A stretch of DNA of 64,000 bases, taken from the NCBI GenBank assembly GCA_028583605.1, contig CM053328.1, positions 29,175,578 to 29,239,577 of the forward strand, read 5' to 3'. Below, one piece after another: positions 1 to 64,000 of the stretch. The notes below the pieces were generated by a model. That model did not search any database and was not told the origin of the DNA. It was given only the letters and a program-made list of their open reading frames with translations. Position numbers and translations under genes: made by a program. The stretch is from Dastarcus helophoroides (lineage: Eukaryota > Arthropoda > Insecta > Coleoptera > Bothrideridae). Within the stretch, counting starts at the first letter, position 1, and every line of letters starts with the position of its first letter.

Positions 1-263
1 GTGTAGTAAATATAAATTTATCTCTTTGGGTCGAAATAGGTTACAGACGATTTGATGTAAAGGGTCACATACACCGTGCTGAATCACTTGTTGACTTATA
101 TGGTTTATTTATTATTAGATTTAGAAATAAAATCATTTCAATGAAGAGTGCACTCACATTGAAGAATGTTTGTATTTATTGCAAACCACGATCGATTAGG
201 AATTTCTCAGAATAAAATCTTATTAATTTTGGAAAGGATTGTTCAAAGAGTCAAATAATTTAT
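1..263. other. AT-rich sequence without recognisable gene
   Basis: No open frame with family motifs, splice-bounded exon or repeat end could be seen here on either strand. Confidence 0.5.
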
Positions 264-384
264 TCTACAACAAGTTATGGAATGACGCATATTCCACACT
301 AGCGAACAGTTTGTAGCCCGAGCCGCAGGCGAGGGTTACGGTTTCGCGAGTGTGGAATGTGCCATTCCAAACGTGTTGTAGACT
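264..384. repeat. Foldback repeat with GC-rich centre
   Basis: The left arm (264-300) and right arm (349-384) are imperfect inverted copies sharing TCTACAAC and ATTCCACACT. The spacer (301-348) is itself partly self-complementary (GTAGCCC against GGGTTAC, GCGAA against TTCGC), so the whole 121 bp can fold as one long hairpin. Its GC-rich core stands out from the AT-rich surroundings. It looks like a MITE or the end of a larger element; no transposase is nearby. Confidence 0.6.
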
Positions 385-984
385 ATACTTTCTCTAACAA
401 GATTATAGAAAAACCCCTAAATGTTCATAAAAATCTTCAAAATAGATTACAAATTTAAAACGCGATGTTTTCAATAAAAACCTTAATTGTTACATGAAAC
501 CATAGTAACAAAAACAAATTACTTAATATTCCGCCCTAAAATGAACTTAAACGGCTTCTGATTCGTCGAAAGCCGTGCCAGAATATTAATACTCTAAACG
601 GTGTGTAAAATTACGAATATTATGAACGGGTGCTGGAATGACATTTGTTTCATCACAATTTTTAGTCATAGAATGTGCAGTTTCTATAATATTTTAGAGA
701 AATTTTATTAAATAGAATGTAGTTTATTAACGAAAAATCAAACTTTGGAAGCCCAGATATATAACTTTTATACATATTGTAGGCCAGATTCTTCTAAAGT
801 AGAGTGTAAAAGGGTAAGATGTAATTTGCTTACGTTTTTGAGAAAAATATTTAAGCAAAAAGTTTCTTCTTTTCATTTCATAGAAATTGTTTTGTGTTCT
901 TCTTCTAAGACGTTGAAGTCAAGGCTGACATATATATTTTTTTTTAAGTTTCATCTACTCGCAAGGGTAATTCCATTATGCCTT
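385..984. other. AT-rich sequence without recognisable gene
   Basis: No supported coding or repeat feature. The short plus-strand frame at 745-987 runs into the LINE tail on the other strand and has no family motif. Confidence 0.4.
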
Positions 985-1665
985 TAAAGCACTGCGAGTA
1001 GGATGCGTAGTAGTAGTAGATGGCGATCAACCGCCTTCTTAAACAAGGGTAGGTTGTAACTTTTGGGAAAAATTCCTTTCGGTAACAAGTTCCATAGTTT
1101 GGAAGTTCTATAAAAGCAAGAATCTCCGTAGACAGAAGTCCTCACTGTGTCAAGCTGGACCACACAGGAATTTGCTGTCTCCAACTGCCTTGTATGCCTC
1201 AAGAATCTTGCCCTTGAAGAGATCAATCCTATTAGTTCCTGCGAGCATCTTCCATTATAGTACTTGTAGAAAAGAGACAAGTCACTAACCATTCACCTGT
1301 GATCTAGTGCTTCGAGAGAATCGGTCAAACTTTCGTCATCCATTAGGCGAATCGCTTTTAAATTGAATCCAAAAGAGCCTAAAATGTGCTTTGGGGCTGA
1401 ACTCCAAACATGAAAACAGTTTTCTAGTGTTGGCCTAACTTGAGCTCTGTATGGTGTGACTAGCTGATAAGATATGAGATACTTTTTAGCTCTAAAAAGA
1501 AAGCCTGGCTCCTGAGAGGCGGATTTGACAATGGCGCACCCATGGTGTTCCCAAGAGAAATTGGTGCTCGCATTCACTCCTAGGATAGATAGACTAAATC
1601 CTATCGGAAAGATTTTACCATCCATTTCTCTGTTTGTTGTATTATCCCTTGATGTTTTCAAGATT
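985..1665 (-). pseudogene. Jockey/CR1-like LINE, 3' end of ORF2 (fragment)
   Basis: Two minus-strand frames (1293-1661, then 984-1292) together give the thumb and C-terminal region of a non-LTR retrotransposon reverse-transcriptase ORF. Recognisable pieces are YRAQVRPTLENCFHVWSSA, DDESLTDSLEALDHR and the tail FYRTSKLWNLLPKGIFP with a terminal LFKKAV block. The same block recurs at 23380-23724 (-), 31745-32010 (+) and 54065-54466 (+), so this is one family with several 5'-truncated copies. The RT catalytic core is absent and the frame is broken near 1292, so it is a dead relic. Assignment to the Jockey/CR1 group rests on the style of this tail and on the longer copies in the window. Confidence 0.8.
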
Positions 1666-2895
1666 TATTTATTTTGGAAACATAATCATATCCAGTAATG
1701 TGAGATGATAACTGAAACTAAATACTGTGGAAACTGTACAATATGCTCTTAATAGAAGGTACCGAAAGGAAATGTACTTCAGTAATTATTGTCATGCAAA
1801 TAGAAGTTCCACAGGCTGTACACTGACTTTTAGTTGACATTTTTTCTTTAAATCCTTGCAGTAAATTTACTAAACAAGATATTTACTACCGAACAAAATA
1901 TTTTTATTTACAACCACTGTAACGTAAACATGATGCTTAATATTTTTTGTAAAATGCCTGGGCATAAGCCATGTTTGATGTTAGGAATAGTTTTTAGAGA
2001 AAAGTATATTTGCATGTTGAGATTGAAGACGAACATTCTGCTTATTTCTGGAAGTATGAAGTTCAAAGTAAAAATTTTTAATTTAAGGTTAGAAGATCGA
2101 AAAGAGTTTGACATTTAACTGTAACAGGCAAAGTACCTAACCAATTTACGTGGTATGCACTTTTTGTTTTAACAATAATTTATGGTTTTTTAAACTGATT
2201 TTTATATCGATTCTCTTCTTACATAACCCGATTTGGCTTTGTTGGCCTAAGACTTATCAATAAGGTCACTGTAAAGATTTTAAGCTTATAGTCATTAGTC
2301 AGCCCAACAAATATTCTAGAAATCTAAACCTCGTTGAGTAATTTATAACTAATTGTGAGTTTGTACTGTATCTTACGACAAACATTATTTTTGTTATATA
2401 GATAGATGTGATATCGGTCGGACAGGATAAACAGGCAAGGAAAAATTTTCATTGTCCATGTAAAACGCTAAGAATTGTCTCTTCCATAGTTTTCAACGGC
2501 CGCTGAACGTATTCCCCTACTTTGACGCAGCATGCTTGTATCTTCCAGTTTACAAGAGAATTTTACAACAGACTGAAATATTGTTTAGCGCAGTCGGGTG
2601 GCCTATTTGAACTCCTTATATTCTAATGTTTAAAGAGTTATTTTGTTATATTCTTCATTAGAATTATTATTTAATTTGTTTAGGAAATCTCGTTTATTTA
2701 TCTTGGTTATCAAAGAATATCAGTTTTATTTTGCCTCAGACGTTGATTAAATCAACAGACTAAAAGAACAAACAGCATGTGGTACGCAAATTTTAATAAA
2801 ATTGTTGCCTACCAGTAGAATTCGCGTAACAAAACTCATTAGAAGCTATGATGTACTACTGAAATCTCCACCAGCACTGATGGTTGCGCTCTGCG
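1666..2895. other. Non-genic AT-rich sequence
   Basis: Short opposed frames at 1908-2118 are mutual shadows without motifs. The stretch around 2400-2600 has a more mixed base composition, but no exon signal was found. Confidence 0.4.
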
Positions 2896-2927
2896 TTGAA
2901 TTGTTTACACCGGTGTAAACAATTCAA
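2896..2927. repeat. Perfect 32-bp palindrome
   Basis: The half-site TTGAATTGTTTACACC is followed directly by its exact reverse complement, with no spacer. No arms extend beyond it, so it is not visibly the core of a longer foldback element. It could be a cruciform-prone site, a protein dimer site or a tiny foldback remnant. Confidence 0.75.
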
Positions 2928-3103
2928 TGGACAGTGTTTGACTTTCCTGATGTGTATACATTCCTCTCATTGCTGCAACCTTAAAGATCTATTAAGATAA
3001 ACCCCCAATATATGCTGTTCCTAATTTACCAACCTTTTCTAAAAGCCTAGGATTTTCCTAGAAGAAATTTTACTTATCTCTGCAGGTGTGACTTGCACAT
3101 GTT

Positions 3104-3791
3104 TCAGGTGAAGTAGTCTCCTGTAAAACAATGCTTCGCATGTGCAACGTAAGTGTTCTGAAGTTTCCTTGGCCTAGCTGCAGAAGCAGCAAGCTCCGAC
3201 TCCGCTTTGCCTATTTTGAGATGGCATCTTAACACGCAGTGTCCTGTGAGAAGGCCTGATGTTAACCTTACTTCCGGTTTGCTGAGGTCGAGAAGTTCCT
3301 TCGTCTTGGGGTGCAAATATGTGATGAACTTTTTTGCATGGTTTTGTCCTGAAATTAATTTCCAGAGGGATTCTTTTTTTCTCTTTTCATTTGTGGACTT
3401 TATTTTTTATATGGCATTTTGCTACACCAAAGTAAGGTTCGGGTCCAATAAATGGGGATGCTGCACTTTTTCTGGCTAGGCGATCGGCAATCTCATTTCC
3501 TTCAATACTTATGTGTGCTGGCACCCACATCAAGGTTACCTTGTTGCGGGCAGCCAACTGTTTTAGAAATTGTAGACACTTCCACACTAGTATGGATTTG
3601 ATAGTAAAGCTACTTAGAGCTTTAAGGGCCGCTTGGCTGTCTAAGTAGATATAGATCCTTGCTCCTCGCAAGTCCTTCGATAGACATTCCCGGGTACATT
3701 CTATGGCATGTACTTCTGTCTGGAAGATTGTGAGAGTTTGACTTAAGGCTTTTGTTAGCATATATCTTGGGCCCGACGAGCTCAACTCCAT
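3104..3791 (-). pseudogene. LINE ribonuclease H domain and C-terminal tail
   Basis: The frame at 3791-3387 shows the RNase H series: an acidic TEVHAIE segment, IYLDSQAALKAL, and WVPAHISIEGNEIADRLAR, where consensus relatives usually have WVPGHSGI. After a break, 3316-3104 carries the post-RNase H tail (EVRLTSGLLTGHCVLRCHL). These motifs place the element among LINEs that keep an RNase H. Several frameshifts make it non-functional. Confidence 0.82.
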
Positions 3792-4284
3792 CTACCGTAT
3801 ATCCGTATACCAGATAAGTGATACTTGCGGTAGTTTAGGTTTTTGATCCATTCCACTCATATAGCGATCATTAATGACCACTTCAAATGAGTGTTCAAAC
3901 TCCAACCTGACTTGTTTTTTATCAGCTGGTTTTATCGTTGCCGATGACAAAAACTCTTTGAGAATACTCATGTGTCCGATAGAGTTTCCTTTCTTCAGAT
4001 CTACTACCTAAACCAGTCTTAAAGCTCCCACAATTACCTTCTTCTTTACCTGTAAATGTAAAGGGGGAAATTCAGTATGACTTCCAGAGCTGCAGTTGGA
4101 TAGGTTTTCATTGCTCCTGTAATTCCAAGACATGCAAAACGTTGTACTTTTGCAAGTTTATCTTGTGCATTTTTTTGCTTTTGGCTACCATACTAACGAG
4201 GCGTACGTAACCCTTGGTCTGGTAACCGCCAGGTGATACTAGTAGATTATTTTGAAGTTCAGTACCCAGGTTTTTCCAAAGAGT

Positions 4285-4965
4285 CTACGACAGGTCCAGT
4301 TTACCACTGTGCCACTTAGGCCTTCCTTCGAGCACCAATCGTTGATAATTATTGGGGCAGTTTGCATCAGATTTGATATAACTATCATGCTTTCCCCTCA
4401 CAGTGACGAATATGTCAACTGCATATCCCTGGGTTTCAAAGCCTGAGTTGTGTAACTTTAGAAGAAGATCGTTCACAGCAATAGACCTTAGTAGGGGCGA
4501 TAATATTCCTTCTTGAGGAAATCCCTTTACCGCAGTCACCGTTGCTGGGTCTGCTCCTAAGTTTGCTTTCATTCTTCTTCCTGTAAGTATGGATTGTATC
4601 CATTCGGTTGTTGTTGTTTCAAAGCCCTTGTTTTATTTTATGGATTCGTATAAGGTGTTGTCGAAGACACTCTCTATATCGATGAATACACAAAGAACAA
4701 TTTCATTTACCGTGAGTGCCTTTTTGATCATCGTTATGAGATTAGGTGAGATGTAGATTTCGATAGATTTGCCTGACTGGTAAGCAAATTGGTTCTTGTG
4801 AAGTAGTGCCAGTATTAGGACCTTGCTTCTAATGTAAAGATCTATGAGTTTCTTCATTGTTTTGAGGAGAAATGGGTTTAGGCTAATTGGTCTATAGGAT
4901 TTAGGCTGGGCCTTTAATCGCCTTCCAGTCCTTTGGGATAAAAACCACATTAACTTGAGAAACAT
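4285..4965 (-). pseudogene. LINE reverse transcriptase (fragments)
   Basis: Two frames carry RT motifs. The upstream one (4965-4633) has SYRPISLNPFLLKTMKKLID, QFAYQSGKS and a degraded D-containing motif A (VFIDIESVFDN). The downstream one (4572-4285) has GFPQEGILSPLL and GYAVD. In active enzymes the last motif is YADD; here the first aspartate of the pair is replaced by valine, so the polymerase would be dead even without the frame breaks. The two frames are separated by stops near 4600. Confidence 0.8.
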
Positions 4966-5073
4966 ATCTCAGGCAATAACTAGCTCTAAATAGTTGAGTT
5001 AGTCGAGTCATTAGCTCCGTTAGGCTCTCTTGCAGCAGAGCTGGGGAGATTAACAGACACATTATTTTTGCTA

Positions 5074-6848
5074 TATGCTAATTGAAGCAATTATTAATAA
5101 GAATTACAGCTTTTGTCTTGCTTTTGCTGCAAGAACAAGACAAGAAATTTTTGAGCAAGAACAAGACAAGACAAGAAGTTATTTTAGCAACAGCAAGATT
5201 TCTTGTCAAAAGATTAGCAAGAAGCAAGTGTTCTTGCCTTTTTCAATATTTTTTTTTGAAATAATCTTAAAACAGTGCTTTCATACCTTTCTAAATGCAC
5301 AATTCTGTTATAAGGTGACCTCTTTCAAATTAAAATTTGCAAAAAATCGATTCCAAAATTCAAAATTAAAAGAAAAAGCTCAATGTTTACTTATTTTCTC
5401 AAAATGATCCCCTTTAGTAATAGAAATCTAAAAAAACATTTAATTTTTCCCTAAATTTTTATTTTTTTTGTAAAAAAATTTTGAACATTTCCTCAACTCT
5501 TTAACTTTACTCTCGAAATTTCAACTTTTATTTCTATATTTGGATTTTATTCTCGAAATTAGAATTTCAAACCTAAAACTTTTACCCTTGATCCGATTTT
5601 TTCTAAACATTTTGACTTTATTCACAAAATTTGTCCCTAGTAACCTCATATTAATTTTGATTTATTATTAAAACTTGGAATTTTAATCTCAGGAGTTCGA
5701 ACTTGAACTCTAAATTTGGGAAAACGTTTTTTAAAGAAATTATGGAAACAAACTAGAAAACTAGAAAGTTAAAATTTAAAGTCAAAAAGTTAACTCTGTA
5801 GTAGAAAATTAAATTAAAACATTACACTCATGTAAATTGGAAAATTTGGAATTTGGGAAAAAGTTAAAAATAATTGAAAAAATTCAAATTTTTCTTAAAA
5901 TATTAAAATTTCCAGTTTAAACTTAACATTTCTGATTTTCAAATTGACCAGAGATTTTCATTTCATCCAAAAATATTAAGTGTTTCTCCAAATTTTTCTA
6001 TTTTAATTTTTTCTCGAAATTTCCAAATTAATAACTGCAAGCTCTGGCAATTTATGAACAAAATTCAAAATTTAAGTGTTTAGTCGAAAAATTCGACTTT
6101 GATGATAAATCTTTAAAAAAAAGTTAAATTTAATAGGCAAATTTCAAAAGGTTAGAAATTCAATAAAATGTTAAAAATATCCAAATAAAATTTTTAAATT
6201 ATGAGTGTCTTCTCGCAATATGTAGTTTTTGAATATTTTTCAAAAAAGTTTTTACTAATAAGCCGCATAGTTTTTTAATACGAAATTAAAATTTTAATCA
6301 TAAAGTGAAATTTTGAAATTTAAACTTCAAATTTTGCCAATAAGATACACATTTCCAGAAAAAAACACGTTACTTAAATAATGTTTTTAATTTGGAGAGT
6401 TTTCTCTAAATTTCAACTTTTTTCCCGATGTTTTCAATCTAAATTTAAAACTTAAAGTTGAGCAAGATTTTTATTTTTATTTTTTCCAAAATTTTGATTT
6501 CAATTTAAAAGTATCAATTTTTTAAATATAAATTTTGGGTAGATTTTTGCTTTGAGAGTCCACATTTTTAAGTTGTCGTTTTCTTTTGTATTTACATCTT
6601 TTATACATGATGCAGTTTTTAAATTCTTCATGTCGCAATTAATTCTGACTCTGTTCTGTTGTTGCTCATGCGCAAAACAAACAAGCCAGCAAGAACAAGA
6701 AAAAGCAACACCCTTGATGGCAAGTCAAGAATCAAACCAGCAAGAAATCGGCAAGACAAGAAGTAAACCAATGTCTTGTATTGCTCAGTAAGACAAAACA
6801 AGAAGTTAGATAGCAAGACAAGAAATCTTGCTTTGTGCATCACTAGAC
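5074..6848. repeat. AT-rich block flanked by CAAGA-rich hairpin segments
   Basis: Both edges (about 5105-5245 and 6655-6845) are dense in CAAGA/TCTTG words such as GCAAGAACAAGACAAGA and can form imperfect hairpins. The interior 5290-6540 is AT-rich quasi-repetitive sequence. Similar edges on both sides suggest either one element of about 1.77 kb or two related insertions. The frames inside (5075-5407, 6552-6791) are compositional and show no protein family signature. Confidence 0.45.
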
Positions 6849-6852
6849 AGGT

Positions 6853-7235
6853 TGTGTACGATGTAACTTAAGTCACAAAGGTCACTAATAATGAGGTAAC
6901 TTTCTCGTATTTATGGGTTGCATGGCAACATCCATCAAATAAAAACCCCCTCGTCGTTACGTGCATTAAGGTATGTTAAACTTAAGAAATAATGTGGCTG
7001 CTTAATGAATATAAGTTGGAAATGATTACTGCTGCCACATCATACTTATGAGGCCAAGGAAGGCAGAAACTGGTCTACGATGATTGGGCGTAAATATTTC
7101 CAACTGTAGCACGTTTGCATTATTACAAAATGTTTAATTGATTTTATTGAATACAACCGATAATAATATAATAATAATAATAAGAGAATTATCTCTCTAC
7201 TAGTCACCTTTGTGACTTTGGTTACGTCGTACATA
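6853..7235. mobile_element. MITE-like element with ~37-bp inverted ends
   Basis: The left end (TGTACGATGTAACTTAAGTC...) and the reverse complement of the right end (TGTACGACGTAACCAAAGTC...) match at about 30 of 37 positions and share GTCACAAAGG. No coding capacity is seen. Part of the left half (about 6860-6995) recurs at 11990-12123, and a related end sequence occurs at 11322-11375, so this is a dispersed family. An ATA-rich microsatellite lies near 7160-7185. Confidence 0.55.
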
Positions 7236-7280
7236 ATCTAATTGTAAATTTAATATTTATTTGCTACCAAATTCTAACTC

Positions 7281-7445
7281 TAATGCACAGACCAATAGAT
7301 TTGAATATTTATTAGATTCGAAGTTTGGAAACCAAATACCGATTTCGATCTTGTTAGATCTACGAGATCTAACAAGATTGAAACTGGTATTTGGTTTCCA
7401 AACTTCGAATCTAATAAATGCTGAAACCTATTGGTCTGTGCATTA
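7281..7445. repeat. Hairpin with two 81-nt arms
   Basis: Arms 7281-7361 and 7365-7445 are near-perfect inverted copies around a 3-nt loop (ACG). Each arm holds the same words found in the 39-40 kb array (GACCAATAG, ATTCGAAGTTTGGAAACC, TTGTTAGATCT). At 39-40 kb these words are in single orientation, so this copy is an inverted duplication of the family's internal segment. The adjoining 7446-7590 continues with the rest of the family sequence in reverse. Confidence 0.85.
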
Positions 7446-7590
7446 GAATCCTTGTCTTCTGGGAACTTTCCTAGAGAGCAACCCCTTCGCTAGGTGGCAG
7501 TCTTTCAACTGTTGGTAGTTCAGCTACCTATGATTCACTATACACGCCTGGAGGGCTGCATGAATTTGTAGTCTAGGTTGCATTCTACTT
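7446..7590 (-). mobile_element. End of the 7.3/39.9-kb MITE family
   Basis: Read on the minus strand, this segment follows the same order as 39853-39990: GCAAGTAGAAT, GCAGCCCTCC, ATCATAGGTAGCTGAACTAC, TTGCTCTCTAGGAAAG and AGAAGACAAGG. It therefore supplies the left terminal region of the family, next to the hairpin. The LDLa exon lies 150 bp further on. Confidence 0.7.
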
Positions 7591-7740
7591 GCATACCAAT
7601 TTGTTGTACAAAAATATGAAATAAGATTTTATAGCAATGATATATGCAAATCCTGTTATAATTATTGCCGTTCGCCATTTCCTCGATTCGAATTAAATTG
7701 TATGGTATACAGTCTCTGGTATATAGTGAATCGAACTTAC

Positions 7741-7919
7741 CTGTGCAAAAGGAAGGTTCATCGGAAACATCCCCACAATCGTCTTTGCCATCGCAGTAAG
7801 CGTTAAGTCTAACGCATTTGCCGTTTCTGCATGGAAATTCGCTAATTCTGCAGGCAGGTCCTGGGCTGCTTTCTTGCAGGAGACACAAGACAACCGCAGG
7901 AAACAGCCACAACCACATC
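7741..7919 (-). CDS. Exon of secreted/membrane LDLa-domain protein
   Basis: The exon starts just after a good acceptor (CTTTCCAG at 7920-7927) with gATG and ends at a strong donor (CACAG|GTAAGT, GT at 7740-7739). The product begins [15 protein letters not shown], a typical signal peptide or signal anchor. It is followed by a complete LDL-receptor class A repeat with six cysteines ([34 protein letters not shown]). The acidic [13 protein letters not shown] segment is the calcium-binding signature of the fold, which binds ligands extracellularly. The exon ends in phase 1, so more coding exons must follow at lower coordinates; none was recognised in this window. One LDLa repeat does not identify the gene: a receptor, a modular protease or a secreted adaptor are all possible. 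This is one of the few intact host coding segments here. Confidence 0.85.
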
Positions 7920-8336
7920 CTGGAAAGATAAAATTATCAGTGTGGATTGCTCCGTTCGCTAATATTAAGTGAATACTTGGCTAATTGATTAGTTTACATA
8001 TGCAAATCGAATATTCGATTTGAAATAAAGGATTTTCACTGAATGGATGACTGATGTGCTTATTTTCTATGCGATGTGCTTTTTATGGTTAGCTTTTACG
8101 TCCAAGACTTCCTCAAAATTCGTGAATTTTTAAAATTATCTTTGGGATTCAAAAGTGAAAATTTAAGCTTGTAATCACATTTTCTCTCTTTTCTCTAAAA
8201 ATTTAACTTTTGCCTGTAACATGTTTTTAGGTACAGCTTTGGTTTTACCTTAAAATTTTTATTTTTCCATTAAAATTTCGACATTATTTAGTGATAGTGA
8301 TCCCTTTTCACCAAATTTTTTTTTCTCAAATTAAAA

Positions 8337-8494
8337 AATTGCAATAGAAGTCTTGTCCCCTGAAGCCAAGAAAGATTAAAAAACACAATAAAGGTTGCTC
8401 TAACGCATTTCGATGGCTCAGCTATCAACTTCAGAGAGATACTGTATTTCAATTTTTTTAAAAAACCAAGGACCAGTCCATTCCACCAAAATTG
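8337..8494. repeat. Dispersed palindrome family, copy 1
   Basis: The reverse arm runs CTTGTCCCCTGAAGCCAAG, GGTTGCTCTAACGC, TTTCGATGGCTCAGCTATC and CTTCAGAGAGATAC, then switches to the forward distal part (TGTATTTCAATTTTT, AACCAAGGACCAGTCC, TTCCACCAAA). The middle of the forward arm is deleted, leaving a lopsided palindrome. Confidence 0.75.
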
Positions 8495-9781
8495 TCAATT
8501 CTTCATGGTAGACCCTTATTGACCGGAAATATTATGGGCCGAAGAAATGTTAAATAAACTGAAAAAAAAAACAAAATTGTCAAATTAAATTCTGAAGTTA
8601 ATTTAGCTTTATTAATTCAAAATTCATGTTTTTCGCTTTAAGAAATTAAATCTTTTTGATTTCAATTTTTAACATTCTTAAAATTTAAATGTGTTTTAAT
8701 AAAATTATTCTCTTTTCTTTTGGCATAATTTTTAATTTAAAATTAAACGAGATTTTCCCTAAAATATCGATATTTTTTATTTTCAAACTTACTTTTACAA
8801 AATCTTGAGGGAACGATTGATTTTTTCCTGAAATAGTAATAAAATCCAACTTTATGAAATCTTGAATTTCAAGTCGCCCTTCTGATGTTTTTCCCAATTT
8901 ACCACGTTTTAAAAAATTGATATACAAATCTTTCTTGGTTTCAGGGGACAAGAATTATATATCAATTTTTGAATTAAATTGAAAACACAAATTGCTCTAA
9001 GAGTTTTTAGTTTAGAGGTAACATTTCAAATTTGAAAATAAAATTGTATTTGTCACCACTTATAAACTTTCAATATGGATACTTACTTAAGGATGGTGGT
9101 CCTTGTTCTTATATATTGCTTCGATTGTTCCTTTTTTTAATTAGTGTTCATGTTTCGAAAGTTAAAAGACTGATTAGAAAACACTTTATTAAAAAATGGA
9201 GTGATTGAATAAGCTCTATTTACTTATCGAAATAGAACGTAACCGTTTACGAACTTTTTATACAGAATCAATATTCATCACAAAGACCTTCAATCAAACG
9301 TCTAACTCTATTTCAACAGTATATACATAAAGAGAGCCCAGTTTTCCTTTTAATACACTTTGTATGTTTCAATCAGATGCTTTTAGAATGTATTTGCCGC
9401 TCGCAACATTCGTATTATACCGGCTTTTATGTAAGTAAACCACAAGAGGAGTTTTGCTTTATTCACTCAGTAAAACTTTCGTGAATATTTTGCGGAGATT
9501 TAAAAGTTTCAAATTATTTACTCTTAGAAGTTTTTTTGCTTTTACTTTTTCTTGAATTATGTAAAGTGTTCCGTTTGTTTGATATTACACCAGAAATGGA
9601 TAAAATAAAAGCTCTAAAGTGTCAGAATTAGAACATTTAATCCTTGAGTTCAATCGAGTTCAAAGAACTTTTTGAGAGAAGTCAGTATTCAAAAGGTGTA
9701 AAGTGGCATACTTTGAATAGTATCACTTTAAATGTGCATGTTTTATAGCAGTGAGTCAGTTGTTAGAGAAATGATACCTTA
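8495..9781. other. Non-genic AT-rich sequence with a palindrome-family scrap
   Basis: The minus-strand frame 8685-8951 is AT-driven and lacks motifs. A scrap of the dispersed palindrome family (TTTCTTGGTTTCAGGGGACAAG) lies at 8927-8974. Nothing else could be supported. Confidence 0.4.
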
Positions 9782-9987
9782 CGGTGCGTTTACAGTAGAC
9801 ACTTAATTCCGTACATTTCTCTCTGGAATAAAATGTATTTTCTCTCTGACGCAAGTCTCAAGTATCCTGAGAGAAGCTATCTCATCCCAGCTGTATAGAT
9901 GAGTCTCAGATAGCTTCTATTAGGACACTTGGCACTTATGTCAGAGAGAAATGTACGGAATAAAGTATCTAATCTAAACGCAGCCTG
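9782..9987. mobile_element. Foldback MITE, ~206 bp
   Basis: The left end GGTGCGTTTACAGTAGACAC and the right end, read in reverse as GGCTGCGTTTAGATTAGATAC, are inverted copies. Both continue into ATTCCGTACATTTCTCTCTG and then AGAAGCTATCT. Almost the entire element is self-complementary, with a short additional copy of GGAATAAAATGTATTT in the left arm. No coding capacity. I did not find a convincing target-site duplication. Confidence 0.75.
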
Positions 9988-10149
9988 AAATTTGACAATA
10001 ATTATTATTTAATTAACTGCACATATAGAAATGAATTACTGAAGGAATCAATGAAGAAAATCCCAGCTAAAACTAAATGTATTTTATTTGCTAAGCTGCA
10101 ACCAAATATTATTAATTCTGCTTCGACATATACGATTATTTCTCCATCG

Positions 10150-10520
10150 AAGTTGCAAAAGTGGTAAATGCATAATTACCAAATCAGTAAAGTTGGTATT
10201 CCTGATTCTCACACGGGCAGCTTACATAAACAGCCATTTTCACCGAGGGTTACAAAGTTAATTGGAGATAAGCTTCGGGCGGCAAAACCTTCCTAATTGC
10301 TGGGTTAACGGAGAGATTCCTGCGAATTCTATTCTATTAATTGAAATAGTTCACTGGTTATTGCTACAGGATACGTCCTGCTAATTCAGTCCGGGATCCT
10401 GAAATTTGCGGCTGGGAAAAATGCAGCCCCAATTTACCGGATTATTAGATCAATTTGGCCTGTCGAGCCTGGTCGTAGAAGTGTCATTTCTCAAGAAACT
10501 TAGTTTCGGTGGTGGCAAAC
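10150..10520. other. Mixed-composition unique sequence, possible regulatory DNA
   Basis: This segment is clearly less AT-rich than its flanks and contains no repeat family seen elsewhere in the window. It has TAATTA/TTAATT-type cores typical of homeodomain sites and no long open frame. It may be intronic or intergenic host DNA under constraint; that is inference from composition only. Confidence 0.25.
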
Positions 10521-11321
10521 ACTTACCTAATCCTTTAACTCTTTAAGAGGTTTCAGATTTTTATACAGCAATCTGCATACATACATCAATTAATTGTTGA
10601 ATTTTTATAAAATGTATCGAAATAAATGGGGAAAAACCACGTCGTTATTGTAAGTTTCAAACAAACTTTTTCGTCGAATTAAATTTTAAGTTGTGTCGGC
10701 AATTGCATCAAATTTATAACTGTTCTTGGAGAACTCATTCCTCGAACATTTGATGATGTAAAATTTAAATAGATAATGTCGAAAGTGTTTAAAAAAAATT
10801 GTCGTGTTCCACTTTGAAAAAAGAAAACAATTTCATCCAAGTCGCTCTCTATTGCAAATTATTTTGAAGAAAATTTGTTGCAAATAGTGAGTACAGTTCA
10901 TTTGAAATATTCTCTTTTGTTGTTCAAATAACTGCTTTAAATGAATCAATAAAATAACTGCTGTTCTGAATCCTTGCGTCGTAGAATGGACCATTGTGCA
11001 TAATTTAGGAACAGTATTAACGATAAACACAACTAAGAAATATCGCAATTCCACAAATATTCCCCATTCTGTTGTTAGTTGGAACAATCAAACAAACCGC
11101 CGACGATGCTGTAAAGCTAGGCAGCTTCGGATAATTGCAGAATTCGGAATTGTCTTTATTATAATGTACTAACTATTAGCCGCGACTTCGTCAGCGAAAT
11201 TAAATGAGTAATTGCCTTTGGTGCAGCATGACGAAATCAAATATTTTAAATCTATTAGATCACAAATGCACCCCATCTAGTGTTTTAATACTAGTAAATA
11301 TGGTATGTAGTAAAACCAGAT
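10521..11321. other. Non-genic AT-rich sequence
   Basis: The minus frame at 10833-11087 has no motif and no splice context that I would trust. Nothing else seen. Confidence 0.35.
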
Positions 11322-12123
11322 TATGTACAATGTAACTAACGTAACAATGTAATTAAAGTCACATCCGAGTCAAAAATGGTCTGAGTGATATGGGTTCCAG
11401 GGCATCAAGGAACGAGGGGGCAGATAGACTTGCAAGAGGCCTCAATTACACCTCTTTTCGGCCCAGAACCATACAGTGGTCTTACAAAAAGCCACGTAAA
11501 AGATGATATAGATACTTGCGAAACAAACCAAAGGTTATACTGGAGAAAAACTCCAGGCCTAAGATAGTCAAAAAAGTTCATCACTATCTCGAAAAAGAGG
11601 TCTGAGCAGTTTCTCGAATTGAACAAGAATGACTTAAGAATAATAACTGGACTTTTCACAGGACACTTTCTAGTAAAGTATTACCTTAAAAAGACGGAAA
11701 AAGTGGATAATGATAACTGCAGATTCTATAGCGCAGCAACAGAAACAACAGAAGATTTGCTATACGAATGCATGGCTCAATTCTGTAAAAAGCTCAAATT
11801 TCTTGAAAGGGTAACTCTGACACTCCAAGAAATCAGAGTAATAGCTCCTAAAAAGATAATAGACTATGTAACAAGTTTAAACATCTTGGACAATAATTAA
11901 AAAATTAGAGTCTTTACAAAAGATCCTAATGGGTCGCAGTGGTGAGAGGTGTAAAAGCCTATACTAATCTTTTTCAGAACTGTACAACTGTAGAACTAAA
12001 GTCACAAAGGTTACTAATAGTGAAGTCGCCTTCTTGTATTACAGGTTGCATAGCTGCATCCATTAAATAAGGGTGCCCTCGACATTACACACGTTTAGAT
12101 ATGTCAAACCTAATAAATAATGC
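11322..12123 (+). mobile_element. LINE 3' fragment flanked by MITE-like repeats
   Basis: The left part (11322-11375, GATTATGTACAATGTAAC...) resembles the inverted end of the 6853-7235 element. The right part (11990-12123, AAAGTCACAAAGG, GGTTGCAT, GCATCCAT, AATAAATAATG) resembles that element's left half. Between them sits an RNase H-LINE fragment. Either the LINE landed in such an element, or these segments are the LINE family's own untranslated sequence. Confidence 0.45.
11385..11900 (+). pseudogene. RNase H-bearing LINE, C-terminal fragment
   Basis: Two plus frames. The first begins in the last RNase H motif (IWVPGHQGTRG) and runs through FGPEPYSGLTKSHVKDDIDT, matching the SPFIGPEPYFGVAKCHIK segment of the copy at 3387-3791. 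The second (11619-11900) holds the tail NDLRIITGLFTGHFLVKYYL. The tail continues through a degraded cysteine motif (DNCRFYSAATETTEDLLYEC). It is 5'-truncated within RNase H, and a frameshift near 11570 separates the halves. Confidence 0.78.
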
Positions 12124-13425
12124 CAACCAAATATTTCGCTCGATATTTCGATATCGTAATTGTCGCACTCTTATGTGAATCATCCTGTAAATGCCAAAAC
12201 AACAAATTTATAAGTATTAATATCTAAAAATGAACTACGGAAAAATTGGTGTAATAGTTTGGCGTGGCTTGCATAAATTGTTCTGTGAAAATAATAGCTT
12301 TTACCAGCACAACTCAGCATTCGTTTAGCGATCCGATTTTAAATGACATTTAATGTTCCGAACATGTCGTGCAGCACGAAAATCACTCTTTTTAAGTTCT
12401 TTTCTACAAACCATAAAAATGTTAATGACATGAATGTCGCACAATAGCGACGGAAATTAATCTCGGATGATATGTCATTCTAATAGCTTTTAAGAGAGTG
12501 ATTACTTGAAAATGTGTTGGTAAAAATATATAAATATGTAAACTTATTATTTAAAGTCGAGGAAATTCTGCACAAAACCGGTGACAAGCCGAAAAGAAAA
12601 AGAAGGTTGCTCTGCTTCGAATTCGTATACACAAATCAATGGTTATTTCTATATTACTCACGATTAATTATTTTCTTCACAAATATTTTTAAGATCAGTT
12701 TTGGGAAGATATTCAAATTGTTTAAATAAATAACTACTATTGAAAAATTTTGGACTTTTTTCTAACAAACCATAAATGTGATATTTAAAAAAATATATTC
12801 ACTATATTTTCAAGTATGACATTAGTGGTATGTCCTAATTATTATTGTCATTAATATTTTTTTCAACAACTTATTAATAGTTTTTATTTATTTAAGCAAT
12901 TTGAATAAATGTTTTAACTGGATTTAGACGAGGTTAATGAAAAAGTAGTTAATTATTTTTCGTCAAATGTCTAAAATGAAAATGAAATTTTGCTCCACAA
13001 TGAAAAATCGACATCAGTGGCATATTGAAATTTCGTGTTAATTTTTTTTCGATTTTTGTTGTTTTTTAATTGTTTTAACTTTGGAAATTTTAAGTGTCCA
13101 GTCTTTATTACGTAGTTAATTTTTAATTTGGGTATTTCATATTTAGCACGATTTTCAGTTTACTAGATTGTACGACAGTAAAAATGCTTCAGACTCACAA
13201 GTAGCCAGATGTATACTTCTCGTACACTAAAAAAAATTATTTATTGCATTAACTACTGGGTACTGTATAACCAGTCATATTTAACTATGCTAATATTCGA
13301 ATGCATCACTTGTTAATGAGTAATTGTTGAACTAAATTCTAACTATTCGATTTTAGTTAAATAATAAGACGTCAAAATTCTTCGCACAGTGCCCTAATTT
13401 TTGGTTTGGGTTAAACCTAATGGCA
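12124..13425. other. Non-genic AT-rich sequence
   Basis: A 71-residue frame at 12514-12729 is unsupported by motifs. No repeat ends or exons recognised. Confidence 0.35.
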
Positions 13426-13870
13426 AGTTACTGTTCGATCTTGCTCTTGTGGTTCAGTGTATATAGAAGAAACGGGGAGATCATTTAAGACGCGAATATC
13501 CGAGCACCAAAGATGTCTTAAATCTAGTTTATTTTCGCCATGGCGGAACATCAACATGAGACCGGATATAAGATTATTTTCTTTTTAATAATATTTCAAT
13601 CATATCCAATATTCCCAAATACTATAATAGGAAAATACGCAAGGCCATTGAAATCCAAAAGTTCCCCAAAAACATCATCAGGGACGACGGTTACATGCTG
13701 TCCTCCATCTGGAAACCAACCATCGGAAATCTTCCAGGGTGATCGCGTTTCGCTTTCTTTCTTTTCTCTTAGAAGAGTTTCGCCTCTGGTATGGTGGACA
13801 TACTGAGTTACCGTGCTCTTCTGTCTAAACTTTTCTATCCTTTGTATCAAATTTTCAATTCGGAAGAATT
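13426..13870 (+). pseudogene. Penelope-like element, GIY-YIG C-terminus (degenerate)
   Basis: This matches the end of the better copy at 45060-45560. Reading across frame breaks gives SCSCGSVYI, a degraded GIY-YIG core, then FKTRISEHQRCL, AEHQHETGYKIIF and the DGYMLSS-type segment. The 90-bp terminal coding repeat follows (GGTGGACATACTGAGTTACCG). The catalytic GKTGR stretch reads EETGR here. The reverse transcriptase part is missing, so this is a 3'-terminal fragment. Confidence 0.75.
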
Positions 13871-13974
13871 TCGCCTCTGGTGGACGTACTGAGCTACCGT
13901 GGTCTGATGTTTTGAAATTGGCCTTTTTTCATTTTTCATTTTTGTATATTTCCTTCTATTTCAAATTTTACCTA

Positions 13975-14125
13975 TTGTTTCTTTGTTCCTGAAAAAGCTC
14001 CCTACGATGATGGGGGAGACGTTGAACACTTTTAGTAGTTCTTTGACACGATCCAATTCCGGAAGAAATATATCCTGTACCGACTCTGGCCGTAGAAGCC
14101 TTCGTTATCATATTGTTCTATCTAG
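13975..14125 (+). repeat. Penelope terminal repeat, plus orientation
   Basis: Contains TTTCTTTGTTCCTGAAAAAG, GACGTTGAACACTTTTAGTA and CTTTGACACGATCCAATTCC, ending GAAGCCTTCGTTATCAT. The same block ends the copies at 37.7 and 45.7 kb. The CTGAAGA and GAAACG words of the other copies are mutated here. Confidence 0.75.
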
Positions 14126-14159
14126 ATCGTTCATGTGTTTTAAAGTGATTTTTAAGGTT

Positions 14160-14360
14160 CAGCCATGCATTTGATGATATTGATAAGGTTAAGGAGGCTT
14201 TGGAGATCAATGAAAGTACCAGAAAAACTGTCAGAATGTTTAATCTACCTACTTCTACAGCGCAATACATGGTTAAGAATGATTATTATAAAGCTAAAAT
14301 GGTGTTGGTAGATCACGTTTAATTGGAAGCGGAAAACGATATACGAATTAAGAAGGGAAT
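14160..14360 (+). pseudogene. Pogo/Tigger-like transposase, N-terminal HTH scrap
   Basis: One frame reads DIDKVKEALEINESTRKTV then RMFNLPTSTAQYMVKNDYY, the pattern of the pipsqueak-type helix-turn-helix at the start of pogo-superfamily transposases. A frame change then gives GRSRLIGSGKRYTN, comparable with TRKLGRSAIL in the copy at 48303. No DDE domain follows. Confidence 0.5.
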
Positions 14361-17259
14361 TTGTTCACCCAATGGAAATGGAAGCAAAGTGACCGCCAAA
14401 AAGTTCTCAACAATCTAGATCTTATGTTACTGTGTGAACTATGGGAAGAATAATAAGTACTGTGGTGAGTCGAGTTCTACTAAACTGTTCTATTTCCTCG
14501 TTTGTTTTATTTAATTGAATTTATTTTCAATTTTCTTGGAAATATTAAATCTACAAATATTGTATTACAAAAAATTCTTTGTAACATAACGTTTTGCGTG
14601 AGAAACAGATTTCTTAGCGTTCACAAATTAGATAAGGGTTATTTGTTAGGCCTGGTTTGTTTCAAGCACAGATACCTAAACTGAGTAAAACAACATGTTA
14701 GTTTTGAAGGACCGCTGAAAAGTAGAGTAATAAATAAGGGTAAAGTGTCAATAACGGAGACCTTAGCAAATATCTCGGCAAGACCATGTGGTGGTAGACT
14801 GGAGGAATATGACGTTCAAAAAACGCCCTTATAAACACGTACAATTGTAAGTTATTTAAATTTTAATGATCGAAGTAAAACTTGCAGGATAAAGGGACGA
14901 CATCATTCAAAATGGGTTTGCAGTTTGATATGCACTTTAAGAATCCTTTTTAAAATTTATTTAAGGGCTAATTTGGATTAGAAATATTTAAATTAGTAGA
15001 AATTCTGCATCCTCATGCCCTCTAGCGAGATGCAGAGGATGTCTTTCGGTCCCCAGAAGTTAAGGGTAGGGGAATAAAAAGATAAAACACGGTAAAGATG
15101 TAAAGAAATTTACAAGACAGTCAAATAACAAACTTCGATGAAATTAGTTTAGAAATTATGTTCAACTTCCGGACTTATAAAAAACGAGTACGAAATACGG
15201 GAGTTTAAAAAAAATGACTGCTTCTGTTTGTGCTAATTAACGAGAATGAAAAAAAAAACAATTTCTGTTCAACGTGAAGTTCTAGTGCCATTTATGTGAT
15301 GTTTGCTACGGGATAAGTAGGCAAGTAAATTTTTAAATTGTCCGATAATTTTATTTGATGGTTTTTTCGCTTTTATATGATTTTAATTAACTGTTCCTAA
15401 AATTTGAGAAATACTTGTTCCTAATTTTGATCAATATGGGGTTGGGGGGCGTACACAAAAAAAAAGAGAAAGGAATGTAAAACTTCCACAACAAACCGAA
15501 TGAATGAGAAAGTCGTTGTTAGAAAATTATTATAGGGCCAAGAACCCTACCGCTGATTGGTGCAACTACCAATCTCAGTTTCAAAAAGGAAATTAAAAAT
15601 AAAACAAAATAAAAATACAAAGACAAGAAAACAAAAAGGAAATAAAGCTCATTCGCTTCATACAAACATTTTCATTTCCTTAAGGTCGATCCTAGTGTTC
15701 TGCTGTTGGAAGCTGAGTTTCCAGGGGTTCCAAAATAATTTATACCCATCACCACAAACTTCCGGTAACTGACAGCAGACACATATATTTGGGTTTTACT
15801 GATGATGTTCTGCAAGTTCTAGAAACGTGGGCATTGTACACCTTAACATCCTAGAAGCATAAGCGACAATGAGCTCTTGCCTAGTTCTTGTTTTGGTGTA
15901 TTCACCTAGTGCTACCTCATTCGCAGATTCTCCTTCGTAGGTTGCTTGAATCCCAAAAATATAGGACAAGACAACCTGGCCCAAAGAGAGCCTTATAGAT
16001 CTGTTGACAAATGAGGAGTACTAACGTAGGTGAACGAGCAGTATCAGCATCAGCTCTCGTTAGGGAGATGTTTTAATGAAAGAAATGAGAACTTCTTGCC
16101 AGTTTTTAACTTTAATTTCAATGTTTTGTGCTAAGTCAAGCTTAGCCACTTTCTAAGCCAAAAGTGCCCCTTCTTTAGAACAGTAGCCGTAGAAGTAGAT
16201 GTAGTGTTGGAAGGGAAATTCGGCTCAGAAAGTTTCTATGAAATTTGAACAATATTTCTAGTCTATTTTATGACACTGGTTTGGGTTCGAATGATTGAGT
16301 TTGGTATGAGAAAAACCGAAAAACAAACAAAGGAACAAGTTAACAAAGGAAAGAAAGAAAGAGTGAGAAAGAACGAGATATCTGTAAGATTAAATCAACA
16401 TTTATAAATTTGATTTACTACTATAAATCACAACTTCATTTCCAAGTTTGAGCTCCATTTTCTCTTGGCATTATCCTTTGAATATTGTTAGCTTAAAGCT
16501 TTAACAGAAAACTGTATGCTCTGTGAAGTATGCTTGAATTAAGAAGCGACAAAACACATAAGAATTGGAATAAGGAAAAAAAAAAACAGACACCTGAAAA
16601 TAGTTTGAGAACCTCTGTGTACAAACTAACCAGCGAACACCCACCGATAATCAGGTACAAAGTTAGCTGCATTTGGTTTGAAAACCTTTGAGTACAAACT
16701 AAATGGCTCAGCTGGGGAAAGCATTGCGATTATTAGGGTTAAAATAAACTTTGGGAAATTAATAACCGACGCACCATATACGAGCGAAAGAGTTAGACAA
16801 AGAATGTCAGATTAATTGGGCTTAAGGAATTCTCTTAATTTTCTAAAGAAATATTTCTATCAGATCTGTGTCCAGCAAATTTAAACAAGTTGAAACAAAC
16901 AGGTTCACTTTATTTTGTTGTATTATGTTTAAGAACACTTGAAAATCACAAACTTGAAATTTGGTTGATTTATTTGTTGGCCTATTGTAATAAAACGTTG
17001 AGGTCAATTGTTGTTTGAATTTGATAACACTTCCCTGTCGACTCTACGAACTCGGGTTACAATTTATTGAAATAACATAATTTTAAACACAACGTAGACA
17101 AATTGGGTCCGAAAATCGGAGGTAAATTATTCTTCGAAAATTTTTAAAGATGAGCAAAATTAGACAATTTTAAAAACTATATACACTCACTGGTTATGGT
17201 CACAAACGGCTGCTCATCACAGTACTTTTGGGTTAAATATAAAAAGATTCAAAATTAAC
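14361..17259. other. Non-genic sequence
   Basis: Several short frames (14502-14684, 15557-15772, 15796-15984) lack supporting motifs. 15796-15984 (-) contains IVAYASRML, faintly like an LTR-retrotransposon RNase H strand, but is too short to call. A near-duplicate of about 24 bp ending GTACAAACTAA occurs around 16605 and 16680. Confidence 0.35.
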
Positions 17260-17535
17260 TTTAATGAACCAAAAAGCATGTGCAGAAACGACTGGAGTTT
17301 GCTGAAAATCATCCGTGGAGTCCGACGGTATTTTCCGATGAAAAAAGCTTTAGACTGGACAAGCCCCCTAATTTGGAAAATGTTTAGAAACAGGATGGCG
17401 GCGAAATAATGGTGTGGGGAATGGTTCACCTAATGGTCTGATACAGTTAAAGAAATTAGAAGGAAAGCAAAACTTTCAAAATTACAGTAATTTAATCAGA
17501 CAGCACGTAAAACCATTTTTTGTTAGGCGGTAGAC
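17260..17535 (+). pseudogene. Tc1/mariner-type transposase fragment
   Basis: A plus-strand frame reads KKHVQKRLEFAENHPW then SPTVFSDEKSFRLDKPPN, containing the first catalytic aspartate in the FSDEKxF motif of Tc1-like DDE transposases. After a stop and frameshift it continues GGEIMVWGMV and FKITVI-like sequence, as in the family. The N-terminal DNA-binding domain and the second and third catalytic residues are missing. It is a separate, older relic from the mariner at 26.6 kb. Confidence 0.8.
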
Positions 17536-17879
17536 TGGAGCTTCCAGTCGTCCGAGGTAGTACCACCCCACGTGTCAGTAGGAGGCGATGAAATGATGCT
17601 AACATTATGTTTCTCTTTCTGACACGTGAGTCGGTTCCTATTATTTTTCTTTCCTCATCCTGTCCTTTTCCCTATTTTCTTTTTTCACCTTCTATGAATT
17701 TTTCTTGTAAATTTTAACAAACAAAGATGATAGATTCCCTTCGTACAAAAAATTACGGATGTAAATTACCCTTCCGTTCGAATGTCCGGAGGGAGGATGT
17801 GCGAGGGAATCCAAAATCGACGGAAGGTTTTACCGTGCCACAGGCCAAGACTCTTTTAAATAATTCATTCCAAATTTAG

Positions 17880-18460
17880 TTTTGTAACATTCGGGGGCTG
17901 AACTCAAATCTAAACTCGGTTCATCAACACATTCAAAATGAAACACCCCATGTGCTGTCTCTGATAGAAACCCAAGTCTCTCCATCCATCAATACGATCC
18001 ATTTGATAGCCTAATTGCCACCTGCACACAAAGTTTCAAAACAAGAGGGAAATTTGTGCTTTTACGCAAAGCGACCTGTCCCGTCAACGAGAAGAAGCAC
18101 TAGAATCTGCTGATCATGATGTAATTTGGCTAAAAATCTGTTCCAAAAGCAAAGTAATTATTCATTTGTTCACTTTATCTGTCCCCAAACGATCCCTCAT
18201 ACAGCTTTTCTGTTACCTCTCCGTAACCTTGTATCACCTATAGACGAATTATCCAAACGCTGAGGTTGTCTTTTCTTGGTCGACCGAACTGACAACGCAG
18301 GAAGGATGGCAGAGGCTTTAGCCATCACTTGCCGACTGTTGCAATTGGTTGAGGAATCCCACAAGAACTCGTGACGTAGATATCCATTAACCTAATCTAC
18401 TCGATCTCTTTCTTACAATGTCTCCAAATTCGTATAAAATCACCGTGACATTAGGGAAGA
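17880..18460 (+). pseudogene. Jockey-like LINE endonuclease domain (5' part)
   Basis: Across several frameshifts the plus strand gives GLNSNLNSVHQHIQNETPHV and LSLIETQVSPSI, the start of an apurinic-type endonuclease. PNAEVVFSW, EALAITCRLLQLVEESHKNS and LLDLFLTMSPNSYKITVTL follow, its later motifs. The domain is cut at about 18461 by an inserted pogo-like element and resumes near 19635. It belongs with the RT at 20477-21095 as one LINE. Confidence 0.75.
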
Positions 18461-19530
18461 GAGGGGCTAAAAGTTACCGGGGTTAGTTATTCCGATTAAA
18501 AGAGCTTCGAGAAATAGATAATTTAGTCTCTGAGATAAATATATTTTGTAAGCAGGATGTGAAATGAATCAGTGACAGCGCAGCGATATCTGCAATATTG
18601 TTAGGGGAGTTGCGTCCGGTATATCAGGAAGTGAGCGCGTGCGTCGTTGTGTCACGTAAGTAAATGCTTTCCTTCTTGTAATTTTCGATCCATCTCCCAT
18701 ATATTAACAGTAATCGTTTCGGTTTTTGCTGTGTTTATGCCTGCTTTGGACATGATAAGCTAAAATTGGCTAGGCGCTGTAAGCTAAACTATCATTTGCT
18801 TTTATGTGAGCATTTGTTATTTGAGGCTAAATGTTCCTTTTTTTGCGGGACATATTGTGACCTCGAACAACCAGTTCGTCCCTTCCCAAAGGCACCATTA
18901 AGAGATAGAAAGAACAATAGACGTCTTAGGAAATCAGCAATTTTAACAGACACTCCGGAGAAAATGACCCTGGAAGAAAAAGAGTCCAAGAGGAGGAGGA
19001 GAAGTATTGACAATAAAAGAAAATGCAAAGAAAGGTGCCAGAATAAAAGGGAAAGCAAAGGGAACGTCGGTTAAACGATAGGTTCAAGAAACTGAGGATA
19101 AAAGTTCTGATCATGAAAAAGATAGTTTGGAGTATAGTTGTATCATCTGCTTGGTGGTTACTCGAACTTGCGTTCTGGTGAAGAATGGGTCCAGTGTCAA
19201 AAATGTAAAAACTGGGCCCATTCAAGATGTATAAAGTTTCGTAATTCATTTATGTATATGTCCAAATTGCGACTCTGATGAGTCTTATGGTGATTTATAA
19301 ATAGGTATTAAAATCTTTTTTATGCAACGCTTCTTTTAAAATTAAATTTAAGACCAAATTCTTACATAAGGAATATTCTATTGTTAAATTCTTAAATATA
19401 TGAATGCCTTAATAATATAATTGTTTTCTTTACAAGTTATCCCCTAATAGACCCGGTAACAACTTGTCCCACCTCGTTAACAATTAGCCCCAAGTTGGGG
19501 TAATTTGTTACTTTTCGACTTCCTGCATTA
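18461..19530 (+). mobile_element. Pogo/Tigger-like element nested in the LINE
   Basis: Its edges carry degenerate inverted sequences rich in GGGGCTAA and TTACCGGG (left 18463-18490, right about 19441-19490 in reverse). The frame at 18766-19074 ends with KSAILTDTPEKMTLEEKESK, the basic C-terminal region seen in pogo/Tigger transposases. A frameshifted zinc-finger segment follows at about 19115-19240 (EEWVQCQKCKNWAHSRC). No catalytic DDE core is left. It interrupts the LINE endonuclease domain, so it inserted later than the LINE. Confidence 0.65.
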
Positions 19531-19654
19531 TAATATTAAATATAAAGAAACTAATTAAATTACACTTAAAAAACTTGTTAAATATCAAAGCTAAATTTAT
19601 TCTTCAAAGTCTCTCTCATAGTACTCATGTTAGTAACAACTTTTTCTAAAACAA

Positions 19655-21095
19655 TTTTTGAGCTTGATTGAAAAACGGAACTTTAAGCCCCGTTCTCCCC
19701 TAGAGCTTGAAAATTCCGATCGCAAGCTTGTAGCAGCCTCCGGCTGGCTTCATATACCACCTCCTTCTCAGACACAACCCCGTAAGGTTTGGCACTTTAA
19801 CTCTGCAAACTGGGAAGAATTTAGAGAATTCTCTACATCTTTGTTATGGCTAGAAGTCTGCATTTAACTCAGACAACCCTTCTTCAGTAGCCGAATCCAT
19901 AACTGAAATTATCCTGGTTGGTATGGAATGCTAAATTCCCCATTCCCAAAAGAAGTCTGCCACCAGTAAATCTTGGTTCAGCAAAACATGTACTCAGGGC
20001 TGTCTCCTGCAAAAATTGCGTACATCATCGTTGGAGAAATTATCCCTCAGTCGAGACTCGGACCAACTTTGTAAATGCCCAAAATTTTTGTAAACAGGTT
20101 ATTATCAAGGCAAAAAGTGATTTCGATGGTGAACTGCGATAGAGGCCGTCTGAGGGATTCCAGGTCCTTTTGGGGATATGCAAAGTCGATTGTAAAGAAT
20201 TTGACATCTTCAAATTTTCCACCATTACTCGATGACAACAATATTGCGACTACTTCCAAGGAAAAGGCTGACCTTCTGTCCTTAATGTTTGCTCAAAATT
20301 CCAACCTTGATTCTCGAAACTCAGACCCTCCTATTCTTCCTAAGATTGACACTTCAATGCCTAAAATTGTTTTCAGGTAACGCATGATCAGGAAGATTCT
20401 CCTCGAGCTCGACACCTAGAAAGCTTCTGGCCTTGATGGTATTCCCGCTATTGTTCTTAAGAAGTGCGTTCCAAAGTTGACTCCTGTACTAAGCAAATTG
20501 TTTACACTTTCTTACAAAAAAGGTGTATTCCCTAACATCCCGAAATCTGCTAAGGTGCAGCCTGACCCTAGAAAGGGAAAAAGGTATCTGGCTAACATTT
20601 ATCGCCCTATATCTTTGTTACCCGTTATATCTAAAGTGATGGAAACGGTTATCAACATGGAAATTCTCAAATATCTGGAAGAGAATAGAATTATCTCGGA
20701 CAGGCAATACGGTTTTAGACAACAACGCTCGACTGGTGATCTACTGGCATATGTTACACATATCTGTAAATCAGCTATGGAAAAACATAGTGAGGCTAAG
20801 ATTGTGGAATTGGATATCTTAAAGGCCTTCGACAGGGTCTGGCATCAATCTCTTCTCGACAAATTAACTTCCTATGGTCTTTCTCTTGGTCATTTAATAT
20901 CCAGGTTTTTGACAGATAGATCTCTTCAGGTCGTCGTCGATGGCATCTCATCCGAGACATTTTCGATTAATGCAGGGGTGCCTCAGGGATCTGTCCTGTC
21001 TCCTGCTCTGTTTCTGTTACACACAAACGATCTCTTAGCTTCAATTTACAATCCGATATACAATTATATAGATGATAGTAGCCTGGGATCAAGGG
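19655..21095 (+). pseudogene. Jockey-like LINE reverse transcriptase (3' part)
   Basis: Frames at 19658-19867, 19918-20142, 20075-20380 and 20477-21145 follow one another. They give the endonuclease-RT linker (PRKVWHFNSANWEEFREF), FWGYAKSIVKNLTSSNFPPL, and then RT motifs: YRPISLLPVISKVMETVI, QYGFRQQRSTGDLL, LDILKAFDRVWH (motif A), NAGVPQGSVLSPALFLL (motif B) and YNYIDDSSL (motif C). The 222-residue frame keeps the catalytic aspartates, but upstream stops and frameshifts kill the ORF. The copy ends abruptly just after motif C, where a palindrome-family copy begins near 21103. The missing C-terminal part is seen in the inverted copy at 23345-25010. Confidence 0.85.
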
Positions 21096-21102
21096 AGGTA
21101 CT

Positions 21103-21264
21103 GTATCTCTCTGAAGATGATAGCTTGACTATCGAAACGCGTTAGAGCAACCATTGATCTCTCTGAAGATAATAGCTTGGCTATTGAAACGCCTTAGAGC
21201 AATCACTGTTGCGTTTTTTAATCTTTCTTGGTTTCAGGGGACAAGATTTGTATCTCAATTTTTA
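21103..21264 (+). repeat. Dispersed palindrome family, copy 2
   Basis: Forward arm only, with its first ~50 bp duplicated in tandem: TCTCTCTGAAGATGATAGC... then TCTCTGAAGATAATAGC..., followed by GTTTTTTAATCTTTCTTGG, TTTCAGGGGACAAGATTTG and CAATTTTT. It abuts the truncated LINE RT. Confidence 0.8.
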
Positions 21265-21286
21265 AAATGAAACTTAAAAAAACACG

Positions 21287-21340
21287 ACAAAAATGTCAAC
21301 GTTTTGAAATTCATATCTTTCAAAACGTTGACATTTTTGT
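21287..21340. repeat. Perfect 23-bp stem, 8-nt loop hairpin
   Basis: Positions 21287-21309 are the exact reverse complement of 21318-21340; the loop is TTCATATC. The stem includes TGTCAACGTTTTGA. It directly follows the palindrome-family copy. If transcribed it would form a short stable hairpin, but no transcription signal is visible. Confidence 0.85.
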
Positions 21341-21349
21341 AGTAACTGA

Positions 21350-22440
21350 AAAATTGCATTTTAGGAAAAAAAAGTGAAAATTTCGAGAGAATGTTCGAGA
21401 AAAAACTAGAATTTCACAATTTGATTAAAAAAAAATTGGGCCAGAACAAATTGAATTTAAAACTTTCCAAGAAATCCAATTTTGATGAAAATTATATAAC
21501 TTTGAAAGAAAGAATGGATTTGGAAAATAAATTTTAAGAAGATTGTCGAATTTAATGAAAGTTAGAAAATTTTACACAAGAAAATAAACTTTGAGAATAC
21601 TACATTGAAAAAAATTTCCAGGAAAAAATGGGATATTAATGAAAATAATCTTAAAACAAGAAATTTAAAATATTTTCGGAACCGAATTTAAAAAATCGTT
21701 ACTTTCAGAAAATACGAATTGTCAGAAAAATAGTAAACTAATTGCTAAAAAACGAATAAAAAACTAGAAATGTCAACTTATGTATTAGCTGAAAATGTTC
21801 CTATTAAAGTCAAATTTAAAGAAATTAAGTTCTGATAATAAATTCAAATTTGCGAGAAAACAATGAATTTCGCGAGAAAAGTCCAAATTTGCAAAAACAT
21901 AAAATCTCGAATTTTGGGAAACAAGTAAAATTTGCAAAAAGTTGAAATTCAGTAAAAGTCAAAATTAAATTTCGAAAATGAAGTCGAACTTTAGGAAAAA
22001 AGTATTAACTTTCAGGGAAAAAGTCGCAATTTTAAAAGTTGCTTAGAGTCACTGGGATAAGAAAAATGGTTTTTCTGATAAAAACTGGAAACACCCTTAA
22101 AATGTTTTTCTCAAAATTTTCTAATTGTTTTTTTTATTTTTTACTCCTTTATTAAAAGATTAATTACATTTCTAGAAAAATGCAAATTTTTGACAAACAA
22201 ATCTAAACTTTCAAAAAATCAAATCTAAAAAGTACAAATTTCCAAAAAGCCGAATTGTCAGAAGTAATGGGTAAATTTTGAAAAAAAAAACAGAGGTTCT
22301 TTAACAATAAATTGAAGTTTAGAAAAAAGTCGACATTTTCTAAAGAAGACCAAATTTTGAGGCAAACAGTCGAATGTTTAAAATAAAACGAATTTACAAG
22401 AAAAAACGAATTATCAGAAAAGCAAAATATAAAACATCGA
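21350..22440. repeat. A-rich, quasi-repetitive low-complexity DNA
   Basis: The plus strand is dominated by words such as AAATTTCGAAAAAA, AAAGTC and GAAATTT in loose succession, strongly A-rich with few pyrimidine runs. No exact unit length could be fixed by eye. Similar tracts lie at 28180-30380, 36420-38860, 52260-52620 and 57640-58740. Confidence 0.55.
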
Positions 22441-23344
22441 TTGAATCTATGTTTTTTGCTAATTACATTGGTAAGTAAATTAGGTAGTATTTGTTTAAAA
22501 GAGGAACTGTTTAGAATAAATCGTCATAATTACATTTTGGACTTTTGAGATTAGAGAATGCTGAAAAATCTATATATTTTGAACACATTAATATACTAGG
22601 AGATATTAATAAAAACACGGTTTACTTGCAGTTTATACAAGTAAATCATATCAGATTGTAGCCCAGGAATTGTTCACACGAGCCAAGTTGGGGCAGGTCG
22701 TTAGTCGTATAATAAAGTTAGAATCTTGGAAGAACTATATTAAAGCATAACTAACAAAATTTAATCGAAAATACAAAACAAAAACTCATTTCTACAATAT
22801 TAAATAATCAACCTGAAATCACCTAAAATCATGCAAGAACTCGAACAACTCTAATTGTATAATTCATTTCATTAAGTACTAGGAAAATTATTAATTGTAA
22901 GTTTACTGAGTTTAAAGTTATACCCGTGAAATACAAGTGCATACTTTTCAAACTTATTAAATTGTAGCGTCCACTATTGTTAAAACCTTAAGCGTCGTAA
23001 AGTTTCTTCGGATTAAACATCGCAGAAGTTCTCGAAATTATTTAATTCACTGTCTCGTTATAAACAAAATTATATACAGAGGCTATTAATTTAAAGTTAA
23101 ATTAAAACCGTTGTGCAAAGTTTTGCAGATAACAAATTTACGTCCTACGTATTTCTTAGGGAGCTCGTTTTTAGTTGCAAAACGAATTACAATTTTGCGC
23201 CATATTAATTGAACTGGTGATAAGTTAATTAACAGAGGAGCTGTTTGTCACAATGAGACAGAGGTATCATCGAATAAAATCTCATTTTTTAAAATATTTT
23301 GAATAAAGAGTTATAATTTCGAGAAGAAAATCTGCATGTTTTTT
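22441..23344. other. Non-genic AT-rich sequence
   Basis: No supported coding, splice or repeat feature. Confidence 0.35.
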
Positions 23345-25010
23345 TTTTAAATTTAGCCCACTCGTATGGAGCAACCCCATTATGCCTTCAAAGCACTGCT
23401 AGTAGGATGCGAAAACGAGGATAGATGGCGATAAACCGCCTTCTTAAACAAGAATAGGTTGTAATTTTTGGAGAAAATTCCTTTTGGTAACGAGTTCCAT
23501 AGCTTGGAAGTTCTACAGAAAAAAAAGTCTTCGTAGACAGAAGTCCTCACTGTGTCAAGATGGACCCCACAAGAATTTGCTGCCTCCGACAGTCTTGTAT
23601 GCCTCAAAAATTTTGCCCTTCTGAGGATCAACCCTATTAGTTCCTGCAAGTATCTCCCATGATAGTACTTGTGGAAAAATGACAAGTCACCAACCATCCG
23701 CCTGTGCTCTAGTGGCTCAAGCAATTAGGCGAATCTCTCTTCTTTGAATTGAATCCAAAAAGTGTGCTTTAAGGCTGAACTTCAAATATGAGACAAATAT
23801 TCTAGTGTTAGCCTAACTTGAGCTTTGTATCGTGAGACTAGCTAATGAGATATAAAGTACCTTTTAGCTCTAAAAAAAAGCCTAACTTCTGAGAGGTGGA
23901 TTTGGCAATGGCGCGCACATGATCGTCCCAAGAGAAGTTAGGGCTCGCATTTACTTCTAGGAATTAGATCCCATCGGAAAAAATTTACCGTCCATTAGTA
24001 TGTTTGATGCATTATCCGTTGATGTTTTCTTAGAGAAAACATAGGCCTCAGTTTTTAAAGCGTTGAAGTTGACCAGATTTTATTTAACCCATTTCAGAAT
24101 GATTTCGAGATCCCGATTAATCATTTCTATCTGCTGTTTCCTTAGTCGACATAAAATAGCAGCGGATAATGGTTTTGCGGAGAAAAAAGGTGACACCAGG
24201 CTATTATCATCTACGTAGCTGTATATCGGGTTGGAAGTAGAAGCTAAGAGATTGTTGATGTGTAATAAAAACAGAGTAGGCGACAGGACAGACCTCTGAA
24301 GAATCCCTGCATTAATCGCAAATATCTCGGATGAGATGCCATCGACGACGACTTGAAGAGATCTGTCAGAGAAAAAATTGAATATCAAATAACAAAGTCC
24401 AGGAGGAAGACCATAAGATATTAATTTGGCAAGAAGAGATCGGTGCCAGACTCTGTCAAAGACAATGCCACAATCATAACCTCACCATGTTTTTCCACAG
24501 CTGAGTTATAGATATGAGTAGATTGCCAGTTGAGCGTTGTTGTCTGAAACCTTATTGCCTGTCCAAGATGATTCTATTCTTCTCCAGATATTTAAGAATC
24601 TCGATGTTGATAATCTTTCCATCACTTTAGATATAACGGGCAACAAAAAATATGCGATAGTTGTTAGCCAGATTCCTTTTTCCCCTTTTAGGGACAGGCT
24701 GCACCCATGTTAGGGAAAACGCCTTTAATGTAAGAGAGTGTAAAGAATTTGCTTAGGAAGGAGTCAACTCTAAAGCACACTTCTTAAGAACAATAGCGGG
24801 GATACCATCAAGGCCAGAAGCTTTCGAGGTCTCTAGCTCGAGTGCGTTGTCTCAAAACAACTGCAGGCATCGAAGTGCCAACCTTAGGTGGATTGGGTGG
24901 TTCTGTGTCTCGAGAATCGAAGTTGGAACTTTCGGTAGACGTTAAGGCTAGCATGTCAGCCTTTTTCTTGGAAGTAGTTGCAGTATTGTTATTGCCATCG
25001 AGTAAAGTTT
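23345..25010 (-). pseudogene. Jockey-like LINE, 3' half, inverted copy
   Basis: Same family as 17880-21095, opposite strand. Reading from 25010 down gives the pre-RT segment (NNNTATTSKKKADMLAL, ASGLDGIPAIVLKK), a broken motif A region, SDRSLQVVVDGISSEIFAIN, a degraded motif B (ILQRSVLSPTLFLL) and motif C as YSYVDDNSLV. The C-terminal region (24388-24080) includes the block with DLEIILKWVK, and the tail lies at 23724-23380 (LSFFHKYYHGRYLQELIGLI). Many stops lie between them. It overlaps the plus copy over the RT and also supplies the C-terminus that copy lacks. Confidence 0.85.
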
Positions 25011-26620
25011 ACTTTTTCCGAAAATTTTTCTGTTTAATTTTGAAATTTTTAATTTTCTTCTGTCTGGCTTGCGAAGTAAAACCAACACTGAAGGAATACA
25101 GACAGGATACTACGTGATCTTATCAGATATCGCCAAATAGTGCACAGCTGCGGCATATCTCTGCAATGCAATCACATCTGAAATAAAACATTGTTAAGGT
25201 ATAACATTTCGATAAGCAAGAAAGATAAAAACTTGCAAATAATTAGGTAGGATTTTGTCTTCTGGTATTGTGAAATTTTCGCTAAGCAAATGATCTTTCA
25301 AAATGAATAATACCAAGCGAAATAAATTAAATATAACTGTCTCAGAATAACATTACCAACATTATAATGTTTCCTTTATAAGAAATCATAAAGTTGAAAA
25401 TTTTCCAGTATTCCAATTAGGAAAAATATATGAATTTTAATTAATAAGAAATTAAAAGTCAAAATTCAAATAATTAAAGGAGGAAAATCGTATTCAAGCC
25501 GAATTCGCTTTTGGGGATTCATCGATGGAAATACATAAAGAGAAATCGGTTAAAATTGTGGGAGGGTCCTTTCATGGAAACTCTGCAATTTAAATTTTAC
25601 AAAATTTATTTCTTTTGCAGCTTTCTAATAAATTAATTAGACATTCATACAATGCGAATAATTATAATCTCGCTCATTCAAAGCATAATTATTTGGGCGG
25701 TAGATTATAACTGATTGTAAGCGATTTCTTTCGCATAAATCAAATAAAGTGTGCCACAAGTGTTGATACAAAAAGCAAAAAAGGACAATCCAATGCATTA
25801 TAAATTTCCACACAATATCTCGGAGATTTTGCGGAAAGAAAACAGAATCTAGGAAAAATGGCTAGACCAACGGATTCATTCAAGACATGAGTAATTTACT
25901 TTCTAGTGGCACGTTCCTTGCTTAATTTCGCTCTCGACGTTTTGAAAAATTGTAATTGCTTTATCTTCTTGCAATAGATTGGCCACTTGGGGTTTTTACG
26001 TGACATGATTTCGAGTGGAATTGTGTTGTAGTGTTTTGTTTCAATTGTAGATAGCGCCCGATCCTTTTTCGGATCTTCGACAGCAAGTTAGCCACGACAC
26101 AAACTCAAATGGACATGTTTTTTACTAAATCGTTGTAATTACAAAACAGGCAAGTCTTGCAGAGTAAAGTAATTAGTCTTTTTTGTCCACAATTTATAAA
26201 TAAAATCAAATTTTGATTTCAAATTCAAAACTCGATTGAAAGAGCTTGTTACTGAAAAAACGTGAACATTTCGTGTTAATGTCAAATTACAAAAAAAACT
26301 GGAATTCAATAAAATGAAATTCTCGAGTTTTTGAACTTGACATCTAAGTTGTTAGAGAAAATCAAAAAATTTATGTCGAAAAAAAGTTGAAACTTCAAAA
26401 AAACATTTAAATTTGAAGTAGAAATTTTAATAATGTTAAAGTAGCCATTGAAACGGTAAACTCCAGTTTGTGAAAAACGAAACAAAAACTCAAATTTTAG
26501 AGTTCGAAAAAATTTGAAATTTGGAGATTAGGACATACTTTAGTTTCCAAAATTGTTACTGCTTGAAATCCCAGCTTAATTTGATCCGCCACTGGAAGTT
26601 GGTAGATTAAAATCTAAAAT
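25011..26620. other. Non-genic AT-rich sequence
   Basis: No coding motif, exon or repeat end recognised. Base composition becomes more A-rich towards 26200-26560. Confidence 0.35.
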
Positions 26621-26773
26621 ACGGGGGTATATCAAATATGAACCGGAATTTCTATCATGTCGCCATGAGGGCGTCGGGAGTGCGCATACTCTTAAGACAT
26701 GTAAGGTGGGAATATCACATGACTTCCTGCGTTCAAGCGAGTTGCGTTCTCGCCGTTCGTCAGCTGTTAATAC

Positions 26774-27800
26774 AATGAGTGAGGAAGAGGTTCATCCGCA
26801 CCTTGCGCAGAGCATTATTATTTAATTTCTTGCCGTTGAAAGTGTTAGGTCCGCTTCGTAGACTAGAAGCACAGTTTGGGAATACTTGTTTGAAGAAAAC
26901 TCAAGTGTATGAATGGCACAAAAATTTTTTGGAAGGACGAACTTGAGTTGAAAATGAACCCTATGCCAATCGTTCTCAGACCAGTGTGACTGAGGACAAA
27001 TTTAACGCTGTTTAACGCCCTTTGGAAAGTGATCGCCGTTTAACTAATGGTGGAATTGCAGCTGAGATAGGAATAAGCTTTGGAAGCGCTCAATCCATCA
27101 TTACAGATGAGCTGACGTTTCGAAAAATTTCTGCCTGGTGGGTACCTCGTGTTTTGACTGTAGAACAAGAACAAGAACGTCTGGAGAATTTGTCAGCGCC
27201 ATCTTGGACGTTTTCAAAGTGAAGGTGATCGTTTTTTGCAACGTATCATTACGTGTTATTAGACTTGGGTCCATCATTACACCCCTAAACAAGCAAGCAT
27301 GGAGTGGAAACGAAAGGGGGAAGGTGCCCCCATCAAGACAAAAACTCGCCTCTTAGCTGGAAAGGTTATTGCGACAGTGTTTTGGGATTTTAAAGGAGTT
27401 GTGCACTTCCACTTTCTGCATGAACGTCGTGCGGTTAATGCTGCCTACTACTGCCAGCTATTGGATGAAGCAAAACGTGCATATCGGCGGACTGGGCGCG
27501 TATTTTTGGTCAGAAATATGATTTTGTTTCACGACAATGCCCGCCCTCACTCAGTCAATCTGTCACATCAAAAATTAGAGGAAATGTATGGGGCAACATT
27601 AGAACAGCCTCCTTATAGTCTCGACTTATCACTATGCGATTTAGTTTGGGCCACTAAAAGAAGCTCTAGGAAGTAAGCGATTGTGTGATGATGCTGCTGT
27701 TGAGAAATTTGTACGCAATTGGATGCAAACATGCCTCAATTCTTTTTATAATGATGGAATTAAAAAACTCCCAATCCGTTGGGAAAAATGCATAGCAAAG
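26774..27800 (+). pseudogene. Mariner transposase (D,D34D), inactivated
   Basis: The frame starts ATGAGTGAGGAAGAGG and proceeds through stops and frameshifts. Recognisable parts are VYEWHKNFLEGRT, SDRRLTNGGIAAEIGISFGS and WWVPRVLTVEQEQERLENL. Next come TWVHHYTPKQASMEWKRKG next to the first catalytic site, HDNARPHSVN with the second aspartate, and YSLDLSLCD with the third. Exactly 34 residues separate the last two aspartates, the mariner D,D34D spacing. The YSPDLSPCD consensus is altered, and the triplet before TWVHHY is a stop. Length with gaps corresponds to the usual ~345 residues. Confidence 0.9.
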
Positions 27801-27859
27801 TAAGAATATTGTGTAGAAAAATAGTTAATAACTTTCATATATGTATCTTGTACCAATAA

Positions 27860-28103
27860 GTTTGGTGGAAAGGACTGGTCCTTGGTTATCTTCAAAAATT
27901 GAAATACAGAACTTGTCCCTTGAAACCAAGAAAGATTAAAAAACACAACAAAGGTTGCTCTAACGCGTTTCGACAACCAAGCTGTCATCTTCAAAGAGAA
28001 AATCAGCAGATGACAGCTTGGCTGTCGAAACGCCTTAGAGCAAGCTTTGTTTTGTTTTTTAATCTTTCTTGATTTCAGGGGACAAGTTCTTTATTTCAAT
28101 TGA
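27860..28103. repeat. Dispersed palindrome family, copy 3 (full palindrome)
   Basis: The reverse arm starts TTTGGTGGAAAGGACTGGTC and the forward arm ends TTTATTTCAATT, head to head around a short centre near 27990. It is flanked by the 8-bp direct repeat ACCAATAA (27852-27859 and 28104-28111) inside the mariner 3' region. The forward arm lacks the outermost 40 bp or so present in the reverse arm. Confidence 0.88.
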
Positions 28104-28179
28104 ACCAATAAATTTTTAAAAATAAATTCCAGTGCATATTTGATTTACCCCCGTTACTATGTCTGTAAGTTTATCTTTC

Positions 28180-30380
28180 TTTATTTTAATTTCAAATTTT
28201 GATTTTTTTTCAGTAATATGATTTTTTGGAAACTACTTTAATCTTCCAATGCCCACTTTTTTATAAACCATGGATTTCACGCTTTCACTTTTTACTATAT
28301 TTCCTAAAAATAAAATTTCAATTCTGTTTTTTAAAGAAATATTCATTTCTTTTGAAATTTTGTTCAGAAAGATGTACTTTTTTCAAAATTTCGAAAAAAT
28401 TTTTACTGGTATTGTTTCCCAAATTTTCTACCTCAACATTCATGCCAATTTTTAACTTTTTTCAAAAAATTGTGTCTTCAATTAAACTAGAAATTTTGCA
28501 CTTTAGGAAGCTTAAGTTTATTTTAAAATTTTATAGCCAAATGTTAATTTTTTTCTCTAAATTTCAAGTTTATATTTTTAATTTTTGTATTGTTAAGTGA
28601 AAGTTCAGGAAAATTCATTTTAATATAAATGGATGAATTTTTACAGACTTTTCTTCTAGTTAAAAAAAGGAAATTGTTAACAATTTCTGGAGATACCAAT
28701 TTTCATTTAAAAAAATGGAAAAAAAAGTCAACCGTTTAAAAAGAGTCAAAATTCAAAATGTTGGTGAAATGCAAAATTAAAATAAATTGTAACACTTGAA
28801 GAAAGTTGAAATTAAACAAATCAAACTTCTTAAAAATCTAAATTTTGGGAAAAGTCAATATTTTGACACAAAGGGAAAATTTTGGAACAAGGTTTAATTT
28901 TTAGAAATCTAAATACAGACAAACCTCCTTACAACGAACCTCCACATACCGAATTCCTCTATATAACAAACTTTTTACAGAACACAGCATTTTAAGTAAA
29001 TTTACCACATAAAACTACTTCCATTTAACAAACGCAATACCGACCATCCAATACAGCGAATTTTTAAACCAAGATTTTGCAAGGTTTAATTAGTTTTTAA
29101 ATGCACCGTTCAGAAAAATTTCTTAATTTTTGAGATACCTATACTAACGACTTTTCAAGGTTTAATTAGCTCTTAATAGCATTCCGTTAAGAAAAAGTTC
29201 TTCATTTTGGGATATTCCATGCTAATGACTTTGCCTGTTTGCACAAAAAGCTGATTTCTTGTGCCAGAAGATTTAGAGGTGTAAAATTGCAAAAAAATGT
29301 CGAAGAAAAAGCTTTAATGACCAGCGATAAAGTTCAAATGATCAATAGTGTAATAATAAGGGTTTAAAAAAAATCACATCGCCAAATCGCCATAAACTTT
29401 TAAATCCCTGCTAGCGTATGAACTTTTACATATGATTTGTGTATTTTTAATTTAACCTCTCTATAACGAAAACCTCTCTATAACGAATTTTGTTGTAGGA
29501 TTTAGGAATTCGCTGTAGGGGATTTGACTGTATCTTCAAACTAAAAAGGTTAAAATAAAAAAAAACCGAGATCGAAAAAATCTAAGTTCTGTAAAAAGTA
29601 GAAATGAGAAAATATCGAAATTATCAAAGAATAAATTAAAAATTGTGAGAATTCGACCATTTCTAAAAACTGAAATTTTTAAAAAGTGGAAAATCGTAAT
29701 AAATTCGAATGTTAAAAATAATTCTAAATTTTGAAATAAAATCAAAATTTTGAGAAACTCGAAATTTTGAAAGCCAAATTTAAAAGAAAGTGATATTTAA
29801 AAAAAATTGAGATTTTCAAATAAGTCAAGGAATTTTAAAAACGTAAACATGTTAAAAAAGTCGAAATTTTTAAGAAACTCGAAATTTTGAAACAAACTCA
29901 AAATGTTTCAAAGTTTCGAAATTAAAAAAAGCGAAATCTAAAAAAGTCATAATTTTGAAGAAGGTCCGTGAAAAATTGAAATTTTGCAAAAATATCGTAA
30001 TTTAATTAAACAGGTAATGTAAAATAAAAAATGTCAAATTCATCGAATTTTTTAAAAAAGGCTAAAATTTTTAAAAAAATCTCGAAATTTCCAAAGAAAT
30101 TGAAATGTCCAGAATTAAAAAAAAATCCTAGGCTTTGAAAGAAGATCGAAATTAATAAAGTCAAAACTTCCAAAAAGTCAAAATTTGTACAATAAGGTAA
30201 AATTTTGGTAAAAAGATGGAATTTTGCAACTTTCAAAAAAACTCGACCCCTTCAAACAAAAAAAAATTTTTTAATGTCAAAATTATCATAAAGATGATGA
30301 AGGCTTAAAAAACCGAAGTTTAAAAAAATCTTAATTTAGAAAAAGGTAGAAATTTTCAAAACAAACTTTGACAAATGACC
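28180..30380. repeat. AT-rich strand-biased low-complexity DNA with a polarity switch
   Basis: From 28180 to about 28620 the plus strand is T-rich (TTTCAAAATTTCGAAAA-type words in reverse); from about 28640 onward it is A-rich (AAAGTCGAAATTTT words). Frames such as 28226-28600 (+) and 29536-29745 (-) are rich in F, L, I and K purely from composition and should not be read as proteins. A less simple insert lies at about 28910-29520. Confidence 0.5.
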
Positions 30381-30393
30381 AATTAAATGTTCT

Positions 30394-30594
30394 GTAATTA
30401 AACAGTTAAACGTGCTTAAAATTGAAAATATGTACAACCGCAACCATAGACTAGTTTCGGCCTTCCTTGGCCTCGTCAGCATGGTACGGTGGTTGTATAC
30501 ACTTCCAATTTAAAGCCGTTAGTCAGTCGTATAAGTATCCAAGAGAGCAAACCTCCATTGGGTGACTTGTAACTGACTTTTAACTGTTTATTAC
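30394..30594 (-). mobile_element. Small element with inverted ends carrying a hammerhead
   Basis: GTAATTAAACAGTTAA (30394-30409) is inverted at 30580-30594 (TTAACTGTTTATTAC), bounding about 200 bp. The unit contains the hammerhead ribozyme and no ORF. Hammerheads of this minimal type occur in Penelope-like terminal repeats and in small retroelements such as retrozymes; which this is cannot be decided here. Confidence 0.55.
30433..30497 (-). ncRNA. Hammerhead ribozyme, canonical core
   Basis: The minus strand contains the full invariant core in order: CUGACGA (CUGANGA), stem II GGCC-AAGGAA-GGCC, GAAA, a minimal 2-bp stem III (AC-UA-GU), then the cleavage triplet GUC (site between 30449 and 30448). 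Stem I closes both sides: inner ACCAUG with UAUGGU (6 bp including one wobble), an internal loop ACCGU/UGC, then outer UACAACC with GGUUGUA (7 bp, perfect). The very short stem III is what is known for Penelope-associated minimal hammerheads, which cut best as dimers. All paired segments are intact, which is notable among so many decayed repeats. Confidence 0.9.
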
Positions 30595-30639
30595 GCAAAC
30601 ATTTTCGCTACATGCTAATTGAAGCATTACTCTCTGCTG

Positions 30640-31744
30640 AGATAATAAGCCTTGTACAAACTTTGACTTTCACTTTTGAAAACGTCCAAAGATTAAGAGA
30701 CTAAATTTTGAAAAACATCAAAATTTTGTCATAACGTTGAAATTTAAAAAAAATTGTCAATCTTCTAATAAATTCGCCAGTTTTAAAAAAAGAAAGTTCA
30801 AAAATCCAAAATTTTGAAAAAATACAAATTTTCAAAGTTAAATTTAAAAAAAGAAAAGATGGAGTTTTCAAATGAAAACATTTTTAAAATAAGGCAAATT
30901 TTGAAACAGTTGACATTTTAAAAAAGTTGGTATTGTGTGTAAAATAACCAAAATCAAAGTTACGTAAATTGTGGAGGGTGCTTAAATAAACAATGTGGAT
31001 GTTGTTTTTTGTTCTTTCAGATCTTAGACGCTTCTGCAGATAATTCCTAGGCAACAGCCCGCAAAAAGTCTTACATTTTATGACGGAGGGAGGGCACAAA
31101 GGCCTGTTGGTTCCTAGCTATGCCACTAGGTTACTTGAAATTGTAGATACAAAATAAGCTCCTTCATATATTTTCTGTATCTTCTTTGGGGCAATCTATA
31201 ACAGATTGCCAATCTTTAACAGAAGGTTACTGAAAATTAGAATTGTGAAAGGAGTAACTGGCAAAGAAAAAGCCAATAAAACAGGAACAGAAGCTCCTCT
31301 GCATACTTCAACATTATTCCAGATGTATTTCCAGGCAAATATTTTATACAAAAGGCATAGATAAATTATTATCAGCGTCATATCACATCATTTAATTTCG
31401 TCATTGTCATGATACGGTACTAGAGGCAATTACTCATAATAATTTCGCTGACCAAGTCTTGGGTAACAGCTAGTAGCTACATATTTTTGAAAAGCCCTAA
31501 TTAAAATTATGCGGCAAAAAAATGATATGGACAATGTTTAGTTTAGCAAATTTGATTAAAACCTTAATTATTTTTATTAACTAGCACTTCACTGATGAAT
31601 TACAACATGGATTGAAGAAATAAGATTTCCTAAATCGGTGAATATTCTAAAACAAAAATAACCATGACTTTGACGCAGGAATATTCCGTGCGCAAAAAAA
31701 TAGGACAGTAGAATAAAAACCGATGCACTCTAATTTTAGTATTC
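30640..31744. other. AT-rich non-genic sequence
   Basis: 30640-30930 continues the A-rich tract style. Minus frames at 30884-31099 and 31196-31381 show no domain and no clear splice pair. Around 31640-31740 the sequence is unique but featureless. Confidence 0.35.
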
Positions 31745-32010
31745 TCTAAAAATGATTTTTGAGGCATACAAGACAGTCGGAGACAGCGAATTCCTGTGCG
31801 GTCCAACTTGAGGAAGTAAGGACTTCTGTCTACGCAGACTCTTTTTTCTATAAAACTTCCAAGCTATGGAACTTGTTACTGAACGGAATTTTTCCCAAAA
31901 ATTAGAACCTATCCTTGTTTAAGAAGGCGATTCATCGCCATTTATCCTTGTTTCCCCATCCTGCTCGCAGTGCTTTGAAGGCAAAATGGGTATGCCCTTT
32001 GCAAGTGAAT
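31745..32010 (+). pseudogene. Jockey-like LINE C-terminal tail (decayed)
   Basis: Comparison with 54240-54470 shows the same block in several frames: AYKTVGDSEFLCG, then a tail including AMELVTERNFSQK and the SQCFEG end before the 3' untranslated GGGTATGCCC. Only the final ~85 codons remain. The next LINE fragment, from a different family, starts within 100 bp. Confidence 0.65.
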
Positions 32011-32099
32011 TGAACTGGAATGAGTACAATATTATGTAACTTCTAATGAGAGCAGTGCAAAGGGTAAGAAACAAAGGTTTAAATTATTTTAATTTAGTG

Positions 32100-32990
32100 A
32101 AGTCCAGGTCCTGAAGGGCCTGAGACAAGGATGTTGCATTTTCCCAAAACTTTAACAACTTGGAAAAAAAATGTTGTGGAATGAGCATTCAAATTAACGA
32201 TGACGTGTGTTTGTATACTCTTCAGTTTACTGAGGATCAGGTAATATGCGCAAATGCCGAAGATGACCTAGAATATATGACCCGCAAACTAAAGGAAGAG
32301 CACGAAAAATGGGGACTGCAGATGAATGTTCAAAAGACACAATACTTGTGTATAGAAGAGGACCCCATAAATATGCAAATAGAAAATAACGAAGGTATAG
32401 AAGGATGTGAGAATTATAAGCGTATTGGGATAACTTTTAGTAAAGAAGGAACGGACGATACAGAAATAAAATCTAGGATTAGCAGAGCTAGAACAATAAT
32501 AAAGGCGCTTGATAGATTACTATTAGTATGGAGCACTGAAACAGGAAAACAACGCAAAATGAGAATATATGACGCAATGACTAAGAGTAGGCTGGTGTAT
32601 GGATCTGAGACGTGGAGAGTAAGAGAACACCTAAAGAAAAAAATTGAAGCCACTGAAATGGATGCTTTAAGAAGAGCTAATAGAACATCAAGAGAGGGAA
32701 ACGAAATAATAAAGAAGCAGATGAAGTTGATAGAAACACTTGGAGAAAAACCAATTGATATGGTATAGATACTTACGAAGGATGAGAGAAGATTGCCAAA
32801 AAAATGATGAAATAGGTGCCAAAAGAAAAAAGGAAAAGAGAAAGGCCAAAAAGTTCATGGATACAGGGTGTGAGAAAATCAATAACTGAACGAGTTTTAA
32901 ATGATGAGAACTGCAAAAACAGAAGAGACTGGCAATTAGGCATCGGACAACGTCGAAGGACGTTCTAATCTGTAGTGAAGTCAATAAAAA
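32100..32990 (+). pseudogene. RTE-like LINE reverse transcriptase, 3' half
   Basis: The 202-residue frame (32160-32768) reads from just before motif C: CCGMSIQINDDVCLYTLQFT, then TEDQVICANAEDDLEYMTRK, the thumb WGLQMNVQKTQYLCIEED, YKRIGITF, and YGSETW followed by MDALRRANRTS. Active relatives have FADD at motif C; here it is FTED, so the first catalytic aspartate is lost. After the stop at 32768 frameshifted sequence continues with ERLPKK-like and RRSW-type basic segments to about 32990, ending the ORF. It is 5'-truncated. Assignment to the RTE-like group is by resemblance of this C-terminal block. Confidence 0.75.
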
Positions 32991-33927
32991 GAAATTGTTA
33001 ACTTTTAGATGCTAAAGTTAAACCTCAAATTATTTTAATGGATGATTACATGAAAACTCTTTTGTGTTATAGTACATTGTCCAGTTACGAAAATAAAACT
33101 GGAGGCTCCCTTGGCAATTTTACCCCAATTTTAAAGTCGATTGTTTGTTTTCACTTCCCACACATAAAATATGTTGGGAAAATAGAGCGAGAAATATTCA
33201 AGGTGTTGAAATTGCATCTATCCTCCGTATCACCCAATATTTTTCTCCATCACCTGGAAAATTTATAACATTATAAAAATATCTACTTTAGATTGGTATA
33301 TTCTCGCTCGATTACCAAGCTATCAACAATCTTTCATGAAAATGGTATTCCACGGAGAATTTTATTATTTGTTTGAATATAAAAACGGTAAATGCAAGCA
33401 ATGCTCTTTCCTTCACATATTGTTTTTTGACGAAACAATATGCATGCTGTCTCGGTCATTAAGTCGTTAATTGTGTCATTAATTCCAAGAGGAGATATAA
33501 AAATGAGTATGACACGAATAAGCGGTTAAGAATTTTTTAGTGCAAAGCTAGAAAGTGGTAAAAGATCAGATTTTTTGCTCAATCTTAAACCGGATCCACG
33601 TCAATGAAAATTTGTGTTGTGTGTTGCATTTTGAAATTTAAAAAACTTATTTTTCACTTAAATTCAATTATTTGGTGGTATTAAGATTGTTTCGTGTGCC
33701 TACTTTCTAAGCCATTTGTGGGCATCCTAAACTCCTTAAATACAGTGCGTGGTTTTTGTGACAAATACAATACGTAACACAAATTTGATGTGATTGCAGC
33801 TTTAGAATTGGAATTATTAATTTATAAAATACGAGAAAACGTTAAACGCTAACTCTTTAATGCTTTGTAGAAATCCCAAGAGGCAGCAATAAAAAACTCA
33901 AAGAAGCATCTAATATTTGATTAGACG
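32991..33927. other. Non-genic sequence upstream of a minus-strand exon end
   Basis: The plus frame at 33038-33268 has no motif. If 33928-34078 is a terminal exon, its 3' UTR would lie here; TTTATT-rich sequence is present, but I could not fix a polyadenylation site. Confidence 0.35.
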
Positions 33928-34078
33928 TCATTGATTTAGCGACTCGAGTACATGAAACGGAAACAATATCCGCCGTGTCAACTCCAAATATCCGTCTTGG
34001 GCTCTATTCACAGCCACCTCACAAGCAAACTCCTCCGACGTCAAATCCTTTACCAGCATCTTCTCAATTACATTCTGT
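33928..34078 (-). CDS. Probable terminal coding exon, unknown protein
   Basis: Acceptor CTGCAG (34079-34084) is followed by one base finishing a split codon, then an open frame of 49 codons to TGA at 33928-33930. The product includes EKMLVKDLTSEEFACEVAV then NRAQDGYLELTRRILFPFHV and ends LESLNQ. The base composition is much richer in GC than the surroundings, and the peptide has a normal amino-acid mix, unlike the AT-driven frames nearby. The other possible acceptor (TTTCAG, 34097-34102) gives in-frame stops. I do not recognise the family; an alpha-helical C-terminus is likely. This is not a transposon motif I know. Confidence 0.6.
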
Positions 34079-34770
34079 CTGCAGCTCGATTAAACTCTGA
34101 AACCTATTCGCTTAATTAGAAATAAATTGTTCCCAATGCTGGTTGCCTAAGATGAGTTTCAAGAAATTAGGAAAAAATACACAATTTCATTAATGCGCAA
34201 CGCAAACGCTTGATATAATAAAATTAAATGGTCAAAAAAAGATCTTCGCCGCTTGTTATTTTTAGTGGAGATCATGAACGCCTGGGAAAATTTCATAGTT
34301 AATTAAATCGACCTAAAAAATTTTCAGCTAAAGGTATTAAGAAGCCGAACTCCCTTTTAATCATAGCAAGAGCATTTAAATAAACGTCTGGAGCGAAAAA
34401 GAGAGCTCAAGTAAATCGTTATTCGTATAAAATCGGCTCTTTCATCTCATCTTTACTAAAAGCTTTAAGTTCAAAGCTTTGAGATATTCCGAATGTTTTT
34501 GTCCAAGTAAAAAATTACCAAGTAATTAGCGAAACTTCAAAGTTAAGGTTGCGCAACGTCGTCGCAGCGTAATGGTTCACGGTTCGTCACCTACGACCGT
34601 CTAGAAAAAAATAGTTTAAAAAGAAAATGTATGCAGAATAATTACATAACTAATCCTGTTTCACCCTGGACCGCAGTAATTAAATGTGGGAGTTGAACGC
34701 TCGGGGAACTATTAATCGATTTTCCAGGGATTTTCATTAATTATCAAAAGATAAACCTACCTGAGCTCAC

Positions 34771-34798
34771 CTGCATAATCCTGTCCGCAAGGGATATT
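34771..34798 (-). CDS. Possible 28-nt exon upstream of the terminal exon
   Basis: A strong donor (ATGCAG|GTGAGC, GT at 34770-34769) ends an open segment that, joined to the exon at 34078, stays in frame: YPLRTGLC, then an arginine codon split across the junction, then QNVIEK. A TTAG acceptor precedes it at 34799-34802, with a weak pyrimidine tract. The implied intron is 692 bp. A second donor (CAG|GTAGGT) lies 10 bases further. The sequence upstream is also open for some codons, so the 5' limit is uncertain. Confidence 0.35.
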
Positions 34799-34799
34799 C

Positions 34800-36119
34800 T
34801 AACATTTTTTTAGAATAAATTAATCGAAACTAAAATTTCATTCCAGAATCTTAATCGGCAGAATGTGTATGTCAAATTGTTTACATAATTCGTAAGCATT
34901 ACTGATTATGTTTACAGAATGAATTAAACCAGCATGGGTTACCTCATTCATTAGATATTATTGATTCGTACACACAAATTAGCTACGTGTTAGAATACAA
35001 ATCTATTAGATAGTAACGTGCTTTAGTTCTTTGATGATAGATAGCAAGGTGAGGCACTCCAGCTTCACTGGGAAATTAACTAAATTTGAATCAGCAATTC
35101 CAGATTACAAATTCCCATCAGCAATCAGGATGATTACTTCTGGGTAATGCAAAATCTATGTCAACTGTAAATAATATGCCAATCATATAGGATTCACACG
35201 AACGAACAAAATATAGTTTTTTAGCAATATGCTCCGAATCTTATTACTTCACTGCATATATCTATGTTATCTATCAGTTATCTATCACCAAAATTTTTGA
35301 ACATTCGATAACTGAAGAAACAAGCGAACAACAAAAATGATAATGTATATGTATATTGTGGAAGAAGATAAAAACTCAGTGGGTATATGAGAATAATGAC
35401 ATCAATTTTTAGCTTCAGTAGCGTTTTCCTTAGTTTTTCGTTGGCACTTATTCAAAAGGCTAGGACGACTTCAAGCAGATTTTAAAAGCTTACATAGTCC
35501 TTTCATAAACAATTTTCAGTTTAAGAAATAATTAATTTTCTGGTGGTGTATTCTTACTTAATACAAAAATAACTTTTCTGATCAACTGATTGAATGGACT
35601 CATCAACGAAGATCAAAAACATGAAAGTTGACCGTAGGGTTTTCACCTCGGAACGCAAGAAGAAAAAATTTTTCGAAACTACTCCTAAAAAGAATTGTGT
35701 CAAAATTACCATGAAAATAAGTTAAAAATGGATTTTGCAACTCAGTACTTTTTATAAAAAAATCTGTAAAAGAAATGTTAAGAGAGTACTACACTGATTT
35801 TATAAATTTAGTCCCTTAAGAGGGCGAAAAGAGGTATAAAACTAAAATAAAATAATATTAAAAGAGCGTTTCATATCCCAAAACTTTTTGTAAAAAATAT
35901 ATGGAAAAAGAATTAGACACACACTTGGCCAATTTTTAATAATCCAACCACAATGGAGAAATAATAACTAGAGACTGGATTATCTGTAACATAAAAAACT
36001 TGAAATATGCATGCAAATATGCACGCAAAATGCTTAACATATGAAATGTGTGAAAACATGCAACTTTAAACAATATTGCTGTTAATTCTAACAGATTTGT
36101 TTTTGATGTAAAGAATTTT
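34800..36119. other. Non-genic AT-rich sequence
   Basis: No supported feature. 34620-34920 has TAATTA-rich, mixed-composition sequence resembling intronic host DNA. Confidence 0.35.
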
Positions 36120-36420
36120 TCTTTTATTTTAAACAAATTTGCTCCTAATTGCTTCCAGTTTGAACAAATTTGCTTTTAATTTCAATAAGTTTGTTTCTAA
36201 TTTAAATAGGTTTGATTATAATTTAAACAAATTTGCCATTAATTTGAATAAGTTTATTTTCAGTCTAATAAAATTAGTTTTCAATTTGAATAGATCTAAT
36301 TTGTACAAATTTGCTGACAGTTTAAACATATTTGCTTTTAATTTTGACAAATTTCTAGTATGTAACCCACTCAATTTTGGTTTTTTCTCTCAAAATCAAT
36401 TTAGTTTTAATAAATTCTGA
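36120..36420 (+). repeat. 21-bp minisatellite encoding a heptad-like repeat
   Basis: From 36166 to about 36354 the sequence is a run of 21-bp units (consensus near AAATTTGNTTNNAATTTAAAN), one of them shortened to 15 bp. Because 21 is a multiple of three, one frame (36139-36420) stays open and reads NKFAFNF, NKFVSNL, NRFDYNL, NKFAINL, NKFIFSL and so on. No promoter or splice evidence supports translation, so I annotate it as a minisatellite. Confidence 0.75.
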
Positions 36421-37228
36421 ATTTTATTTTGTTCTGACTTTGTTGATCGTAAAATCTTGACATTTTTTTCAAAAATTTAAGCTGAGATTCGAAAGTTGTT
36501 TAGCAAATTTCAAGATGTATTGTTTTTTTTGAAAATTTCGACCTCTTTTCAAAGTCTTAATTTCTTTTTTTAAAAGGTCGACTTAAAAGATTTTATTTTT
36601 TTAATTTGGCCTTTTTTGAGTATTCCAGGGTGCTCTTTTCAAAGTTTTAATTTATTTTTTCAAAATGTCAACTTTAAAATTTTTATTTTTTTCATTTGGC
36701 CTTTTTTGAGGATTTCAGAATGTTCCGAAAATAACGCCTTTTTTTCAAAATAGATACTTTAAAATGTCGGCCTTTTTAAAAATTTGACTTTCAAAATTCA
36801 AAATTTTCAAACATTAACTTTTTTTAAATTAATAACTTTATTTGAAAATTTAAATCTTATATGAACTTTTCTACATTTTTAAATTTGTTTTTATAGGAAA
36901 TTTGACTGTTTAAAAATATTTCCTTTATTTTCGAGATTTTTTCATTATTTCGATTTTTTTTAATATATTGTATTTTTGCCAAAATACAACATTTATATTA
37001 CTTCACTTATTTCTAAATTGTTACATTCTTTTTAAAAATTTTGATTTTTTTCTTGAAAATTAATATTTTCAGAAAAAATGACGGAATTACAAAAAAAGAT
37101 GATTTTTGAATGAGAAGGCCAAATAATAGAATTTTGAGAATAAAGCAAAATTTTAGAAAAAAAACATTTATTTTAAAAGAAAATAACAAACCTTAAAAAA
37201 GGGATAAATTTCGAAGAAAAATTTTAAA
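36421..37228. repeat. T-rich then A-rich low-complexity DNA
   Basis: The plus strand is T-rich with AAATTTCGA-type words in reverse to about 37060, then flips to A-rich. This is the same kind of polarity switch as near 28620. Confidence 0.5.
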
Positions 37229-37725
37229 TACAGGATATACTTCTTCCGGGATTGGACCGTGTCAAAGAACTACTAAAAGTGTTCGATGTTTCGCCCACCA
37301 TTGTAGAGGACTTCTTCAGGAACAAAGAAAAGAAACAATAAATGAAAAGAGGAATATGAGGGAATATGCAAAAATGAAAGAATGAAAAGGCAAAATTCAA
37401 AACATCAGAGCACGGTAACTCAGTATGTCCTCCATACCAGCGGCGAAACTCTTCTGAATTGAAAATTGGTACAAAGGATAAGAAAGTTTAGACAGAAGAG
37501 CACGGTAACTCAGTATGTCCACCATACCAGAGGCGAAACTCTTCTGAATTGAAAATTGGTACAAAGGATAAGAAAGTTTAGACAGAAGAGCACGGTAACT
37601 CAGTATGTCCACCATACCAGAGACAGAACTCGTCGAACACTTTTAGTAGTTCTTTGACATGGTTCAATCCCGGAAGAAGTCTATCCTGTACTGACTCTGG
37701 CCGTGGAAGCATTCGTTATCATAAA
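37229..37725. mobile_element. Penelope-derived unit with inverted terminal repeats
   Basis: The left part (37229-37370) is the Penelope terminal repeat in reverse (GGGATTGGACCGTGTCAAAG, GATGTTTCGCCCACC, TTCTTCAGGAACAAAG). The middle (about 37405-37620) is 2.4 copies of a 90-bp coding repeat in reverse. The right part (37625-37725) is the terminal repeat in forward orientation (TCGAACACTTTTAGTAGTTC ... GTGGAAGCATTCGTTATCAT). The reverse transcriptase and GIY-YIG regions are gone. Frame 37397-37615 (-) is only the 90-bp repeat translated (ILSYRALLSKLSYPLYQFS). Confidence 0.8.
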
Positions 37726-38860
37726 AATTTAAAATTTCTACAAACTTTAAAAATCTAAAATAACGGAGTTTCGAAAAAAAGACGAAATTTCGAAAAAAAA
37801 AGTTGAAATTTCGAAAAAAAAAAACAGTTCAATTTTCGAGGGTCGAATATTAGGACAAAATTTTAGAAGAAAGTTAATTTTATAAAGAAGTTAAATTTTG
37901 GAATAAAATGCAAATTTGAAGAAAAAAATAAACGAATTTTGAAAAAATGATCGAAAATCCGAAAAAGGTGAATTTCGAGCCAAAAGACGAAACTTCGAGA
38001 TAACAATAGAAATCTCCTACAGAAAAGTAAATTTAAAAAAAAAATACTCAAATTTGAAAATAATTGTCTATGAAAAAGGTAAATTTTGAACAAATAAATC
38101 GAAAGTAAAAAAAAGATTATTTTGAAAGAAAAAGTTAGGTTTTCTAGAAGGGATATGATGTTGAAATATTCAAAAGATAATTTTTGAAAAATATGTCAAC
38201 ATTTCGAGAAAAAAACGGATTTCAAGGAAAAATCTAGATTTCCGAAAACAAATTTTGAAATGGAAATAGAAATTTCGAGAATAAGATCAAAATTTCGAAA
38301 AAAGGACAAATTTTGAAGAAAAAGTCCTCTTTTCAAGAAGTAATAAATACTGAATTTTGAGATAAATATGAAAACTTCAAGAAAAAGTCTAATTTTAAGC
38401 AAACAGTAAAAATGCCTGAATGTTATGATTGTAGCAGGTAGAAAATGTCAAAAAAGGAACCAATGTTCAAAAAAAAATAACGTTTCGAAAAATACGAAAT
38501 TTTAGGAAAAACCTTGAGATTGAAAATGAAATTTTGAGAGAAAGTAAAATTTTAGGGAAGAAATTTCAAGGAAAAAGACGAAGTCTAGCAGAAATTCAAA
38601 ATATCTCAGAACTTTGAAAAAAATGGGCAAATTTTAAGAAAAACTTTTCGATTAAATATTTATTTTTTTGCTATTGCTCAAGTCAGAGGGAGACAAGTGC
38701 CCTAGCATAATGTCAAAAAATGTCCAATATTGAGATAAATGTTAATATTTTGAGAAACAAGTTGGAATTTTCAGAAAATTAGATCTAAAAAAAACCAAAA
38801 ATCTTTGCTAAATTTTTTGTCCTTTACAAAAATTCAGAGATTCTAAAATAGTATTTTATA
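37726..38860. repeat. A-rich low-complexity DNA
   Basis: Continues the strand-biased tract, dense in AAATTTCGAAAAAA and GAAATTTTGA words. Minus frames at 37863-38093 and 38196-38402 are compositional. Confidence 0.5.
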
Positions 38861-39100
38861 TAACAAGTGGCTAAAATGGTGCTTTTTTACGAGTGTAGCG
38901 TTTATGGCACGAGTCGAAGGAGTAAGATGCCAATGAAGAGAAATTATTATATTTCTTGGTCCACGCTAAATCACTTATTTGCTTTAATCATCTTAATTTT
39001 GATAAAATAATATTAAGGTATAATTTAAAGTTTAAAATATATTTAATTTTAAATTTTTCCTTTTTAAAAATAACTCTTTTGGAGTTTTAATTTGAAAAAA

Positions 39101-39852
39101 GGTTCTAATGCAGATACTAATAGGTTTTAACATTTATTAGATTCGAAGTTTGGAAACCAAAGACCGGTTTCAATCTTGTTATATCTCGTCAGTTTGGTTT
39201 ATCAAACTCGAATGCTAACAAATGTTCCAACAAATAAGTACTAAAGAATCAACAAATGTCAAGTGTGTGATTTTCAGACTATCACCACCTATTGCTCCAT
39301 AGAGAAAACTCTGGTCATCGCCAACAATGTCCTATGCAAGTTGCTCTCTAGGAAAGTTCCCAGAAGACAAGGGTTCTAATGGATAGACCAATAGGTTTGA
39401 ACATTTATTAGATTCGAAGTTTGGAAACCAATAACCGGTTTTGGTCTTGTCAGATGGTATATCCAACTCAAATGCTAACAAATCTGCCGACAAGTAAATA
39501 CTAAAGAATCAAGGAATGTCAAGCGTATGACTCTCAGACTACCGCCATCTACTGGTCCATAGAGAAAACTCTGGTCATCGCGAACTGTGTCCTATGCAAG
39601 CTGCTCTCTAGGAAAGTTCTCAGAAGACAAGGGTTCTAATGGATAGACCAATAGGTTTGAACATTTATTAGATTCGAAGTTTGGAAACCAAGAACCGGTT
39701 TTGGTCTTGTTAGATGGTATATCCAACTCAAATGCTAACAAATCTTCCGAAAAGTAAATACTAAAGAATTAAGCAATGTCAAGCGTATGACTCTCAGACT
39801 ACCGCCATCTACTGGTCCATAGAGAAAACTCTGGTCATCGCCAACAATGTCC
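39101..39852 (+). repeat. Tandem array of a 260-270 bp unit, three copies
   Basis: Units begin at about 39101, 39371 and 39631. Each has GGTTCTAATG, ACCAATAGGTTTGA, TAGATTCGAAGTTTGGAAAC, CTTGTTAGAT, CAACTCAAATGCTAACAAAT, GTAAATACTAAAGAAT, CATAGAGAAAACTCTGGTC and GTCCTATGCAAG. The first unit is the most diverged. A fourth, differently bounded copy follows as a complete MITE. Confidence 0.85.
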
Positions 39853-40203
39853 TATGCAAGTAGAATACAACATAGACTGCAAATTCATGTAGCCCTCTAA
39901 GCATGTTAGTAAATCATAGGTAGCTGAACTACCAACAGTTGAAACACTGCCACCTAGCGAAGCAGTTGCTCTCTAGGAAAGTTCTCAGAAGACAAGGATT
40001 TTAAGGCACAGACCTAATAGGTTTGAACTTTTCCTAGATTCGAAGTTTGGAAATCAAAGAAAGGTTTCGATGTTGTTAGATCTCGTCAATTTGGTATATC
40101 CATTTCGAATGCTAACAAATGTTCCGACAAGTAAGTACTACATATGATTCACTAACACGCCTAAAGGGCTGCATTTGCAGTTAGATTGTATTTTACTTGC
40201 ATT
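39853..40203. mobile_element. MITE with ~60-bp terminal inverted repeats
   Basis: The left end (ATGCAAGTAGAATACAAC, GACTGCAAATTCATGTAGCC) is inverted at the right (GGGCTGCATTTGCAG, ATTGTATTTTACTTGCAT). The inside carries the same core as the tandem array. The array copies lack the left terminal segment: their CCTATGCAAG runs straight into TTGCTCTCTAGG. The array may thus have arisen from an internally deleted MITE. The same family is at 7281-7590. Confidence 0.75.
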
Positions 40204-40439
40204 TAAAAACAGTGTTTAATTGTTACTTTTTCTAAAAGTGAATATTTAAACCAAAAGTTTATTTATTTCCAAAACACACTGATTAAATTTTCATGTATTA
40301 AACTTTAAAAATGACTATTCCTTCATACTTGAATTCCCAACGTTGCTTCACATGATATAAAAAATTAAAGAACACATTTTTGAACAGCTGAAACAAATTA
40401 TATTTTAAAAAATAATTAAAATTAAAATTTATTCATATC

Positions 40440-41445
40440 CGTCGACAAAACAAAATGCATAGCCTTCGCTAATGAACCAATCAGATGTAAATTAGTAATT
40501 CAAGACAAATCTATAGAAAAGATAATGCAACTCAAATGCTTAGGAGTAAACATGTCCAAGCACCAGAATCTAGAAAAAGACCTAACAACCAAATCAATAA
40601 AGCAACCACAATTTCCGGTTATCTACGAGACGTTATATAGAAAAACAAATATATTCGAATGAAAAGCAGAACCTGCACTTACGAAACATGTATAAGACCA
40701 ATACTAACCTATGGTATAGAAGCCAGAGCGGACAGCACGAAGACCAAGAATATTGTAACGAAATGTAAATTGTTGAATTTAGTATGTAAGAAAAGTTTCT
40801 AGAAAGATCTGATAAGGGGAAAGCGGCCGCGATAATAAAGCAAATGGCAGATAAGCGTTCCAGAAATTTCGGCAAACAATAAGCCTTATCTGCGATATTT
40901 TTCTAGAACCTGGGAGCCAGAACTATATAAGGCGGTCACTTTTCCCTCGAGTCAGTTAGTTAGAGTCAGTCAGTGTTATCAGTGACTAAATAAGTGAGTT
41001 CACTATTCAGTTGCAGTGCTCCGAGATTAGTTTGGTAATAATGTGGGTGTTATTCAATTTACGTGTTAATAATCAATTCGAATCGATAAGCCCGTAACAA
41101 TTTGATGCGATCGTCCGAAATGAAGACCTTGAGAATAATAGCAGGCAAGACTCTCTGGGACTGAACAAGAAACGATGACATTAGAAAAACATTTGCAGTC
41201 CAAGGCATAGTAAGATGGGGAAGACAGAGAAGAAGACTCTGGCACGAACACGTAAAAAAATGGACCCAAAGAGAATAATCCGCATTGCACTGGAAGGAAA
41301 ACAGTAAAAACCGCCTGGAAGACCATCCAAAGATGGCGAGGCAGCTAAGACTCGTTATCACAAGAAAAACCATAGAATACGGTAGAAGAACATATCAGCC
41401 AGATCTTCTAGAAAAAAAATAAGAAGAAGAAAAAGAAGAATAAAT
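40440..41445 (+). pseudogene. RTE-like LINE 3' fragment split by a solo LTR
   Basis: Before the LTR, a broken frame reads TKCIAFANEPIRCKL, MQLKCLGVNMSKHQNLEKDL and RPILTYGIEARADSTKTKN-like sequence. After the LTR it resumes with EMKTLRIIAGKTLWD, MGKTEKKTLARTRKKMD and a proline-arginine rich end. The tail is (GAA)-rich (41418-41440), as expected for RTE-type elements ending in microsatellite. Stops are numerous. The overlapping minus frames at 41059-41373 are shadows. Confidence 0.7.
40754..41099 (+). mobile_element. Solo LTR of a Ty3/gypsy-type retrotransposon (copy A)
   Basis: It begins TGTAACGAAATG and ends CCCGTAACA. It is about 70% alike by eye to the reverse of 52653-52972, sharing GATAAGGGGAA, CAGATAAGCGTTCCA, AATTTCGG, CTTATCTGC and TATATAA. 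The TATA-like ACTATATAAGG (40931-40941) would be its promoter. It interrupts an RTE-like ORF, with ATAT before it and ATTT after it, a four-base duplication with one change. No internal region is present. Confidence 0.8.
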
Positions 41446-41504
41446 TTAATGCACGTATGTGTATAATACACCCTATAGAAAAGCTTCAACAACTGTCATA
41501 CAAG

Positions 41505-41572
41505 CAGAATAGACCCAGAGTGCAATATTGCCCACTTAGAAGGGCTGTGTTATTGCAGTCCAGGTCTATTCT
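41505..41572. repeat. Imperfect hairpin
   Basis: AGAATAGACC...TGCAATA on the left is repeated in inverted form on the right (TATTGCAGTCCAGGTCTATT) around a loop of about 22 nt. Confidence 0.5.
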
Positions 41573-41899
41573 ATTTGAGAAAATTTCTGAAAATAAATTA
41601 AAATTTGAAATTTAGCTTTTTTGTGGTTCTAAACCACATTTTTCGATACTACCAAAAATAAGGATAGTTTACTTCGAGTCATTTTTAAGAATTATTTTTA
41701 AGGTTAGTTGGGTTATGAAACGGATTTTTCTTAGAGATTGGAAACTCGTATAGCCTAAAATTACAAAGAAAAAATGGGCAACTTTATGTAGCTGTTTATT
41801 TATGCAAAAGGTGACAAAGGTAAAACTTTGTTACTGGGCGAGATCTTAAATATAGAGAAGGCAGTTGAAACCTAATGAATTAGAAACTTTAAGAACTAA

Positions 41900-42062
41900 T
41901 TTTGGTAGAACGGACTGGTCCTTGGTTATACTCAAAAATTGAAGCACAAATCTTGGCCCCTGAAACCAAGAAAGATTGAAAAACACAACAAAGGTTGCTC
42001 TAACGCTTTTCGATAGCCAAGGTATCATACTCAGAGAGTCTCTCTCTCTGAAGATCATACTC
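41900..42062 (-). repeat. Dispersed palindrome family, copy 4
   Basis: Nearly complete reverse arm (GGACTGGTCCTTGGTTATAC, GGTTGCTCTAACGC, TTTCGATAGCCAAGGTATC), followed by only the first 25 bp of the forward arm (TCTCTCTGAAGATCATAC). Confidence 0.8.
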
Positions 42063-42287
42063 ATAACTGCCCATTTTTTCCATTTGACTCCAAAATATTT
42101 TCTCTACCAAACTTCTACACATTACTAAGGTTTTTAATAAAGTATGAAAGTTGGATAATATTTACCATAAAACCATTTTGAATAAATGATGAGTTGTTTT
42201 ACCAACATTTGAGTTGCTAAAATGATTAAATTATTTGTTCGAACGCTCGAATGAATCACCTAATAAAATCGATGTTCATCTCCGGTG

Positions 42288-42356
42288 CTGTTATAAGTAG
42301 GGCGTCCGCAGCGTCGTCGTCGACTGTTTGATAACACGCTCCTGTACAGGCGCAAG
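42288..42356 (+). promoter_or_regulatory. Possible TATA promoter and noncoding first exon
   Basis: TATAAGTA at 42292-42299 is followed by GC-richer sequence and, about 60 bp later, a good splice donor (CGCAAG|GTAAGC, GT at 42357). The local rise in GC and CG content is unusual here. A plus frame at 42388-42639 (MSRQTELKVVPGGAGDLENF) lies beyond the donor and would then be intronic; a minus-strand donor (GCAG|GTAGGA, about 42455) also exists. A gene start is only a suggestion. Confidence 0.25.
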
Positions 42357-42387
42357 GTAAGCAAAGCACATGTAATATAATATAGGA

Positions 42388-42639
42388 ATGAGTAGACAGA
42401 CAGAGCTGAAGGTAGTTCCAGGCGGTGCTGGCGACCTGGAAAATTTCCTACCTGCATTCGTCGACTTCACATTCCCGCAAGAAGATAAATTTATATCCGA
42501 ATCTACCACTCTATTTGCTTTTCAAAACTTTAACTTCTCTTTAAGGCAGCCTGATTTTAATTTATTTGCGCAACCACTTTTGCCACAGCTAAGCGTGTGC
42601 GAACTTTTCCCTCGAGGAATATGTGAAATGACCTTTTAG
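42388..42639 (+). CDS. Hypothetical 83-codon frame, doubtful
   Basis: The ATG-initiated frame has a balanced composition in its first half (VVPGGAGDLENFLPAFVDFT), then becomes F- and L-rich. I do not recognise it, and no Kozak or splice evidence decides for it. It is listed because it overlaps the GC-richer island at 42250-42500. Confidence 0.2.
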   Translation: MSRQTELKVVPGGAGDLENFLPAFVDFTFPQEDKFISESTTLFAFQNFNFSLRQPDFNLFAQPLLPQLSVCELFPRGICEMTF

Positions 42640-42659
42640 ATAGGCAAACGACCCTTTTC

Positions 42660-43739
42660 GCTGGCGACAATATGAAGGCCTAACAGCGAAATGCAAAAGT
42701 TTGGTAGTAATTAAGCTCCGAATTGTAACATCTAGCTTAAATAAGCCCGACAACATAAGGGTTGTTTTAAATAATTAACTTAAATGAGTAATCCTTGCCA
42801 ACCAATGTACAAGATTAACCATATTTCAGAAACTGTATTAACGAAGTAGGGCTTCAAAATGTACATTATGATTATTAAAAGATTGCTTAATTTCCGAATA
42901 ATCCATTTGGGTGTTTCTCTTCTTCTTTCTTTCTCAGACGTTTTCTATCCACCATGCTTCTCCATGCTCTCATTCAGGGTGCCATTGATTTTGATGTGAA
43001 AACTGCATTGTTGTATGTATTTTTTAATAGATTTGTGTATCCAGAATCCATTAGCCTGTATGAAATGCCCATGTTTCGCTAGAGTCGCAAGCCTTATGAA
43101 AATCTATAAATGCCAAGTGGAGGAGTATGTTGTATTCGGTTGTTTTTTCTACTAGTGTTCTTTGAGTATTTAGATTTTATTAAATATTTTGGAGAAAAGA
43201 TATTATCCGGAGTTTGACGAAAAGAGGCATATGGAATACGACCTATACTGCAAGAGGGCAGCCACCTATAAGAGAAAACGTATAGTAGGTAGGTCAAAGA
43301 CAGCAAGCTGAGCTACAATTAGATAGTTTGGGGAGACTTATCCGGAAGGCTGAATAGAATGACTTATACGCAAGTGTCCATATTAGATCTCTCTAGAAGT
43401 CGAGTAACTTAGGAGTGACCTACATACGTATGTAAATAGATCCTAGGGGCCCCTACAGAGGTAAGTTGGACCTGCGGACGGTTTACAAATTAAGTTTTCG
43501 CTGTTAAATAAAAGCGTTTAAAACACACGGTGTATTTTTTTATCGAACGCGTAACAATATTATCAACTATAAGACAGCTTATTGTTTCATGTTATTTTGA
43601 CGTAATATGTTTTTTAAGGTTGCATATATTTTTTTCTATTCTAATCATAGTTCGTATTTGCATATTTTGACATTTTTAACCCTTACTGTGTGGAATTCTA
43701 CAATATTCATAACTAATACACTCAATTAATAAAAAATAC
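42660..43739. other. Non-genic sequence
   Basis: No motif-bearing frame or repeat end. Around 43240-43420 a LINE-like peptide trace (ETYPEG, NRMTYTQV) was glimpsed but is too weak to call. Confidence 0.3.
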
Positions 43740-43790
43740 AACAAGAGATATGAAAAATTCCACAATATGGAATTTTCAATATCTCTTGTT
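43740..43790. repeat. 23-bp hairpin, 5-nt loop
   Basis: AACAAGAGATAT...ATTCCA (43740-43762) pairs with 43768-43790 at 21 of 23 positions around CAATA. It lies about 100 bp outside the Penelope element. Confidence 0.7.
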
Positions 43791-44016
43791 ATGACGTATG
43801 TTATGACGAATTCGTATTCCAACTTTTTGAAAACACCAGATTTGTCTTATAAATTTCATATTTAATGGAGGGATAATTTGTTTAATTATTAAATTCTGCT
43901 TCCTGAATTGGACCGTGTTAAAGAACTGCTAAAAGTGTTCGACGTTTCGCCCATCAGGGAGCTTCTTCAGAGACAAAGAAAAGAAACAATAAATGCAAAG
44001 AGAAATATAAGGAAAT

Positions 44017-45560
44017 ATGCAATATGGTCTCCCCAAAGTTCACAAACCCAACATTCCCTTTAGGCCCATTGTCAGCACGATAAATTCACCTACCTACAAT
44101 GTCTCGAAATATTTATTTAACATCCTCAAGTCATATACCGGAAACACATCATCATACGTCCTAAATTCTAAACACTTTGTCGAATTATTAGCCGAATTAA
44201 CCATAGACTCCAACGACATACTGGTAAGTTTTGACGTCACTTCACGATTCACTAATGTTCCAGTTTCCAACTCCATGACGATATTTCGTCAATTACTTTC
44301 AGGCAAAGGAAATGCAGATTATCTAGCTGATTTAACTGAAATGTGCCTCACATCGACTTATTTTTCTTTCAATGGCAGCTTCCATAAACAAGTCTTTGGC
44401 AGCAAATATTTTCATGGAATCTTTTGAAAACACTGCGTTGGAAACTGCGGATTTAAAACCCAAGGTTTGGCTTCGTTATGTAGATGATACATTTATTGTA
44501 TGGCCACATGCCAAGGATTCACTAAATTTATTTTTGGAACAACTAAGCAGTTTACATTCTTCCATTAGCTTCACTATGAAAATCGAAAACAACGGTTCTC
44601 TTCCTTTTCTTGACGTACTGGTCACCCGTTTACCAAACGGTCGCGTTTCTCATTCCGTTTATCGAAAACCCACCCATACTAATCGTTATTTGCATGCAGG
44701 GTCCCATCATCACCTTTCCCAAAAACGTTCTGTCATAAATTCACTGGTTTCACGAGTTGTAGCAATTTCACATCCGATAAATCTTTCAGACGAGTTGAAC
44801 AAAATTCGTTTCAACCTTCTCAACAATGGTTACAAATCGTACGACATTGAAACTGTAATTAAACGACATCTTCACCCTACCCCTCGCCCTTCACAAAATT
44901 CAATAATTTTTTCTAAAGCCTTTCTTCCTTATGTTTACGAAGTAACAGATCAAATCGGAAAATTATTGAGAAAACATAACATCAAACCCATTTTTTTATC
45001 ATCCTCAAAGATCCAACAGCTCCTCCCATCTCCCAAAGATAAAATTTTATCCTTTTGTTCTAATGGTGTGTACAGGGTTCCTTGTTCTTGTGGTTCAGTG
45101 TACATCGGAAAAACAGGGCGATTATTTAAAACGCGAATATCCGAGCACCAAAGATGTCTTAGGTCTGGTTTATTTTTGCAGGTCACCCATTGCGGAACAT
45201 CAACATGAGATCGGACATAAGATTATCTTCAATAATATTTCAATTATATCCAATATTCCCAATTACTATAATAGGAAGATACGCGAGGCCATTGAAATCC
45301 AAAAATTTCCCAAAAACATCAGCAGAGGCGACGGTTACATGCTTTCCTCCAATCATTGGAAATCTTCGGGAAGTGATCGCGCAGACGAATGGTATATAAA
45401 GTGTCCCTTTCCCTCTTTCCTCTCAGAAGGGTTTCGTCATGTTATGGTGGACATAGTGAGTTACCGTGCTCTACTGTCTAAACTTTCTTATCCTTTGTAC
45501 CAATTTTCAATTCAGAAGAGTTTCCCCTCTGGTATGGTGAACATACTGAGTTACCGTGCT
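44017..45560 (+). pseudogene. Penelope-like RT / GIY-YIG endonuclease polyprotein (broken)
   Basis: Frame 1 (44017-44427) starts in the RT fingers (GLPKVHKPNIPFRPIVS, then FDVTSRFTNVP in motif A). A small deletion removes the usual motif B core after FHKQVFG, and frame 2 (44372-45208) continues with ANIFMESFENTAL, RYVDDTFIVW (motif C, intact) and NNGSLPFLDVLVTR. Further on are VYRKPTHTNRYLHAGSHHH and the endonuclease YRVPCSCGSVYIGKTGRLFK. Another frameshift near 45185 moves to 45063-45572, with IAEHQHEIGHKI, NYYNRKIREAIEIQKFP and DGYMLSSNHW, then the 90-bp terminal repeats. The enzyme class copies element RNA and uses GIY-YIG cleavage for insertion. The 5' third of the usual ORF is missing. 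Confidence 0.9.
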
Positions 45561-45571
45561 CTGGTGTTTTG
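45420..45571 (+). repeat. 90-bp in-frame repeat at the Penelope ORF end
   Basis: The TGAGTTACCGTGCTCT word recurs with a 90-bp period (TTACCGTG at 45461 and 45551). Ninety bases is 30 codons, so the frame is preserved and the peptide VDIVSYRALLSKLSYPLYQF repeats. The 37.4-kb unit has 2.4 copies and the 13.8-kb fragment about 1.5, so the copy number differs between elements. Confidence 0.8.
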
Positions 45572-45770
45572 AAATTGGCCTTTTCATTTTTGCATATTCC
45601 CTTATATTTCTCTTTTCATTTATAGTTTCTTTTCTTTGTTCCTGAAGAAACCCTTACGATGGAGGGCGAAACGTCGAACACTTTTATTGGTTCTTTGACA
45701 CGGTCCAATCTCGGAAGGAGTATATCGTGTACTGACTCTGGCCGTGGAAGCCTTGGTTATCATATTGAAT

Positions 45771-46743
45771 TCTCTTTTAAAATTCATAATACAAAACTCT
45801 ATATGTATATTTATGAAAAGCAAAAAACACCCTGTCGTATGATTCGAACGCTCAAGAAAGACAAAGGACGTCAGTATTTTTCTCTAATGAATGCCCACTC
45901 CTGATCTTTCTTTTGTAGTAGGGACGATTTGAAGTCAATTATTTGGTAAAAGTTTCAAGGAATCAAAACTTCCTAACTAGACAACAGGAATACCAAACGA
46001 CAAAGAGTTTTCTGTTTAGAAAAATTTAACTAGTTCACAAAGAAAATTGAATGAGTTTTGTTCATTATCTCGCTTTTATTAGAAACCTTTCTTTTATATG
46101 AACAAAAAAATGGACCGTCTCGCTTCAATTGACTTTAATCAGCATTCGACATTTCTTTGTCTTGCCGGCGAAATTTTGCATAACAAGGCATCTATTTATT
46201 TTCAAGTGGTATACTTTGTACCGAGAGAATGGAAAGGAGCTTTGATTTTTCATAGGATTCAAAGAAACAAGAAGCACTTATCGTTTTGATTTTATTAACT
46301 TCTCGAGTGCATCAATTCAAATGCAAATATAATGCGACTTTAAGGCAGTCAATTGTGTGGAATGCAGTTTTAAGTGTTAGATCTTCTCAATGTGTATTTT
46401 TTCGACGTGTAGATAAAAAACTACTTTATTACGTCAATAATTACAAAGTTGAAATCCACATTAATATGCGATTGCACTGATTTTTGTTTAAATAATTTTT
46501 TTTTAAATGGGCAGTCTACCAACAGAAACGAAAACTTAAAACTAGGAAATAACAGTGATAAAATGTTTCCTGATGTTATTGTTTATGATGTAATTTAATT
46601 GTTCTGGAACTAACCTAAAATGTTTATATATTTTGATATCTGCGGGGACATACCTAAAATTTTATATCATTTACATTAAACTCAGGTGACAGGCGACTTA
46701 TACACAAGCCTTGATCCTAGGTTATATCCGAACCTTTCCATTT
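45771..46743. other. Non-genic sequence
   Basis: Frames at 46098-46289 and 46286-46480 have no recognisable domain and no splice context. Confidence 0.35.
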
Positions 46744-46815
46744 ATTCATCGTGATATTATCCAATATATTCATCGTAATATTATTCAATATATTCATCAC
46801 AATTATTCCGTAGTT
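46744..46815 (+). repeat. Three tandem 24-bp units
   Basis: ATTCATCGTGATATTATCCA, ATTCATCGTAATATTATTCA and ATTCATCACAATTATTCC succeed each other, the first two separated by ATAT. Short local duplication. Confidence 0.6.
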
Positions 46816-47719
46816 AAGTCTCCCATTTTATAATTGCAATAATATAATCTGATACTTTTACATTTTACAAGAAATAACTGGGTCACAGAAGCACAAAGGT
46901 CAAAAGATAGGGTTATAATACTACTGAAATCAAAATATCTAATGACGATTTAAGAAATGTCATTAAAAATATAACAGCATCGCCAAACGCTCAGCCAAAT
47001 GTTACTAATTATTGTGACTCTGTCAGGGGTTGTTCAAACTGCGCAGGTGAAATTATATGCATATCTTTATTACGCCGATTTTAATCTCATACGTCGCATT
47101 AGTCTTTCGAACTGACGCAGAGTGGTCCGTAAATACGAAAACGTGACCAAAAGTAAAAAAATGATATTATTGATTTGGTACTTTTAATATGTGTTGACAG
47201 GACCACCTAGCATGTTTTCCACCCAAAAACAAGAACAAGATATTTAGTTGTATTTGTCCAGTTTCCTGTTTGACCATTGTGTACGTAGCGCGAATATGGG
47301 TTTTTCTCCTCTAAGTCAGTACAATTAAATAATTTACTCGCAATTTCTTATAATCAATAATTGTGTTTGCTATTAAACAATACATTTGGCAATGTATTTC
47401 ATGAACGAGATATTAAATTTTCGCATTCCGATATAGATAAAATTTACATATTTCTCAATATTCTGCACCAAAGTTAGTTAGAATTTCTATACTGGGCATT
47501 TATTAATTAAATAGCGTAAGTTTCAGCTGCGGAAAGCTGCGGTTTTGGTTTTTTTATTAACATTTAAATTCGAAAATGCACGAGCTTTATTTTTCAAAGA
47601 AATGGCTTCATTTAAATTTCCGTAAGTATTGGTTACAGATTTGACATTCTAATACAAGGTATATGTAGCTTAATTAATATTTTCGTTAATTAAATAACAA
47701 TGTTTATTAATGGTGCCCC
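46816..47719. other. Non-genic AT-rich sequence
   Basis: No supported feature. Confidence 0.35.
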
Positions 47720-50258
47720 TTATTTTGGTGATTTTCAGATTTCTTCGGTTTCTCCCCTAAAATACATATAACGTGAAGTAGAGTCTAACTGCCAGGAAAA
47801 GATCTTGTCGAAAAAATGCTGAAATACGTTGATTTTGTTTGCAAGGGGCATAATTTTGAAAGCAAAAATCATAGCTCAAATTCCACTTTTCGGTGAGGGG
47901 GTGTCATCCTCCAAAATTTTTTTAATGGGAATGGGGATCAAGTGTTAGTCATTGAAAAGTGTTTCTGATTCACTTGCTTTTTAAAAATTATGTCAGTTAC
48001 GAAGTTACGAAGTCTTGAAGTACCATTAGTACATATCTCGAAAACAGCAAGAATTAAACTGATTTTATATCAAGTGAAGGAATTTTTGTTTTTTGTTGCA
48101 ATGGAGGTTGGTGACACAGTACGTACTTCGTAAACACGATAAGTTTTTAAATGAAATTAATATATTTTGCATTTTTGACTAAATTTTAAAAACGGAGCGC
48201 GAGTGTATAGAAAATGAAACACCCTTTTCAATGATGCATTTCTTGATTCCATTCCAGAAAAGTATCACAGTAAAATAGTAAACCCTTGTTTTCAGTAACA
48301 TCATGGAAAACGGATCACCAGCTTCTACCATAAGGAAAAAAAGGGCTCAATGGACTTCGCAACAGATGGAAAACGCTGTTAAAATGGTAGAAAGGGGTAT
48401 ATTATCTACATATGCTGCTGCAGCCAGATGCAACATCCTAAGAAGAACCCTACGCAACCGTCTAGCGAGTGGTTCGATTACACGAAAGCTAGGTCGGTCG
48501 GCTATATTGACTACAAAACAAGAAGCTGGACTTGTCAGAAGAATCATACGTTTGGCTGATGTTGGAGTGCCGATGACTTTAAAGATGTTGCGTGTACAAG
48601 CTTTTTTATTCTGTTAAATTTAGAAAATTCCAAACACTTTCAATTATGCCAAAAATGCCGCGGGGAAGAAATGGTTGAGGTTATTTCTCAAGCGACACCC
48701 TGAATTAGCACGTCGTCAAGCACAGATGATGAATCCAGCTTGTGCTCAAAAATTAAATACAGATATTGTTGGCGATCACTTTTCCAAATACAAAAGCGTG
48801 CTGGATAGACTTGGAATTGAACATAAACCTGAAAGCATTTACAACTATCGATGAAAAAAATTGTCGCATATCTTTGCACCATCAACAGGAAGTTCTGACA
48901 GCCAAAGGGAGAGTTCATCAAATAGCGAATGAGCAAGCTGAAAGTGTGACTGTGGTAGGCTGCGGAAATACTATAGGATCAGCTATTCCGCCAATGATAT
49001 TGTTCAAAGGCAAGAGACTAAACCCAGAATTCCAAGATAATTTATCTCCAGGCTCTCTGGTGAAGATGACGCCAAAAGGAAGTATGACGACAGAAACTTT
49101 CATAGAGTTTATTAATCACTTGCATAAATACAGAACATCATGGCCATGTCTCCTCATATTTGATGGTGCAAAATGCCACCTGAACATTACTATTGTCGAG
49201 GAAGCTGAGAAATGTGGCATTACTTTATATTGTCTTCCGTCAAATACCGACGCACGAGTTACACCCCATGGATAAATCTGTTTATCGTTCTTCTGAGCAC
49301 CATTGGGACCAAAAGTTGATTAAATACGTCAATCAGCATCCCGAACGAACCCTTAACAAGACAAGCTTCAATGTCATTCTCTCACAAGTATGGCCGAAAT
49401 GCATGACTATTACTAATATTTCGAATGAGTTTCGCGCTACAGAGTTATACCATATAACCCAAATGCTATTCCTGAAGAGGCGTTTGCGCCCTCTACGTTG
49501 TCAGAACTTCCAAATCCTACAAACATTGAGAATATTGCTGTCTTATCTGATAAATCGGGGGAACAAGAAATTTCAACTGCAAATGTGGAAGATCCAGATG
49601 GGTCAGGCTTAAATACTGAGAATTTGCCACTGTCCTTGCTCTCAAAAAACAATCTGACTGCTAGAACTCCACTTAACATAGACAATCAATCAACTACGTG
49701 TGAGATTCATGAATTTTTACCAACTTCTAAGTTTAAAGTTGCAGCGACTGCTCCACACAAGAAGTCTCTGAATTACAGGGCTCAAGAGCTAACAAAAGAT
49801 TTGTTTGGTGACAATGCTACGAATTCCACATCACACATTAGTGTACCAGAAGATGTTCCTGGTACTTCTTCCATGATAAAAATGAACACAAAGACACGAA
49901 AATCAGCGTCCGTTACCGACTGTACATCTGTACAACCTGCAGTTGCTTCAACGCGAAAGCGAACCTCAGTAAAGACCGCTTCTTTGACAGCAGATAAGCT
50001 TAGGGGATCTAAACCAAAACGTCACGATAATAAACCTTCTTGGTACTGTCCAGCTTGTAAAGAAGATCGAGTTGATGATATGCGACATGTCTTAATTGTG
50101 GCGTTTGGTATCATGAGGTGTGTGTTGCACTCATACCCGCTGATAAAATATTTTACTGTTTAGGAGATTGTTTAAAAAAAAGATGAAAAAGACTAATCAA
50201 TATAGTACTTTTACATGATGAGAAACTCGTTAAGTCTGATCTAAAATCACCAAAATAA
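47720..50258 (+). mobile_element. Pogo/Tigger-like DNA transposon with candidate inverted ends
   Basis: A 16-bp exact inverted pair, TTATTTTGGTGATTTT at 47720-47735 and its complement at 50243-50258, brackets the transposase ORF (583 bp before its start, about 60 bp after its zinc-finger end). A looser match (CAGAT, GTTTCTC) continues inward. The outermost bases and TA target duplication are not convincing, so the true ends might lie slightly outside. Confidence 0.5.
48303..50200 (+). pseudogene. Pogo/Tigger-like DDE transposase with C-terminal zinc finger (broken)
   Basis: In order: a pipsqueak-type HTH (48303-48600: NAVKMVERGILSTYAAAARC then NILRRTLRNRLASG); in another frame from about 48646, a CENP-B-like segment (AGKKWLRLFLKRHPELARR, FSKYKSVLDRLGIEHKPESI); then a DDE_1 domain (IDEKNCRISL, IGSAIPPMILFKGKRL, CLLIFDGAKCHLNITIVEEA). 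A frame change near 49270 leads to HELHPMDKSVYRSSEHHW, with the third aspartate. A low-complexity linker (49498-50040) ends in WYCPACKED. One more frame shift gives CLNCGVWYHEVC and FYCLGDCLKKR, completing a PHD-like finger. At least three frameshifts disable it, but the three acidic positions can all be seen. Confidence 0.88.
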
Positions 50259-52259
50259 TTAATAGGATCTCATTAGATTTAATACCAGTATTGACAACGT
50301 TTTGTATTAATTAAGAAGTTGAATGCTTACTTGTTTTTATTAAGGCTTTATTAAGACACAGGGTTCCCAATAAAGCCAAAGTGACATTTTAGTTATTCGT
50401 GTTCACAAAAATGTGATTTTTGTTTCTGAAGCAATTTTGTTTCATTTATTACAAAGTTCAATAAATAAATATAAGTATATCAAATTACCTGTGCGTTTTT
50501 ATTATAAACCTGCTAGTTAGGTAATAAAAAAATTAAGGTAGGCCTTATTTGGTAAACTTACCTTATCAAATAATTTTCTTTATTTATGGTTTCTTATTTC
50601 GTTTAAAAAAAAAATTGACATCATGTACAAAATCGGTGTCTTCATGGATTATTAAAATTTCTTTTTATCTAAAATTCCCATTTTTTCTAACAATTTCTAC
50701 CATTATGAGTCTGCTATATTATTTATCAAAAAAATTACGTCATATTCTTAATTAGCCACCCCAAAAACTTAAAAATACACTCAATTTTTACATCGTCTTT
50801 TATTTTTTGTCACATATTCCTGTTTTCGGACCATTGTTACACCAGAGTTTGTTTTCCTCTTTATTTAGAAGTCAGACCAAACTGATAAAGTTATTAATAC
50901 TGTGCGTACTCGTATATTTCTTTCCATTAATAGTCTAATTGAAATAATTGACATTTCCAACCCTTACTTCGTGGATACACCTCTAATTGACGAGAATTCG
51001 GATTAGATGGAATATTCGTAGGAGTCTGTGATCCATGGAGCTTGTTATCATAACAACGGCTAATGATGCAGTAATGCGAAACCTGGTCCGGTATTAGCAA
51101 ATATTTATCGAAAACCTTGTGGAATTTTTGTTGCGTTTTTATCGTTAATAAAGTTTAATACTTATGAATATTAAATTAGGATCCCATATTTCTAGTCCAA
51201 CTCCTTCTGTTTGTTTGGATCCGTCTGCGTATCAAACAGATGCGTTGTTTGCTAGCCTTTCACCATGTATATTTCATATCTGGAATAGACAAAGTGAAAT
51301 GTCTGGATAATGTCTGGAATTTTTAACATCTTTTGCTTTTTAATTGTTAATAAACTTTAATAGTTAGTCTAATTGAGTAAAATCAACAAAGTTTTCTTTC
51401 CGTTTCATATAATGAACTTCCATTTTTGGATATAAATTTAATGGCTCTTTAGAGAGAAGAACACGGTTAAGGAAATAAGAAAAATAATGAAATCAATAAG
51501 TTATCTACATTCGGGTCAGTTCACGCATAGCCATGTGGGAAATCACATAACCGCTACATTAGATTTGTTACTAGTGGGATATTAAAGAAATCTAGATATT
51601 ACACTTGTGGCCTGAATGCAATTCCCTCGAATTATATACTTAGATTGTGAAGTTATATTATCTCCAACAGTTTATGTTTAATTCTAGAAGTCATCTACTT
51701 AAATTACTTAATCCCCAGGTTGCAAATTAGCCGATAGCCCAAAAAATTTTAATTTCTCAGGATAGGTGCAGTGTAGTCTCTCAGAAGTACACAGTGCCTA
51801 TTTTTAAGAGGAACTATTTGAGACTTGTGGCATCTATGAAGAAATGTAAAGACAAAGTTTAAAAAAATTTCGTCATATGTTCACAAAACTCAAAACGAAT
51901 GGTAGTTAGAAAATATTTCTTTAGTATTAGCCACACTATAACACTTGCCCTTGTTTATTAACAAAATATTTGCCATTCCTTGTGCAATTAGTCGATTGAT
52001 TTTCATGCGACAAAGCTAATCATTCAGCGACTTTTTCAGGCACCCAGAACTGAAAATTTGAGTTGATGATTTAATGTTTCCATCTGTTAGGCATAACCAA
52101 AACAGGTTTTGTTTCTCTGAGTGACGCAATCTAAAACGAGTGTTAAATTATGGTTTGAAAATATTTTAATTCGACGTAAATATATCTAAAAAAAAATTAC
52201 GTATACATATCGAAAATCGTTGGTAAAATCAACAGTGCACACTCGTAGGTTTTTTGAAT
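50259..52259. other. Non-genic AT-rich sequence
   Basis: The frame at 50549-50755 is compositional. Mixed-composition patches near 50990-51120 and 51180-51260 show no exon structure. Confidence 0.35.
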
Positions 52260-52652
52260 ACCTTAAGCTTAGAATTTAAACTTTTTTCTACAAATGAATC
52301 TCAACTCTCAACTCTAAATATCGAGCAAAATTCAAAAAATTGACCAACCGTCTTTTCAAGTCTCTCAAAATTTCAAATTTTCAGCTTTAGTTTTAAAATC
52401 GTTGTCAAAATGTCGAAGTCTAAACTCTGAAGTTTGACTAAAATTTCCAAGCCTCGATTTCAAACTCGAGATTTCGGAAAGTGAGTTAAAATTTCGAGTG
52501 TAAATTTGAAAATTCCGCTTGTTTTTTTAAATATCGAGTTTTAAATGAAATTTCGATTCCAAGACATTTTTTTCGCAGAATTTTGATTTAAATGTTAATT
52601 TAAACATGTCATAAAAACGTCAAAACTAAAACTCGAGATTCAACATTTATAT
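52260..52652. repeat. Low-complexity AAATTTCGA-type DNA
   Basis: Words such as AAATTTCGAGT, CTCGAGATTTCGG and TCAAAATTTC recur without a fixed period, ending at the solo LTR target site. Confidence 0.4.
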
Positions 52653-52972
52653 TGTTATCGGTTCAAATGATTAACACTTGGTGAATTGTAACCACTTTAT
52701 ATCCAAACTGAACTCGGAACAATACAATTGCAATTCACTAATACAGTATAATTAACTAACTTATTTAATGACTTCTAACTAACTCACAGGAAAAAGCGAA
52801 CGCGTTATATAGGTCCCGTTTCGAGTTCTAAAAGGAACAAGCAGATAAGACTTATCGTTTCCCGAAATTTTTGGAACGCTTATCTGCCTTTTGATTCATT
52901 ATCGCGGTCGCTTCCCCTTATCAAATTTTCTACAAAATTCCTAGCTAAATTTTATAACTACATTTTGTTACA
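52653..52972 (-). mobile_element. Solo LTR of a Ty3/gypsy-type retrotransposon (copy B)
   Basis: On the minus strand it runs from TGTAACAAAATG to ACCGATAACA and is flanked on both sides by a perfect ATAT (52649-52652 and 52973-52976). ATAT is the preferred 4-bp target of the 17.6/297-like gypsy lineage in insects. It has a TATA-like CTATATAACGCG and shares its main blocks with copy A. The lack of an internal region and the intact duplication indicate loss by LTR-LTR recombination. Confidence 0.88.
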
Positions 52973-53082
52973 ATATTTTTTTTTCAAAAACTTGAATGTA
53001 GAATCAAAACAGCTTTTTTTTAGAGTCTTGACGTTATTCTTAGAACCGTTACCTAAAAAAACCGATTTTAAGTTTAATAATT

Positions 53083-53221
53083 ATCTCTATGATGATAGCT
53101 TGGCTATCGAAACGCGTTAGAGCAACCTTTGTTAGGATTTTTAATCTTTTTTTGGTTTCAAGGAACAAGATTTGTATTTCAGTTTTTGAAGATAACCAAG
53201 GACCACTCCGTTGCACCAAAA
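53083..53221 (+). repeat. Dispersed palindrome family, copy 5 (single arm)
   Basis: Forward arm from ATGATGATAGCTTGGC through TATCGAAACGCGTTAGAG, TTTGGTTTCAAGGAACAAG and GAAGATAACCAAGGACC to TTGCACCAAA. No reverse arm. Here the first part reads CTATGATGA rather than CTGAAGATGA. Confidence 0.8.
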
Positions 53222-53929
53222 TTAATAATATTATAATCTTCGAGTTTAAAATGGTAACATGAAATTTTGAGCAAACAGTTGAGACCACAAATAATTGAGA
53301 GCATTTTTAAAAAATTAACTTTAAAATAAAATTTTCAGAACTAGTAGCGCTTTATCAATGCTTAGTGCCATCTTTTGTGTAGTTATTTCGAAGCTTTGTG
53401 ATAAAAAGTAGAGATTTTAAATATATATAAAAAAGTGTATATTTTGAGTTTTGAGAAGATATTTTGGACGAAATATTAAAAATTTTAGGTTTAAGCTTAG
53501 AATTATGCAAATAAACTCAACATTTCAAAAAAATTCGTAATCTATGTATTAAACAATTCTTAAGATTTTGAATTTGCCGAAAATTAGAAATCTGAGATTT
53601 CATGGAACCTTAAATTTTAGAAAAAATTAATATTCGTAAATGTAGTAGAATATTCGACGAAAAATAATCAACTTAAAATTAAGTATTTAAAAAATAATAA
53701 CAATTAATTAAAGTTTTTCCAGGTACTGAATTTTTTCTGTCGAAGTTTCAACTTTTGAGTTTACACTTTGTAAAAAAGTCTACATTTATTTAGCTAAACA
53801 ATTTAAAACACCATATTTCGAGAAAAAGGTTCACATTTTGAAAGAGATTTAAAATTTATACAACACAATTCTACTTTTAACACCAAATCTTGATGCCCCT
53901 ACTCATACCTCAAAATGGATGACATATCC
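53222..53929. other. Non-genic AT-rich sequence
   Basis: A-rich and T-rich mixture; nothing supported. Confidence 0.35.
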
Positions 53930-54475
53930 TGACCATTCTTTTTAGAGCTAAAAAGTACTTTACATCTCATCAGCTTATTAATACTATACAAAGCTCAAGT
54001 TAGGCCAACACTAGAATACTGTTCTCATGTTTGGAGTTCAGCCCCAAATCACACTTTATCTCTCTTGGATTCAATTCAAAGAAGAGCGATTCACCTAATT
54101 GATGACGAGAGTTTCACCGATTCTCTCGAAACACTAGAGCACAGGCGTACGGTTGGTGACTTGTCTCTTTTCCACAAGTACTATCATGGAAAATGCTCGC
54201 AGGAACCAATAGGATTGATCCCCCCAAGGACAAGATTTTTGAGGCGTACTAGACAGTCGGAGGCAGCAAATTCCTGTGCGGTTCAGCTTGACACAGCGAG
54301 GACTTCTATCTGCGGAGACTCTTTTTTTTATAGAACTTCCAAGTTATGGAACTTGTTACCGAAAGGAATTGTCCCCAAAAATTACAACCTATCCTTGTTT
54401 AAGAAGGCGGTTCATCGCCATTTATCTTTGTTTCCGCATTCTACTCGCAGTGCTTTGAAAGCATAATGGGGTTAC
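53930..54475 (+). pseudogene. Jockey-like LINE, 3' end of ORF2 (least decayed tail)
   Basis: Starts in a different frame (SHQLLILYKAQVRPTLEYCS then HVWSSAPNHT) and continues in the 133-codon frame at 54065-54466: IDDESFTDSLETLEHRRTVG, DLSLFHKYYHGKCSQEPIGL, FYRTSKLWNLLPKGIVPKN, ending LFPHSTRSALKA and TAA. This is the most intact copy of the tail in the window and shows the natural ORF end. It is 5'-truncated before the RT core ends. Confidence 0.85.
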
Positions 54476-54680
54476 CCTTTGCGAGTGAATTAAACTTAAA
54501 AAAAAACAATTCAAAGAATTAAACATATTGCTAGTCAATAATGAACTCCAGAGCACCCCAAGGTAAACAGTTTTAACTCAGAATACTAGACATAATTAAA
54601 GACCAAACTGCTATTTAAGCATCTATCCAAAAACTAACGAATTAAAATTTTCTAAAAGTAAAACGGAGATAATTATTTAC

Positions 54681-55035
54681 TTGTGCCGAGTTGTTCCTTG
54701 ATCCAAGACGGAAGAAAGGAATTATCCAGGATTTCTACGCAACGCAGGGGTCCTCGACTATATCCTTCAGCCGGAACCCTAAATATCCAGTTCACAAAAC
54801 CTTCGGGATCCCAAAATGGGAATCCACTTCTTAGAGGAAAGGCGTGGAACGAAAGTAGGACGATCGAAAGCGCTATTAAGCGATCTGCACAAGCGTATTT
54901 GACGCCTAAAATTAATGAGAATACGGTTTTCAATCTCAGGGATGAATATAAATTACATGCTGCTACCTCGGTGGTGTGCGGTTCCATAGTGATGCAGGAG
55001 CACCATTTTCTATAATCCCTGTCTATCCCGGCCAT
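54681..55035 (-). CDS. First coding exon of a putative membrane protein
   Basis: Minus-strand ATG in good context (AAAATGG) opens 118 codons to a donor (GGCACAA|GTAAAT, GT at 54680-54679). Without splicing the frame stops two codons later, consistent with read-through into an intron. The product begins MAGIDRDYRKWCSCITMEPH. A hydrophobic stretch follows (FSLILGVKYACADRLIALSI VLLSF, residues roughly 38-62), then SGFPFWDPEGFVNWIFRVPA. Cysteines cluster near the N-terminus (WCSC). Its base composition is markedly richer in GC than both flanks, and it carries no transposon motif. One or two membrane helices are likely; a small multi-pass insect protein would fit. I do not recognise the family. 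The exon ends in phase 1, so it cannot join directly to the exon at 34078. Confidence 0.6.
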
Positions 55036-55192
55036 TTTCGGATGGACAAAGATTATATTTAAAACCTAACAAAAAACCTCCCAGTAATTTCGACAGACAC
55101 TTAACAAACTTGCAAAATGCATGACTGTACGACACAGAAAAACAACCAAAAATAATAATTAGTTTAATGAATTCTAAAATAAATTTTTAATA

Positions 55193-56335
55193 GAGTGCAA
55201 CATCATACACTCATGGAAATATTAGAAGTGATGCAACACCATACACTCATGGAAATATTAGAAGAAGTGGGGATCGATGACCGAGAATTAAGAATCTTGG
55301 ACCAAGCCTCCTTTATAAATGTGGATGAAGACAGATCTGAGGCAATAAAATTGCGGTGAGTAAGAAGGCGATGTGTTTTATCACCTTAATTATTCTACAT
55401 ATATCTATTCGGAGCATATATTTAAGGAAGCCCTCGATATCATTAATGCAGGAATAGTGGTAAATGGAAGACGCCTAAATAATTCAAGATATGCGGATAA
55501 TACAGTCATTATTTCAGAAAATCTAGAAGACCTACAAAAAATCATGACAAGGGTAATAGAGGTTAGTCAAAAGTATGGGCTCCATATTAATCTAAACAAA
55601 ACCAAATATATGGTGATCACCAAAAACCATGTACTTTATGAAGACCTGATGGTTTCCAACAGTCAACGAATTAATCGAGTCAGCAAATATACATACCTGG
55701 GAAATTTACTGAATCACCAATTGGGATCACTCACAAGAAATAAAGCGTTGTATTGAAATGGCAAGGGATGTATTCATTAAAATGGCAGCAATTTTTAATG
55801 TCGCACATTAACTTTAAAAACCAAGATACGACTCCCCGCTATTATGAGTTATTCGCCTTACCTTACATAAGCCTGTACTCTAGTTGAGTCACCACGAAAA
55901 AAATTGGAGGCATTCGAAATATGGCTTTATCGCAGAATCTTACGGATCTCTTGGGTGGATCAAGTGAACAACGAGAAAGTTCCTCACAGAATGCATAAAT
56001 CCGCAGAAATAACAACTACCATCAAAACAGGCAAGTTAGAATACCTGGGCCACATAAGAAGAAGTGAAACTAGATATGGCTTACTACAGCAAATACTACA
56101 GGGAAAAATATCAGGCAAACGAGGTCCAGGCTGCAAGAAAATTTCTTGGTTAAAGAACTTGAGAACACGGTTTTCGTTAACAACTAGCCAGCTCTGTAGA
56201 GCAACCGTCAACAAAATTACAATAGGCAGAATGATCCCCAACATCCCATCCGGAACGAAAAGGCTTCAAAGGAAGAAGAAGAGAAAGAAGAAGAAGAAGA
56301 AGAAACAGAAGAAGAAGAAAATAAATAATCTTTAT
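55193..56335 (+). pseudogene. RTE-like LINE 3' half with (GAA)n tail
   Basis: Frame 55373-55756 covers RT motif C and the thumb: RYADNTVIISENLEDLQ, YGLHINLNKTKYMVI and YTYLGNLL. The catalytic YADD is YADN, so it is inactive. Frame 55904-56341 holds the C-terminus: LEAFEIWLYRRILRISWVD, KLEYLGHIRRSETRYGLL and a basic end. It finishes in a GAA-rich run (56268-56325) that forms a lysine-rich extension in translation and is really the element's microsatellite tail. The upstream edge contains a 36-bp direct duplication (CATACACTCATGGAAATATT at about 55205 and 55240). Confidence 0.8.
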
Positions 56336-57639
56336 TGTTAGTTTCTTTTAGTTGCCACAGCACTAGTTTTCAATTATGTTTTTTAATATTTCAGGTTTTG
56401 TACTTTCTTTACTGAAGGTTACCAATATATTTCCTTCCTTATCTATAACATAAACTTTAGAATTCTTTGTACTTTATCTATATCCAGCGCTTTATCAATG
56501 CTTGGTGGTATTTTTTTGTGTTTGGTAAAGACAATGTTTCCCCACTTTAAGTCTTTGAATTACAGATATGCCTCAAAATGATGTTTTAGATTATCGGTGT
56601 TTCGGAATCTTCCGGAAACCTAACCAAAGGAAATAATCATCAGCTGCTTGAACGATTATTTAACTTTTTTTTTTAATTTTAATTCACTTACAAGGGTATA
56701 GCCGGTGTAAAGAGAGAGTAAGTTGAAAATATATTAAATAAGTTTAACTGAGAAATCCCTCATAAAAATTTAGCTAAGAAAACTACAGTTTCATATAAAA
56801 TTCAAAGGAACGTATCACCGAAAATTGTGTCTACTAACCACCATTGCTTTCATTACATACTCTTATCTTTGGTTGAAGTGCTTCGAACTATAAAGTTTTC
56901 TAGATAGTTCTGTTGAAGGCGAATATCAGGTCCGATGATCTTTCGGTGGCCATATAAAAAATGCAACCCTCATATCTGCCATGTGTCAAAGTTGTCAGTG
57001 TAAGTAATATATACGCTTTAAGAGTTAGGGGCTTGCTTATAATCTAGTGTCAAGTTTCCGATACGGCCGTGAACATCTTTGTTTGTTTTATAACATTTTT
57101 CAACCGATTCGACAGTTTGTTTTTCTTGTTTGGCGTAACTGGGTTATCCCATGGTCTGTCTGGTGATTTCGAGATTTATGTTCGAGATTTGAAATGGTCT
57201 AGGAAAGATCGTAACTCCTTTTATAAATGTTTGCACAGGTAGTTGGCCGACAGTAAACAAGTACGGCTTCCAAAAGGATTTAAACTTTTTAATGGAAGTG
57301 TTTTCGTATACCGCAAGCCGAAAACGCTGCATGACGAATATCTTTACAACAAACTGTAATCGTAATTTGTTTTCGAATGACTAAAACATTATATAAAATT
57401 CATTGTAATCTATAAATTGTGAGCAGTAACGTCCTAAAAATTTTGGGCTAGTTGATTTCCTACAACTAAATATTAATTTGCATTGTTTTTTATTGCCAAA
57501 TTTGCCAACTACTGAATAAAACTCTGGCACTGATTGACAGACAAAGCAGCGCCTACACGGGTGGGTTTTAAAGCATGAAGTTTTGCACAGAAGTTACTTA
57601 TAACGCAAGTAAGCACTAAGAAATTATTTTTCAAAATTC
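56336..57639. other. Non-genic AT-rich sequence
   Basis: The minus frame 57144-57332 shows no family motif. Nothing else supported. Confidence 0.35.
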
Positions 57640-58740
57640 AACCCCCAAGGGAATGAAAATGAAGTATCAAATTTCGACTTTTTCGAAATGATGCATTTAA
57701 CCACAACATTTTATTTTTATTAATTTCCTAAAATTTCAAAATTTCTGCAAACTTATATCTAGAAATTTTTAGAACCTTTAGCGCTTGATATTTTTAATTT
57801 TTCCTAAAATTTAACTATTAAAATCGCTATTTTGACTTAAACATGAAAATGTTTGCTCGTTTCTTGAAATTTTAAGAAAACTTTCCTTTTTTAATAAACT
57901 TTGACTGCTCCTCAAAATAGTCCTTATCTTTAAAATTAAACTAGAACGTTTGACTTTATATCTGAAATTTCTTAAATAAATAAGATAAAGAAATCGATAG
58001 ACATTTCGAAATTAGAGGCGAAATTTCAGGGTAAAGATGCCCAAAATTAAAGGCAAAGTATTGAAAAGTCAAAATTTCAAGAAAAAAGTTTTTTCAAGAT
58101 TGCACTTAAAATTTTATATTAAGGTAAATTGAAAAAAAAAGTTAATTTTTCGAGAGTTAAACATTCGACTATTTCGAAATGTCAAGGTAGAGATCAGGTA
58201 GAGATCAGAAGGGAGAGATCAGGATAAAGTAGAAATTAGGAAAGTATTTTTTCGAAATTCAACTCCAAATTTCGACCAAAAATCGATATTTCAAAACAAG
58301 TGGAAAAATCAGGTTTAAATTCGAATTTTTGACCTATTTTCCGAAATTTTGAGTTATATCGTGATTTCAGAAATTAAGTCAAAGTCATTAGAGAGAAAAT
58401 TCTGCGAAGTTTTGATATTGAATTAAAGACAATTGCGGATAACTAAATTTCAAAAGAAAAGTATGAGTGAAAATCTGGATTTGTAGAAAAAGCATCTGGC
58501 GAAGACAAGCTAATAAAAAATTCATGAAACTTAAAATATTGACTGAAGTAGATTTTTTTTAACCGAAAATCTTGAAACTCAATATTTCTATTTATGAATT
58601 AAATATTTACTTTTTCATAAAATTTTGAATTTATGTTCGAAATTTTGCTTTTTTAAAAAACATCTTTCCAAACAACGTCTGGGTTTTGAATTTCAAAATA
58701 TTGACTTTTTCTTCGCAATTTCGAGTTTAAACTTACAACT
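57640..58740. repeat. AT-rich AAATTTCGA-type low-complexity DNA
   Basis: Loose repetition of TTTCGAAAT, AAATTTC and TTGAAA words on both strands, like the tracts at 21-22 and 37-39 kb but with more mixed polarity. A GTAGAGATCAG word is repeated three times near 58188-58215. Confidence 0.45.
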
Positions 58741-60102
58741 AATTTTAAATAAAAGACGGGACACCATTATTGGCGTCCAAATTTGCTATCAGATGTGGGT
58801 ACATGAGTATCCGTTAAAAAATTTTCGAGTCAGTTAACGACATAAACTTAATTCATACTACTTAATCCCGTACTTACGCATCAAGTTTCATCTTCCCTCT
58901 TCTGAATTTATATGACTCACCTGTAACAAAAATTAGGATTTAAAATCATTAACCAGATTTCATTAAATGTAATTATTTTATTATATTTAAGAAACAGTTT
59001 AATGGTAGCAAAAAAAAGGCAGCTTCTCTAAAGAATTGCGGACCTTTTTGTCTTCGAACTTTCAATTCTAAAGTTGTTTTATAGCAATAACTCAAATCCC
59101 CGATTTTACATGAAACCGCACAATCGTAAACTACACGATTCCTATTGAAATCTCGGATTTTCAGCAAACCAAGCTTTATCATTCATTGTGTAAATTTGCC
59201 CAATGACTTCCCAACTAAGTTATATAGATAAACTTGGACCGAAATAAAGTTAAGCTCTTAAAAGTTTGTCAATGCTCATTTACCATAACCTGATAAAATG
59301 ATAATTGTTCAACTGCTTCCTAAGAAACTTGTTTTGTTTTGATGAGTTAACCAGAAGTAACAATGAAAATGGCCATTCGTAGTCATTACGGCCGATAGTA
59401 CTTGTCTCAAAAGCACTATTGTCGCAGCATCTTAATTAATTGATGTTCTAAGCTTGAAATATTGATTTTTTTTTAAATACAATATATTTCACCATCCGGA
59501 TATTGCTTTGTTCGATAAAAGAGGGAATATTTGAAAAGTTATAAGTAAACGAGGAATTACGGTTTACTGCCAAGTTCTAGTACCCGAATTTTACGATGCT
59601 GATCACGAATACTTACTCCTAGAGTCAAAATCATAATAGGGATGCGGAATGCATATTTCCATTCCCTATATTTTATGACTACTCATTGCCATACCTAACT
59701 TATTTTAGAAAATGAAACCCTAGTGCATGCTGTTCTATAAAATCTTCCAGCTAGAGACTAAGTGATATGATATGGATAAATATTTTTTTCTGATGAGGCT
59801 ATTTATACTGCAGGTAAATCAGTGGTGGTTCGTCCTAAATGCTGCAAGGCCGCGTGCCCCTCATGAAATGAATAATAAAATAATAACAATAGTAATTTAT
59901 TGCATATTCTTAATATAAAGAGAATACAAAATACAAAAAGTACAGAAATTAAATACTAAACAATTATTTATATACTAATTATTGATTATAATTAAAATAT
60001 GCAAAAGGAACTAAAAACCCAATTTGTGATCTAGTTCAGCCCCCAAAAGAGAGAAAATAAAAAAATAAAAACGATAACCATAATTACCAGTGAATTTTTT
60101 TT
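58741..60102. other. Non-genic AT-rich sequence
   Basis: Frames at 58625-58837 and 58973-59182 lack motifs. 59845-59985 is A/T microsatellite-like, resembling a retroelement tail, without an identified body. Confidence 0.35.
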
Positions 60103-60341
60103 TTTGGTGGAACGAATTTGTCCTTGGTTATCTTAAAACATTGATGTATGAATCTTGTCTCCTGCAACCAAGAAAAATTAAAAAATACAACAACAGTGGA
60201 TCTAGCCCGTTTCGATAGCCAAGCTATCATCTTTCGGAGATATACTACGAGTATCTCTCTGAAGATGATAGGTTGGCTATCGAAACGAGTTAGAGCAACT
60301 GTTGTTGTATTTTTTAACCTTTCTTGGTTTCAGGAGATAAG
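60103..60341. repeat. Dispersed palindrome family, copy 6 (full palindrome)
   Basis: Reverse arm from TTTGGTGGAACG through GTTATCTTAAAACATTG, CTTGTCTCCTGCAACCAAG and TTTCGATAGCCAAGCTATC, then a centre around ATATACTACGAGTATCTCTC, then the forward arm to CTTTCTTGGTTTCAGGAGA. As in copy 3, the forward arm stops about 60 bp earlier than the reverse arm. It lies directly against the Ty3/gypsy fragment. Frame 60148-60534 is the palindrome plus gypsy in the wrong frame. Confidence 0.88.
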
Positions 60342-60344
60342 AGG

Positions 60345-61557
60345 AGACTGGATATTGGTACGTGAGCATAGACACCGACGACAAAGGAAAGACGGCTATT
60401 TCATCTGGGAATTACTTATATCATTTTACGGTTATGCCTTCTGGACTATGCAATGCACCGGCTACTTTCGAACGTCTAATGGAAGTGGTACTTCGAGGAC
60501 TCACTTGGAAAACCTGCTTGGTTTACTTAGATGACGTCATGGTGATGGCCAAAAGCTTTGAAGAGCATCTCTAAAATCTTCAAGAAGTCTTCGACAAGTT
60601 GAAACAAGCCAACTCAAAGCTGAATCCAAAGAAGTGCTCTTTGTTCCAAAGGAAAGTAGAATTCTTGGGCCACACTCTATCAACCGCAGAAATGGAAACA
60701 AATATCAGCAAGATTCAAGCAATCCGTGACTGGCCAAAACGTAAAATTAAACACTAAACAACTGAGGAGCTTCCTGGGGTTATGAATCTATTACAGAAGA
60801 TTTGTGGAAGGTTTTTCCAACATCGCTGCACCATTAAACTGACTAACAGAAGGAAGAACGCCGTATGTTTGGACTCCAATTGTGATACCGCTTTCCGAAA
60901 ACTAAAGTCCGCCTTGTGCACAAGCCCTATCCTGGCTTATCCTCAGCGAGATGGGAAGTTCGTGTTGGACCCTGATGCCAGCAACGTCGGCATTGGGGCT
61001 GTGCTGTCCCAAGTTCAAGGCGGTGAAGAAGGGGTCATCGAATATTACAGCAAGATCCTGACGAAACCGGCAAGGTACTATTGGACCACCAGGAAGGAAC
61101 TTCTTGCGATAGTGAAGGCCCTGGAACACTGCCACAAGTATTTGTATGGACAAGAATTTCTCATCAGGACATATCATTGGGCGCTTTCTTGGTTTCTTCG
61201 AATAAAGAACTCAGAGGGGCAAATGGCTAGATCGTTAAAGAGGCTCCAACACTATCACTTCAAGGTGCTCGGGATGACATCATAACAACGCTGACGCTTT
61301 GTCCAGAAGACTTTATGGGGATTGCAAACACTGCAGGCGAGTCGAGGACCATAAGGACATGGTGGATATAAGGATGACGTCTGTCCAGTCAGAAGATGGA
61401 TGGGATGGACTGTTGAAGGTCTTCGAAAGAAGAGCGATGTTGATATCGGACCCATATTGGAATGGAAAGAAGCTGGAAATAGACCTGCATGGCAAGAAGT
61501 TTCCGACAGAAGTCCAGCTCTTAATAATTTGTGGGTCCAATGAAAATCCTTCCAAGT
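60345..61557 (+). pseudogene. Ty3/gypsy pol fragment: RT and RNase H
   Basis: Frame 60362-60574 is a conserved RT palm: SGNYLYHFTVMPSGLCNAPA, TFERLMEVVLRGL and CLVYLDDVMV with the catalytic YLDD intact. After a stop, NPKKCSLFQRKVEFLGHTLS and LRSFLGL lead to the connection. Frame 60782-61285 carries the RNase H: CDTAFRKLKSALCTSPILAY, LDPDASNVGIGAVLSQ, and YYWTTRKELLAIVKALEHC. NADALSRRLYGDCKHC at about 61290 marks the usual RNase H end, followed by a non-conserved stretch to 61557. Protease, gag, integrase and LTRs are absent. Whether it belongs with the two solo LTRs is unknown. Confidence 0.88.
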
Positions 61558-62278
61558 AGAGGACGGGGCGCTGAAGGTGGGCATGGAAAGGCGCATATGG
61601 AAAAGTATGGTAAGTAAAATTTCACGAGAACATACTATTCCATTTACAAAAAAAGAGTTGGGAGAGTAGTCTTCACCACCCTAAAATATAGGAAACTCCA
61701 AACAAAAATCGACTGGTTCCAGAAATTTAAATTATTAGATGACTCATTCCATTTTAATTAAATTGGGTCGAAATGATTTTGTATGACTTCTATGCTTTGT
61801 ATTCGCGCCTGTTCGACGAATATTTAATTATTTATTCAAGAACTTGTAATATATTCAATTCGAAAGATTATAACTGTCGTTCAGACCATATAAGTTGAAA
61901 ACCTTCCATTGAGTCAGATTCTGAATTTAAATGATATTTCAAATCATTAGTTACAGAGTCATTGAAAGGTTTCTAAGCTTTCCCAGAAGAGACTGCTCGT
62001 AGACTAAAAGCTGATGAAAAATTCTTTCAACTTTTGTGCGTGTGTTCCAGTTTATTAGAAAGCTTCTTGAATCAGCTGAGTATTTGCGTTGCAAAAAATT
62101 ATGATTTTTTAATACACGGGCATCTAGAGTATAATTCCGTCATTCGCAGAGTGCCACAAATATATTGCATAATATCGACTCGCCTTGAGTTTGCCATTGC
62201 GTCATGAATGTGTATACTAATATCAAAGACACACGTAAATTAATATCAGCCGACAATAGAAAGCGGCAGATGTTAAAA
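61558..62278. other. Non-genic AT-rich sequence
   Basis: No supported feature after the gypsy fragment ends. Confidence 0.35.
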
Positions 62279-62434
62279 ATTGAAATACAAATCTTTTCTC
62301 TGAAGATGATAGCTTGACTATCGAAACGCGTTAGAGTAACCTTTGTTGTGTTTGTTAATCTTTCTTGGTTTCAGGGGACAAGATTTGTATTTCAATTTTT
62401 GAAGTTAACCAAGAACCAGTTCGTTCCACCAAAA
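62279..62434 (+). repeat. Dispersed palindrome family, copy 7
   Basis: A short reverse scrap (ATTGAAATACAAATCTT) is followed by the full forward arm (TTCTCTGAAGATGATAGC, TATCGAAACGCGTTAGAG, TTTCAGGGGACAAGATTTG, TTCGTTCCACCAAAA). The reverse scrap and its complement in the forward arm could form a stem enclosing the rest. Confidence 0.85.
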
Positions 62435-64000
62435 AAAAAAACAATTTGAGATGTCTTCAACCATAATGTGATTAGCGTAGTCCAACTTCCATTTGACAAT
62501 CTTTGGGGAAAATCTGTCACACAAATTTGACACCTGTTGTCATTTGATTTTTGTGGCTCTTTTTATTTTTTCTTGGGATATTTTGTAACGGTTCGGTCTT
62601 ATGTTTCCTTCCACTTGATGTGACAAATTTAGTCATTGAATTGACACAAATATACTATATCTACGAATTGTTGTTGGTAATAAATATTTCGGATTCTCCG
62701 AAATAAGCCATTTATGGAACTGGCAATCTAATACAATTTTGAGGTTAAAAACTGAATAACAAGAATTGTAGCAACATAAAATATAGCTATGCATAATAAT
62801 AATAAGTTATAATAAAAATGTTTCAAGATTGTTATTTAGCATTTTTATTTAAGTGACAAAGACAAGAGGAAGCTCAATATGGATTTAAATTTCAACCTAG
62901 ATAAACTCGATCTTTTACTAAATAATTACATTGGTACGCTATAAATGATAGTCCTGCTGGCGAGTTACCTATCTCGCTTAATTTTTCATTAATTATTACC
63001 GATGTAGTCAAGGGGACTTTATTATAAGTTACAGTTTTAGTGCCATAGGGCCTATAATTAAATTGTAGAAATACCGTAAGGAAAGCCTGAAAGAACAGTT
63101 TCAAGATGAGAGATTATGACGCCTCATAAAGTGAATTTTATCACTGCAGAATTGTATAGTTTTATTTATTTGTAATAAAACGACCTAGCGACTCCTAAAC
63201 AAGCACTTTGAGTCAAGTGCCTGTTAAATGATTCTATTTTACAATTTTCATTAAATATTTCTTTAATAATTCAGAATTTACTTCCGTAATTGAGGTACAT
63301 TTTATAGTTATATTTGGTGCTGCTGGATAAATTAATTTTTGATGTCAGACATTCATTTTACAGCAGGAATTTAATATTTTGCTTATTCTTTAATTGCTCA
63401 ATTTTCCTGTCTTAATATCACTCGAAATTGGAAATTTAATACGTTCGACTTTGTTTATTTCAAGGGTTCTTACTGTGTAAATTAATTCGAGGAAACTAGG
63501 ATCAAGTTCCTGCTTCTTTCAATGATCACGTTTTGTTTACCTTTCACAATGTGTCTCATTACTCAGTTTTGATTTTAATAATTTATTTCTATTAGGTACA
63601 GTAATAATAATGCCTTCATTTTTTAAAGTTAACAATCCAATTAGAGGAAATACATTTAAATCAGGATATTCGATTACACTGTTGTAACAGAGAGAAATAT
63701 TCTGATTGACTGACTGCCTACGCTCACAGCAGTAATTACTGGAGATGCAACTTGGACGAAATTTGAAGACCAAGACATACAGGAAGAAAGAAGTTTTTGA
63801 AATTCCTTCCCTTCTGTAACCGATTATATTTAGTTGTTCAGTGCCTCTGAAAATTTATCCCCTCAAACAATGAAGTAGGAGATGAAAGTAACTATCAACC
63901 TAAGAGCAAATATCCATTTTTCTATTTTTGATATGGGATTATGGACTACCTCATAAATTTCTAGAAAAAACTTCCAAGTTCCAATTTAAAAAAAAATATT
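62435..64000. other. Non-genic AT-rich sequence to window end
   Basis: Frames at 62892-63104 and 63537-63773 on the minus strand have no motif or splice support. TAATTA-rich patches could be intronic regulatory DNA, but nothing specific is supportable. Confidence 0.35.

Follow-up and report, generated by a model that had tools for sequence, protein, structure and literature searches.

A high-copy hammerhead retrozyme family in Dastarcus helophoroides with an insertion anatomy resembling that of Penelope-like elements

In a 64,000-nucleotide stretch of the genome of the beetle Dastarcus helophoroides (GCA_028583605.1, contig CM053328.1, positions 29,175,578 to 29,239,577 of the forward strand; hereafter, the window), a complete hammerhead ribozyme lies within a young, high-copy, non-autonomous, and apparently non-coding non-LTR retrozyme, an element of a known kind. 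The insertions of this family follow the design of Penelope-like elements (PLEs): two fixed ends, one per arm, arms placed head to head, and a duplication of the target. This anatomy matches that of PLEs in detail and, for retrozymes, we have not seen it described. From the genomic copies we infer, with a probability of about 0.85, that machinery of the PLE type copies the retrozyme RNA, in all probability a circle, from both strands of the target. Animal retrozymes are abundant and form stable RNA circles, and the enzyme that mobilizes them is the question addressed here. Features of the window are listed in Table 1.

Table 1. Retrozyme, hammerhead, and PLE features of the window, in window coordinates.
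Feature	Position	Strand	Details
Retrozyme insertion, single arm	30373..30655	minus	283 nt, unit positions 2-284
Probable target-site duplication, copy 1	30361..30372		12-bp direct repeat, ACAAACTTTGAC on the plus strand
Probable target-site duplication, copy 2	30656..30667		12-bp direct repeat
Site A hairpin, CUC-AGCA-GAG	30632..30641	minus	Unit 16-25, loop 19-22; predicted circular fold
Site B hairpin, 5' strand	30373..30378	minus	Unit 279-284; predicted circular fold
Type I hammerhead ribozyme	30433..30497	minus	65 nt; sequence, descriptor scan with simulation, genomic cores
Predicted hammerhead cut	between 30449 and 30448	minus	
Stem I outer helix	30497-30491 / 30439-30433	minus	TACAACC / GGTTGTA
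Stem I internal loop	30490-30486 / 30442-30440	minus	ACCGT / TGC
Stem I inner helix	30485-30480 / 30448-30443	minus	ACCATG / TATGGT
Hammerhead core	30479-30473	minus	CTGACGA; N7 is C in the window, T in other copies
Stem II	30472-30459	minus	GGCC-AAGGAA-GGCC, hexaloop AAGGAA
GAAA, CTAG, TC	30458-30455, 30454-30451, 30450-30449	minus	
Old decayed retrozyme relative	6998..7140	plus	About 70-71% identical
Second old retrozyme relative	2261..2386	minus	67% identical, hammerhead unrecognizable
PLE F2 inverted arm	43893..44022	minus	Decayed minimal hammerhead, core at 43970
PLE F2 main arm	44011..45767	plus	Broken RT/endonuclease-type frame and minimal hammerhead
PLE F2 head-to-head twin	37229..37723		Minus arm ends at the 45731 equivalent, plus arm at the 45764 equivalent
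F3 head-to-head twin	27861..28101		One arm with and one without a tail of about 36 nt
F3 head-to-head twin	8328..8491		Two different ends

The hammerhead contains the core order CUGANGA...GAAA...UH and stems I, II, and III, with stem I open. The original prediction, made from the letters of the window, held that all invariant positions stand here in order, that stem II is a 4-bp GC stem, that stem I consists of 6-bp and 7-bp helices around an internal loop, and that the cut falls between 30449 and 30448. The sequence confirmed the structural points (stem II is GGCC/GGCC), and the same cut position is predicted. Both the internal loop ACCGU/UGC and the hexaloop AAGGAA are present. Two other details were revised. 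The proposed 2-bp stem III would leave a loop of 2 nt, so it is better described as one A15.1-U16.1 pair closing the palindromic tetraloop CUAG, and the suggested minimal Penelope-type variant does not fit a hammerhead in which stem I contains an internal loop and stem III is capped. Since the CUAG cap is palindromic, two hammerheads could share a 6-bp helix III, ACUAGU, and the ribozyme probably cleaves best as a dimer through this palindrome. A one-pair stem III with a palindromic tetraloop is shared with the amphibian HHR_Amex1/newt satellite hammerhead, and the HHR_Amex1-type hammerhead was reported to work better as a dimer; the beetle ribozyme differs from it in host, sequence, and unit length, which is 331 nt in axolotl (PMC7229834).

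A descriptor combining CTGANGA, stem II of at least 4 bp, GAAAC, GTH, and stem I of at least 4 bp matched only one place on the two strands of the window, positions 30433-30497. Simulation of 297 Mb of single-strand sequence at the dinucleotide frequencies of the window gave no match, and the chance expectation is therefore well under 0.01 per window. In the genome (538.9 Mb in 50 contigs), a pattern with 24 fixed bases found 1,187 perfect cores (596 + 591), with C or T at N7; the same pattern read backwards had no match in the whole genome. The earlier statement that a chance origin is very unlikely agrees with these counts. The exact core-plus-palindrome pattern had no matches in viral and prokaryote collections.

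No Rfam family reached its gathering score across the window. The best model in the region, Hammerhead_HH9 (RF02275), scored 22.7 bits vs. a gathering score of 52, with an E-value of 0.0016 over 251 nt (one lower-scoring match of the same clan omitted) and 0.41 over the whole window. The original prediction had treated a covariance score below threshold as decisive against the ribozyme. We judge this result to be outweighed, because of the 1,187 genomic cores and the empty simulation, and to reflect a limit of the models and not a defining trait. The window hammerhead is a real, complete, and canonical type I ribozyme, and its cleavage is predicted.

The element around the ribozyme corresponds to about 60% of a 466-nt unit, for which L009:1570-2035 was used as the reference (unit position 1 is window position 30656). 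The window copy is 99.66% identical to this unit over 290 nt (30367-30656), has a GC content of 0.38 vs. 0.22 in both flanks, folds with a z-score of -7.36, and is embedded in an AT-rich degenerate minisatellite. Elsewhere in the genome, tandem copies are spaced by 466 bp with one core per 466 bp, and arrays of 2-3 units carry whole-unit repeats and no other repeats that we saw. The unit is circularly permutable, with one type I hammerhead, and its circular fold has 73% of bases paired and a z-score of -8.5 vs. 100 shuffles. No stop-to-stop frame of at least 120 aa overlaps positions 30367-30656, and the element was not classed as a PLE because a unit of 466 nt is too short for a reverse transcriptase (RT). 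The earlier interpretation is thus partly supported. Its recent, undamaged insertion is borne out, whereas its lone survivor among decayed elements has a nearly identical unit elsewhere in the genome, and the surrounding element, the probable target duplication, and the insertion design of the family had all been missed.

The repeat ACAAACTTTGAC flanking the copy occurs at just two places in the window. Six of its bases coincide with unit positions 285-290, so a duplication of 6 bp is possible. As proof from the window alone, the 12-bp repeat was rejected, since 5% of minisatellite pairs share 12-mers. It is accepted as a probable target duplication because the family shows such repeats, with 12 bp being the commonest length in set 1 (see below).

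At least 40 genomic places were 100% identical over a 131-bp query (42 matches; 40 of 1,197 candidates scored). Set 1 comprised the 35 loci behind these 40 places plus the window. Set 2 comprised 40 loci, namely those of contig C1 between 0.40 and 15.60 Mb that were not in set 1 plus one large array at 31.59 Mb; C1:4840707, which lies in this range, was left out. Contigs other than C1 are represented in set 1 only. In total, 76 insertions with 110 arms were analyzed. Before counting, an 85% piece of L029 and two pieces of 26-32 nt inside L016 were dropped, two L074 pieces were merged, and the B end of L021 was reset from 306 to 291 after its flank was read. All 76 loci were picked by an intact core, and 36 of them (set 1) also for near-identity, so the shares of twins, ends, and single arms given here are conditional on the intact core; end positions derived from BLAST may err by a few bases.

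Downstream ends fall at one of two sites in 105 of the 110 arms, with 39 ends at site A (unit positions 14-32) and 66 at site B (282-298). The other five lie at unit positions 129, 449, 454, 458, and 466. Upstream ends are scattered, only 12 of the 110 being inside the A or B ranges. In the predicted circular fold, loop A is the tetraloop AGCA (19-22) and loop B is UCAAAAC (286-292); the pair probability is 0.84 for hairpin A and 0.43-0.90 for hairpin B. These loops, 2 of 8 hairpin loops and together 9% of the bases, flank the ribozyme rod, and 270 nt of the unit separate the two sites. Of all 110 downstream ends, 71 fall exactly within a predicted loop, 25 of them in A and 46 in B, with unit positions 19 and 22 being the commonest site A ends in set 1. 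At site B, family ends were recorded at unit positions 283-297, mainly around 284-292. Outside both loops proper are 39 downstream ends; those of them at A and B are at most 13 nt from the loops, a distance over which BLAST end calls and target repeats make the boundary imprecise. The remainder of hairpin B, up to unit position 299, is absent from the window because the insertion ends there.

Inverted twins account for 34 of the 76 insertions (about 45%), and all 34 are head to head. An A end is paired with a B end in 31 twins, no A+A or B+B twin was found among the 34, and three twins have one end elsewhere. The two arms overlap or are separated by at most 8 nt at the junction in 28 of the 34. 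The 42 single-arm insertions end at B (33), A (7), or elsewhere (2); B is favored here because arms ending at A must be longer to include the core. Arm length ranges from 57 to 1,455 nt, the longest arm being 3.1 units, and 41 arms exceed one unit. No arm starts or ends at unit positions 200-216, around the ribozyme cut, among the 110 arms; an even spread would place about 4 of the 110 upstream ends in this region, but the choice of intact cores thins it. No shared poly-A or simple tail was found at the 33 insertion ends inspected. One insertion (L080:1125-1868, retrozyme at 1328-1672) lies between two F3 arms and is apparently nested.

Direct repeats of 9-14 bp flank 41 of the 76 insertions. 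Repeats of at least 9 bp were found in 25/36 insertions of set 1 and 16/40 of set 2, vs. 10/1260 and 13/1560, respectively, in a control with mismatched pairs. They are present in 27 of the 34 twins and in 14 of the 42 single-arm insertions; among the 35 insertions without such a repeat, 28 are single-arm.

The arms of one insertion also share sequence variants. At 11 variable positions, compared in set 1 only, agreement was 114/120 among units of one arm, 123/125 between twin arms, and 8224/11591 between different loci. When arms were permuted among 15 twins, the observed 64/66 was never reached in 5,000 tries. The overall difference, gaps included, was 1.30% within loci vs. 2.48% between loci. 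The shared markers indicate that one and the same unit was copied into both arms. The simplest such template would be a circle, and an array transcript of identical units would also fit. The A/G variants at unit positions 98 and 119 are linked: 17 loci of set 1 have AA, 14 have GG, two have GA, one has CG, and one has AA and GG. Nine of the 11 markers read A/G on the RNA strand, a possible hint of RNA editing or simply of subfamilies. Purine transitions were found at 56 positions vs. 33 for pyrimidine transitions, and RNA editing as the source of variants is suggestive only.

Two groups of PLE-type elements, F2 and F3, were found in the window and elsewhere in the genome. The frame of the main F2 arm is broken into stop-to-stop pieces (44011-45572). 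No Pfam match was obtained for three F2 frame pieces, and a PDB search with a PLE piece gave no hits. One piece is matched by 388 proteins at E ≤ 0.001; among the 120 of them listed, nearly all have RT-type or related domains and, where named, mostly come from insects and other animals. The RT/endonuclease assignment of F2 is thus based on protein relatives, not on Pfam. At least 138 genomic stretches match the PLE protein query (135 of 3,770 candidates scored), and open frames of the PLE family reach 900 aa in the genome. The minimal hammerhead of F2 at 45642 on the plus strand has all parts, with GTTC/GAAC as stem I and without helix III; two others, at 43970 and 37319 on the minus strand, are decayed and likewise without helix III.

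The ends of F2 copies fall at two sites separated by about 35 nt, equivalent to window positions 45723-45732 and 45762-45773. One of these sites was used by 14 of the 15 readable outer ends of the genomic copies L085-L097, the exception being L085, which ends at 45694; L089/L090 is the same locus as L097. Six F2 twins have one arm per site (37229-37723 and 43893-45767 in the window, L086, L091, L096, and L097). Near 45766, the plus arm of the 43893-45767 twin stops matching the family, at which point L095 and L096 run on into the frame. The four genomic twins have direct repeats of 13, 13, 13, and 14 bp, counted without a separate null, and the L096 repeat is of low complexity.

F3, a PLE-type group with a minimal hammerhead that was identified without a reading frame, has end sites about 36 nt apart. 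In the window and the retrieved loci, six F3 twins have one end of each kind: L020, L036, L064 (1742-1992), L065, and the window twins at 8.4 and 27.9 kb. On the contrary side, tandem pieces of L064 (126/129) share the same site, and L081 (138/132) is contrary or ambiguous, perhaps with ends of the same kind; pairing is ambiguous or contrary in L080 and in the window copies at 8.9 and 60 kb. Further F3 copies were found at window positions 21108-21266, 41900-42037, 53081-53221, 60095-60342, and 62275-62440. The F3 hammerhead has the core CTGAAGA and a 5-bp stem II, which an additional base separates from the core. The best F3 copies contain GAAACGCGTT with an ACGCGT palindrome and CTCT/AGAG as stem I.

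In vitro, the PLE protein of Anolis (Poseidon) cuts and extends both target strands, with initiation at two neighboring internal sites, chiefly within an AC-rich stem-loop located 111-118 nt into a frame that begins at hammerhead stem II; the same start site is used on both strands, and hammerhead mutants are still inserted (PMC11167929). Rotifer PLEs (Adineta Penelope; PMC3846280) are arranged head to head, with an optional 31-bp tail on one inverted pLTR and duplications of 8-10 bp where present. The beetle retrozyme resembles PLEs in its head-to-head inverted arms, two alternative 3' ends, and duplications of about 8-14 bp (PMC11167929; PMC3846280). Counted from the start of the core, putative start sites are at +81 to +90 and +120 to +124 in F2 and at +106 to +114 for retrozyme site B; a value of about +118 to +125 was calculated for Anolis (PMC11167929). 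Unlike PLEs, the retrozyme has putative start sites 270 nt apart vs. about 35 nt, a canonical hammerhead, and no room for an RT. The end sites of the retrozyme and F2 show no distinctive sequence similarity, the best 26-nt match being equaled by 38 of the 466 unit windows.

Metazoan non-LTR retrozymes are known from Acropora, Mytilus, and Ambystoma (PMC7229834). As characterized in that article, they share with the beetle family a type I hammerhead with an internal-loop stem I, a short non-coding tandem unit, a GC content below 50% (0.38 here), target duplications of more than 4 bp, RNA with extensive self-pairing, and coexistence with PLEs bearing minimal hammerheads. Their units are about 170-400 nt vs. 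466 nt here, a difference not taken as exclusive because the same text also gives circular RNAs from 150 to over 1000 nt. Two fixed hairpin-loop downstream ends and head-to-head twins set the beetle family apart from metazoan retrozymes as described there, and the words "inverted" and "head-to-head" do not occur in the main text of PMC7229834. Plant LTR retrozymes (PMC4918200, as summarized in PMC7229834) are likewise non-autonomous elements with a hammerhead and a circular RNA intermediate, the last being a conjecture for the beetle; they differ in having a type III hammerhead, LTRs, a proposed Gypsy-type helper, and 4-bp duplications. Mobilization of retrozymes by PLEs was proposed earlier from co-occurrence and shared traits (PMC7229834; also PMC7761336), and a 2020 review describes animal retrozyme repeats as lacking a conserved motif from which the helper could be deduced (PMC7761336). 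Among the openly accessible articles searched, no paper on head-to-head retrozyme insertions or retrozyme start sites was found. The end sites, the A+B twins, and the PLE-sized repeats are direct anatomical marks for the identity of the helper, so that a single purified PLE protein and a 466-nt RNA would suffice to address the question.

Rolling-circle reverse transcription from both strands of the target is consistent with this genomic record. Under the mechanism we favor, retrozyme transcripts would be cleaved by the hammerhead and then circularized. A PLE protein, perhaps acting as a dimer whose protomers each occupy one hairpin, would cut both target strands and extend both. Copying would begin within loops A and B of a single RNA and proceed around it, ending when the two cDNAs become joined. 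On this reading, the window copy would be a one-arm product that began at B and broke off after 283 nt. A stricter version, which we hold tentatively and at slightly less than even odds, has one PLE-type dimer sitting on a single circle at the two hairpins, with nicks about 12 bp apart, two simultaneous rolling-circle reverse transcriptions, and a head-to-head join; the hammerhead would make the circle, and the hairpins would mark the RNA as a PLE parasite. Neither the strict A+B pairing nor such a role of the ribozyme is predicted by the Anolis system, since it starts alike on both strands and its hammerhead is dispensable. The template is probably circular; a linear multimer transcribed from an array would likewise explain arms that exceed one unit and the sharing of variants.

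In a first alternative, PLE-type copying machinery would use an uncleaved, multimeric, linear array transcript as its template, with the hammerhead being dispensable for transposition. This would agree with the insertion of uncleaved RNA by the Anolis PLE and with the unchanged insertion of its hammerhead mutants (PMC11167929), with the arrays of 2-3 units in the genome, and with the lack of arm ends at unit positions 200-216, a region thinned by the choice of intact cores. By itself, however, a linear template leaves unexplained both the intact core in over 1,000 places and the strong foldability of the unit, and many copies are shorter than two units and cannot alone yield multimers. We regard it as less likely, although it is the most serious of the alternatives.

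Mobilization by another non-LTR (LINE-type) RT, with the twins arising by ordinary twin priming, is improbable. RT fragments, presumably of the Jockey type, are present in the window, and LINE twin priming also yields inverted copies. Such priming gives one fixed 3' end, with the second primer at a variable internal place, whereas the outer ends of the retrozyme are both fixed, different, and outward-pointing; the inspected ends share no tail, and the resident PLEs are built in the same way as the retrozyme. Still less probable is a foldback or MITE-type DNA transposon with a fortuitous hammerhead: strong foldbacks are frequent in the window, and the relative at 7 kb lies between 63-bp inverted repeats (79% identity), but these repeats have no match around the 30-kb copy, and the young copies, with their widely varying arm lengths, tandem units, and scattered inner junctions, lack terminal inverted repeats of a constant length. 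Chance assembly of hammerhead-like bases, in whose favor only the Rfam scores speak, has a negligible probability against the simulation, the genomic copies, and the backward control.

The two old relatives in the window fold little better than shuffles (z-scores of -1.48 and -1.06). The copy at 6998-7140 has the core CTTATGA, with G5 lost, and a broken 10.1-11.1 pair in stem II. Its covariation with the 30-kb copy is weak, with two double-change pairs, a number reached by 140 of 500 shuffles. In the alignment of these two copies, 89.6% of cells pair vs. 31.6-41.0% when the alignment is slid. This old copy is contained in a MITE-like element (6849-7240) with inverted ends of about 63 bp, and a second copy of the element (11981-12122) matches it up to the retrozyme boundary.

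A hammerhead-like core at 39192 on the minus strand was rejected, being located in a palindromic 260-bp tandem repeat and having no convincing stem II. This repeat spans 39101-39861 in 2.9 copies. A near-perfect palindrome 32 kb away (7261-7460) has sequence in common with it and is the strongest foldback of the window (-128 kcal/mol in a 220-nt scan). Additionally, a short frame on the minus strand at 7541-7933, perhaps a host exon, begins with a signal-like segment and contains a single LDL-receptor class A domain.
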